Source: Eimeria necatrix (taxonomy: Eukaryota > Apicomplexa > Conoidasida > Eucoccidiorida > Eimeriidae). From it: 64,000 bases of DNA. A model generated the notes under the pieces. That model was not told the origin of the DNA, did no database searches, and was given only the letters and a program-made list of their open reading frames with translations. Shown in pieces: positions 1 through 64,000 of the stretch. Numbering within the stretch: the first letter of the stretch is position 1; each line of letters starts with the position of its first letter. The translations under genes were made by a program, and so were the position numbers. The stretch is taken from positions 100,880-164,879 of the forward strand of contig NW_013654191.1 of assembly GCF_000499385.1 (NCBI RefSeq), written 5' to 3'.

Positions 1-3000
1 AGCTTTGAAAGCTCCGACGCAGACCCATTGTGGCTTGTGGGTGCAGCTCCAGAAATTCTCCAAGATTTGCCATATGGGCCTAAAGTAGATGTGTTTAGCT
101 CGGGAGTTATTCTTTTTACTCTTCTGGCTGGCTTTCCTCCATTTAGGGGACAGAATGTTAAGGAGATACTGAAGAGGAATCTCAGGTAAGCGCTGCTCCA
201 TGAACCGTTACTTGTGAACCGTGAATCCTGTAGCTGTGGTTAGGCATTGCAGTGGAGAAGCCTAAAGGACGTACAGAAAACCTTCAAATTTATTCTATAC
301 CTTAAACACCAGAATAACACCTGGAAATACAATTTGAAGCCAAGCATTACTTAGTAAATCCTTGCGGATTTAATCTACACGGCTTGAAGGCGGATGCAAC
401 CTCGTTGCTATGTTCGGGTTTCCATTTTTTGCTAACAATAAGGGCTCTGCTTGCTCAGTGATTCAAAGAAATCGAAAAACAGGCTTGCATGCTATTGCTC
501 CGGCGTGCCGTCGCAATCGACAGACCAAACAAATTCTTGTTTTTCAAGGAGTCATTCTTCGTACTTCAGCCCTTCAATGCAGCGTGTTTTGTCTAATGTG
601 TTGGGATCTGCAAAAGCCGTGCTAAAGTACATCAGCATCTACGTCTGTTGTGTACCTTTTTTTTTTGCTCTGCGCCTGTCTAATTTTACTGCTTGCCATC
701 GTTAGTTTCACTGAGTGCCCTCAAGATGCACACACGCTGCCGTCCCGCGTGCGCTTTATGCTCTGCGCGCACAAAAGGCGTTGAGGTGTCTCTTCAGGTG
801 CCAGCTAGCATTCACTCACCCGACTTGGAGTCGCATCAGTCACTCCGCCAAAGATCTTATTGGCTGGATGTGCTCACGACAGCAAGCGCGTCGCTGTGCT
901 GCAGTGCAGGCGCTGACACATCCTTGGTTTTACAGGATACCTAGACCTATAGGTGGTGCTGCAGAAACTGGTGCAAAGCCACCAGTGCCGGCAGCAGCGG
1001 CAGCAACAGCTGAGCCAAAGATTGATGCACGAAAATCGCCTTCGACGGGACCGGGGGCACCAAAAGCAACGGCAGCAGTAGCAACAGTAGCTGTAGGAGG
1101 AGGAGCTTCACGACCACTTGCGACGGCCTCGACGCCGAAGAACATGCAACAGAAATTGCAAGCGCAGCATCAACCGCAACGTCATCTTTACCATGACCAT
1201 CACTACCAGCAGGAGCTGCAGCAACATCACCTTGAGAAGCTTCACCAGGAGCACGAGCAGCAGCTTTCCACTTCTTTTGGTGAACAGCAGAGCAACTGCT
1301 CGGGCCGGTTGAAGCAGCCCGGACAGGGGCCCCGCGGGATGCCCCCTGAGTCAGTCATATTAGAGCAGCACAAAGATACATCATTCTTCAACAGCGCTCC
1401 TCCAGGGGGTCCCCACCGGTCTGACGGGGAGAAGGGGAGAGACAACAGCATAATTTTAGAAGGCAAAGACAGTCAAGACGATGCTCATGTTCGCAGTCTC
1501 CGGCGCAAGCAAGCAGTAAGACCCCGCCTGTTGCCCACTACATTACCCCATCCCGCATACAGTTGGCGAGCTAGTTAGGTACTTTTTAGGCAACTAGACA
1601 GCAAATGGGAATGTTTTTAGGTTGCCGGGTACTTAAAAGCGAAAGAAGCAAAAGAAGAGCTTATGGGGTAGGGCTTCTGGTAGTCACGGCGTAGAGGGAA
1701 GGCGAATATTAATGAGCTAGCCAACTAGAGAGCCACCTTCTAGAGGTGTCGATAACTACTGACACTTCCAAGCAGTAAAGCAGTTTGGAGCGTCGCATGG
1801 GCATACACAGTGGCCACTGCTGAGGAGGGAACATGCAAATGTGGAGAAACGGGGTGCACGTGCGCGACTGGGATCCTCCACGCGACACTAAAAACGCCTA
1901 GACTAACGCTATACTGTGAATTGAAGGTCTGGGTTTGTTTTCCAGGTTTCGAAAAAGTCGTCCGGTGCAGCAAAGACTGCAACGGGGGCTTCACCACGTG
2001 ATGAACGCCCCGAAGCAGTAACAGCAGCAGCAGTAGCCGATCGTTTTCGTTCAATGGAGTGTGAGGAGAAGGACGGTGGCCGTCTATTCACGTCCAAAGC
2101 TTCAGCAGTCGATCCACCCCCAGCGGCAGACGCGGCAGTAGCGGCAGCAGCGGCAACAGCAGTGACAGCAGCAGCAACTGCTGGCGTTTTGGCCGCAGCT
2201 GCTCGCTTGTCTCTGCAGCAGCAGCAGCAGCAGAAGCAGGAGCAGGAGCAGGAGCAGCAACATATCGCTATCTCTTCGTGCAGTAGCGCCGTACCCCCGA
2301 TTCCTTCTTTCCAGTTGTCATTAGCAGCAGTAAGGGCATCGAGAGCCCCGGCCGCTGATGTGATATGTGAGCTGATCCCGACAGGCGGCAATAGCAGCAA
2401 CAGCAAGGGGCTTCTCACTCCCTGTTCTTCAACCTTCTTAGAATGGAGGGGACTTCCAGCAGATGTCTTAGAGACACCAGCTTATCTCTGTTGTGAGAAG
2501 AGCGCCATCGCTGCAGCAACACGTCCAGCAGCAGCAACGGCAAACGCAGCAGCAATAGCAGCAGCAGGCGTAGAAGGGCAAAACCCTACGGCTGAGGAGG
2601 ATATACGTACTCGCAGTCCTACATCAAGTGACTCAACATTCGCCTCTCCAACAGCAGCGGCATTTGGCCGTCTGTGCTTGTCCCCCATATCTCCCTATTC
2701 CAATGCAGACCCAAGGGAGAAACCTCAGAATAGTTATGTCCAAGACAACAGCAAATGCTTATCTGGATCATCCGATTATTCTGGTGACACGCCCTGCGGA
2801 GACGCTCAAAATTTGGCTCCAACGAGTCCCAGCTACCAAAGAGCTTATCAGGTGCCGCTAGAAGGCTTCGCCGATGCACCAACTAAGCAGCAGTTGAATG
2901 ACCCTTTCGCGCACTCTTGTGTGTTTTCTGCTGAGCCCAAGGGAGAAGAAAGTACAAAAACGCTTGAGGGTCAGAATGTGGCGGAAAGGTTTGCTCCCGA

Positions 3001-4387
3001 TACAGCCATATCAAAGACCTCCGTTGACCCCAAGAAGTTAGGGGATAGAGATAGCGGGCGTGTTGACTATGCTGATGCGGGACGGAACTTGGTGGGCACC
3101 TTAGCGGACCCTCAAAAGGCATCAGACGAATTTCATGGGTCGCGATCTTGTCAAGCTGGTAAACCTGCTGCGATGAATGGCTGCTGCTCAGCTCATCCAC
3201 AAGACAACCAACAGCAGCATCAGCCGCAGATAAATCAACAGTTGCAGCTGATGGTAAAGAAAACCTTCGTCACCGTGTCTAACGCAGGAGACGGCCTTCT
3301 GGATAGACCGATGGGTGTGGAGCCCCACGAGAGTCGCCCCACGGCAGAACTCTGTAAACCGTGCTGTACAGAGGATAACTGTGGAAGTTGCCAGTGGGGC
3401 TCCTCAAACACCAATGGAAGCCATTTCACACCTGTGAAGAATGATATTTGGGAGAAAGAGAGTTCTCGTCGAAGTTCCGAGGATTCAGGTTGTCGGAGCC
3501 CCTGTCGGAGCCCCTCTGCAGATGATATGGAGCACCATAATACACGAAAGCGATGTCCTCAAACTGAGGCCTCCCAGTTTTGTGCAGACCAGCAGTGTCT
3601 TCCCGAGGGCCAAAATTTTGGCTGGACGAAAGGGGCAAATGCCAGTGCCGGGGATTCTCAATGCAGGGGTAGTCCATCCTCCTCGGAGGGCTCCCGCACG
3701 CTGCGCATGCAGGTTTCACGGAAGATACGTGCTCATCGCTACCTTGTCCCTGGACCGCAGAGCTTGGTGAGAAACACCACACGAGCACTAAAGAAGTCTA
3801 CTGAGGGCATGATAAGGCCTTTAGCGCCTCCTTGCATCTATGAAGAAGACGGGCCCCCTCAAGAGCCCTCCAATACAGCCAGGGACCTGGAAGCAGCGAA
3901 GGCGCAGCTTCCAAGGGGCTTGGGGGGAGGCAGCGTCAGTAAAACAAACGAAAGAGATGACTACTATCGCGATTTCAAAGAGCTGCACTGCGCTTCCAGG
4001 AAGGGCTCTGTGCAGTCACCCACGGACTTCCACCGAAGGGGCTCAACGCGGAGGCATCCCGTTGGTGATCTCGGGGCTGCGAGAATAGCTGATGGCGCAA
4101 CCGGTTCGGACAATACTTACGAACGGTCTCTGCAGGTCCGCAGCACCAGCAATACCAGCACGAGCACCAGCAGTAGTAGTAGCAGCGGCATTCGCAGCAG
4201 CAGGAGCTGCAGCAACAATAGTAGTGGTAAGAGTCGGAGTGTGCTGCCCCTTCTTTCTGTGCAGTTTCGCTTGTCTGAGATAATGGCCTTGCCGTTCCTC
4301 AATAAAGTTGCTTCGGCTTTGGGTGCTCGCGACTGGCTGAGGGCAAAAGTACAAAGCAGCCCCAGGAATCCTCCGGAGCAGCTCTAA
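1..4387 (+). CDS. CAMK-like protein kinase, 3' part, with very long low-complexity tail
   Basis: The 5' end lies outside the window. Exons: ..1-185, 798-1515, 1946-4387 (TAA). Junctions are GTAAG/CTTCAG (phase 2) and GTAAGA/TTTCCAG (phase 0). Exon 1 encodes the kinase segment GAAPEIL, then [18 protein letters not shown] (subdomain IX, Asp conserved) and GFPPFRGQN (X). Exon 2 completes subdomain XI with SAKDLI and ALTHPWF, including its Arg, which places it in the calcium/calmodulin-dependent kinase group. After the kinase fold come about 190 residues rich in Ala, Gln and His, then 813 residues in exon 3 with runs of Ala, Gln/Glu, Ser and Asn. No EF hand is visible, so it is not an ordinary CDPK as far as can be seen. 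The T-P of the usual activation-loop end (GTPxYxAPE) is absent here. Junction 1 is certain from homology; junction 2 rests on open frame and phase. The gene might instead stop at 1578. Confidence 0.75.
2215..2262 (+). repeat. CAG/GAG-type trinucleotide run
   Basis: An imperfect CAG, then AAGCAGGAGCAG run inside exon 3 of the kinase gene encodes a Gln/Glu tract. Similar GCA runs at about 2105-2200 and 2520-2575 encode Ala tracts. Such homopolymer-coding runs are typical of Eimeria-like coccidian genes. Confidence 0.8.
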
Positions 4388-5628
4388 ATGGAGGCATTTT
4401 ACGGAACCCTTTGGTGTAGGCCTCCGCCTTTTCAGGAGCCCTCGGAAGAGGGGGCTTTTTTGGAGGACGAAATAGTGGAAAGAGAGTCATAGGAAGGGCC
4501 TTAGTGACAAGAAAAAAGACAAGGAGGCACACAATAAGTCTGGAAGCTCTTCAGTCCTTTTCAGCTCAGAAGATTATTGCATAAGCGCGAAGCTTTATGC
4601 CCGAAACCCTTAACCGAGGACATGCTTTTTCGTCGCTTTAGTCTGGTTTTTTCGATTTCATTTCTCCGCTCGTCGGGCGGCACTATTTGTATTTATTTTT
4701 CGTGTTGCTACAATCATATGAAACTGTAAAACTGAGTGGCAGTTTGCAAACATTTATGTTGGAACTGCAGCTTCTTTCTGTTGTTAGGAAGTACCGGAAG
4801 TTCCTCACTTTGCACAATGATGATTGTTGTATTTGTTTTCCCCCTCCTTTGCGTTTACTCCTTGGTTTTTCGCGTACATGCGCAGGGCCTCCCCTGGCCA
4901 TGACAGTGGCTCTGGTGCTACGGTTGCTGGTGATTTTGCTATTGCTGCTACACTTCGCCATGTTGCTGCAGCTTGTGCAGCTGCAAGCGCTTCTTTTGCT
5001 ACCTCTGCTGGTGCACCTTTCAATGCTGCTGTTTGTGCTACAAGCTGCTGCTTCTCTTTATGATGTCACTGCGAGTTTACTGTTGCGATCACTTGCAGCG
5101 CAACTAGTGCTACTGGTGCTATTGCTAGTACTGCTGTTAGCACTGCTAGTAGTGTCGGTGGTGTTACGATCGCGGCCAACAACAGTGCCGGTGCTTACTT
5201 ATCCCAGCCGAAGCGGATCACGCTGCAAATAGTGCAGTGCTCACGCCCGACGGCCTTGGAGAGACGGGACCCTAATTCCCACAGCAAGCTTACAAGCATA
5301 CCATGACAAAGGAACTAGAGCAGGTAAGAGACAATGTGTCTCCTTTCTCTGTCTGGCGCCCTCTCCCTGTCTACTAGGCGCGAGCAGATGAAGAAAAGCA
5401 AATGAAGGGTGGGCTTTGTAGTATTCTACAGCCTCTTGCACGTGATGCAGGGGTCCCCTGGGGACTCCCCCGGGGGCCATTGGAGGCGCACCATAGGAGA
5501 CATCATAAGAGGCCCTTCGGGTTCTTTATAAAATTTTTAGGGACCTCAAACGCCCCCTTATGATACCTTCGGGTGCTTCCGGGTGGCCACTACGCGGCGA
5601 TTAGTGCCAGACTCGTCCAGTTTTCCTA
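4388..5628. other. Convergent intergenic stretch; simple-sequence open frame at 4824-5303
   Basis: This lies between the kinase stop and the nucleoredoxin stop on the other strand. From about 4885 to 5200 the plus strand is a degenerate GCT/ACT/GTG-rich sequence. One frame reads Ala/Ser/Thr/Gly-rich from 4824 to 5303 with a single in-frame TGA at 5061-5063; a second frame reads as almost pure Leu/Val. The composition explains both, and no start, splice sites or domain support a gene. It could be a decayed exon or a simple-sequence 3' UTR. Confidence 0.5.
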
Positions 5629-8600
5629 CTACTCCGGCAAAGTTATGGGCTTCCCCTCCAATTCGTCGTTCCTGAACTTAGTTACGAACTCCAAAACGTT
5701 CTCTTTTGTGACTTCTCGATTGCCATGGGGGAAGGCGTACACCTTTTGGCTATAGATATCAAGGATCAGCTGCACACATGTCTCAAAACCGAACCACTAA
5801 GCCATCAACGCTAAGAGCTGGGCAACTTATCTTACAAACTAAAACTTGAATCCAAATCTTCACATACAGGGTCTTCAGTCTTACACTCTGAAGCCCTGAA
5901 GGCGGAGCAGTTCACAGAGTGGAGAATGCTGTTTGTGGGTTCCATGCGTAATGATACACCAAAGTTTGCGTCAACCACATCTTACCAGAGAAACTTTAGA
6001 TTTTGCGTAGGAAGATGGCGAGAGGCCTTCTTTACAAATGTGACGTAGCGCCGAAGTCCTGGGAGAGGAGCCCTTGGCTGTGAGGAATTGAGGAACGGGG
6101 CCCACCGAAGTTCCTGTCTCCGTCGCTTTCAGAGACACCGCAACTTCTTCCAGCACCTGACGTCGCAACGACTTGCTTTAAAAGGGCACGCTTTGAGCCC
6201 TAGACGCAGTTGGGCTAATTATGAACTAAGAACTAAACAGTCGGAAACGTCAAAACGGTTAACTAGAGCCCCGACCCCAGGACCTAAAGCGTACACTCCC
6301 AAATCCTACACCCTAGGTCATCTACAGTAGATACTAAAGTCAAAAGTGTGAATTTCGAAGACTCTGATCCTAGACGCAAACCCTGAGGCTCTGTCCTGAA
6401 AGACTACTGCTACAACAGCAATGATTACGACGAGGGTCAGATGCACGGAACCCTTAGCAGTTTGCCCTTTGTGCATGTGAGAGGTTGACAGTGCATGCTT
6501 TACTTTCAGCGTCTCGCGTTGAGTTTCTTCGTCAGCTAAGTCGAGGAAAGCAAGAACAACTGGTTCTTCCGCCACAATCTCTAGAGCCTCGTCTATATCC
6601 CTGACGGGTTTTTCCTTCCAGGGGAACTGTGCTCCCTCTCCGTCCCGCAAAATTGCAGAAACACCTCGACGCGTCAAAATTTCTCCCCTTGGCGACACCC
6701 AAATCAGTGTCGGCAAAGAACGAACCCCCAAAGCATCCTGCACAAGATAACAGCAGCTTCCCATACTCCAAAAAGTAAAGCAATCAGTACTATTTGGCAT
6801 ACGGGATACAATAACCTGTAACAAACAGTAAACATAAGAACAGCGAAGTACTATTTGCGTTCCATTATTTCATCCACACATACTCGTACACCTATAGAGA
6901 TCCACGAAACTGCAATGTAGATCTACATTTATCGAAGACGAATTAAAAGGCGGACTTGCGCTAGCGCTCTTGTGGCGGTTCGACTGAATGGCACGGCAAG
7001 CCAATCCATTTTACTGAAATAATTTTTGAATGATTCTTCGTCTCTGTCATTCGAGACGAAAACCACCTCCACCGGTTCCCCTCTTTCTCTCAGCTTCTTC
7101 ACGGTTTCTGACAACTTAGGTGTGAAATTCCGACACGGCCCACACCAAGAGGCGCTGAAGTATATGCCAACCGTCTTACCGGCTAAGGAGGACTAAACAG
7201 AAAAAAAACAAAAAGAGATCCTCAAAAGGAACTGGAGTCGGACGCACAGACAAATATGAAGGCATGAATTCACAAGAACAGGCGCAGTCAAAAGTTGACC
7301 TACAAACGCGCGATAATTTTTCGCAGGGCATCCAGATGGTTTGCTGTGTGTGCGTGTGTTTATTTGCGTGTGTGTGTGTCTGTCTCTGTCTCTCTCTGTA
7401 TGTGTGTGTGTGCGTGCGTGTGTGTGTGTTTGTGTGTTTGTATGATTGCTGATTAGTGTATGTATCTGTTTCCCAGTGTGCGTGTCACACAGGGTCCACA
7501 GCTTCTCCTTTGTTGTCGATGAGTTTGTCCCCAAGAAGTTGCAGTGGGTCCTTCTTAGGCCAAGGAAAGCCCAAAGGGTCGGCGAGCATAGAAGAGTAAG
7601 CTTGAGGGTTAAGCACCCTCCCATTGTCCTCTAACAGCACAATATGGGGTAAAGAAGAAACCCTGAACCGCCTATACAAGGAACGTAGGCGGGCACGGCC
7701 CTCTGAGTCATCAAAGGGCACTGCGTGCCTGCACGCACACCGTAGCACCAAGCTAGTCACAGCCACTGCAGCCTTGAGCGGAACTCCTCAGTCCTTGAAC
7801 GTTTTGACCCTAAAGTGTAAAGTATCACAGCGAAGATAAGAACCACAACGACACAAGTGCTTTGATGAGCTAGGATTTAAAAATTGTGCTTATTACCAGG
7901 GCATTGTGTGGAACAGAGATGCTGCATCTGCAGTTGAGTCATCTGCCGACACAAAAACAACATTTAACTTCTTGCCCTTCTTCCTCGCGGCTTCAACTAT
8001 GGACTTCAACCGGGGAGTAAAAGGGACATAACCCTTGGTCTGCAGGTGCAAAGATAAAACCTCCACGAAGCCATTAATCCATGGGTGCAACTGTCAGCCG
8101 TAAACTACAAACTCTTGACGATTGGAAAAACGTGTAGCTTGCTGACAATGTGATTGCTACCTCGAGTATTTGTTCCACGCCTTTGCCAGTAAAGTAGAGA
8201 GCCGTGATACTTCCAGGTTCCCCAAGTGCATCGGCTGTCGCTGTCTCTTGAGGAGCGGCGGCTCCCGTCAGTTTTGAAATAAATCCCTGGGGCTTCTGCA
8301 TTTCTTCAGTGTTGGTTAGCAACACAGGGCCCAGAAGACGGCTGAAGGGAGTAGATGGGCCAGGAGCCCCCAAGCGTGCCCTCCTCTTCTTCCTCAAGTA
8401 ATCCCGTGTCAGTCGCAGACCCACAGCACCTGTAAACCCAAAACCCTCAATACAACAAAGGCTTGAGATTTTCTCCCTTACGCGCGCCTCGAGAACATAA
8501 CGAGTCAAAGCTTCGTCACTGTTCATAGCAATTTTGGCGGCGCGGTGATTGCTGTTGCAACCGTTAAACGTTAAAGCCGCTCCTCGTCTGATAGAGGCAG

Positions 8601-8888
8601 TGCATAAGTGTGCGATTTGCGTGTGGCTTGCTTCCAAAAGGGGCAAGAAGCCTACAGTGCAGACGTACCTACAGCAGCAACACCTCCGATACAAATAAGA
8701 GCCTTGGCTGCGCTACAAGACACCAGTGGCAAATAATCACTTCGAAGCCCCACCACTTCTGCATCTTCTTTATCGTCACTCAACTCGTTGCTGGGCACGC
8801 GAGAAGCAAATGCAACGGGTCCCGGTGAAGGACCCCTCCTAAACCGCCAAAGCACGAGTAAACAAAGGAGGCGCAAATCCACCACCAT
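5629..8888 (-). CDS. Nucleoredoxin-like protein, three thioredoxin folds, membrane anchored
   Basis: Eight exons: 8669-8888, 8161-8429, 7897-8090, 7491-7728, 6956-7192, 6504-6737, 5986-6156, 5629-5769 (TAG); 567 residues, all junctions in phase. After the Met at 8888 there is a hydrophobic start and a membrane segment at about residues 61-80 ([20 protein letters not shown]), followed by KKRRAR. Domain 1 has ALYF, FTPRL and VVFVSADD, but an insert replaces the redox motif. Domain 2 has [17 protein letters not shown] (WCGPC at about 323-327), [11 protein letters not shown] and WLAVPF. Domain 3 lacks CxxC, as in animal nucleoredoxin, and ends [18 protein letters not shown]. The family reduces disulfides in partner proteins; here only domain 2 looks redox-active. 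The donors at 7490 (GTGTGA) and 6955 (GTCCGC) are weak but needed for phase. The true N terminus is uncertain because an upstream exon may exist. Confidence 0.85.
7340..7445. repeat. TG-rich microsatellite
   Basis: An imperfect TGTG/CGTG/TCTC simple repeat lies wholly inside the intron (7193-7490) between exons 4 and 5 of the nucleoredoxin-like gene. It creates spurious open frames on both strands. Confidence 0.9.
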
Positions 8889-11559
8889 AGTAAACGCAGA
8901 CCCTGAAATTGCAGCACTTGGTATGTCGGCAGTCTGTACAGAAATGGGTAAAGACTTGCCAGCTTCTTTTGCGAGCTCTGATCGGATGTGAAGAATTTTC
9001 AGAGAGAGAAGCCGCAGGAGCAGGTGCTGGCGGCGTGTTCGCTACGATCGTCGCCAAAAGGCCGTCAAACGGAGCCCTCCCCAAGAGCTCCCCATTTCCT
9101 CTCCACGCAGAAGAGAAGAGACCATCCGGAGTGAGACAGTCTGCTCCATTCTGCAGACTAGAATTAAGCTGCAGAAGCAGACACCGCAAAAGAGTGAGCA
9201 ACGTTTGAATGTGCACCGAGCGTTTGCATGTATGCACTTGGACTCGCACGCCTAGGCATGTTAAGAGGAAACAACTCAGGAACCACGGAATCGAGCGGTC
9301 AACCAAAGTATCCAAACCAAAACACGGAGTCTCACGAGATGCAGTGGCTGGAAGGTGCGCAATTTGCTGATGGCTTGTTCCTACCGCCGATACAAAGGGC
9401 AAAATGCTCAAACACAGCAACAGCAGCCTCCTCAGAAACACTGACGACAAGCCCATTGTCATGTGTCTTTCCTTCTCTATAATTTGGCTGCTTTTAATAC
9501 TTCGACTCGGAGGCGGGGTACGGAAACAGCCATGGGCTGATGGGAAGGCTTGAAGTGAGAAAAAACAAAACCTCTCGAGAGTTTCAGTCCGGCGTAGTTC
9601 TCGTTAAGGGCTCAGCATCATTAATTCTTGAATAATACCTATATAAACTAACAAAAGGAAAAATGTCTCCCTAGAGGAAAAAGAAGGAGCACAGTGCACA
9701 GTCGATAAACGGTAGGACCTCCTTCAAGTGGGGGCGAGTCGGCGGCGGGGGGTACACGAAAAAGTGGAGAAGACAAAGTTGTAAACGTCAAAGAAGTAAG
9801 GGCCAAATAAAAATAGAGAGATATTTTCTGGAATAAAAAGCCCAAATCTTCGCGTTTCCATTGAAGAGCCAAAAGGAAAGAAAGGGATGGAGGGCTGCAT
9901 GCGGCCAATCGAAGCAGCGCCGACAGTGATGATTGTACCCCACAAGTTATGAATATATGCTCTTCTCTCACGATACTCTCAGCGAATAGCTATTTCTTTT
10001 GTTTATTCTGGCTACGTAGGGGCAAGTACCAGCGGGAAAGGCGATGTTGGCCCCTTCTATCTTCGGAGTTTCCCATTGGAGCACCCTAAAAGCGCTCTTG
10101 GGGACTCCAGCGTAGGCACAGTGCGGAAAAGTTGCAGAATCACGTGGTTTTCCAGCCCCTTCTTCCCGGTATTTGACCACAGTTATACCCCGCACAGCAA
10201 CTAGTCGGCTGGGAAGTCACGAAGCCCATAGCGGCGCAGCTGCCTCACAACCCACTGGAGGCTGCGCAGCGTCATGTGACAAAACATATACTTTTGGCCA
10301 TATTCTGCCGAATTTGGGCAAATTCACTGTTGCGTAACGGGCTAGTGCCCTACTGCTCACAGGGCCAGAGGCTCATTGGCGGCCTAGGAGTATAAACAAA
10401 CAGTGACTGACTATTAAAACATGTAGCGTGACTGGATAGCATCGGGGTCGCACTGGACTGTCTAGAAGAGCTTTCAACAGGTGTTTAAGTCCATGAAGTG
10501 CTAGGGTCCTGTAACATCAAGTCAAGGCGCTGTGTGGGCTTACGCTGCGTGCGCCTCACCAGTGAATAAACCTGGGTGCGTACGCCGCACCAGTGAATGG
10601 ACCCTCGACGGGGCTCACAGTAAATCCGTTGTGCAAATGATGCTGACGAAGATATGCCTCACTTCACTAATCGGTGTCTCGGTGACGCCCCATCCTCACG
10701 CTGTCCCCTTTGCAAATCCGCTGCCAGGTGCCGGATGGGTATTTCCCCGGCAGTACTCGGCCCTTGTCAAACTAAGCATATCCTAGTTTCTATCAGTTGC
10801 GCTCATACTTTATCAAGTGGTGGGTATGACTCTGTGGAACCCTACCTAGACAATGGCGACAACCATTCTCCACATCAAGTTCGTCCTTGCCTAAAGACGA
10901 ACATGCAACTGGAAAGGCACCACCAAAGTTACGTCTTCTTGATGAATAAGAAACTTATTCACTTCCCTCCGAAAGACGGGCTATGCGTTTCTCCTGCTGT
11001 ATTAGCCACTGGATCTCGGGGGAAGTTGGCGTACGCGTATATAATTTTCTTCCTCTGTCGATAGATACGACGAAATGGTCTTAAGAAATAGACAGCTCTG
11101 CGGACCACACTCCGGGAATGCAAGAGCAGCCGTGCAGCTAAAGTGCGAAGTCTTCTAAAACTTCACTCGGGAGTCTTGAATAACCTCTAAACAGCATAAA
11201 ACGAAGGGTACTGCTGCCTCCGCCCGTCATAGCTACGACGATTGCGAGACGAAAAAGAATTGAAGGGAGACAGCGTTTACGTGGAATGAAGAATAGAGAA
11301 ACAATGAAAAACAACGAAGACTCAAGCGAGCTGCACCCTGGTCACCCGTCTACAGACAGAACATGGCCCTCCCTCTAAAATACGAGCAAGTACGAACAAG
11401 TAACAGCGACGGCAATATCACGAGGCACGCTAGCACATGCATTTACATGGCACACTGACGCGCACAGGCACACTGCGAAGTGTGCAAAACCTGAGTATGA
11501 AGATGCATATGGAAGGGGAAATGTGTAGAGATACAGGCGGCACTTGCACGCCCCTCTAC
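8889..11559. other. Intergenic region with possible signal-peptide exon at 9385-9462
   Basis: On the minus strand, ATG at 9462 opens 26 codons of a clear signal peptide (FLRRLLLLCLSILPFVSA) ending at a GTAGGA donor (exon 9385-9462). A possible next exon starts at 9168 after a TTCTGCAG acceptor (LNSSLQNGADCLTPDG...) and continues to about 8945. I could not join either in phase to the exon at 8888, so they may be leader exons of the nucleoredoxin-like gene or a separate small gene. From 9483 to 11559 I see no supportable gene. Two copies of CACCAGTGAAT sit at about 10557 and 10588. Confidence 0.4.
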
Positions 11560-14155
11560 CTAAGCAGGTAAGGTCTCGGTCCGCATCATTCTCATCTCCA
11601 CGACCAGTGCGGCACCAGAAAGAAACGGCGCAGCAATATTAGCATTCAACGCGTCTCTATCACGTGCACCCCTTCTCCAAAGAAACGACAGCCAGTGGGA
11701 ATATCCCGACCCTGCTTCATTTGAGAGTCCCCTCTCTGTCACCTCGGTTGCCGATAAGCCTCCCACGGCGTCACCCAGGGGGACTCCTGGAGTCCCACTG
11801 GAGCTGCTACTCGTAGAATGATTCTCTTCACCAGAGGATGCCGAACTGCCTCCAGGAGGATTGGCCGGATCAGCAGGTGGCGGCGGCGAGTCGTTGGAGA
11901 AGGCTTGCGGTGATGGTGGTAAGGCAGATAGGGCCTCTCTGTATACACCAAAATGTGCTAGTAGCACGTTTTAAACAAGAAAATGCCACTACGCATGATG
12001 AAACGTTGTACAGCATCGAGACAACTGTGTGCGATGGAGGGAAGAAGTGCTGTTGATACATGCAACAAACACTCTCAAATCTTCCCGGTTAGGCGCTGCA
12101 GCCCGCTGCAGCCCGTTTGAGACAACAAAAACCTTCTCAAGAGACCTGCTTGCTAGCTTAGTACTACCCTGTCGTCAGCTAATAAAACAGAAACCGAATG
12201 CTCACAAAACAACTCTCGACAGGCCTAACCCCGCAACGCCCGTTGTATTACATGTGCGTTCAGCATTGCAAAGAAGCAAGGAAAAAGGCGCTATTCTCAC
12301 TCGTCCTCCGTGGAGGCTTGCAACAGTCACACACTACAGTAGTCTCATCGAGAAGCAGAACTAGCGGAAACATAACAAAAAAGAAGGACGTGATGCGACA
12401 AGTGGCACGTGCACGGGCGCAATAAGGCAAGGCGAAGCCACGGCCGAAACAGTGAAGATAGCTACCTAAAGTTGTGTCTTGTGTCGCACCGTCTTTGTCT
12501 GATAGCGAGGAAGATGAGCTGGAAGAGGATGAAGTGGTAGTAAAGGAAAAGGGAGAGCAGAAAGACAGTCACCCCCTTCAGTTCCGCAAAGGCTACCAAG
12601 AGGAAGCCCACCAAAAAGAAGGAAACGAATACAACAGCATTGAAGCAAGCGCAGCTGCGAAACATACAACACACCGCCGAAAAACAAGCATACACGCCAC
12701 AAAGTCCTCTTCTGCATTCAAGACGAGTTTTTGGTTGTATGCAGAGCTCTTAACAGCTCTGCATACAAACCAAAAGCTCATACGGAACGCAGGCCTTGGT
12801 TGCGCTCGAAAATGGAGAACCAACGGGAATACAGTTGCTTGAAAGTGGCTCGTTTCCCAAATTTGTACTCCACATTTGTTATGCGGTCATCCCTCCTGAG
12901 CAATGAACTGGTTCTATGTAAAAGAGAAAATAGCTGTTCACGCGCTTTTGAAGTGTGGGGGTCATACAAGCCTGAGCAGAATGGGTGAGATGGCGGGCCG
13001 TCATCGTCCATCAGAAGCCTTGCTAATGAAGCGAGGAGCTGCTCCTGCAAGTCGGTGGCCCCTTCGCCAACGGGTTGTGGAGGTCCCTGAGGGCAAACAT
13101 CCGGTGGGAGTGCACCCCTGCCTGCGGAAAAACAAGCATACACTGTGTGCAAAACGTTTGCTCAATACAACGAAACCTACTGCTACAATATATTATATTA
13201 TTGCATTATTATAAAAAGACGGCAAGCATCTGTCCTAACATCAATTACACTGAGTACAGGCCAACCTGTCCTGCAGATGGAACAGCGAGAAGTGTCAGGA
13301 GCTCTGTGCCCCAAAAGACGAGCTCTGAACGCAGCCAGACGTTGCCTCCTCCTATAAGCAGTCCTAATTACAACAAGCACATAACTTCACATCAAGGAAG
13401 AGACTGAACTCCAAATGCGCCAACAACCCAGCTAGCTGTCCAACTTGTTAGTTAATTCACTAATTCGTTAATTGACTAGTTATATGGCCTCAGTCAGATG
13501 GTACGCTACTCATGTTAGTAGCCAGGTAGCTACTTAGGTGGCTAGCTAGTTCCAAGTTCAGTCAGTTAGCCCGTTAGCTCTCTTAACAACGAACTCGACT
13601 GTACCGTTCCTAGATATCTAGTCGCACGGCCACTTGACTACTTAGTTAGCTACATTACCAGCTACCTAAGTGTCTTCACAAACAGGAAGCATTCAGCGGC
13701 GTAAATCTCGCCTGTCAAGCTGACACGGTTGCTTGACTGTCACTGCACGGACGGGGAGAGCCTCACCAACATTTTTCATGCACGACAGCGTAGCACTGCG
13801 AACAGCAAGGGTGCAGTAATTTGGGAGGAGCTCCTCTCCTGCCTTTTCGCGGTCCTTCAAGACAAATGAAGCAGCTGCGGATGTGCCCTCCAGCATCAGC
13901 CAACAAGGGAGACTCAAGCGGGTACCCCGTTGCAGCTGTTCCACCGGAGCTTGCAGAAGCAGAGCGTTGAAGGGCTGCCTGCGGACCTCCCTCTCCAGTA
14001 TCGCTCGCCTCTGGCTCTGTGGGAGCAGATGAGTGCCTGCTGGACAAGGCAGACGAGGTCTGGACAACTGCAGATGTGATGTGAGGAGCCTCAACCTCCC
14101 GCAGAGGACCTCCCAAGAGAGGCGCCCCTCGCTGACTGTCTTCCGTATGCTCCAT
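11560..14155 (-). CDS. RING-variant (RING-CH/MARCH-like) membrane E3 ligase candidate
   Basis: Five exons: 13767-14155, 13266-13351, 12833-13121, 12490-12654, 11560-11938 (TAG); 435 residues, phases consistent. The Ser/Ala-rich N terminus leads into a zinc-finger built across exons 1 and 2: CFIC, LLHPCCSQC, HEKCW, then RRQRLAAFRARLLG and CSIC. This is the order C-x2-C ... H-x2-C ... C-x2-C of RING-variant fingers, with unusual spacing in the middle. Exon 4 encodes two hydrophobic spans (AVVFVSFFLVGFLLVAFAEL and VFLLSLFLYYHFILFQLIFL). The tail is Pro/Ser/Gly-rich. MARCH-type proteins are ubiquitin ligases that act on membrane proteins; the substrate here is unknown. The 3' end of exon 3 is less sure: GTATTC at 12832 is weak, and GTATGA at 12783 would be stronger but breaks phase. 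Confidence 0.75.
12731..12773. repeat. Near-perfect intronic hairpin
   Basis: The two arms (12731-12748 and about 12755-12773) are reverse complements apart from one extra T, with a loop of about 6 nt. The hairpin is inside the intron 12655-12832 of the RING-variant gene. Confidence 0.85.
13425..13680. repeat. Degenerate TAGN/TTAG-rich tract
   Basis: Roughly 250 bases of interspersed GTTAG, CTAGTT, TAGCTA and CTTAG words fill most of the first intron (13352-13766) of the RING-variant gene. No fixed period is visible. Confidence 0.6.
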
Positions 14156-14701
14156 CGCTGCGACAGGAACAAAGGGGAAGGACCTCCTGCTGGGACCTCA
14201 TTCGTAGTGGCAGGAGCAGCAAGAGGCGTTCATGGACAGCAGTTACATCTGCCGTTCCCTTCAGCCGCAGCTGGCTGTCGATCTCGTGAGTAATAATAAA
14301 TTAGGCGTAGAATGTGAATGATGACAACAATATTGCAATAATAGCTCAAGAAATAAAACTAGCTGAACAATGAAGACCCAATAGCTCTTTGAGGGCTTCA
14401 GGCAGCCCGTAGTCACTGGTTACTGGAGAGTATGCATGCTCAGCGCAGCATCACATTTAATTAACGACTTGCAAAATGGATGTATTTCCGTTTAACCCAT
14501 GAGCGCTTTGCTTTTTTTTGCTTTTGCATGTTCAAAAAGTTAGCAAATGAAGAGTGTGCTTGTTGGAGATGTCTTCAGTCTCACGAGCTCTTCATTCGGC
14601 TGTGGCGTGACCTTGAGCTCGCTTGCTTTCTACGTGTTGCGGGTGGCACACTAGATAAACCACGTTGGAAGTACCCGACGAGTCACTTGGCCTTTCGACC
14701 G
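14156..14701. other. Divergent promoter region
   Basis: This 546-base gap separates the start codons of the RING-variant gene (minus) and the hypothetical gene at 14702 (plus). It must hold both promoters. An ATGCATGC box is at 14432-14439. No other coding signal is convincing, although an in-frame ATG at 14480 could extend the plus-strand gene. Confidence 0.6.
14433..14439. promoter_or_regulatory. TGCATGC element in a divergent promoter
   Basis: The core matches the TGCATGC motif known from apicomplexan promoters and bound by ApiAP2 factors. It is 263 bases before the ATG at 14702 and 278 bases before the ATG of the opposite gene. The motif is short and occurs by chance, so function is an inference. 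Confidence 0.3.
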
Positions 14702-15872
14702 ATGACAGCGAAAACAGGGAAGCGAATCTCAGCAAGCCGGCAGCTGGAGTATATGCGCCTCCCGGAAGATCCTTTCGGTGCCTCCGCAGCAGCTTCTCAA
14801 CAGCAAAAACGGGAATTCAGCCTGCAGGATCAGCTTCCTCTTGAAGAAAACGAGGAGAAGGGACTAGCAGATAGTCACGTGACCCTCAGTGACACAATTT
14901 CACCCACTAGGGAAGGTGGGCTGAGGGAGCCGCAAGCCTTCTACATACGGAAAAAGAGGTGGGGGATATTGCCATTACTGTCTGGTCCTCAGGCTCCAAC
15001 GTTCCGCGCTAGCGTTTCTCAGTACTGTGTACGGCATCCGCCTGTCCGCTTCCCCCTCTCGGTGTTCATTTTCGTGTAGTAGTGCCGCTTCGCATGTCTT
15101 TTCTGACCTTTCTACTATCCTTCGCACTGGTCTTGTAGCCCAGTTAATGTAAAAACAGTATGTGAATAAGTGCATGCGCCCTGGAAACTAGCACGCCTAG
15201 CCATAACACTGCAAGCGCTCCACATTGTATGCTCCCTTATGCCGAGCACTTCGAACGGTGCATGCATTATTAGTCTTTGTCTGACGTATGCTTTCTGGGT
15301 GGACCACTCAATGTTGTTTGTTTTTTAAATCATGCAGACGGCGCCAGCGGCTGGACCCATGTGCCGCTATTTTAGCTCGACACCTCTACGCCGAAGACTT
15401 ACCGGGCATGGTAGTCTTTCCGTCAGAGCCCCAGAGAGTAATCTCAAACGCCACAGACGTATTCCTCTCGCCACGCAAGAGTCTAACGCAGCAGGCGCCG
15501 AAAGTTGAATCCAAAAGCTTCGCACAAGATACCACTTATACCACCTCTACGTACGAGCAGGCAGCCGACATTGATTCAGTGGGTGTGCAGTGCAGCGCAT
15601 TCGTCATTGGCACTGAGGGGCTAGTTTTAGAGCCATCACAGGGGCCCACAGCTGCTCCTTTAAAGCGGCTGAAGCTGCTGGAGGAAACGTCGAAGGCATT
15701 TCCACCGGAGAGTCAAGGGGGGCCCTCAAACCTGACGGACGAAGACGTGCTGCGTCTCAGAAAGGAAGACACAGGTTCCTTCGAGGAGGCGAAGAAAGAT
15801 AAGGAGCAAACGGGCCACCTGCTGAAGTCGGAGGCGAGTAAAGAGCGAGTCACAAGAGTGAGGAGCTCCTAG
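14702..15872 (+). CDS. Hypothetical charged protein, two exons
   Basis: Exons 14702-14958 and 15338-15872 (stop TAG); donor GTGGGG, acceptor CATGCAG, phase 2; 263 residues. I do not recognise the family. The N terminus (RQLEYMRLPEDPF) is followed by a Gln/Glu-rich stretch. The splice joins a basic run (FYIRKKRRRQRLDP), which looks like a nuclear localisation signal, to AILARHLYAEDLPGMVVFP. The C-terminal half is acidic/basic mixed and probably disordered. There is no signal peptide or membrane segment. An in-frame upstream ATG at 14480 would add 74 residues, but that extension looks non-coding. It ends 320 bases from the 3' end of the XRN gene on the other strand. Confidence 0.6.
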
Positions 15873-16191
15873 TTTCGGTATCTGACGACGCTGAGCCCCC
15901 TCGCGTCTGCTACCGGCCTTTCTTTTTCCGCCCTCCGGGAGGACTTCGCCAGGACCGCCTCATGCATTTTCAGCCGTATAATTGACTTCAGTGCACTTTA
16001 ATCTCTGCGCACTGGGGCTGCACAGGTGTGCGTGTGGGGGGCAGTGGTTGTATAGTGCACTTCCTAGCATTAGCGCGTACAGTTCCTGCTAGCTCGGTGG
16101 CTCGCATAAGATCACTTGTTCTATTGGCAGGATGCACGCAATATTATAAGCATTTGCATGTTTTTATAAATTGAGCTCCTGGTCAGCACCC
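15873..16191. other. Short convergent 3' region
   Basis: 319 bases between two converging stop codons. It presumably holds both 3' untranslated regions. I see no gene or clear repeat in it. Confidence 0.6.
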
Positions 16192-19100
16192 TCAGTAGCA
16201 GCACCTGCACTGCAGGGCACGGTTCTTCCCAGGCGCCAGTGTTCTCCCTAGAAGCCGGCGGTTTAGGAAGAAATTTGCTGTTTGTAGGGCTCTCCAAGAA
16301 GCCTCTAGGACCCCTAGCGATGATCCCTCACCGCATATGTTATAACTTGTGCTCTTCAGGGAGGACATTTGCCTCCAGCCTCTGTGGGCTCCTCCTCCTG
16401 CTAGGAGAGAAGATACAGGATAGCTCCCTGTGCACAAGTTAAGGGCTCTTCGAGCACCAACTTGGCCCTCAGTTTGCAAACCTAGATGCCATCCTGTTCC
16501 TGCCGGGGGCCTACAGGGCGGCCGCTCGGCAGCAGAGAGGGTGTGTTGTCCTGTCGCGGGACGAAGGGGGATATGACCTGCGTCTAGAGAGGTGGCAGAT
16601 CTTTCTTTCGACATGTTCAGTCGTCTAGTCTTAGTATCCTGTTTGGTTGTGATGCGTAGGGAGAAAGTGCAGAGGCCTTTATCTGTAGGCTCTTTGCTCC
16701 AAGGCCGATCGCGGCCCGACGGGGCAAACATTTGAACCTTACGTTCCCGTGTGTGCCAAAGAGGTACCCGGAGGGTTTCCTGTGGGGTGCACGCGACCTC
16801 TTTGCTGGGTTCTCTCCCAAATACAGTCCAGCAGCTGCTAACATGAGGGCCGAGAAAAGATGCAATGTCGGCATTTTCTGCAGCATAGCGGCCCTCCATT
16901 TGTTGGTGCTTCTTGTTGAGCATGTGCAAAGCCAAGAGGACGGTGTCTGCGCATTCCGGCAACATCGTAGTCCGATTCCGCAAATGCGTAACGCATTTAC
17001 CACAAGGACCTCATATCGACAGAGCTGAAGTTAAGGCTTGCTAGCAGCAGTCACAGTAATATTTCTATTGCTGCTTGTGCCACTAAATACTCGGCGTGCT
17101 CGTATTGCCACCTGCCGAACTTCGGCATTCAGCAACCCGTCTAAACGGGCGACAACAGCAATATCTGTTGCTTGGTGATGTCCTGAGCTGTTGGTGACAC
17201 GGTAGCCGTAGTCTCCTACCTGCTGTTATCAGGGCATCTTGAGGAACGGTTGTGTCTTCATGGCTGTCTTGTGAGGATATGCTTTCTCCTCCCACTGCAG
17301 TTGTTGGACTCTGGAGGACGGCGGGGGTTTCACGTAGAAGCCACTGTAAATCAGCCTGCTGTGGCATTTGGCAGGATTCGAGAGATGGAGCGTCTTTTTT
17401 CTTGTCCAGTAGCGCCTCCAGGAAAGCCCTCGCCTTTAAAAGTTGTTTGGCGAAGGGGGCCTCTGAAAGGCTCTCTGTCTGCTGTTCTCGTGCGTAAAGT
17501 GCTTTGAGCGCGGACTTCGGCAGGAGTGCCGCGCTGTAGAGCCACTGCGGGACGGGCTGGGGTGTCTCGGAACGGGCGATGTATTGTGTGTTGCTCGCTT
17601 CCTTCGCTGCAACAAAGCTTCCTAGAGGAAGGCGCGAAAAGGGATCACTATCAGTTGTTCTGAGCTGCTGCTGTACCACATCGCGAATGGCCAACAGAGA
17701 CGGCGCAGAGGTATACGTGAAGTACCACAAATTGTCGGGGCAAATGCCGTCGACGTATGTCTGCAAATTCCATAGCAAACCTGGGAGATACAAACGCACG
17801 CAGACAGAAAAATGCATTGGCCAACAGGCACAGCGACACCACGACAAATGTTTACTGGTAGACGTAGACACGAAACCAGAAACGAGGACAAGGTCTCAAG
17901 TGGTGGGGTGCACAAGCTCTGTACTGTGAAGCCGCTCCATGACTAAAGCAGCCACACAAAACGGGACGGAGCTACCGTAACTCAAATTCTAGCTACTGTG
18001 ACTTTGGTAGTTCCGAATTTTATCTGCTATTCAAGTCAATTATTTCGATCTGGTTCGTGTTCTCACCGTGAATATATGCTCGTGCCTTTTCGCGTTCGCT
18101 GGCCACATGAGCCTCAACGGAGAACGTGGGGTCTCCTGTACTAGCCTCGGTGAGCCCGGATCCCTCTTCTTCTCCTTTAGTTTCAAGCTTAACATGTTGC
18201 TGCCTCGTTCCTGCTGGTGGTCCTCCTGAGGGGGTCTGAGAGCCGTCCTTGCACCAGTTTTGCGCCCTCAACGCGTGATACAACTCGGGGGCCCAAGTCT
18301 CCAGAGCCTGAATTGAATGCATCAACAATTTCGCATGTGGTTTGTCCCAGTACTGCGCGCATTGGCATTCTTCTGCGGATGAAACAATGGACTTGCAGAG
18401 AGGGACGTAGTTATACAGTACATTCTGGAGAAGCGCCAGCGTGGGTGCCAGCCAGAGTTCGCAATACCTGTGTACACACCTACAATAATTCTTTTGGTAA
18501 AGCGGCGGATCGACACAAAATTCACTCAAAACATACGAGCTACGATCAAGCGTGCTTTATATAACACGGAATGCTCGTACAGTACCCCCCACGCAATGCG
18601 CACTAGAGTGGAAAACAGTCAGGCTTCTGGCTGTTCGGATTAGCTGCTACTTGGAAAAAAAACAGCAGGAAGCTCCAGCTGTTAATGGAGAGACTGCAGG
18701 ACGGGTACACTACACGTGCTGGGCTGAGTACGCATATGCGTGTGGAGCTCCCCATTATCTACCAATCGCTGAACTTATTGGCTTGTCTGAAAAACTATGG
18801 AAACGGCCAGTTGCAGCAGTGGCTAGATGCCTGTATGGGTCTTACCTGCATACTAATGGCATGCTTGATTCTCGCCTTAGAGATGTTGCTTCCACCGATA
18901 AACTTGCTCGAGAACACAACTTGCTCTTTGACGAGTACATCCACTTGGCAGGTGTGGGAATCTTGTATGGTGGGGAAGTTGTCCTTAAGCTCTCCCTCAT
19001 ATGCCATGTTGCCCTCTGCAGTACCTTTTTCGCCCTCGCTGTTCTTATGGTGGCAACTGTTGCTGCCCTCAGCTGGATATACGAAGCAAAATGTGGGAGG

Positions 19101-22100
19101 GCTATGCAGGGCCACCTGTAGGCAAAAAGAAGGTATATATGCCTTCAGATAGAAGTATGCATGCACTGGGAGTATTCACTTAATTGCGTATGCCTTCCTG
19201 TGCAAATGGTCTTCAAGAGATGTACATCTGCGCGGACCAAGCAGAGATTGTTGAGAGTATTCGACGGAGTCGTAACACGAAGAGTAGAGGCCGCTTTCTG
19301 GAATGTCGCGGCAGAGACGGGATCAGATTCCGAAAAATCACCCGTACGGGCTGGCGTAGTCACTGCAGCTGTCTCACGCCAAGGGCCCTCATCCACGAGA
19401 GGTAGCAACTCCGGGAAATATATCTGTAGCAACTTGAAGGCCGCTCTCTGCTGGGCTGTCTTTTTATCCGCCGCACTGCTGGCCACACACCTGTTAGTGC
19501 AAATTGACTCAAGAGACCCCTCGGACTGAGGAAAATTCCCCGCATGGGCAGGGCTCTCAGGCTGAACCGCTTCCTTGGAATCCGACAGTCCCGTAACTCT
19601 GGATGGCCGCATGACGTGTGGCATCTCCCCCATAATATCAATGTCGCAGACAAATCCATTCCGGTTCTCTTGGAAACACCACTGAGGAGCCACGCACGGA
19701 AAAGGCAAAGCAAGACTTTAGTACATTGCTCAAGAGGAACGCTGGCTTTTTGCGCAAAGCTCGCATACGTACTTCTAAATTCTCACAACTGCATGAATGT
19801 CTTGCGCAAAGGTCGCATACGTACTTTTAAATTCTCACAACTGCATGAGTGGCACCTAACTAACCGCAAGTTTGTTTCTGTGAAAAAATAGGAACATGGA
19901 CTAACCCTACACACAAGGCACAGTATATCGGAAAGTAATGAGCAGTGGGCCATGAGCGCGCTCACCTGTAGCTTTTTGACTGAGCTGGTTGCACCGTCTG
20001 CACTGGAAATCACAAGGCGCTTTTGCGCCACCAGCTGATTTACAATTTGCAGTGGAGATGCCTTGCATAAACCGCTAGGCGTCTTCGGCCCAGCAAGGCG
20101 AACGCAATTGTCTCTTTGCCTCGCCACCATTTCTACGTTTTGTAGCCGATCCAGCTCCTCTATAAAAGCGGAAAAAAAGGGCCAATTAAAAGATCTTCCC
20201 TCCGCATCAACCCACGACGAGTCACGGCATTCTGGCCTGCGCTCACCTACACAAAAGGAAATGACTGCCTCAGCCGCAGTCTTGCACACAGTCTCATGCG
20301 AGGGCTCGTCGGCGTTATTTGCAATATGTGCATGCATCAGGCGAGAAAACGTCAATCAGTCACAGGCGTGCGGACCTGCGACGTGTTGCTTCGTAGGCAG
20401 CAGAGAATCGGGCGAAGGAGAATCCTGGGAGCTTTGGAAGATAATCATTGCCGTTCAGAATACACATGAGGGCGAAATCGTTTCTGACAAGATGTGAATT
20501 TCCTGAAACAAGCACAAGGGACGAAGACAATAAAGGAGACTCTCCGGCTACTCTTGCGCCGGAACCCTTGCAGTGCAAGTCTGTGCTTTCTTGAGAAGAG
20601 CAACCACTAACGGCAGCAGTCATATTTAACGCTTTTGAAAGCGGCAAAGATGTGAGCGACGAAATCAACTAAAAAGTAGCTTGCCTTCTGTCTTCCCTAC
20701 CTGGAAATAGCCGCTCTAGTTCTCCCAACAGGGCACGAAGAGAATAGATAACTGGGCACAAAAAGGCACGCAAGCCGCTTGGGATGAGTCGGACTCATGC
20801 ACACGGAAATACGTAGGGATTCGCATCTGTGCCTGACTGGATGGATTGCTCTACCACGCTTACAGCACAAGTGAGCACAAGAAAGACGTACGCATCTGTT
20901 CAAGTACGCAGCGTGAAATCACGTAGCTATATCTGAACTTGCCCACGGAAAGCACGCGCACAAATCCGTGTATGCATTCCACATGTGCCATTACGCGCAT
21001 AATCGAAAAGAATCCAAAACAGGAAGCATTTGTACCCCTAACGTTCTTGGAATGGGTAATATTCTGTGGATTGTAGACGAATAGATTGGAAGTGTAGGGT
21101 AGGGCTAGGCACTGCACCACAAGATCCGCATCTCCCCCAATTATGACAATGCTGTCCGATGGCAGCGCCCTGTATGTTGTTTCTGCTTCTGCAGGTCCTT
21201 CTTTGTTTTCTGTCCATGAGTCTGCAGAAGACGCCATGTTAATCCAGTTTGCAAGCTTTAGCTCGCCTTCCCCGAAAGAAGACGGACCCGAAAGGAAGAA
21301 CCTGCAGCAGGCTCACGACCGGCAATTCTGCAGAAAATGCGATGTTTGTCAGAAAGCAGTTCTTCCTACACAAACATACTGCAACCATAACTAGATGGAG
21401 TTAAGGCACTGCGCAGTTCTCGCCGTTCCAGCACCAGAAGCCTGGGAAACTGCCCATATTTCAGTAATACGGTGGACAGCTTGAACGCCCTCAATGTGCA
21501 CAAGCGTGTTTTTGACGGAAACAAGTCTGCGCTAAAAGAGCTATGGCTACCAGTAAATGGAGAGCTTTTCTCGTGTGTCTGTGTGTCATGTCTGTGTACA
21601 TATGCTTGCGTGCCTGCGTGCATTTGGCGCACGTGAGCCCGCTTAGTATGGGCAGCGTAGACTGGCAAACGCGAACGTCATGCATGTCTGCGGGTGCTCA
21701 GATGTTTGCAGGTGGTGTTTCTGCGCTCCTACTTGGGTGCGTCGATCTGCTCTGACCGCAGAAGCTCCCTTGCCAGCTTCCTGCATTCCGTCTCCACTAG
21801 CTTCATGAAGTACGTGCCAGGTGACAGCAGATATGCGGCTGCATACCGTGAACAGCACGCACACACCAACCTCAAGCAAATTGAATATGGATGCAATGTC
21901 TGCACCTCCCCAAACAAGAGGCCTACGAAATGGGCGTAACCAGTTCAGCACGCGACGCAACTTAGCAGCACCCCTACAACCAGCAGCACTTACGTATTCT
22001 ACATGCAGATTTGCTAAGTGATGCTCCCCCTATACTTGTTCTGGCCAGTTTTGTTTCAGTTAAACGAACGTCATCTGCGGGAATATCTAACTCCCCACCC

Positions 22101-22719
22101 AGTCCCTTAGGAAAATCAGCGGTTGTTGGAGAGCCCCTTTGTGATTTCTTTGGTCCAAGACACTGCTCAATGCATTCAGAGAGAATGCCAGCCCTGGCCG
22201 CACGCTGCCGTCGTTGCTGGGATATGGCAAGCTTAGCTAAGGGGGGGACGCCATCCATAGCAAGCACAACATTTTTTCTGACCCTAAATCTCTTGAATGT
22301 ACTCCGCAAGATGCGCCACAGAGCACGAATTATGCGGCTGTCTTCAGCATCTGCACTGGTAGCAAACGTAGAGGGGGATGCAAGCGCAGCCTGCAAAAGC
22401 CATGTCACACGGGAATAGCGTCAGTCCTAGTAATTCCTCCTCCTTGTACGTATTCCACATTGCATATGATAGAAGGGAAGACTGGACCTAATTTTTGGAG
22501 AGCATGTGGCAAAATCACCTGGTAAAGGAGCTGATTTAAATCAAAGAGGAGGTGGTCGGTCTCGACGACGTCCCTCTTGTGAATTTCACGTACAGCACTA
22601 GGAAACCTAGCCCGGAACCACTTGTGCAATCCTGAAATACCGCATTTTGCGGTATCTGGAATAAACACGACGTAGAGTAGCGTGACAGTCACAGCCAACA
22701 ATGGCGATGTGAATTGCAT
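16192..22719 (-). CDS. XRN-type 5'-3' exoribonuclease with N-terminal signal peptide
   Basis: Exons: 22450-22719, 21994-22390, 21733-21838, 21370-21489, 21036-21301, 20701-20751, 20376-20631, 19966-20236, about 19226-19681, 18846-19115, one unresolved exon in 18480-18840, 18067-about 18467, 17220-17780, 16192-17009 (TGA). XRN landmarks in order: CGISGLHKWFRARFPSAV with FDLNQLLYQ; MDGVPPLAKL and QQRRQRAARAG; SPGTYFMKL; FGEGELKLANW; IIGGDADLVVQCLAL; LVRNDFALMCILNGNDYLP; and late in the domain AYIHGLLWNLQTY with WYFTYTSAP. The acidic residues that bind the two metal ions are all present. The usual MG start is preceded by a 24-residue hydrophobic leader (MQFTSPLLAVTVTLLYVVFI), so the enzyme should enter the secretory route, perhaps to the apicoplast. 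The region past 17220 is not recognisable. Confidence 0.85.
19751..19849. repeat. Two-copy 52-bp direct repeat in XRN intron
   Basis: Two tandem copies, starting TGCGCAAAG at 19751 and 19803, differ at only a few positions. They lie inside the intron between exons ending 19966 and starting 19681 of the exoribonuclease gene. Confidence 0.85.
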
Positions 22720-24317
22720 ACTTCAAGTCCTTGTGCCCAGCCTCAACAAACTAGGTTGGCGCCAGTCGTAGTTCCTGAGAATCTTTGAAGAATATGTGTC
22801 CAATAACATAATCTGAAAGTTAGGAAACTACGTCACGCAAATGCAGTTAGTACTTTGTGCCGCACTGTCACCGCTGTGTTGCCGTTAGCTCCATCATGTA
22901 ATATGCCGCAGCCACGGAGGGCTGCAGATGGCAGCGGCTAGTAAAATATGGTGCTGAATCAGAGAACACAGTGCAGAACCATAAGCTCTTCAGTAGTTTG
23001 GATGCGGTGCCTGACACCTGTCACTCAGCATTACGGGCCCCGTAGAGACAATGTGCAGCATTGGAGAATGCACAAGGCGTCTACGTACAACTGAGCACGT
23101 ATAAACAAGCCCCATTGATCGTAGAAGCTGCTCTTCAAAATAGCGGTGCCATTCTACGTCACCATAAAACTAATGGATGATGAGTGCACGAGGACGACCA
23201 AGCAGGTGCACTCGGTCGAATCAAAGCGTTTAGGGTCGCTGAAAAAATCTGCGCAAATTTGCATAATTAAATAATATATTTGGGAAATTTGTGCGTACTC
23301 CTCCGTCACGGAAGTGGCTCGACACGCCCACGGGAGCGAACAGTAGCTGTGGCATTCGTGCGGCCCCCAGCAACACAACCTCTCAAAAATAAAGACTTGG
23401 CCCCCTTTGAAGGTTATTCATGTATTTAATATAGCCCACAAGAAGCACAGCATGGCTTTCTAAACGGAAACAACGTCGGCTTCAAGACAGGTCCTCTCAT
23501 TAACCAAAAGTATCTTGTTGCAGGAACTGCCTCACACGACCAGCGAGCTTGTGGTGGCATGAGGGAAGCCATGCGTACCTCGCTCACGAGCACACCGCAC
23601 AGCTATTCGTTTTATTAGAATTCTTGGTAAATCAGCTCTTCATTCCCTCTGATCGCGTCCATCTACAGAGGGAAAAGGCAGCAGCGAGCTCTCCTTGTGC
23701 CGTTGTGCCCATTGATGCATGTGGTCCGGGTTCTCCGTTGGTATCCAGCCGGACGTTTTTTTTATCCTCCTTTGATGCATTAGCTCCACAATTTCTTTTA
23801 ATTTCTATGACGGAAGCTCAATTACTTGTGATGTTGAGGGCTTCAGGGGGAATTCATAGGGCAAAAGAGCAGCGCAGCTATTTGGGATGGCAGCTCCTCT
23901 GGACCATTGAATCTGGGCCATAGCATTTCTTTGTTTTTCTGGGGGCTTCCCATGGGAATTGATCTCTTATCCCTTATTCTATTGCCTGGTCAGGCTCATC
24001 CTTGGTGAAATAAGCACCACGTGTGCGGAACTTGTCAAATACGGACAGCCGGACTCCCAATCACAGCTTTCTGTTTGTTTTCCCTTTCTAGCGCATTCTT
24101 ACCCCCCTACTGCACGGAATAAATGTCTTTCAAGGAGTTCCTACGTCAGGCGAACTCGAAGAATCACACCGTCAAGGTATCGTACCGGAAGCTCCTGCCG
24201 GCGACTATTGGAGGCGTGATGCAAACCTGTACCTTCCAGACGCATCCCAGCTAAGAAGCCTTCTGTGAGGCCTGGAGATCTTTTTCTGTGTGGTCCTTCA
24301 GTTATTAGGAAGTCACC
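22720..24317. other. Divergent intergenic region (XRN / dynein)
   Basis: 1.6 kb between the start codons of the exoribonuclease and the dynein heavy chain. Short open frames are present (for example 23549-23923, plus), but none has splice signals, a family match or codon patterns like its neighbours. It probably holds both promoters and 5' leaders. Confidence 0.6.
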
Positions 24318-27300
24318 ATGGATCGCACAGTTGAGAGGGCAAAAGTGTCCCTAATCAACTTCCTCCTAGAGGTTACGCCGCCTCTCCTGGGGTGCAGCCG
24401 GCAGCAACTGCAGAAGCTGCTTTCCATCAACTCAGAGACAGTCCTTAAGCCCTTTCTTGTAGAACAGCAGCCTGGGGTGTTGGTCATTGGCAAAGAAGCC
24501 TCGCGTGAAGCTGTAGCGGACAAGGCACCTGGAAGTGGGGTTCAGTTTGCACAGCCAGGGACAGCAGACTTCGATGCAGACGATGAAGAGGAGAACTACA
24601 ACTTATATGTCGACCTCGGCTTTGTTGCGAGAGCTGGTGGAAGGTCATGCAGCGTCGCATTTCTCAAGCGGCCAGGCTTCAGCCTAGCAGACGAGAACAC
24701 CGCCGAGCATGGAGCCCAGGAAGGAGAGGAAGGTGCGGGTCGGCAGGTCCACACTGTCACAAAACCCATAGGCCCACAGCTTGCCCTCATGCGTTGTGGG
24801 TTTGGGGAGGAAGAGAGCCTTCTTGATGTAACAGAGATGTACATGCAGCGCGGTTTTGGCCCACTGCTGAAAACCGCCTCAGAGGAGGAGACTGCAGCAG
24901 CAGCCGCCGAAGGAGGAGGAGAGGGAGGCGCAGCGGAAGATTCTACGGCCCGCGCATCTCACGGCATACAAACTGTGAGTAAAAAGCTTAGGGAATTGGT
25001 CCTGGCAGTGCAGCAAGCACAGCAAAACGTGGATATCCCTCTCATTGAACTGCCCATTGATTCGGTTATAAAGGCGGCCGTCATGAAAGCAGCAGCTGAT
25101 AAGCGCAAGCCGGTAGTGGATGACATTGGCGATAAAATTCACGATAGTACATACCTTATTGCTTTACAAAGCCACGTCAATCGTTGGATCAAGGATATCC
25201 AGAAGGTTTGCAGAATGCAGCGGTAAGCGCCCATCCATTTTAGTTCCTTCAAACTCATGAAGCCTTTACCTTTTTTTGCCAATTTTAGAGTTTTCGTCCA
25301 TATGTAAATTTCATGAGGCTGTGGCACAGGTCAACGCAAGTTCCGTAGACTGGTGAGCTGGCCCACAGTGTGCTGTCTCCACATGCTGCAGAGATCCTAG
25401 CACCGGCACTGCTGCAGAGGAGGTGAATTTCTGGCTTGGTTTCGAGCGGGCACTGAAACATGTGGAAGATCAGCTCAAAACTACCGAAGCTGAATTCACG
25501 CTGACTGTTCTGAAGCATACGAGAAAAGTTTTTGCTACAATGTCCTTTGAGCAAGACTCCGGACTAAAACAAGCGACAGAAGTAGTGCAGAACACGAATA
25601 TTCTTATGCGGGATTTCCCATTGAACGACCTGTGCAGCGCACAAACTGTTGAACAGCTCACTCAGGCGGTACGCACAATCTTCGGTCACATGCGGAAGCT
25701 GAAGAATGCGACTCTCTACCCGTTAAGTCGTGCCTACTTCCTTGTAGAGGCGCTTAGTAGGGACCTTTCAACACAGCTCCTAAGCATCACATCAAGGCAA
25801 AATCTAATTTCCATGGCATATGAGGAATTTGAGCACACAGCAGCTGGCTGCTCAGAGTTGTTCCGCACTTGGGACGAAGAGGTGCGTCACTTTCGAGAAA
25901 CCGTGAGGGAGTTGTCGAAAAAAAGGGGACTCAACGAGCGACCACCCTCGAAGCTTGTTTGTGAGCATGTTGTTTTACAAGAACGGATTGTTGAGGTTCG
26001 ACAGTTCAGACGGCAACACCACCGGCTGAAGGAGGTCCTTAACAGGGTTCTTGGAGACGGTAGTGGTAGAGATGTCGCGGCACAAAAGGACATCACTGCA
26101 GCCTATCAAATTATTGAAGCATTGGATGTCTTGGACGTGACTCAAAGTGGGCAGGAGGCGTGGGAGGCCGGCCAAAAAGCATATGACACGCGTATTGACC
26201 GCGTGGAGTCACAGATAACAGCAAAGTTGCGAGACCGCCTTGGGGCATCAAAGACATCAGCCGAGATGTTCCGCGTTTTCTCGCAGTTCAATGCACTCTT
26301 CTTCAGGCCGCGCATCCGAGGGGCTATTCAGGAATATCAGACTAAGTTAATTCAGGTAGTTAAGGAGGATTTGAAGCGACTTCAGGGAAGTTTTCTCGAA
26401 GGATATCAGAAAATTGAATCGACAACTATGGCAGAGGTGCGAGATATGCCACGAGTTGCAGGGATGATTGTTTGGGGGAGACAAGTTGAGAGACGGCTAG
26501 ATGCCCTCGTTCAGAGGATCCAAGATGTATTAGGCAAAGGATGGGAACAACACGTTGAAGGGCAAAGGCTGAAACATGATATTGACTTTTTTCGAGCCAA
26601 GCTCAACCCACAGGAGCACTTTGACGGCTGGCTCAATCTTGTAAGAGACCAAAAACGCCTGGACACAAGCGACCGTATATTTGTGTTGAGGGATTGGGGA
26701 GCTGGAAGATTGGAATTGGCTGTGAATTTCGACAAAGATATGCTCACTCTGTTCAAAGAGGTGAGGCGGCTCAGTCGCTGGCATGACATTTCATGGGACT
26801 ACTGATAGTTGAGATGCGAGACGTGGCGAACACAAATGTAACAATAGTTAGCGGCGTGCATTTGGTGCGTCTGACCTACAGGTACGCCTGCTGTCGGCGC
26901 TGCAGTTCCGAATCCCCTATTCTGTTAAAGTTATGGCAGATGAGGCGAAGGTCTTGTATCCGTTCGCCATCACTCTTCAAGAAGTCTTGCGAACGTACGT
27001 TGAGTCGTGTGCACGCGTGGGAGACACAATTTCAAGCCCTGCACCACCATCGGGGGCGGATGCTGGAGCAGGTGAGGCCGTTGTGGCCTTACTAGTAGCT
27101 TCGTACCAACGCGATTCTCAGGGAAAACTCGCCGAGGGCATGAGCCTTCGTTGGGACTCAGACCGTCTGGAAACATATGTAAAGCGACTCGCAGAAACTG
27201 TTTATATATTTGAGGCGAAGGCGGAATTTGCTCTACAGCAGCACAACAAGGCTATCAAGGAAATCGATACTTTGAAGGACAAGCCTGTAGATGCTCCATA

Positions 27301-30300
27301 CCAAGATATACTTGCTGTCAGTAGGACTAGTAGGGAGCAATAAGACCAGCGCAGGTTGCTTGCAGATGGAAGCAGAAAGCGAGGTTAAGCTGAGGCGTGA
27401 GGATTCAAGCTTGCTCGCTGCCATCTAGCATGCCTGTTGATTATGTGTGGAGACGAGTGTCTCTTCTTTGCGAGATAGTCAGAAAGGTATAGAAATCGTC
27501 CAAACGTATGTATGCTGCGCATTATAGATACGCGGATTCAGTGATAAGTTCTGTAGTCAAGCCGTTCTTTTCCGTGTGCATTGTAGGTGCTGCAAAACGT
27601 TCAAAAGTTGATCGAAGAGCAACACCTGCAGAATTACTCCAATATCAGAGGATGGACAAAGGTGCTCGAGAACCGTGTTGAAGCAATTCTGACACAACGG
27701 CTTATCAAACTAGTGGAGGAGTGGACCGTACAATTTGAGAACTGGCCAAATAAGGGCACCGCCCTTATTCAGAATGGCATTGTCTTGGAGATTCAAGTAA
27801 GCACATTCTCTTTGCATCACAGTCACTCACACTAGGCCCCTATGCTACGCGAAATATAACGAAGTTTTGCACCTGACTGGGCAAAAAGTGATTTGCGTAC
27901 TCGTAATGGGCGGAATGTCTGTAGGTGAGTGATATACACGAGCGGCGTGCTGGTTTTTAGATGCATCTTTTCGTTTGTTGCAGGTTAGGAATCAAGTACT
28001 TCAAGTTCATCCAGCAGTGGAAGCAGCGCGGCAGCTCTGGATGGGATCGCTGCACCGCATTATGGCATCTGTTTGCTTGTTACCGCGATTTAATTCAAGA
28101 AACAGCGCTAGGCCTCTGAAGTTTGGGGGAGAACCGACAGCTTGGGATTATGAAGATTCTGAAGATGAGGCCCTTGAGAACGGCGATCCCATGAAGCCCA
28201 AATCAGGTGGTACCTACAGGGCGATCGCTTCTCGGATTCCTGCGGAAGTCATCGACAAAGCTCATTCCGCCATTGACAGTGAGACTTGATACTGTGTAGG
28301 CGACCAGGATTGCCTTCCGCGAATCGGGCTACGATTCAAGTAGCATCCTTGTCTCTTAGTTATGCTACAGGCCGTGATAGCAGAGCATTTGGGCCTTACT
28401 TGACTAGTCCCATACCCGGTGTGATTGTCCACAGTGACTCAGGAACGCATTGAGGGGTGTTTTGTGTTGAGGGTGTTTCAGGGGTTATGGGTAACGTAGA
28501 AGAGTACGTAGCAAACTGGATGCACTATCAAGTTTTGTGGGACGTTGATGTGAGTGAGGTGCTCGGCAAACTTGGAGACGATATTGAGACATGGCAGCAG
28601 CTACTGAACGAAATTAAGCAGGCTAGGAGTCCTTTCGACAATACCGAAGCTCGAACAATGTTTGGGCCCACAATTGTAGATCACCATCAGGTACAAGCGA
28701 AGCTCAACACCAGGTATGATGCTTGGCATCGCGATATTTTGCACGCTTTTGGGCAGAAGGTGTCTGCAAATGCGAGCTCTGTTTTCACTTCTCTGCACGC
28801 TATGGTTGCCGATCTGGAAGAACAAGGCCAAGTAGCAGATCCCACTGAAACTGCCATGAACGCGGCTACGTTTCTCTCAATGTCCGAGGCACAAATGTCT
28901 GCTCTCATCAGCAGCCAAGGGCTGATCGGAGATGAGCTAGTTTCAAACATAGTGTCGAATCTCACGAAATTTCTCCTGAAGTTGCAGGAGGCCAGCAAGT
29001 TAGAGCCAAAGTGGAGCACTACGATTGACACACTGAGAGCCAGTGAGCGCCTTTTGGAAAGACAGCGGTACACGTTTCCGAGTGACTGGCTGTGGATCGA
29101 CCAGATCGAAGGCGAAATGGAGATGTTTTCCCAGTTGTTAAGGCACCAAGGGATGATGGTAGAACAAGCGAAAGAACAACTTGTCACTCTTGTGACGCAG
29201 TTCGCAGCGACACTTCAGGAAAAACTTCAGCAGCTGTACTCCGATTGGATGTTGCAGCGTCCCGTGAGGGATGATATTGCGCCTGGCCACGCAATGAGCA
29301 TCCTGAGACAATACGAGCAGCAACTTGAAAAGATAACTTCCGACTACGAATGTGGGGAGAAGGCAAAGGCAGCCTTGGGTATGGAGGACACTGCGTTGAG
29401 CTCCGGGGGCGAGACATTTTCACCGTCTGCTCTAGCAGAGGAAATCGCAGACATGAAGGGGGTTTGGGAAGCCCTCGGTGGGCTGCACAAGGAGCTAACT
29501 GGGCTTCGTGAGACTGTGTGGGCAGCCGTAGTTCCGAAACAAATTAGAACTTCATTGGAATCGCTGCTGGAGAGAATAAAGCAAATACCAGCCCGGTTCC
29601 GCCAGTATGAAGCATTTGAGGAGTTGAAGCAGAAGATTAACAAGTTTCTTTCGCTAAATATGCTAATCACCGACATGAAAACGGATTCCCTGAAGGAGAG
29701 GCATTGGAAGACCATCCTTTCCAAGCTAAAAATCCGAAAGTCCGTAACAGATATGACAATCGGAAATCTTTGGGGTGAGTTTTGCATACGCGTAACTGTG
29801 CATGAGTAGACCAGCAGTTGGCATTTCCCCCACATGTAATGTCCAGTTGCAAGTTAGGCTGCCAATCTCTTGTGTACGTTTGGAGGATAGTAGTGCGGCT
29901 CAACATTTGAGGAGTAATGCAACGAGAAGTGCAGTTGGAGTTTTGGACGCCTGCATGCGGTGCAGATGCTGACTTGACTGCAAACGAAGCTGAAATCCGC
30001 GAGGTCTTGATACAGGCACAGGGTGAGTCTGCCTTGGAGGAATTCCTACGCCAAGTTAAGGATGCCTGGAGAGAAAGGGAATTTGTCATGGTACCCTGCG
30101 GGAACAAGTGCAAAGTAATCAAAGGCTGGGAAGACCTCTTTCAAATTATCGATGACCAGCTGGCATCACTGCAGTCCATGAAGATGTCCCCTTTCTTCAA
30201 GGTAAAACATGTGCCGCTGAGCAGCTACAGGTTTCGCCTATTTGGCTTTCAGTGGGAATCCTTGAGCTTTCAGTGGAAATCCTTGTGAACAAAAGGTGCC

Positions 30301-33300
30301 GTCAATGCATATTTGAGCACGCTGTAGATGAATTGACTCGACATGTATTTCTACAGGATAAATGAAGTTGACATCAGTCATCAGACAGAATGCTCACCCT
30401 TCTCGCAAGCGTTTCAAAGCATTATGTTGAGTATATATGGGAATTTGCGAATACGCACATTTCGCCGCACTCACGCAGGAGCGAGGCGTGGTTGTGCGCA
30501 GTTTACGTCAATTCATCTGCAAACTGCATGTGTAGAACTTCGCAGATATTCGAGGAGGAAGCTCTGGCTTGGGACGAAAAGCTGAACAGGCTGCGCATCC
30601 TTTTGGATAGCTGGGTGGAAGTGCAGCGCAAATGGCTCTATCTTGAAGGGGTATTCTCCGGTTCCCAAGATATTCAAATGCTCCTTCCTGCTGAGCATCA
30701 GCGATTTAGGGGAATCGACGCAGAGTTTAAGGGCATCATGAAGAAAGCAGACACCACAAAAATAGTCTTGGAGGTAATTCGCTGACGGTTATTATCTTGG
30801 GGGGAGCTTTCGAAAACGTCTAGTTTAGCTGCCCTTTTTTTTTAAACCGGAGTCCCCGTGGGGAACTTATTGCGAAGCATACTAAACACTCGAGGTTATA
30901 GTAAGTTTTCATTCACTCTGTATCATTGAGCTTTACTGGGACGATGGATGCAGGTAGCGTCCACTGAGGGTCTCGGTCGTCAGTTAGAACGATTGTCAGA
31001 CTTGCTTTCTCGAATTCAAAAGGCGCTTGGAGAGTATCTTGAGAAGCAAAGGGAGCAATTTTCCCGCTTCTACTTTGTTGGAGACGAAGATCTCTTGGAG
31101 ATGATTGGCAACGCAAAGGACGTGAAGCTTGTGCAGCGCCACATCAGCAAGCTTTTCGCCGGAATCGCTGCGCTGGAGACTGACCCAGAGGACCCTACAA
31201 CAATAACAGCAATGACGTGAGCAGGGAAAAGGATATGTTGCGACAAATGTATAGCGAAGATGCCTTCTGCTCAGCCAAACGACAAACTCCAAGTGCATTT
31301 ATTCAGGAGGGCATGCTTTGGTTGCTCCGCACTCGTTTCGTGTCCTGTGAACATGGTTATGAACGTAGTGGCTGCGTGAATTTTCTCTGCATGTCGGTTC
31401 TGGCGTGTGTTTCGGTTCTTATCAGATCGCGTGAGGGAGAAGTTGTTCCTTTTGTCAGCGGCGTCTCAATTCTTCAGTATGCGTCTCTCAAGGACTGGAT
31501 GAGCGCAGTAGAATTGCAGATGACAGTTTCGTTAGCTGATAGTGTATCGAGGGCTTTAAAGCAATTGGAACAATTTGACGTGACTGAAATAACGAAAATG
31601 GCGACAGGAGGTGACCCTCTGGAAAATCCCTTCATCAAGTGGATCAAAGACTTTCCACTGCAGGCGTTGCTTCTAGCAATGAATATTCAGTGGACGAAGA
31701 AATGCGAGGCTGCATTGTCGGCAGATGACTCACAACAGCCAATGAAAGCAGCAGAACAGGCAGAGCATCCTTTGGAATCTTCAGCCTTAAAAGATTGCGT
31801 GACACTTCTTGGGTTCCTCGCCGATCGCGTTGTTCAGGATATAGGCCCTCTTGTGAGGAGTCGAATCGTTCATATGATCACCGAAGTGGTCCACCAAAGA
31901 GACGTCTGCAGGTGTGCTTTGCTCAAAGGTCATTACTTTACACCAATAAGTTTCTGTGCGGGGATAGCAGCACCATCAAGTGTAGAGACAGATTTCTAAA
32001 GGGCTTTGAATGGTAGTCTATATGTTTAGAGCATTTATCGCCGTACAGTTGGCTAAGCAAAGCTGTTGTGGTGATAGCTGCATGAATTTCCAGGTCCCTA
32101 GTGAGGAACAATATTACCTCCAGGAAAGACTTCGGATGGCTCGAGTGCATGCGTTTCTACTTTACTCATCCCCCGTCTTCGGGCCCCATAATTCCGCAGG
32201 GCCTGCTCAAAGTGTGCATGGCCGATGCGGCCTTTGACTACGGATTTGAATATTTGGGTATTTCATTTCTTCACGTCCTCTGGCTCTTGCTCTGGCTCAG
32301 AAGCGTTGTATGGCAGCAGTGTGTACACTAGAGGCAAAAAGAAAACGAGCAAAAGCACATCACTGAGTCTCATGGTCGAGCTACTTAAACTGCGTAATCA
32401 TTAGCAAGCTTTGGAGTTCACTGCATTAGTTCCGTTGCGTTTTGGGGTGATGTATGATTGCAGGAATGGCCGAACGACTTGTGCAGACACCACTGACTGA
32501 CAAGTGTTTTCTTACTCTCACCCAAGCTCTTAAGATGAAACTGGGTGGAAACCCATTCGGTCCAGCAGGTGAGAATTGCGGGATCATCGAATTGAAGATG
32601 TCGGTTGTGATTCCTGATAAATTAACCGATTCAGCTAGGCAGAGGCAGTGCTGCCACGTCTCAAGTTTAGGGCTAGTTGTTCTGGAGCATAGTTCCTGTC
32701 ATTGATAGTGTATGTTTCTGCGTCCCCTCATCACGTGTTTCCAGGAACCGGGAAGACAGAATCAGTGAAAGCCTTAGGCTCTGCTTTAGGGAGGTATACT
32801 CTGGTATTCAACTGCGATGAGACTTTTGATTTCAATGCAATGGGTCGGCTCTTCTCGGGGTTGTGCCAAGTGGGCGCATGGGGTTGCTTTGACGAGTTTA
32901 ATCGTCTTGATGAAAGGATTTTGTCGGCTGTATCCGAACAAATTTTGACCATCCAGGTGAACAAATTCGCGGGCCATAGTCTCCATCATTTTCTTTAGGC
33001 TAGGTTGTGGATGCAGCCTTACCGTTGACAACAGCCTTGGATGTGAATTTCGCACTTCCTAAGTAGAACAAACCTGGTTTACATGTGCCATCCCGGCTTT
33101 GTCTCAGAGCAAGTAGCGTGTAATCGTCGCGTCATTCAGAATCCATGTGTTACCTCCGCAGGTTGGGTTGCGTGAGGGGAAGAAGGAGATAGAATTGTTG
33201 GGGAGAGCGACGAAATTGAACACCAACGTTGGTATATTTGTCACGATGAATCCTGGCTACGCTGGGCGTTCCAACTTGCCAGATAACTTGAAACAACTCT

Positions 33301-36300
33301 TCCGTGAGGTAGCGATGATCAAACCTGATAAGCAGCTTATCGCGCAGGTGACGCTTTACGCACAAGGTTTTCGCTCTGCTGAGCGGCTCTCAAGCAAAAT
33401 CATATCACTGTACGACTTGTGCGATAGGCAGCTGTCTAAACAGCCTCACTATGACTTCGGGCTACGGTCACTCAAGAGTGCACTTAGCTCTGCTGGAAAT
33501 CTTAAACGCCAGCTACTTCAGGAAGAGGCAGGAGCAGGCACAGTTGTGGATGATCTAGAGATGGTGGAGACAGTGGAGCAGAAGCTTCTCATTAGGTCGG
33601 TCACTGACACAGTCGTTCCAAAGCTTGTAGCTCAGGATGTCCCTTTGCTTCGAAGCTTACTAATGGGGGTCTTTCCAGGCGCAGATATTCCCGCCCTGGA
33701 TGAGAAGATCTTGCTGGAGGAAATTGAAAGACTATGCGAGGCACGTTTCCTGGAGGCAAAAGGGGAATGGCTTGAAAAAGTACTGCAACTCTATCAGATT
33801 CAGAGGCTGCAACACGGCGTAATGCTTGTGGGCCCAGTGGGTACCGGGAAATCTGCTGCATGGCGTATTCTGCTCGACGCAATGGAAAAGGTGGACGGCA
33901 TTAAGGGAATGTCTTACGTTTTAGATCCAAAAGTGGTAGCAAAGGAACAATTGTATGGCCGACTCGATTCCACAACCTTAGAGTGGCAAGATGGCGTTTT
34001 TACTGCCGTATTACGGAAGATTTTAACAACGACACAAGAGTCAGGGAACAGCGCACAGCAGCGGAGACACTGGATTGTGTTTGATGGAGATGTTGACCCG
34101 GATTGGGCAGAAAACCTCAACTCTGCACTTGATGACAACAAGCTACTCACTCTTCCAAATGGTGAAAGGTTGGAAATCCCGAATTGTATTCGACTTCTTT
34201 TCGAAGTGGAAACCCTCAAGTATGCCACGCTTGCCACAGTCAGTCGATGCGGAATTGTGTGGTTTGCAAGCTCGGTCTTGCCTGACGAAGTGGTGTTTCA
34301 GCATCATCTAGAAGAGATAGCTGCTGGCACTGCGTCGACAGAAGTTATTCTTCAGGGAGTCGGAGGACAGGCAAAGGGAATCGACCGCAGTGGCTCTCGT
34401 TCCATTACTCGTGAAATGGCTCGTTCCGGTTCAGGAATTGTGTCGAAGGCAAGCGTCGGCAAATTAGTCTCCAAGGGGACCATGACGGGCGGCCTTGCCA
34501 CAGGTGGCAGAGGTGCAGCTGAAGCTGTTGCGCAGGGCATAAAGGAGCGTTGCGTGGCCATTCTTCAGCCCTTCTTTTGTGCCGGGGGCTTTGCAAGCCA
34601 GTGCCTTGAGCAAGCAATGAAACACCAGCATATAATGGAGTTTACAAAAATAAGGTGCATTGAGAGCATGTTTTCCCTAATCAAGAAGGGCATCAGTCGC
34701 GTTGTTGACAAGAATGAAGAACTGAGACCGACGGGGGAATCTATGGACGATGACCTCATAGGCCAGTTCATTACAAAGGCAAGTAGTTCTTAGTCCCTGG
34801 GGTATTCTAGTGAACTTATGCTGGCCTTCATGTGTGCCCTTCGTCCATGGCACAAATCTGGGCCCGAAAGCCGCCGCGAGTGCAAGCAGTTGTACTACTG
34901 TTCGACGCTGTGTGCTGCAGTGGATGATCTTGTCCATTCTTTGGGGCATGGGCGGATCCCTAAGCCTAGCAGCGAGGTCTGCTTTTAGTGAAGAGGTGGC
35001 GCGCATTTGTGACTTACCGCTGCCTTCACAATTAGCATCTGGTGATGCGGATGGACAGACGTTGTTGGATTTTGAGCCATCTATTGAAGATGGTCAGTGG
35101 CACCACTGGAAATCTCGAGTGAAGCAGGTGGAAATTGACACTCAACAGGTGAGACTGTAGAGCCTGGAGCAATTGTGACGATTCGACACCACCATTCTGT
35201 ATACGCTTTTGGTGTGGCTGTAGAATTTAAATTTTTTGTATATTTGCACTTTCCCACAGGTGAAGGACGCGACGCTTGTCATTCAGACTGTAGACACATT
35301 ACGGCACCGTGACGTAGTTGAAGGATGGCTTGAAGAGAAGCGGCCTTTTATTCTTTGCGGTCCCCCGGGCTCTGGAAAGACAATGACTCTCACGGCAGTG
35401 TTAAAAGAGCGTCCTGATTTTGACATTGCGTTTCTCAACTTCTCATCAGGATCCACTCCTGATTTGCTGTTCAAAACTTTCGACCACTATTGCGAACTAA
35501 CTAAAACTGCGGCAGGAGGGATGGTAATGCGGCCACTCGTTCCTGGCCGCACCCTTATAATTTTCTGCGATGAATGTAACTTGCCGTCTCCCGATAAATA
35601 CGGAACACAGCATGTTATAATGCTAATGCGTCAGATTGCGGAGTCCGGGGGCTTCTGGCGCTCAATGCCACAGTTGCAGCAAGCATCACCTTGGGTCTGG
35701 ATTCGCGTAGAAGGCGTGCAATTTGCAGGAGCATGCAATCCACCGACGGACGCTGGGCGTCACCACATGAGCAACCGGTTCCTTCGCCATGCTCCTATAA
35801 TCTTCGTCGACTTTCCAGGGAAAGAATCACTCATACAGGTGATCCGGCGTCACTTAGTAGATTTTCTCACGTCCATGGCTCCCGTCAGCTAGCTAGGTTC
35901 ATGTAGAATGTGAGAGAGTGTCCTTTTTAATTCAGATCTACAGGACGTTCAATCGGGCACTTCTGCGGCCGTTTCCTGACCTGTATCCCTCGGCCGACCC
36001 GCTAACAATGGCAATGGTGGATTTCTACATTTCGTTTTCCAGCACATTCACAGTTGACCAGCAGCCCCATTATATCTACTCTCCAAGGGAGCTGACAAGG
36101 TGGAAACTGGCCTTAGCAGAGGCAATAACCGGGGGCGGAAAATTTGATGCAGAAGCTGTGACTAAGAAGTCATCTAGCGACACAGGCTGGGATAGAGGTG
36201 CACAGTTTGCCGGCGCAGCTGACAGTGACTGCATAACTCTGACTCAGCTCGTGAGAACTTATGCGCATGAGGGACTGCGGATATTTAGTGACAGACTTGT

Positions 36301-39300
36301 GACGGAGGCAGAAAGGGAGAAGACGGATGCAATGCTTGACGAAATCGTGCGGACGTAAGTTCACTCAAAGGCGTACCTTTCAACATAACTGGATTTTTTG
36401 CTGAAGTTGCTGGGATGCGCGATATAAAAACTGTTAAGAGCTATTTTCGAAGCCTTAGAGTGCACGCAAGCGTAGGTTTGCGCAACTGGGTGCAGAAGTG
36501 GCTGAAGACCTAGGTGTATTACGCCAGTTTTGGCTCCCCCGTTTTTCAGGTCATTTAATGTGTTTAGACTGCTTGTTGCTGTGGCTGCGGTGCTTCAGGC
36601 ATTTCCCTAGCGTCAGCGATGAAGCGCTGCAGCGCCCCATACTCTTCACCAGTCTGGCAAGTCGCCAGTACTGTGAGGTTTCTATGCCAGCTTTGCGTTC
36701 GTTGCTTCAAGGGAAACTGCGCGTGTTCAATGAAGAAGTTTTTCAGGTGCAGTTGGTATTTTTCGACGAAGTTCTACACCATGTTGCACGCATTGATAGA
36801 GTATTGAGGCAGCCTTTGGGTCACCTGTTGTTAGTGGGCGCGTCAGGAGCAGGGAAGACGATTCTAACAAAGTTTGTCGCGTGGATGAATGGTCTGAGCA
36901 TCTTCCAAATAAAGGCCGGCAGGAATTACAACACAGCATCATTCGAACAAGACCTCCGAGTTGTAATGAAACGAGCCGCTCTGAAAGATGAGAAAATCGC
37001 ATTCGTTATTGATGAATCCAACGCTCTAGGTCCAGCGTTTTTGGAGAGAATGAATGCTCTTCTGGCATCAGGTGGGAGGCCGAAGTTTCATGCGGTCTCG
37101 TAAGGCGCTTCTGGCGCTGACATGTGCGGCCACCGTAGATGCTACTTGCTGCATTGAAAACGCTAGAGCATCCCGTATTGAGTCCCCAGTTTGAAGTTTT
37201 TGCTTTCGCGTTGCAGGCGAAGTACCAGGGCTCTTTGAAGGCGACGAATACACGGCTCTAATCAATGAATGCAAGGCAGCGTATGGGAGCGACTATCTAG
37301 GTAGTGGGGAGTCTTCAGAGCTGTTTACCCGTTTTACGAAGCAGGTGCAGAGGAATCTGCACATCATTTTTACAATGAACCCGGCGAACCCCGACTTCCA
37401 CAATCGTCAAGCAACCTCCCCCGCTCTGTTTAACAGATGCGTAATCGACTGGTTTGGAGACTGGGCTCAGCCTGCAATGGAGCAAGTGGCGTTCGAGTTC
37501 ACTGACTCAATTGAGCTCTTGCCAGACAGCTTTACACCAGAAGCTATTATTGGTGCAAAGCCAATTAGCAACATTTTGAAGGAGACTGTTGATAAGGCAG
37601 AAGAAGAAATGGCGCTCGATGGGGATGATCTTGCGCGACGCAGCAGGCTGGCTACTGCAATTGTGTCGTTCCAACATGCTGTAGCTAAAAGTAACGCTGT
37701 TCTTTCCAAAAGCGGCCGCAAGTCAAACTATATGACACCGCGTGACTTCCTTGATTTCTTGCACCATTTCCGCGGGCTTGTTGCAGAGAAGAGCGACGCA
37801 AGTGGAGAGCAACAGCACCATCTACAAGCTGGTTTGCAAACCCTAGCACAGGTAGAACGGCAGGTTGGGGAGATGAGAGCGGAACTGACAGAAAAAGGTG
37901 CAGTTCTCGCAGAGAAGAACGAAGAAGCTGAAAAGAAAATGCAACAGATGATAAACCAGCAGGCAGAAGCTGAAAACAAAAAGAAGGGAGCGGAAGTCCT
38001 AGCGCGCAAGCTCGATGAACAGACTGGTATCATCAAGGAACGTAGAGAGGCAGTAGAGGCTCAGCTTAGCGAGGTGGAGCCACTACTCAAGGAAGCTGCA
38101 GAGGCCGTTACAAACATCCCAAAGAAGAGCCTTGATGAACTAAAAAGCATGGCTAACCCTCCAGCAATGGCAAAGGTTGCGGTGGAAGCTGTCGCAGTGC
38201 TAATCACAGATGCTGGAGAAAAGCCTGTTTCTTGGGAAGATGCAAGAAAGATTTTGAAAGCCACAGACTTCATTTCTAAGGTACACTCAAATTCAGTGTG
38301 CGATTGTTTCGTGGTCGCGTTGCTTCGCCTACGATGCTTGTTACGCCTCATCAGGTCGATTCTTCGGGTTTTTTTCATGCTTTTGTGCTCAGATTCTTAA
38401 CTTTGACTGCACATCTGTTAGCTCGGCTACTCGGCGAAGAATCCAAACGAAGTTTCTGACTGGCGACTGGGATATTGAGCGGATCAACAAGGCCTCTCGC
38501 GCAGCAGGACCGCTGGCCCAGTGGGTTGAAAGCAGCGTGAAATTTGTTTTGATTAGCGAGCAAGTAGAGCCACTGCAGACTGAAATCGCTCAGTTGGAAA
38601 CTGAGGCACAGGAAAACGAGGCGAATTTACAGGAGCAGCAGTCCCTTATTACTCAGCTGGAAGGCAAATTGCAGCAGTACAAGCAAGACTATGCTCAGCT
38701 GATTAGTCAGGTACAAAGCATAAAGCGAGAGATGGATGAGGTCCAGAAGAAATGCGCGCGCTCAATGTCACTATTGGAGAACTTGGGGTCGGAAAAGAGT
38801 CGGTGGTTTGAACAGTTAGAGCAACTGAAACTGGCTACTCAGACATTTATCGGAGACAGTTTGCTTGCAGCTGCTTTCTGTGCGTATCTTGGCTTCTTTG
38901 AATACGCGGATCGGAATCGGTTACTTGAAGAGTGGAGGGCAGTGCTCCAAAGGGAGTGCATTCGTTGCCGCGCCGACCTTTCTTTTGTCGACTTCCTTTC
39001 AACACCTTCGGAGAGGCTTCAGTGGGCTGCTCATTCTCTCCCGCCAGATGACCTTTCAGTTCAAAACGCAATTATCCTGAAACGATTCTTGCGCTATCCT
39101 CTTATCATTGACCCTGCTGGTCAGGCAATTAACTTTTTGACTTCTTTCTTGTCCTCAAACAAGTTGTCCAAGACGTCTTTTTTGGATGGAAACTTCCTCA
39201 AGGTTCTGGAGAGCAGTTTGCGGTTTGGTTCTACCTTGGTGATTCAGGATGTTGAGAAGGTAGACCCGATCCTGAACCCTGTCCTCAACAGAGAAACACA

Positions 39301-42300
39301 CAAACTCGGCGGCCGTGTCCTGATCACTGTTGGTGACTCCGAAATCGACTTATCTCCTGCCTTCTCTATGTATCTTGCGACGCGAGACCCTACAGCACAG
39401 TTCACACCCGACCTCTGCAGCCGCGTTACAATGATTAATTTTACTTTAACACCGTCCTCTCTCGTAAACCAGTGTTTAAACCTTATTCTGAAGAGCGAGA
39501 GATCAGATATAGACAAAAAGCGGTCAGATATGCTCAAGCTTCAGGGAGAATTCAAAGTTAAAATACGCGAGCTAGAGGATTCGCTGCTTCTTGCTCTCTC
39601 AAATGTGAAGGGAAACATTTTGGATGATGATTCCGTGATGTCATCCATGGAAATGCTAAAGAGGCAAGCGGCAGAAGTCGCGACTGAGGCCGCCCACACT
39701 GAGGAAATAATGGCGGAGGTCGTGCAGACTAGCAATATGTATTTGCCGTGGGCTCTCGCGGCAGGCCGTATATATTTCACACTTCTCAACCTCTCATGCG
39801 TTTCACCCGTTTATCAGTACGACCTTCGCTTCTTCCTAGGTACGTTTATCATATCATTGGCTTTTGCTCGCCTAGAATGAGGGTTTCGCTGCAGCGTATG
39901 TATCATTTACCTTCTAAAACTGAGTTGTGTCTGGTCGCAGGCATATTGCATGAAACCCTAACAGGAGCTGCAGGCTTGAACGATTTGAAGAAGACAGATT
40001 ACGCGGAGAGGCTGGCTGTCCTTTTGTCCGGTCTTTTCTCAACAACATTCCAGCGCGTAGCCTATGGCTTGGGGTATTATGATAGACTAGTGTTTGCGTT
40101 GCAGCTATGTTACATTAGGACTGAGCTGGATCTTGGCCTGCCCCTGGAATTGCCAGAGCTTCAGCTCCTTTTACAGGGGTTCGTAGAGGATCAGGGGTCT
40201 CAGACGGTTTCATGGACAAATACTCTTCATGGGGAATTGACCGCTGAGCAAATGAAGGCGCTACAGAAATTGCTGGCGCTTCCATGCTTTTCTGGCCTTC
40301 AAGACCACATGACAACGCATGAGTCTGAATGGATTGCGTTGTTGCGGTCTTCTGCCCCTGAAACAAGCATTCCTCGTGGCATTTTCACTGCTGAGCCACA
40401 TCCGTTGGCAGACAAGAAGATTGGCAGTCAGCGCTCTATGACTCTCGGAGAGTGGATCAATCTACTTCGGGAGCTACTTGTATTAAGGGCCTTGAGACCA
40501 GACCGTGTGACTTGTGTTCTAATTGAGCTATGCGAAGGTGTTCTTGGAGAGAATTTCCTTTCCGTCCCCGAACTGACGCAAGACCTGCTTAAAGAGGTTG
40601 TTGAGAAGCAGGCAAGCAGTACTTCTCCAGTTTTATTCGTCTTATCTCCTGGCTCTGATCCAAGTAGTCTAATTACTCACCTGGCCTCCGCTGTCCAGCA
40701 ACCCATCAGCTCCGTGGCAATGGGCAGCAAGGAAGGGTTTGAGCTTGCAGATAAAGCCATTGCCAAGGCAACTCGACAGGGCACTTGGGTTTTATGCAAG
40801 AACGTCCATCTTTCTCTCAAATGGCTCCAGGATTTGGAGACAAACCTGCATCGTGGCCAGGCACACGCGAACTTCCGCCTGTTCCTCACCATGGAGTACA
40901 ATCCGAAGGTTCCCGCCACGCTGGTTAGAGCGTCTTGCACCTTTGTGTTCGAGCCACCACTTGGCATCAAGGCATCCTTGTACAGGTCGTACGCGATGCT
41001 CTTCGGTGCTAGTGGTACCCGTGGAGTATCTAGTCGAAGCAGTGCTCAACCGCAACCTGTCCAGCCTCCCGCCGCAGCCCGTTGCCGCTTGCAGTTTCTT
41101 CTAGCTTTCCTGCATGCTATTATACTGGAAAGGCGAAGATATGCACCTGTCGGCTGGTGCAAGCTTTATGAGTTCTCTGAGGCTGATCAGAAATGTGCAT
41201 TGAGCATAGTAGACTCTTGGCTTGCCACCGCTGCACAGCGTGGTGATACTCTCTCCGACCATGTAGCTCCAGAGCGACTTCCTTGGACTGCAATACGAAC
41301 ACTCATTGCACAAGTGTGCTATGGGGGACGACTGGACAATGCTGTTGATGAGCGGTAAGTGCATGCTCCTGCTTAATGCCTCAAGCAACATCTTTGACGC
41401 TCAGCGACTTCACAGTGGACTGGTGCTCAGTGTCATTTGAAAGTTTAGCTCTGTCTTCCGTTTATGATGCTGGAGCGAAATGCGTTGTCACTTGTATCAG
41501 GGTCCTGCGGTCGTTCGTGGACTACTTGTTCCGTCCAGAGGCGTTTGAATCTGATTTCTGCCTCAATATGCCGAACCTGGGGAAGGACGTGGAGGATTCG
41601 GAAGCAGAATTGTTGCGAGCCCCAGCTGAGCTCTTCAAGACACACGAACAGTACCTTGAATGGGTTGACTCACTACCGCCGCGGGACATGCCAGCATGGA
41701 TCGGCTTCAATTCGCGCGCTGAGTGGCTGTTGGCTTCCAGGCAGGCGCATGCCTGCATTGCCAATTGGTCCACTTTGCTGCTACGCGGCAAGGAAGAGTC
41801 ACTAGACTTCCACTCTATCTCAGAGAGCATTATGAAGGGTCTCAAACGCCAAAAGAGTGTTGCGGCAATAAGCGATGAAAAAGAACCTGATGAGGCTCCG
41901 AAAGCGACGTCGTGGCTCACTTTGCTCATCCCCGTCGTACAAGCTTGCCTAGCTACTTTGCCAGAAAAACTTCCCGTCTTACAACGGACTGATACGATGG
42001 TGCAAAATCCAATGTTCCGTTGCTTTGAGCGTGAACTAGCAGTTGGTGCAAGGTAGGCCCTTGCTTTCTCAATAGTGTTTGTTCAGCACCTTATATGCAG
42101 GTTAGATATGGCGGTGCTCCTTTAACGAGTAAGTACACAAGAAGATTTGCGACGTTGCTATGGTCGTGGGTTTCCTTTCCTTCAGGCTGTGTATGCTGAT
42201 TCGCGAATCTTTGGGAGAGCTGCTGCTCGTCTGCAAAGGTGAACTGAAAATAACCAACTCTCTTCGTGAGTTGGCAACGCTGATATCTTCATCGAAAGTT

Positions 42301-43162
42301 CCAGGGGAGTGGAGTCAGGTTTATGTCTCTTCTCAAGAACTGACTGTGAAGGAGTGGCTCGAGGATTTTAGCCGTCGTTTAGCACAACTAGCGATGGTGT
42401 CTCGGGAATTCGGTGCAGAAGGAAACGACAAGCAGATCGAGGCAGCTATGAACTTACTTTCACGACAGCGTGACGATGGAGAGCTGTCTCAATGGAGAAT
42501 TTGGCTTGGAGGCCTGTTTTTCCCGTCAGCCTACCTCACAGCGACCCGCCAAGCGGTCGCCCAAGCTAAGGGGTGGTCACTTGATGATTTGGCCGTGGAG
42601 GTTCTCGTTGGTTCTGTCGAAGCTAAAGATGACCAGTCCTTTATTATCACTGGGTTAACCGTAGAAGGTGCAGCGTGGAACGCAAGTGAAAAGGTTCGCT
42701 GACCTTATGGAACTACAATAGGTTTAACGATTCAGTTTTCAGTGCCTTCACACGACTTCCCCCATGCCTAAGGATTGTTGATGTTGCTGTGAAATGCGCC
42801 TCAGTGTTTGGACGTCGCTGACACGATTGCGTCAAGTTTGCCGCCGATGGTCATGCGTTGGTACCACAAAGGAGAAGGGTGCAAGTTCAAAGAAGATGGG
42901 CAAAAGTACATTTCGACCCCGCTGTTTTTGAATAGGGCCCGCAAGTAAGCGCATATCACTCAGCTAAACAGCTAAACAGAACGCATGGCTGCACTGATGT
43001 GGAGAGATATGCACACCGCTAGAAGTTGTTTGCTAATTTACCTGTGATTGGTTTTCCCTCAGGGACCTTGTAGCTTTTGTAGACCTTCCCGCTAGCGAAC
43101 AATACCCACCCGCCCTGTGGGTGCAGCGTGGTATGGCCGTTCTCTTGTGGGGTGATCTTTAA
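24318..43162 (+). CDS. DYNC1H1: Cytoplasmic dynein 1 heavy chain, complete, 25 exons
   Basis: Exons: 24318-25222, 25392-26760, 26882-27316, 27587-27796, 27984-28278, 28482-29774, 29966-30201, 30546-30773, 30954-31216, 31426-31911, 32094-32257, 32464-32568, 32745-32956, 33162-34778, 34921-35148, 35260-35838, 35936-36354, 36599-37071, 37217-38280, 38393-39839, 39941-41354, 41501-42052, 42186-42693, 42805-42944, 43063-43162. Every junction keeps phase; 4,913 residues against about 4,646 in human. Tail and linker come first. P-loops follow: AAA1 GPAGTGKTE (about 1995), AAA2 GPVGTGKS (2290), AAA3 GPPGSGKT (2716), AAA4 GASGAGKT (3095). Walker B segments include [29 protein letters not shown] and VIDESNAL. 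Coiled-coil stalk arms at about 3376-3476 and 3581-3690 flank the microtubule-binding tip. The C-terminal domain has [16 protein letters not shown], as in cytoplasmic dynein 1. It is a minus-end microtubule motor. The ATG has a good context (CACCATGG). Confidence 0.95.
34779..34920 (+). other. GC-AG intron in the dynein gene
   Basis: The donor reads AAAG|GCAAGT and the acceptor GTGCTGCAG. Phase 0 and dynein homology (QFITK joined to [12 protein letters not shown]) need this GC donor; the only nearby GT (at 34783) gives the wrong phase. Confidence 0.8.
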
Positions 43163-45351
43163 AGGCAGGATTTGCTGCACACAGAGCACTGCGTCCTGTC
43201 ACTTTGAACCATTCAGCCAAGCGGGTTTCGCATGAGGCTTGCTGCCGCTTGTGGACGGTTTCCGTTCTTTTTACTTTGCAGCAGAGTAATTGCAACAAAG
43301 AGCTGATTCTCGTGGGCCTATGCTATCCTGAAGTTAAAACTGAAAACAAAGCCTCTGCTCTTCAATCAATTTGCTTTCGATTGAAACTGCAGCAAATGAG
43401 GCTTCTCTGACGTCACATGCAACCCACCACAAGTTGCCCAGTGTTGTTACGCGTGCAGACCCGCTAGCAACGCAGCCTAAGCGGCGAATGAGTAGGCACT
43501 GCTGAAATCCAGTGTTTTTGCGTGGAGCGCGTGCTAATTGCCAAAGCACTAGGGAGAATTAGGACGACTAGACTGTCGTAGCACGCTTCATTCGAAAGGA
43601 GTACGCATCGCATTGCATAAGCGTAGGACTTGCTCATATATGAGCGCACTTTGTAACAGTCAGCGTGAGACTTTCTTTCGGACCACAGGCAGCACTGGAA
43701 GTGAAATGTCAGGAGGAGCCACTGTGCGTATATCTCCCTTATCCAGTGACTTTGTCCGAAGGTCGCTGGAGAACTGCAACGCTGCGCAGGTTTGTAATCC
43801 TCTCTTTAACTCCTCACCGTGGAAGAGAAGCATACGTGCATGCATAAAATTTTTCACAAACGCAACTCCAGATCTAAGCTGACACTCACCACAATTCGAT
43901 GTCGCGCAGCAATGTGCACTGCATCACTCCTGCGAGCCTGAACTGTGTGAGTGCTGTCCCGTCCATACAGTTATTTGCGCCAACAATAGCGAAGGAATTA
44001 CGTTGATAACAAGCGTTCTCAAACACCGTTGAGACGAGACCAGCATGCGTTATATTACAGTAGTAGAGGCCGGCACCTTTGACTGTGATTCTGGTAGAAC
44101 TGACTTAGAGGTGTCTACGGCTACGCACCACCTCAACAACGGCCAACAAACAGTGTAGCAACAGAAAAAACCTAGTCAAAAAACGTAACGTTCTAACGGC
44201 TTTTTGCCACTCTCCCTGGGTGGCCAGTATGGAATTCAGTGGCTCTTCCCTACCTGAGAGGCTTCATATCAGCCGAGAGCTTCCAAGTCAAAACATGTTG
44301 GAGTGGTGACTCCCTTTGTGCCTTCTTGTGGCCAAGACCGCATAGCTGCCGTGCATGCACATGTGCAAGGCCGCACTAGCGAGAATGTCGGTCGTGTATG
44401 CCAGGAGGTATTTGGGCGGGCAGGCACAAACACACAACTAAGACACTTTCTCTGGAGGGCCTTTCCTTGATCGAATCCCTAAACCCTAGAGTTGCCTGGC
44501 TGTAGGCGGAAGCAAGGTATTCTCAGGTAGTTTGGTGCCTAAGGCAGCCGAAGTTCCAGAGTGATCCGTAGAGTGGAATTTTGGTTTAAGTGTAGTCCCA
44601 CTATTTTTGATGCAAGCTGTCTCCGTCGTAGGTAACGAACTTGTACGGTAAGCTTGCCGCACAATTAGTCCATACTCGAATATCCTGCGCTGATCGGTTC
44701 CCTCCGGGCCTTTACCCTTCTGAGAAACCTACTTAATACACGAGTGCCACCAAGCCACAATTATGGCATTACAGTAGTGGTGTTTATCTAGACTGCAGAG
44801 CGGTAGCGAATTACTTGAGCGCAAGTGAGCGATGTCCCGAGTAAACGGTGAGGTGCAAAATGTTATGATAAAACTGCAAATGGGGAGGTGCACCCACTCA
44901 AAATACCTGCACGGCATATATAAAAGCTATAAAAGGTACTAGTTCGTCATGGGACTTCATGCAGCACAGGCTGCCGTAGAAGCTAACAGTCAATAGGCAC
45001 TTTCCCAGCACATTCTTGGCCTTGCCTCCAAAGCTCTTGCATGTATACTTCCGACAATGCTTCCGGTATTTCCTAGTTGTTCATTTTTAACATTCATAAA
45101 GTTACCGCGCATTCAGGGATTTCCTAGATATTCGCAGTAGAGGGCGCAGTGCTTCTTTGTTTGATTGAGGCTGCTGCCGCTGCGGGGAGACCAAGCAGTC
45201 CACGGCGGGGCTGCAGCTCTCATGTTCGGTCGTGCGGAAACATCTAATAGCGCATCTACTGCAGGCTGTGGAATAGGGGAAGTGCTTTCCAAGGGGATAC
45301 TGCCCTTATATCTGAATTTCGGCCTGTCTCGGTTCCTCCCCACACATCAAG
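43163..45351. other. Intergenic region between dynein and L35
   Basis: 2.2 kb with no complete gene visible. It holds a 28-codon exon-like segment at 43706-43789 (listed separately), one isolated CCTAAACCCTAG at about 44477 that resembles a telomere repeat but is not an array, and a TGCATGCA box at 44352-44359. The last few hundred bases should be the L35 promoter and leader. Confidence 0.55.
43706..43789 (+). pseudogene. Isolated exon-like segment resembling the RPB3 N terminus
   Basis: ATG at 43706 opens 28 codons ending at a CAG|GTTTGT donor-like site. The peptide (ATVRISPLSSDF... LENCNAAQ) resembles the start of the RNA polymerase II subunit RPB3 family (TVRI-x-EL ... ENTD). I searched the next 1.5 kb on the same strand for the expected continuation (an NSLRRV-IAEVP block) and did not find it. 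It may be a gene remnant or chance. Confidence 0.2.
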
Positions 45352-46305
45352 ATGGTGAGCAACACCCGTAAAAAACATGCTACAGAGAAGAAGTGGCCTG
45401 GAAGAGGAGGTCCCCAGCAGATTTTGGAATTGGGTGAACACATGAAAATTGGTTGGAGTGTTCCTCAACATTAGTGCTGGGGAATATAGGGGTTTCCCCA
45501 GAGTACATCACTGTAGGGGTCTTCCACAGCTGCTTGGAGCACTTCTGCTAGGCATTGATTCCCTGCACGGCGCATGGGGTTGGTTCTCCCTTAGATGCTT
45601 TATGTGGGAGCTCCACTCATTTATTTTGCAACATGATTTGGTTATGAGTCTGGGGGCACCTCGTGGAAACGCCAAACCGCTGTGGGGCGGGTGGCTGATG
45701 CACTGCTCGATCCATCCCCGCTATTGCCTCTTCGTGGCTGCTCCTTGCTTTGTTTGGCATTTGACACTGCGGCAGAGAGGCTGTGCCTGGGACATGACGG
45801 TTGCTGTTTATGTGACTTCGCGCCTGTTGCAGGTTGGCATCACGGCGCACGAACTGAGGCAGAAGGCCCCGAAAGACCTTCAGAAACAGCTAGAGGACCT
45901 CAAGAAGGAGCTCTCTCTGCTGCGAGTCGCAAAAGTGACGGGTGCGACTCCAGCAAAGCTCGCAAAAATCACACAAGTTCGGAAGGGCATCGCCCGCGTT
46001 TTGACTGTTTACAACCAGAAGAGGAGGGAAGAAGCCAAAAAGTTTTTCAAGGGGTGCAAGCATAAGCCCAAGGACCTGAGGCTCAAGAAGACGAGAGCCA
46101 TAAGGCGAAGGTTGACTTTGTCGCAGCGCAGGAAGATGACTGTGCGGTGAGTGGGCTGGTGAAAGCACGTCCCACGTCTCCGCGTGCATGCTCACCTGAG
46201 GTTGTGTCTTCACGCTGTGGAGGATGTGATCTGAGTTTTTTCTGCTTCAGGCGTACTAAGAGGGTACAGAATGTTCCGAGGAGGAAGTACGCACTGCTGG
46301 CTTGA
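45352..46305 (+). CDS. RPL35: 60S ribosomal protein L35 (uL29)
   Basis: Exons: 45352-45354, 45833-46146, 46251-46305 (TGA); 123 residues, the usual length of eukaryotic L35. The first coding exon is only the ATG; intron 1 starts at once with GTGAGC. Exon 2 reads [11 protein letters not shown], then [32 protein letters not shown] and [14 protein letters not shown], all diagnostic of uL29 in eukaryotes. Exon 3 adds a basic tail ending RRKYALLA. The protein sits by the peptide exit tunnel of the large subunit. An open frame runs upstream from exon 2 through the intron, but it lacks any family similarity. The leader before the ATG is pyrimidine-rich (CTCGGTTCCTCCCC). Confidence 0.95.
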
Positions 46306-47276
46306 AGTCTCCGCACTCATTAGCAGCATACACCTTCTGGGGAGGCCAATCGTAACGTGCTAGGGTATGAGCACTGCATTTGGACGCTGGGCTACGTTCC
46401 CAGTTTTGCAGTGCTTATGTGGCACAAAGTAGATCAGCAAACGCGCCGCGATGCAGCGGCGTTCCCTGCTGCTGTGAAGCAACAGACTGCATCCAACTTC
46501 CTGTGTGAATATTTTCGAGGGTTCTCGCCGTACGTACTCTTATGTACCCTGTGGCAGGAAGGCACGTGGCTCACAGGAGCATGCTGTAGTACCCTCCCAG
46601 CCAAGCAGAGATTACAGTAGAAAATGTAGCCTTCCAATATCCTCGTGGCTTGGGTCATCTAGAGGTCAGGCAGGCTGCTCAACGGCGGCAGCATAGAATA
46701 ACTGAGAGACAGTCTTAAGGCTCTGCAGGCGATACTTCAGAATGCCTCTGCGTAGCGCAGTGTGCACTTCAGTGTACGGCCGCTAAGTTGCTAGGCCTTC
46801 GCTATGGAAAGTAGAACAGTGCAGGGTGGGTGGGTTTGCACACGGCGTGGTGACCGCTGATCAGTTGGGAGCGTGAAAAACGTAACAAAACACTGGACCG
46901 TCGATGCGCCATCGCGCAGTCCCGTTCCGTACTGTCAAGTGTAGGCTAGCCAGGCAGATGGCGTGCACATATCCCAGTGGAATTAGTGCGATGCTACTAA
47001 CTAAATTTGTGCTACTCCTGTACTCGTTAGCCTTTGCGGCACTGCAACCACAGAACGGAAGCCGGAGGCGTCAAAGTTGTGCTCAGCGTCGCTTCGAAGC
47101 GGGGAACTCAATCGTGTGCATAGAATTGCTCTAGCTCTACTCTTGCAGCGCCTCTGGGCGCTGTTCAACGCGCAAACGATGTGGCCTTCACGAGCTGGTT
47201 ACCGCGGATCCGCCATCGCCAACAGAGCGATACGGACTAGACTGGCACTGGGGGATGAAACTGTCCTCCGCCTCCA
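46306..47276. other. Convergent intergenic region
   Basis: Nearly 1 kb between the L35 stop and the stop of the TLDc gene on the other strand. Short open frames only; I see no gene, RNA or repeat that I can support. Confidence 0.55.
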
Positions 47277-50200
47277 CTAGACAGCCGGTGCTTCTGGGCC
47301 CTTTGCACGGCTGAAAGTGCCACCCAACAGAAATTCTCTGTCAAAGTTACTATCTAAGAGCCGACCCTTGTCCACCTGGCGGCGTTCCTGCCGCAGCTGC
47401 GAATCATACATGCACAAAGCGTGTTGAAGCTGCCCGTAAGCACTTGCACGCGATAAAACATTCAGCAGGCTGTGCCGATACCGCCAGAGCTCACTGAAGA
47501 GCACATGCAATGATGAAATGACTGGAAATCATACCTTTTCCTGTTGCTTCAGGAGGTGCTGTTGCTGTTCCAGGGTGCTGGCATCTCCAGTACCCCAAAT
47601 TTCTAGTTCCTTAACATTGAGAGGTACCAGGAAATTGGCCGTGAGACTACCTTCAGCAGATGGCGGTGAAACGGAAGCATCTGCTCTCGGCCTTGATGAG
47701 GAGGAAGTCGCAGTGGCGCCTTCAACCGTTGTGGTGAGCCCAGAGAGGCTATCGAGTGGATCAGGCCCCTGTGGAATTGGCTCGTTCATCGTTTGTAGCA
47801 TTCGGCCCGGAGAATACGTGCAGTCGCTCTTGGTAATGTAGCAATCCTTCATTTCTGCCGTTCCACAAGAGCGCACAAAAGCTAACAGTATTTCTACTCA
47901 CACAGAGCAATGGAGAAAGCTACATCCCCTTAGCGTGCTCTAAATAGAGTAATTCTCCTGTTTAGTGCACGCGTCCCCTGTGGCTAGACGAGCAAGCGCA
48001 CCGTCCCCAATCCAGAAGCGGAATGCACCAACTTGGCCTCCAAAGCCCAAACCGATGGGATGAAATTTGTTTTTCGTATTTAGATAGACAAAGTTCCTTC
48101 CCAAGCCGCTCGTTCTGCAAAAAAAAAGCAGATACACCGAGAAGAGCATGGCTAATCTGGAGCGACGCCTCGTCTACGGTAACACTTAGTCCAATCCAGT
48201 TCCACCGATGTAGCCACTAAAAGTGTATTTCCTACCTAAGGACATTCAACTGCGGCTCCAGCGAGAAGAGACACGTGTTATCGTCGCCAAAGAAGTTGTG
48301 CCCTCCTTCTTTCAGTTCGCTGAGCGGCAATTCACATGAGCACGGCCACCGACCAGAGGCATCACACCTTTTGCAGAGACCAACAGCCCAAAACAAAATC
48401 AAATCACTGTTTGCGTGTTTCCTGTCCTATTACTGCCCTCCGCACTTTATAAGACACAATATGGAAGCTAGTCCCGATGCTGCGGGTACAGCTGCACTGC
48501 ATTCCCGTACCTTGAAATGATTGCACCAAGCACCTGGCCCTCTTCTGTTTTGACAACGGCCACCATTGGAGCAGAGTAGAAGAAACAATTTGCGCAGAGT
48601 CTACTGAAGCTTGTCCCTGAGCCCGCAAACACCATGCATCAAACTCTCAATAAACGACAACGCCCTTCCAGGTGCAACACAAGCTACATAAATAGCTGCC
48701 ACTTGTAGTTTCTAAATGGTAGAAAGCGAGCATGTACGCCCTTCAGTGCCAACTTGCCGTGCTTCCACGATGCATAAAGGCACGTCCACGGAGCCTTTGG
48801 GGGAAAAGGGAACATGGTCGACGTCATGCGCAGCTGCGGACGATACAAAACGTGCGTGCAGCATGCAGATAGCCTCGAATAACCGTTGCACAGTAACATG
48901 TGCTTTAGAATACTTGTATGAATGTGAAGACCATACCCCTGATATGTGCATCTAAACTGGGGGTGGCCTACGGGGGGACTACATATCTATTGGGGGGAGA
49001 CATGTACAAAATCGCTGTTTCCCTCAATCTACGTACCACGAAGGCATGCTCGTCAGTGAAGCATCTGCTCCTCGCATCTAGCGTTCCTTGGCCGTGCCAG
49101 CCCTTCGTTTCCTCAGATATCGCCTCTGCGCTGGTGGTGCGTTTCCATGCCGGAGTCTTCGACACCCCCCGCCCAGATGAGCTTGAGTCCGCTGTACCCT
49201 TAGTCGACTCCTTAACCGATGAATGGCCTTCATGTTTACGACGAGCTGCGTAAACCTGAATCAAATACAGTTGAAACAAAGTCTACGGATTTTCTGTTCA
49301 GTACCAGCCTCCGTGCAGAATCGTTAACAGCTCAGCAGATGGGCACAATGCGCCTGTCGCAACGTCGAAAGCGAGGCTATCGAGGCGTGCTTACAGTATA
49401 CTGCACATCTATCGCGCTAGAATCATTTCTCTCCGGCTGCGGCTGGCCGTCGAACACAGTATCGCCCAGCAGGTGCGCTGCAACTCCAAGAGTGCACAGC
49501 GCCGGAAGCACCGGCAAGGCCGCCCTGATCCACGAGAGCACGGCGAAGACCTCATTGCGCAGGCCACCACTGCCGATGGTTCCTGAACTGGCATGAAGAA
49601 TAGCTCCAGAAGCTTGGGCAGCCAGCTCTGTGCTACTAGTCCCTCTGCGGGTGCCACTGCCGGTGCCATTGCCCACAGAGCACTGCCCAGGCATCTGCGT
49701 TACTGCCACGGCCGCAGCAGCCACTGCAGCTGCGGTGGAAGTGGCGGCGTGAACACCTGTGGGAGCAATGGCCTCTGCAAAAGCGGAAGCCATTGCTCTC
49801 ACGGCAAACGTGAAGTTCAACTCCTCCGGGAACATCAACTTCAGCGCAGGCGCCGCATCCCACGCCGAAGCCGTGTGGACACCACGGGCATTAACACCCT
49901 TGCTCTGTATTTCTTGGGCTTGGTTGCAACTCAAGCCGCTGGTCGTGCGAGCCACTTTGTCCTGGAAGACCGGGCTTTTAGGGTTTATCAAATACATCAT
50001 TTCCAGATAACCGTACTGCAGTATTTGCATTAGTGCAACACAAGCGCGCGTGCTGCAGCCCAACGATACATACGTGATACTCCGGCGGCTGCTGCTGCTG
50101 CTGACGCTGCCGCTCGCGCTGCGTTGTAAGGATCCTCTTCTGCACACAAAAAATGAGACAGGCGAGCCACATGTACAGACAACCGCACCAGTTAAGCACT

Positions 50201-51071
50201 CAGAGCCCAGCCAATCATATATTTCGAAGCGACGTACGCAGGAACCACGCACAGAAACAATAATATATATAAATATATATACATATATATTTATATAAAT
50301 AAATACATATTTATATATTTATATATATTATAAAGGAACCCACTGACGCGATGGCAACAAAGAGCCTCTAGACCTACCGAGGATCAAGAGAAAAACCCCC
50401 AATGGACTCCAGAGAATGACGGACATGCTCATTTTCCTCCGTCAGCAGACTGCGGGGCTGGAAGCTCCTGGCTATCCTCCCCAGCATTCTCTCAGTAAGA
50501 AGCACTTCCGTCTCCGGAGCTTCTCCTGAGCAGCAGGAAGAGATAGAGTCAATGACTTCCTGCAAGGCAATGCTGTTTGCTGTCTTCAGGGCCTCCAGCT
50601 GCTTCTTGTTGGCGCGGGTGCAGCGATTGCCCATAATGCTTGTCGAAACGCCGCTGTCAGGCGCCAAGCTGCTGTTGCTTAGAATGGCAAAGGACACCCC
50701 ATGGGGGTGAGGGTGCACCTGCTGCTGCCGCGCTATTTCCTTCAACGTCGGCAGCAGCAGCATCGCGTGGCCCTGTAGTACTCCAGGGAAAGCTCGGACA
50801 AAGCCGAGCAAAGAGATGCGTGCCTTCGACGGCGACAGCTGCAGCAAAAACAGAAGCAGTAAAAAGGCATATAAAACCTTCACAGCACAGCAAGCGTCAG
50901 TGCCTGTGGGTCTTCCTTTGCTCAGTGCCTCCCTCTATGGGCGGTGCGCTCAGGCCACTGTCTCACCTCATTAAGGCCAAAGTGGCTTAGCAGCTGCTGC
51001 AGCTGCTTCGGCGTCAGCTTCTGAGGATTCAGAGGTGCTGGTGAGGTGAAACGACTCGCGGCTTCCCCCAT
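47277..51071 (-). CDS. MEAK7-like TLDc-domain protein, N-myristoylation start
   Basis: Ten exons: 50967-51071, 50378-50838, 49395-50139, 49037-49255, 48758-48833, 48511-48616, 48236-48367, 48002-48114, 47535-47854, 47277-47489; 829 residues, all in phase. It begins MGEAAS, a fit to the MGxxxS myristoylation signal. The middle holds an Ala/Thr-rich stretch and a hydrophobic segment (LSWIRAALPVLPALCTLG) where animal MEAK7 has VFRVPHVAIFL. The TLDc domain runs over exons 4-9: TDEHAFVLRM, WTCLYASWKHGTSFSRLC, MVAVVKTEEGQVLGA, NFFGDDNTCLFSLEP, YLNTKNKFHPIGLGFGGQ, RFWIGDEMKDCY, LNVKELEIWGTGD. A Ser/Thr/Pro insert of about 65 residues interrupts the domain before its last strand. TLDc proteins act in stress responses and bind the V-ATPase; MEAK7 signals from lysosomal membranes. 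The role here is inferred. Confidence 0.88.
48617..48757 (-). other. GC-AG intron in the TLDc gene
   Basis: The donor reads CACG|GCAAGT and the acceptor GGGCTCAG. Phase 1 plus the TLDc motif SWKHG|TSFSRLC require it; no GT donor nearby keeps the frame. Confidence 0.75.
50257..50336. repeat. AT-rich simple repeat
   Basis: About 80 bases of imperfect TATA/TTTATA repeats lie inside the intron 50140-50377 of the TLDc gene. Confidence 0.9.
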
Positions 51072-52181
51072 CTTCGATGCGTTTGCAGCAGCTCACTCGG
51101 TGTCAAATAGACTCCCCGGAATCAAATCACTTCACCGGAGCACCTGTGGCCGCATCGACGCGTGTTTTCGTCCTTAGTGTCGTCGCCCTCCGCTCGAGTG
51201 TCAGCATCGGTTCTCCGGCAGCGGTAAACAGACCCGCTAGCCCCCAGGCAGACTCGAAGCGTGCAGAATGCAGCAAAAGCCGGGTCTGCTGCAGTGTAAG
51301 TGAATGGCTTCGACTTTCCACGGACGCTGTGAGACAGAAAAGTCTGCAGAAGCCCTATGATCCCACAGATGCAACTGTGGCAGTAAGAGCCCCACTCAAC
51401 TGCACGTGTATGCGGAACTGAAAAATTGTTTTTCCGAGCAAATAGAAAAGATATCAGGCCAAATGAACGCCGCCGAAGGCAGATGGACGCATCCAAGCTG
51501 TGTGTGGCCGTTCTTACAGGGATTCAAGAGAGCGCCGCACACGGATCAACGTCACGTGAACCTGTTTGTTTCGCGAAAAAGTCTCAGATAAAAACAGAAG
51601 GATGTCTGTAAATATTGCGTCTACAGATCCTCAGAACTGCCGAACTGAAGCACTGGTTCCGTTGACAGCTACTTGCCCGCGCAAACAGGAGACCAACCTC
51701 AGTGACAGAAAGAGTCCACGGGACAAACGGGCCTGGTTAGGTAACCCATGCACTCAAAAAGGGAAAAAATAAAATCGCATCATTATTCATCAATAATAAT
51801 GTTGCACGCCGCGTAATCCCGAAAGAACGGCCTGCGGTAGCCGGCAGGCGGGCAGGGCACTGGGTGAGTTAGTTGCCACCAGGAAGCCTTGAGAAACTCG
51901 GTGCAACGTAGCTCATATTGAATCACTGAAAGAGGTACTTAAGGTGCAGGCACTGATCAGCAAAGAAAAATTACGGTTTAGACGGTCTGGTTCGATTACT
52001 TGAGTTGTTGTTCCGCATAATTACAGGCATGCACTGGCGCCGCTGCTGCTTTCGGCAGGGCCATTTGCGACAGGCCCAAAGTATAATGCAAACAACCTGC
52101 AAAAGCCATTATATGATTGTAATTACACCGTGTAAGGATTAATGCTTTGCCGTTCCGTCAGCACGGCTCACCCACACAAAG
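51072..52181. other. Divergent intergenic region (TLDc gene / DENR)
   Basis: 1.1 kb between two start codons on opposite strands; it should hold both promoters. Short open frames overlap on both strands with no family similarity. No repeat or RNA gene that I can support. Confidence 0.55.
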
Positions 52182-53613
52182 ATGAATTCTAGCAACGGCC
52201 ACAACAGCGTCGGCCGAATTGATGGCGGGGATACAAACGGTCAATCAATGAAGCGGATGCCGGAGAATGAGCTAACATCAAATCAGGATGACTCGGAAGC
52301 AGCTGACGCATCCTCCAATCCCCCTGCTGTGGGTCAACACGCCGGCTCCGAAACTTCCAGCAGTTGCTGGGAGCACGACCGGCAGCCACCTATGACAGGC
52401 CCGCGAAAAGTTGAATACTGCCCAAGTAAGCTGCATCTAGGGCCCACGGTCCATGAGCGTGAGCTGCAGAGGATTTATGCAGTCGCTGCTCGCGATTTTC
52501 GAAGAAACACCACCTGTTCTTCTCTACCGTCCTCTGAACCCAAGGGAAGGTTGTGTGTACTTGTTTTTCCGCCTTCTGTTCAGCTTGCGGTATGCCATTT
52601 GAGTACTGCGAGTTCTCGGGCGCCGCTTGCTCAAAGCAAAAGAAGGACGGGAAGGACCCAACTCAAGCCTCAGTGGTGCAACAAAACGAACACGAGCAGC
52701 AGCTCACCGACGAGTTGCAGGAGAAGACTGCCATCACCGAAGCAAAAAGAGGGGGTGCGAAAAAGGACGGGGCGAAGCCGGTAAGCACAGCATTTTAATT
52801 AACATTAAAAGTTTCCACTTTCAGTCATTCCCCACGCACAGCCGCTCTGTCCACTGCGGGACTGCGCTTGCAGCCAAGTGCTGGTGACTCGAACACTCAT
52901 GTTGATCCACCAGCACGGCTGTTAGGTTAGCCTTAGTGTTATTCTTGCTGCAAAGGGAGCTCAGAGTCCCCAGTGTTCTGTGGCTGTTGTGGGCTCTGCT
53001 TCAGAAAGTCGTGACTGTTCAGAAACAGGCGAAGCGAAGGGGCAAGTGTTCAACTTGCGTATGGGGCCTTGAGCATTTCGGTGCGCCGCCGAGCTAAGTG
53101 TAGCGTTTTACTCGCATTTATACTTCATTCGTGCCTTCAACATTAACTAATGCGTTGATGGAATACTCTTGTTTCATTATTATGCACACATTAGAGGCAC
53201 GAAGCCCTCGATTTTCGCACGGTCTAATGCAATGTCTCAGGCGTCAAGCAGGAGCAGGCGGCGAAGCTTGCGAGCAAACACTTTGCTTGCGGCGCTTCAT
53301 TTCAGAAGGGGCAGCCCGGACAAATGCCATTTGTCGAGATTCAAGTGGGTCTTTGTTGAAACATCTAATAGGTCTTCTGAATTCAAGTGTAGCGTGAACG
53401 CATGCACAGTTCTAGAGGACAGTGACCACTACTGATTCGCATGTTAGCTGGCTTCTGCTTTCGGCCACGGATATTTGTTTGAGGAGCGGGCAATGCGCCG
53501 GTGCTTGTGTGTGGATTCTTACGCAGGGCGACGTGGAGGAAACCATTGCTGCTTTCCTCGACAAAAATTTCGACATACCCGGGGATAAGATCGTTTTTCT
53601 CGCTGAAAAGTGA
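52182..53613 (+). CDS. DENR: Density-regulated protein (DENR) with SUI1 domain
   Basis: Five exons: 52182-52425, 52584-52780, 53005-53080, 53241-53344, 53527-53613 (TGA); 235 residues, phases exact. A Ser/Asn-rich N terminus leads to VEYCPTCGMPFEYCEF, the zinc-binding cysteine motif of DENR, rebuilt across intron 1. A Lys-rich linker (RGGAKKDGAKP) follows. The SUI1/eIF1-like domain is KVVTVQKQAKRRGK, KLASKHFACGASF, then FVEIQGDVEETIAAFLDKNF and the end VFLAEK. DENR pairs with MCT-1 to recycle 40S subunits and to re-initiate translation after short upstream frames, in the cytosol. The animal protein has about 198 residues; the extra length is the N terminus and linker. Confidence 0.93.
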
Positions 53614-54259
53614 TTACCCGGGGCACATAGGCATCCTACATGCGAATATACACAGATGCGCATGTGCGACAGCACAGCAACCGCAGAAAGTCCCACAGCT
53701 GCGCTGGGCTGTGCCAGGGATTGGGGTCGCTTATTCGTGGGGCGAGTTTGAGCGATTCCCCTGTTTTGGGAAGATTGTGAAATTCCAACTGCAGTGGCAT
53801 GTCGTGCCGCCTCCAGCGTTCCGCACTAGGACTGGTGCTATTCGGCTGGAGGAAGCAGTGGCTGCATAGAACGTAGCTCGGGAGACCAGCCGAGAAAGTA
53901 GCTAATGCTTTTGATTCCCTGCGCTCTACAGACGTAGAAGACGCAGGAAACTTTTGCACCTTGAACAGGACAGCACGCTTCGTACTGGAGCCTCTGACAT
54001 AACAGAATCCCGATTGCCAAAACTTTGCGCCTTCGCATGTCAAGTCAGCGCGCGCGTTGCCAATGAATTGAAAAGAAGCGACATTGTCGGCTTCCGAGCT
54101 TAAGGGTTGTTTTCGCATCATTCGCTAGGCGGCAAGACGCAGTTAGAAGTTAGCGAAGCACGTTTCGCGCCACTCGCTTGCCAAGTTAAAAAGAAAGCGT
54201 CATTGAGTTTGCAAGGGTTGGGTCCTTCTTAGCATCTCAGCGTAGCTGTTGCCCTGCTA
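53614..54259. other. Convergent intergenic region
   Basis: About 650 bases between the DENR stop and the stop of the membrane-protein gene on the other strand. Overlapping open frames on both strands (53501-53869 plus, 53636-54121 minus) have no splice or family support. Confidence 0.5.
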
Positions 54260-55836
54260 TTAGTGTCTGAGGAGGTTTGAGGCAGTTAGGAACAAGCCAA
54301 AGAGGAAGCAATTCCCAAGGCCCCATATCAGCTGGTTCCACACCACAAACATGTACCACGGCTTGTCGTCAAACATTCCAAGGAATGGCAGATGATGCGT
54401 CACATCTGCCCAACAACGCCATGAGACATTTACGTTCAACACGTCCGTTGAGGACTTCTCAGGTTTGACATCGCGGCGAGAATCTTCGGCTTTGCTGCGT
54501 GTCGATGGCTCGGGATGGCAGACCGCGTAAGGCGTGCAGCAGCGGCTTCCCAGGACGCACATTAGCGACAGAAACATCGACACCGACAGACAACAGGGGC
54601 TGTGCCCATCTGCGTACTTCAGGTTCACGAAAGTAGTAAACGGAATGAACCATAAGTGATGCGTGGAGAAGAGCTTCTTTGTCCAGGGCTGCAACGCATA
54701 AGTTCACAAGAGCAAATACGTACATTGCAACACCTAATGCGTTCAAGTGCCAAGTGCGGCTGCCATGGCGCACATAAAATGTGTCTAGCAACTTGGTGAG
54801 CTTTCAATTCATGCGTGACCGCCAGCAAAGCTGTCGCGGACTTGTACGTGCGGCGCGGCCTACTGTGTCTTTGTTGGCGAGATATTTGGCAACGCCAACG
54901 AGAAAGCGGCCGCGAACTACAAAAGAGAGAGAGTCAACGTACCAGAGCAGCTGATCTGCGAGGCACACGAGCAACTGATCCACGCATTGAAAAGCTCTGA
55001 TCTGTCAGCGGGCTTCCCAATGAAAACTCAGTGTTACTGAATGCTTTCAGAACAAATTATTACTGAATGCTTTCAGAACTAAGTGTTACTGAATGCTTTC
55101 AGAGCACGAACTAAAGCAAGTGGAGCTCGCGTGGCCTCTGCCTCCAAAAATGCAGATAGCTCACCCACAGCCACCCAGCAGGAACACGCGCTGACGAGTA
55201 GCGGAATGTTTAGCCAAAGCGCTGCACACCCAGCACAACAACTTGTGAAGCAAGAAATTTACTTATGGCGCAGGCTAAGGGGAAGTTGTGCTGTGTAGAT
55301 GTGGCTTAAGGTCTGCTGCTGCATAGCCTCTCACCGAGAGCAGTCAGAGCCAGCGACAAGTTGCACGCCCAAGCCGCGTCGTAGAGCATCATTGCACCCT
55401 TTTCGTAGAGTCGACTGGCAAGCATCAAAGCTACATAGACCGCCAGAAAAATTCCCAGAGATTTGGGATCAATGCTACCCTTATCCCACGTATACAATGC
55501 GAATGCTTGCTTCCGATCAAACATCAATTCTTGAGGCAGGAGCAGCGCTGCAGCAGTTCGTCGCAGCCACTGGAAAGCAGGCGAAGAAACGAGGCCTACA
55601 GACGTCGCCCAGTCTGTCAAATGCTGCGCAAAGTGAGCGACTGCAGGAGTCTGGCGCTGCAGCCACAGCTCGTGAAACTCGGAAGGCGCTGCCAAAAAGG
55701 CAGCAACGGCGACTACGAGAGCCAACCCAGCGTTAAATGCCAGCGCGCAAGTGGGATGAAGCCACCGGCGCAGCTTGGGATCATTCGGGTTCGAAACATC
55801 GAAAAACCACGACCAGATGCGGCACACAGAAGCCAT
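54260..55836 (-). CDS. Unassigned multi-pass membrane protein
   Basis: Exon 1 is 55335-55836: ATG in good context (AAAATGG), donor GTGAGA, phase 1, 167 residues with hydrophobic spans CALAFNAGLALVVAVAAFLA and LGIFLAVYVALMLAS. The last exon is about 54260-54688 after a TGCGTTGCAG acceptor: FSTHHLWFIPFTTFVNLKYA, CCLSVSMFLSLMCVLGSRC and, near the end, WYMFVVWNQLIWGLGNCFLF. A middle exon in 54690-55330 is needed to fix the phase and I could not place it; the frame NALGVAMYVFALVNLCVAAL at about 54700-54760 is a candidate. Four or more membrane segments are likely. I do not recognise the family. Confidence 0.6.
55027..55112. repeat. Three-copy 26-bp tandem repeat
   Basis: The unit around TACTGAATGCTTTCAGA recurs at 55035, 55061 and 55087, an exact period of 26. 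It lies within an intron of the membrane-protein gene. Confidence 0.9.
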
Positions 55837-58800
55837 TTTGCCGTGTGTCGAGTTTTGCACTATTCCCTTTCCAAGTTGCAGGCCAAGCCACCGTGTTTGC
55901 AAACGCCCGGGCAGAGGATGGCGTGCAGAAAGCACCTAGCCTCGTCAATGACGGAACTGAAAACCTAAATAAAAAGTCCTTGTTGTGAAGAAGCTCCACT
56001 CTGCGATGGTCACCTACAGCTTGATCAGGGCATTCCCGCTTGCACTCAACTACATGCTACGGCGCGAGGCACCCTCTCAGCTGCTCATGTGGCCCCTAAG
56101 TCGAGCCCTTTGAGCGCCAGATAAAAATCAAGTGTGGGTCTACAAGTGCATCATACTGTGCGAGGCGGTAGCACATCGCAGCAACTTAACTGGGTTGATG
56201 GCCGCCTCAAGATCTATGGGCAACAATCCCCCAGCATTGACAGGTTAAATATTGACAAATAAGAAACAAACAAACACTACTTTGGCTTCGTTGGCCTGCA
56301 AATTTTTTACTTGCACCGTGTAACTATGGCTGCCCGCCAACCAGGTCACAGCCAAGCGTTTCACTACCCCCCATCCGAGCATGCGTCAGGACGGAGTACG
56401 ATCTAGTCTGAATCAAGTTCACAACAACACTAAAGATCTCTTCACGATTTTTAGTGTCTAAATGAGTCCTTGTCTCAGTCACAAAGAGTGCGTCAAACGT
56501 GCACGGCGCACTCCTGTTGCTCCGGGCACGTTTGCATCGTGTTCTGTTCCTGAGGCGCAAGCGCCTTTGTTAATAACATGCCTCGAAGACTTCGAGCTCT
56601 TTGGCCACTTTAATAGGGGACATTATCGCTATATTATTCTTTCTGGGCCTAACTAACACTGGCAATGCCCCAGAAGCTCGAAAGACACGCAATATTGGCT
56701 GTAAGAGAAGCTTTTCGCGCATTTCCCTGCTCGAGGGGATGGTCTTGCTGCGATGCTTCCTTAGCTAGGATGGCAGCGTCTTATTTTCGTGGTTAAGGAA
56801 TGCTGCAGAATTGCACCAGTAGTTTGAAATGACACAACCCATGGTGCACAATGGACTCGTGCTTTGACCTGGTCTGTCGTAGTTTAACTTCGTATGCATT
56901 AAACAATTCCCGAAAGCTTATGCTCCCCATCATGCTCTTCTGCAGTGAAGAGTGTAGAGTTAATGTGACAGGTATGATTTGGGAGCATACTTGTCGCGCC
57001 TGGGCATTCAAGTTATCCTGCGTCTCCTACGATCAAATTTTCCTGAGCCGTGGAGGCCAATATCCAGGAAAGCCTGAGCGCACACCTTATGGTGCTGGAA
57101 CCTCCATTGATCCTCAATCTTCTTTCTTACAATCATTTGAAGATGCCCCAGATGCACGCACAGAGACAGTTGAAGTGCTTGTCTAGTGTATCTATTGCCA
57201 GGTTGTTGGCTAAAGCCAACGGCGTCCTCCATACCACTAGATGTAAAATGGCTTCAACGTAGGGGAAATAGCTCGGAGCTTTCTGGGAGATGAGGGTACT
57301 GTTTGCTGGCAGGGCTCAGGCTAGGCAAACGGATGAAAGCAAAAAGAAGTGTGGCCACCCAACCGGCAGTGTGTAAAAGGGTAAATCGTTTTTTTGCGGC
57401 GCATTCAAGTGTAAATCGAAGGTGTAGCCGCCTGAAGATACTGCGGAAAAATTTTGCCAGGTGTTTGAGTACTGCGTTGCCTTCAGAGAAGCAGGGATGC
57501 ACGGTGTTAGCGACAGACTCGGTGACCATTTCCCAAAAGAAATGCCCCCAGTTGATTCCACCAGGTGCTTTTTCGTGCTCATGTTGCACTGTTGCATATC
57601 CAATTTTCCTAGGGCACTGGCCGGTGAACACGAGCCTACATGGTAGACCCGTTTGGGGTGGCTCAAAAGATTCTGTCATTGGTGTTGTCTCACCGTAAAC
57701 ATTTCATTCCCATCCGGCGACACCAACAGAAGCGTAGCCCCTGATAGATTCAGACATCAACGGAAGGCCCCTTTAGCCGCTAAATCACAATCTCAACACT
57801 CTCAATACTATCAAGCCAAGCTGTGTTATTGCTACTTGCCATATCGATTGCTAGCTGTGTTCAGAGGCAGGCAATAATTGAGGCCTCTTTCCATGCGGAA
57901 TATGTTACGTTATACAGTTGTGAAAAGAGTCGTGATGTGTTTGAAGAAATGCCCTTAAATTTTGAATCTCCACTCGATGCAACATCGTACTGAATGGAGG
58001 GGGAACAATTTAAATGCCCAGGAGCGACGCGGGTGCTCTCAATCTACGGATAGCACCAATAGCTGCACACTTTTATGAGCCCGGCTATTTCGCTATGAGC
58101 GTAGCACAGTGGGAAGGTGCTGCTTTCTTTTGAACATAAAACAGTTCCTGCGGTGGCAAAATGCTTGCACTAGCTGGGGTACGGCGATTAGCGGAGTCAT
58201 TACAATGATAGCCAGAGATCTTTGGACCAAGTTTTCAACCTTTGTTCAAGCATATTCATCAGTCAGCAGAGACGCACGCCACCCGAACTTGAGCAAAACC
58301 AAATCACGACCACGACAGATCACCTTGAGGGATATCAGATAGCAAAATATGGATGAAACTCTTTCTTAAAACCATAGAGAAGACGTTTTGATAACAAAAG
58401 AAAATGTTTTAGTGGGCACGACTATGCGCTGACAACTTCATATACGGCAACATGCAGCATCCACTTTCTGGCCCTGATTCTCTTTCGTACAAAAGCAAGA
58501 CAAAAAGTGCTGAAGTTGAGACGCCTAGTCTGTCGCTAAGGGTCGAAGACTCCGTGCCCGCTTGCATTCCACACCAAGCCCGTCCTTTTGCAGCCTTCAA
58601 TGCTTTTATTCAAATATTTGGCGTTGCCTCCAGGATTTGAACTAAAAGATTTGAACTAAAAGCCGTTTTGCACATCTCAACCTCCACACCTTCCCACTCG
58701 TTAACCCGAAAAGGCACGGCTAAAGAAACAGCTGGTAATGGTCTGATGTGGCTAAGCCACTTCAGCGCCCTCTACTTTACGCGCTGGTTAACTTCGCTGG

Positions 58801-59576
58801 AATGCTTCTGTACACTTTTTAGCCCATTTGGACTTAAGGTTCCATACGGTGTGGCGCGCCCTCTAGCACAAAGCTATGCTGTTTGAGAAATCAGCAGTTC
58901 TGTTCCACATATAACTTCCGGGCATATCGCTCGGTTGCTTCGGTCTGCTTTTACTTTAAATTGTCCCGCACTTCCTCGGATTCTTACCACGCGTTCATGT
59001 TGCAGTGTATAGGCATTTAAGTTGCAAAATTCGAGTTCACCAAGAAGTCACTAACTGCTGATTTGCTACTTTGTCACTATTCATCTTACACCTCCTCCCG
59101 CAGTATTTTGTCCAGCCTTACTCGTGGGTGTTGCTGCAACCCCTGTGTGCGCGCAGTTTACTGGGAAAATTCCGTTGGCACAAACTCTAAAGCACAATAA
59201 TTCTTAAAACTTCTCTTGTACTGCAGTGGCAGTGTTTTCGGGGATACCACTGGACTCACCTGCAGCACAGGCTCTCTGTAGAATCCTGATGATGCCACTG
59301 CAGAGCCCCAGGGACTAATAAATCTTGGCTAGGAATTGAAAAGGGATTTATTCCATCTGCTAAATGCTGGTTACTGAAAAAGATTCACCGCATGCACTCG
59401 CTGTTCTTAAGCTGCACAGAGGGCTGATGCATGCAGACTGTGGGGTTTGCAAGAGCTGGGCGCTGCAGCGCTCCCTCCCCGCAGGGGCGTAGCTGCGGGG
59501 CTCCGTGGTGTCCTCAAAAGAGGGGTTCGAAGTACGGGATATTTATCTCCACTGTTCTTTTTACACATTTTTGAAA
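55837..59576. other. Long intergenic region upstream of L41
   Basis: 3.7 kb with no gene I can support. A minus-strand open frame at 57254-57679 (141 codons, one hydrophobic stretch) overlaps an equally long plus-strand frame and resembles nothing I know. A TGCATGCA box at 59428-59435 is near the L41 start. Confidence 0.5.
59428..59435. promoter_or_regulatory. TGCATGCA element upstream of L41
   Basis: The palindrome lies 142 bases before the L41 ATG. A GCATGC core is known from Toxoplasma ribosomal-protein promoters and as an ApiAP2 binding site, which fits this place. The role is inferred from position only. Confidence 0.4.
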
Positions 59577-61355
59577 ATGGCTCACGGCGCCAGCAGATAT
59601 AAGAAGTCTAGGGCGAAGATGAGGTGGAAAGTGCGTTCCCCACGACGGCAGGGCTCTCTTGCACTGCAGCCACCCTACTTTATGTTTTGATGCCTTCTGT
59701 TCGTGTACCTTTTTCCCTGTTGTACGATTCTTGAGTTCTGCCTACGTTTTTGGTACGTTTCTTTTGTGCCTTCAATGTTCACCTGCGGAACAAGCTGTGG
59801 AGTGCCCGCTCGCCGCTCTGCGCACATTTCGTCAGGGCATGAACCTCTTCAGTGAAGGTGGGAAATGCTACCTTTGGGTGTTTGCGAGGCTTCATATGTA
59901 ACTTCTTATCATTCTGGCCATCTTTGGATTCCCTGGCACCTGGTGGTGGATCCGAGATGGCCGTGAACAGGGGTCGGCTGCTACAGAAACCTGGACACGG
60001 ACGTGTTCACATTCCCAGTTGGCTGGCTATGCGATGCGTCGTGGGCGGACAACAACGCCTGTCTTCTTTCTTAGTGTTCGGAGGCTCATTCTAATTTCAT
60101 TGAGCTTTTGGGTTTCTTGTATTCCGTGTTCACTGCGCTTTCTTGGAGGAAGTGTGGCTGTGGCTGCCCGGTGTAGCCGCTTCACATTCGCAGTATCGCA
60201 GAGTCCGTGATTCAAGCGAATGTGATGAAGGCGAGTTGGCTTACCCAACTGCTCGGGAGCTTTCCACCGCCCGTTCTGCTTTTCATGTTCAACTTTTTTG
60301 TGTGTGGGGCTTTTTCGCTTTGTAGACAAATGACTTGTGGGTCTTCCGTGCCTCTTTTTGTGCTTTTGCTCTGTAGAAGTTTCAGAGGCTTGCTCTGATG
60401 ACAGCAAGGATAGCCGTTTCACATTCGCAGTGTGTTGCGTACGCGATGCCTCAAGCGCCTGGGGCAACGCCTGACGACTTCCTTAGATGTCTGAAAGTCT
60501 GTCGAATACTGTTATATATTTCTTTTGATTATTTCTTCTTTTGGTTATTTTTTTGGGAGGGCTTGTTTTGATGACAGCAAAGGATAGCCGTTTCACATTC
60601 GCAGTGTGTTGCGTACGCGATGCCTCAAGCGCCTGGGGCAACGCCTGGCGACCTCCTTAGATGTCTGAGAAGTCTCCCAAATTGTGTTATATTGTAATTT
60701 ATCTTTGTGTTATATTGTAATTTATCTTTATTTACGGGCTTATTCTGATGACAACAAGGACAGCCGTTTCACATTCGCAGTGTGTCGCGTACGCGTTGCC
60801 TCAAGCGCCTGGGGCAACGCCTGACGACCTCCTTAGATGTCTGAAAAGTCTGTAAATTGTATTATATTTCCATTTATTATTTTCTTTGACGGGCTTGCTC
60901 TGATGACAACAAGGATAGCCGTTTCACATTCGCAGTGTGTTGCGTACGCGATGCCTCAAGCGCCTGGGGCAACGCCTGGCGACCTCCTTAGATGTCTGAA
61001 GAGTCTGTCAAGTTCCCTACTTTCCTCTTTCATTTCTTTTGGTGCTTGGTTTATGAGATGCCTATGATGATGTACTAAGGGTAGCTGCTATACTTCTCGG
61101 TGTGGTGGGGGTCCCATGGAAAATGACAAATTTTATTTTGTTGCAGGTTTATTCCACGGCACTTCTGGCGTTTCTGTGCAGCAGATCCCTTTAAAGCTCT
61201 AAAGCTTGCTCAGTTTCGCTGAGCAGCGCCACGTTTTTAAAACAATGGGACATCTGTTGCTCCTGTTCCTTGCGTGTTTTCCTTCGCAGTGGAAGAAGAA
61301 GCGCACCAGGAGATTGCAGCGCAAGAGAAGAAAGATGAGACAAAGGTCAAGGTGA
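59577..61355 (+). CDS. RPL41: 60S ribosomal protein L41 (eL41), two exons
   Basis: Exons 59577-59630 and 61290-61355 (TGA), phase 0, 39 residues. Exon 1 starts AAAATGG and encodes MAHGASRYKK...MRWK; donor AAA|GTGCGT. Exon 2 follows CCTTCGCAG and encodes WKKKRTRRLQRKRRKMRQRS plus a final Arg. The exon 2 part is the almost invariant 25-residue eL41 core; the 14-residue N-terminal addition is the form I recall from Plasmodium and other apicomplexans. L41 is the smallest ribosomal protein, nearly all Arg and Lys, and bridges the two subunits. The gene is easily missed because neither exon makes a long open frame. Its 1,659-base intron carries four U14 snoRNA units. Confidence 0.93.
60391..60499 (+). 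ncRNA. U14: U14 box C/D snoRNA, copy 1
   Basis: C box TGATGA at 60396-60401 and D box CTGA at 60491-60494, 99 nt apart end to end. Between them are the two U14 hallmarks: domain A, ACATTCGCAG, complementary to CTGCGAATG near the 5' end of 18S rRNA, and domain B, CCTTAGATGT, directly before the D box and complementary to ACATCTAAGG in 18S rRNA. By the D+5 rule domain B would guide ribose methylation of the C in ACAUC. AGGCTT before the C box can pair with AAGTCT after the D box. It lies in sense orientation in the L41 intron. Confidence 0.85.
60564..60673 (+). ncRNA. U14: U14 box C/D snoRNA, copy 2
   Basis: C box TGATGA at 60569-60574, D box CTGA at 60665-60668 (100 nt). Domain A (ACATTCGCAG) and domain B (CCTTAGATGT) are unchanged from copy 1. 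It has one extra A after the C box (CAGCAAAGG) and GGCGAC instead of GACGAC in the middle. Confidence 0.85.
60741..60849 (+). ncRNA. U14: U14 box C/D snoRNA, copy 3
   Basis: C box TGATGA at 60746-60751, D box CTGA at 60841-60844 (99 nt). Both 18S-complementary domains are kept. A few substitutions (ACAACAAGGAC, TGTGTCGCG, GCGTTGCC) fall outside the boxes and guides. A duplicated TTATATTGTAATTTATCTTT block lies between copies 2 and 3. Confidence 0.85.
60896..61004 (+). ncRNA. U14: U14 box C/D snoRNA, copy 4
   Basis: C box TGATGA at 60901-60906, D box CTGA at 60996-60999 (99 nt). Domains A and B are intact. The flanks GGGCTTGCTC and AGAGTCTG resemble those of copy 1. The copy ends 285 bases before the L41 exon 2 acceptor. 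Confidence 0.85.
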
Positions 61356-61972
61356 ACGAGAAGGAATAGCAGCACACCTACAAAGTAACCTTCCAGTACA
61401 CACAGAGGGGGTCAGAACTTGGGGCTTTCGCCTCTAAGTTCGCAGTCGCAGGGGCAGTTTGTTTGTCAGGAGGTGGATCTCCCAGTGGCCGTTTGATTCT
61501 GCGTAGCAGCAGTTTCTCGCGCCATTAGGAACATTGGTTCGAATCATTTTCGATAGTCCAACGCTGTTGGCCACTCCGTGTTGCCGAGATTTGCTAGAAT
61601 GCTCCTTCCACGGCGTCTCGACCTTGATCATAGCGTAGGGAGGTGGCAGTAGTGGAAGTAGCACTAAAAGCTGCGACTGCGTCCTTCTGGACCTTATAGA
61701 CTAAACCTAGATTAGTGGGAGCAGCATCTGTTGCTTCAGCTGTCCAGCTTCCCACGGGGTGTGCTGCGAGAGTCCATTCGCCGGGTTTGTTCCCGCTGCG
61801 GATCCTCCGCTCTAGGCGCTAGGCGGGTGTGCATTACCCGCCGTTCGTACTCCAGTTCCCTCGGAGTCTTTCTTTCATTAAAGCTGCAGAAGAGCGGCGA
61901 AAAACGCAGAGTGCTGCAGCCGTGGTGTTCTGTTTAGGGGTAGTGCAGCGGCACTTGAGCTTCGCTATCGAA
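61356..61972. other. Convergent intergenic region
   Basis: About 620 bases between the L41 stop and the stop of the minus-strand secreted/membrane gene. It probably holds both 3' untranslated regions; no other feature seen. Confidence 0.55.
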
Positions 61973-62944
61973 CTAAAGTGAACTAACGTGAATTGCTGGC
62001 AGGCAGGAGTAGCAGCGGTGACCTTGACTTACCCTGGAGGTAAATCGTAAAGAGAATTGAAAGACTCGGGCCTGGATATCGGGTGGCTTTCCACCACGGG
62101 GGCAAAGGCGTCGTGGCTGAGCCTTGGAACTAAGGGGTTGCGCTGCTGTGGGCGGCCTGAGGGAAGCGCAGCAGTGCAGGACACAGAGCCACTGATCCAC
62201 AATATTTCGAGAACTACTGCAGCAGTATTTCATATTTTCACAATATTTCAGAAATATTGCAACAATTGCGCCTTTTCTGAGGAGTTTCTGCAGGAATTGG
62301 CGCAGTGAAAGCCCTGAAGACGCACCGTGGTGCTGCTGCCTCGCGAAGGTGGCGCTGCCCTGTCGCAGTTGAGTGCGGGAGCTGAGGGCGTAGTGCGCAA
62401 TGATGGCCACAACTATTAACACTAAAACAACTGCGCTGCCCACGAAAATAACTATAACAGTGTTTGGCATGGGGGGTTCTTGCAGAAAAGAGAAAAGATG
62501 CCATTTGCTGTTGCGCGCCCGCGAAGCGCCAGCCTTCGAGTCCACAGACGGCGCGCTGCTGCGGCTGCTGCTGCTGCTGCGGCTGCTGCTGCTGCTGTGC
62601 AGTCTTTGGGTTTGTTGCTGCGGCTGCGGAGTTGAGGTCTTAGTTGAATTCAGAACAGTGGGCGCTTCCAAGTCCCGGGACTTGGGAAAATTCGCACTCC
62701 GCAGGCTCTGCTGCGGCGAGCCTCCCGCCTCTGGAGGCGCCTCATGAGGCAGTTTTGTCCCATGAGGCATTTGTGCAGCTGCAGCTGCCGGCTGAAGCGC
62801 CGCTGGAGCATCTGTGGGGAATTTCTCAGAAGTCCAGCTGAGGCGTGAGATGCTCGCAAGGCGGTGGGGCGCTGCACTGGGGAAGGCAACAGAAGAGGAC
62901 TGAGTTAGTGCAGAGCCTAGCCATGCCAGTGCAATTAACAGCAT
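61973..62944 (-). CDS. Secreted/type I single-pass membrane protein, low complexity
   Basis: One open frame of 323 residues from ATG 62944 to a stop at 61973. It begins with a signal peptide (MLLIALAWLGSALTQ). Residues 20-155 are Ala/Pro/Gln-rich with a long Ser/Arg run coded by imperfect CAG/AGC repeats. A single membrane segment lies at about 161-187 (NTVIVIFVGSAVVLVLIVVA and on), then a tail with LSLRQFLQKLLRKGAIVAIF. The part after about residue 235 is Cys-rich without pattern and could be intron read-through, so the true 3' end is uncertain. I do not recognise the family; the layout suits a surface or vacuolar-membrane protein. Confidence 0.55.
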   Translation of the reverse strand: MLLIALAWLGSALTQSSSVAFPSAAPHRLASISRLSWTSEKFPTDAPAALQPAAAAAQMPHGTKLPHEAPPEAGGSPQQSLRSANFPKSRDLEAPTVLNSTKTSTPQPQQQTQRLHSSSSSRSSSSSRSSAPSVDSKAGASRARNSKWHLFSFLQEPPMPNTVIVIFVGSAVVLVLIVVAIIAHYALSSRTQLRQGSATFARQQHHGASSGLSLRQFLQKLLRKGAIVAIFLKYCENMKYCCSSSRNIVDQWLCVLHCCASLRPPTAAQPLSSKAQPRRLCPRGGKPPDIQARVFQFSLRFTSRVSQGHRCYSCLPAIHVSSL

Positions 62945-64000
62945 TATTCCAAGAGGTATAGCTAAAACTTGGGGGCAGTTTGTTCTGCGCAGCTCTTCCG
63001 GAGCAGTGGTGACGGAGCGGACAGACGGCGCCGCCGAAAGAAGCCACCCCAGCTTCCCCTAAAATGAACAGCACTGGGCAGAATAATACTCTATTTACAT
63101 TGAAAACAAACCAGATTACGTGAAAGTAGCAAAAAAAATGATGGAAGTCACTGCTGGCGTCCACCGGTTCGGCGGTCTCGAGCGGCCAGCTGATCGTATC
63201 GACGGGCTGCAGGGAGCAAGCGATAAGATGATGAGGAAAAAACGAGTGACGCGTTTAAAAGCTGTTCAAGAATTTGAAGGCTTGCCAAAGTTGAGCATCG
63301 GCAGCTTCGGGCTGCAGACAAGTGGCTGGTGAGTCGTCATGCACTGCGGCCAGCGACGACCACCTCGCTTCCCGTGTAAGTGGCTACAACTGCAACAACT
63401 CCGCTTCAAGTCAAGAAACAACTTTATTTATATTTTAAAAAAGAATTGCAGTTCTCTTGAGACGGCCTCTGCTAGGCAGCACGGCCGCACTGCACAGCTG
63501 GGCTTGTCTTCCCCCTGCGACGACGACGCTCACCGGTGGCTCGTTGCTCTTGCTCATACTCTCTGGACTACAAGCTGAAAAAAGATAAGTTAGTGATCAA
63601 CAAAGTCATTTATCTATTCAGTACTTAGAAGCCTGCTTTGGTAGCGTTTAACTGGGGCTTCTGGGCAACGCTTGCCGCGTTGCCGGTGTTGCTGTTAATG
63701 CCGTTGCTGCTTTACTACCGAATTTGATGCTGCTGTTGCACTTCTCTCTTAATCCTATGCACAATTCAGAGCAAATAGGCTACGCGAGGACACAATGCAG
63801 GGCAAATAGGTTAGGCGAGCGTTGCTGCGGCTCAACAAGCCCTGAGTTGCCCGCAGTGCCGCGGCTATGGAGCTCTTTGGGTTCACTCCACTCTCAGTGT
63901 AGACGACACAGACTCCTGGGCCAAAGTTATTCCCAAAAAGCCAAGCTTTCCTCGGCTCCAGGCTAATATTAAAGCAAGAGTGGTCTCAGAAAGTCTTTTG
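62945..64000. other. Right-end region; possible terminal exon on minus strand
   Basis: No complete gene. On the minus strand a strong acceptor (ATCTTTTTTCAG, about 63580) precedes 43 open codons that start CSPESMSKSNEPPVSVVV and stop near 63440; this could be the last exon of a gene starting beyond the window. Plus-strand frames at 63120-63332 and 63724-63966 have no support. Confidence 0.3.

Follow-up and report, generated by a model that had tools for sequence, protein, structure and literature searches.

What do the four closely similar segments in the intron of the gene for ribosomal protein eL41 (L41/eS32) encode, and is each of them likely to be in use? U14 is a widespread small RNA needed for making the small ribosomal subunit, which acts in 18S pre-rRNA cleavage and guides 2′-O-methylation. 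A sequence-only reading of the 64,000-nt stretch of DNA analysed here (the window) had assigned the segments to four tandem U14 snoRNA genes placed in an intron of L41. Joining the two exons across a GT...AG junction (GTGCGT donor, TTCGCAG acceptor) restores the 39-aa eL41 frame, and the predicted spliced product matches the Pfam family Ribosomal_L41 (E 7.4e-8) and is identical at 38 of 39 positions to the eL41 chains of the solved structures 3j79 and 5xxu, which we take to be Plasmodium and Toxoplasma structures. One copy of eL41 was found; a search of the own genome (E up to 1) returned just these two exons. The U14 array and eL41 lie on the same strand (+) with the snoRNAs inside the intron, as expected for intronic box C/D snoRNAs. 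The restored frame, the Pfam match, the 38/39 identity, and the common strand bear out the location in the L41 intron, and the range proposed for the array, 60386-61012, was also correct, the relics described below falling outside it (Table 1).

Table 1. Features of the eL41 locus and of the dispersed duplicate of its U14 array (window positions unless a contig is given)
Feature	Position	Strand	Details
eL41 (L41/eS32) coding exon 1	59577..59630	+	MAHGASRYKKSRAKMRWK, begins with ATG
eL41 intron	59631..61289	+	1659 nt, GTGCGT...TTCGCAG; host of the array; splicing predicted
Decayed U14 relic 1	59988-60082	+	single change in domain A; damage in domain B and box D
Truncated U14 relic 2	60174-60224	+	domain A intact; without C box, B, and D; repeat family D2
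Copy 1 external stem, inner part	60386-60391 / 60495-60500	+	6 contiguous pairs
U14 copy 1	60396-60494	+	C 60396-60401, A 60422-60431, B 60481-60490, D 60491-60494
Copy 2 external stem	about 60552-60564 / 60670-60681	+	12 pairs, one bulge
U14 copy 2	60569-60668	+	A 60596-60605, B+D 60655-60668
Copy 3 external stem	60730-60741 / 60846-60857	+	12 pairs
U14 copy 3	60746-60844	+	A 60772-60781, B+D 60831-60844
Copy 4 external stem	60885-60896 / 61001-61012	+	12 pairs
U14 copy 4	60901-60999	+	A 60927-60936, B+D 60986-60999
Possible relic 3	61065-61118	+	C box and 5′ half
eL41 coding exon 2	61290..61355	+	WKKKRTRRLQRKRRKMRQRSR-stop
Decayed partial duplicate of the U14 array	L007 (C464:3000-10254), about 3840-4253	-	dispersed

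The strict pattern TGATGA-(10-40)-CATTCGCAGT-(30-80)-CCTTAGATGTCTGA has four matches on the + strand of the 64-kb window and none on the - strand. When the 44,016,600-base assembly was searched with the two guides (CATTCGCAGT, 40-70 nt, CCTTAGATGTCTGA), all four matches lay in the array and the reversed-pattern control gave none. Every copy starts with box C (UGAUGA) and ends with box D (CUGA), the base 5′ of UGAUGA being C or T versus R in the consensus, and the proposed order of box C, U14 domain A, domain B, and box D, including the spacing to box D, holds in 4/4 copies, which are repeated at a spacing of 155-176 nt. Nine of the ten pairs of the hairpin between domains A and B are invariant across the copies, while the tenth forms in copy 3 only. 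In a local Rfam scan of the 2-kb locus (E cut-off 10), SNORD14 (RF00016) was the top model for each copy (30.0, 28.0, 23.7, and 23.3 bits; E 0.0015 to 0.098). All these scores are under the SNORD14 gathering cut-off of 64 bits, which is a detection threshold and no functional feature, and no Rfam model reaches its cut-off at the locus; the Rfam check ranks U14 first, but below the threshold. The whole-window scan (E up to 3) returned five rows, three for SNORD14 (copies 3, 4, and 1, the last at E 2.5; copy 2 was absent) and two for isrG, and at this limit there was no SNORD14 match in the 64-kb window outside the array. The isrG matches (2096-2258, - strand, and 62537-62614, + strand) are weak and overlap GCA/GCT repeats; they were taken as an effect of composition. 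An RF00016 family search of the own genome gave 0 matches, but carries no information, as the same search in 14 control genomes also gave 0. SNORD49 also matched copy 1 (16 bits, E 1) and was rejected as weaker than SNORD14 (23.7 bits). With the C-A-B-D pattern occurring four times in the window and SNORD14 as the best model in every case, the DNA sequence confirms four U14 (SNORD14) box C/D snoRNA genes in the eL41 intron, and the array is real and most likely functional.

The fit of the guides to the target was examined with substitute sequences. The organism's own 18S was not found in the 44-Mb assembly by three pattern searches, and two conserved 18S words were absent from the whole assembly at up to one mismatch, hence the assembly seems to omit the rDNA; published 18S letters served as substitutes. 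Domain A (CATTCGCAGT) equals the Rfam consensus over CAUUCGCAGU, and its complement occurs in a yeast 18S primer in the available part of PMC4640389, while no domain A target was present in printed apicomplexan 18S among the matches listed. Domain B carries an A where the Rfam consensus has G (CCUUAGAUGU in the window versus CCUUGGAUGU). In the available excerpts, ACATCTAAGGAAGG or its complement is printed in a Babesia 18S primer (PMC5702202), a Plasmodium 18S primer (PMC3577666), and the 18S sequences of PMC8052970, whereas the 18S primer used for HSV-1-infected, presumably mammalian, cells reads ACATCCAAGG (PMC13011426); these apicomplexan sequences thus have U where the mammalian-cell primer has C. 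The A of domain B matches this U, and the pairing is thereby restored. With the 18S of PMC8052970, as far as it is available, standing in for the own 18S, domain B forms 11-13 contiguous base pairs and is complementary, next to box D, to ACAUC(C/U)AAGG, which upholds the suggested pairing with 18S for this domain. The predicted energy is −18.9 to −22.4 kcal/mol for the U form of the target and −14.3 to −17.8 kcal/mol for the C form, the single U-to-C change costing a predicted 4.6 kcal/mol. The C of ACAUC lies opposite the fifth base before box D. We take this C to be the known U14 methylation site, and the predicted methylated C is presumably the equivalent of human C462 and yeast C414. As to the stand-in itself, the rat and pig 18S sequences in the available part of PMC8052970, labelled Cryptosporidium parvum, carry TACCCAATGAAAACAGTTT, the site of the primer CYCF1E, which is given as an 18S primer for members of Eimeriidae in an excerpt of PMC7142967; because they carry this site, these sequences look eimeriid and may be so despite their label.

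The sequence-only reading had also stated that the guides stay fixed while the spacers drift, and took this as a sign of selection on the RNA. The RNA bodies are 94-98% identical in all six pairwise comparisons. Identity among the three true spacers is 60-64% if gaps are counted and 81-85% over ungapped columns, compared with a mean of 51% for shuffled spacers (200 shuffles); the 65 nt 3′ of copy 4 align to the spacers at 49-61%. On the aligned letters, the spacers have drifted further than the bodies and are still recognisably related. The bodies vary at six substitution columns and one 1-nt indel (about 99 columns), and none of the six falls within the 30 columns that make up boxes C and D and domains A and B, an outcome that, by our own arithmetic, is expected by chance about 11% of the time. 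The contrast is therefore between the RNA and the spacer, not between the guides and the rest of the RNA. The first part of the statement stands insofar as no guide letter has changed and the spacers are more diverged, but the whole body is conserved at 94-98%, and guide conservation is not separable from it; guide-specific conservation, which is not significant within the body, was accordingly dropped as proof of selection. The spacer between copies 2 and 3 also contains a perfect 23-nt tandem duplication (60682-60729).

Complementary flanks of 6-12 bp lie just outside the RNA in all four copies, the weakest being those of copy 1. When the letters of the flanks were shuffled, the observed energy was reached in 88, 6, 1, and 1 of 2000 cases for copies 1 to 4, respectively, and the native matching of 5′ and 3′ flanks gave the best total of the 24 pairings (−55.3 vs. 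−52.6 for the next). Two stem pairs have changes on both sides among the four copies; shuffles reached the observed covariation score in 49/500, the double changes in 64/500, and the percentage paired in 35/500 cases. When the partners were slid by 1-3 columns, 31-56% were paired instead of 91.6%; this control favours structure by construction. The covariation of the stems is accordingly modest, suggestive rather than a proof. In copies 1-3, one pair of the aligned four-pair terminal stem of Rfam is non-standard, and copy 4 fits all four pairs only where the alignment shifts box C; by eye, the pairing immediately beside the boxes is short or interrupted.

Further U14-like segments were detected around and outside the array. 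Relic 1 was found by cmsearch (22.5 bits, E 4.7e-6 at 60005-60084) and relic 2 by model R1 (15.4 bits, E 7.5e-4 at 60171-60225), a model built from the four array copies that detects both; neither score was reached by any of 1000 two-base-block shuffles. Relic 2 was also considered as a fifth working copy and rejected, being without C, B, and D. At 60180-60230 a near-inverted repeat interrupted by a 3-nt bulge (CTTCACATTCGC ... GCGAATGTGATGAAG) and foreign to U14 can be made out in it by eye; an ungapped repeat search gave no inverted repeat there. Relic 3 begins 164 nt after the start of copy 4, inside the range of the array spacing, and this position argues for a U14 remnant, which is nevertheless doubtful: its score was reached by 11/1000 shuffles, several other places in the window score higher, and model R1 gives no match there. 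Two DNA searches, one with copy 1 and its flank at an E limit of 0.001 and one with copy 4 at a limit of 10, each returned six places, namely the four array copies and two on contig C464. This contig carries two near-full copies, one truncated copy, and one 3′ end. Of the near-full copies, one carries two domain-A changes and one domain-B change; in the other, 9 nt are inserted and there is a change beside box D. No eL41 exon was found on C464 in the own-genome search (E up to 1). Rfam gave no SNORD14 row for these decayed copies at E up to 10, and SNORD49 matched them at 11.8 bits (E 7.5). Intact copies were thus 4/4 in the main array and none among the other copies found, and array copies probably come and go by duplication and decay. 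Other duplicated stretches are also seen by eye on C464, for example within 6900-6400 of L007.

We hold it to be very probable that the eL41 intron hosts four functional U14 genes, which are released by processing and guide 18S maturation. They would be transcribed with the eL41 pre-mRNA, and the complementary flanks outside the mature RNA may help to join boxes C and D for assembly of the C/D snoRNP. After splicing and debranching, the intron would be cut in its AU-rich spacers, and trimming would leave RNAs of approximately 100 nt; trimming from outside alone would not free the two inner copies, which suggests a cut between units. Domain A of the mature U14 would pair with the 5′ region of 18S and support early pre-rRNA cleavage, while domain B beside box D would pair with ACAUCUAAGG of 18S and guide 2′-O-methylation of the fifth-position C; the U14 reading predicts ACATCTAAGG and ACTGCGAATG in this organism's 18S. 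The array may change by duplication and decay, with selection keeping four intact copies. An extended form of this explanation, in which the one-intron array is the only intact U14 source of the genome, its dosage is tied to eL41, it is renewed by birth and death, each unit is freed via its own external stem, and the inner copies need an endonuclease acting between units, has in our estimate about an even chance of being right.

It may be, although we consider it rather unlikely, that only one or two copies make stable RNA, the rest being duplicates which unequal crossing-over or gene conversion has kept similar, without selection on each of them. The small number of differences between the bodies, which gene conversion could also explain, agrees with this, and so do the guides, whose conservation does not significantly exceed that of the other body columns, the spacers, more alike than shuffled ones, the relics, which show that copies come and go, and the weak flank pairing of copy 1. 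On the other hand, the spacers have diverged far more than the bodies, and all four copies retain every box and guide letter, which the other copies found do not.

For four working genes it also matters whether an intact U14 could lie elsewhere, unassembled or too diverged to be detected, with the array consisting of pseudogenes or fossils. The rDNA was not found in the assembly and other regions may be missing too, and the second locus, that of C464, is a sign that copies move; nevertheless, DNA search detected no further full-length copies except the guide-damaged ones of C464, whereas the array copies are exact in all boxes, which makes this very improbable. Chance resemblance of a different C/D snoRNA to U14 is hardly credible. 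It could be argued from the sub-threshold Rfam scores, from the SNORD49 match on copy 1, and from the C464 copies, for which Rfam lists SNORD49 and no SNORD14 row at E up to 10, but SNORD14 outscores SNORD49 on copy 1 and is the sole model listed on copies 2-4, the two guide elements of U14 and the spacing to box D agree, and the changed base of domain B fits the apicomplexan 18S.

The reading of the array as four U14 genes adds a U14 locus of a coccidian-like parasite that is missed by the standard Rfam cut-off and shows a matched change of snoRNA and 18S. The natural series of intact, damaged, and dead copies can serve the study of snoRNA gene turnover, and the array is also useful for the processing of introns with several snoRNAs. 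If the extended form is true, a single-intron array ties U14 dosage to eL41 and the inner copies need an endonuclease between units. No U14 array in an L41 intron turned up among the papers listed from the open-licence literature, and the available parts of PMC2784804, PMC3542256, and PMC12309372 hold no such case; the array pattern had 0 matches in viral and GTDB genome contigs, a scope without eukaryotes, as expected for a eukaryotic gene and with no bearing on relatives. The earlier claim that the four-copy array in an L41 intron is undescribed holds in this literature, but U14, intronic U14, and clusters are known kinds. U14 itself is ordinary, and the tandem packaging with decayed copies alongside is unusual. 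What is new, as far as it can be read from the letters, is the match of the domain-B A with the 18S U, the complementary flanks of each copy, whose role as external stems is inferred, and the relics with the decayed duplicate on C464.

The copies share with U14/SNORD14 (RF00016) the C box, domain A (CATTCGCAGT), the A-B hairpin, and domain B directly before D, and differ from it in the domain-B A for the consensus G and in scores of 23-30 bits against 64. Vertebrate intronic U14 genes are hosted by HSC70 and RPS13, as far as is known with one U14 per intron. The present array resembles these in its intronic position, a housekeeping host, and several copies per gene, but has all four in the single eL41 intron. 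In Plasmodium falciparum, the snoRNA pair PFS15/PFS16 shares one S27a intron (PMC2656528), thus several snoRNAs in one ribosomal-protein intron of an apicomplexan are known, although as two paralogous snoRNAs and not as four U14 copies; the available part of the same paper describes most malaria snoRNAs as single-copy and contains "U14" once, in a reference title. Cluster 1 of Ostreococcus tauri, as given in an excerpt of PMC7671301, is a four-snoRNA array that includes the U14 homolog Ot-CDsno13 and has flanking inverted repeats; there, too, U14 belongs to a polycistronic array whose inverted repeats flank boxes C and D, but the four snoRNAs are distinct. Plant intronic snoRNA clusters are a known kind to which the present array can be likened. 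Darzacq and Kiss reportedly described, in 2000, intron-encoded box C/D snoRNAs with an external stem, where the pairing is likewise just outside the mature RNA; in the eL41 intron it is repeated in each unit of a tandem array, and Rfam in addition aligns part of a terminal stem in the array copies.
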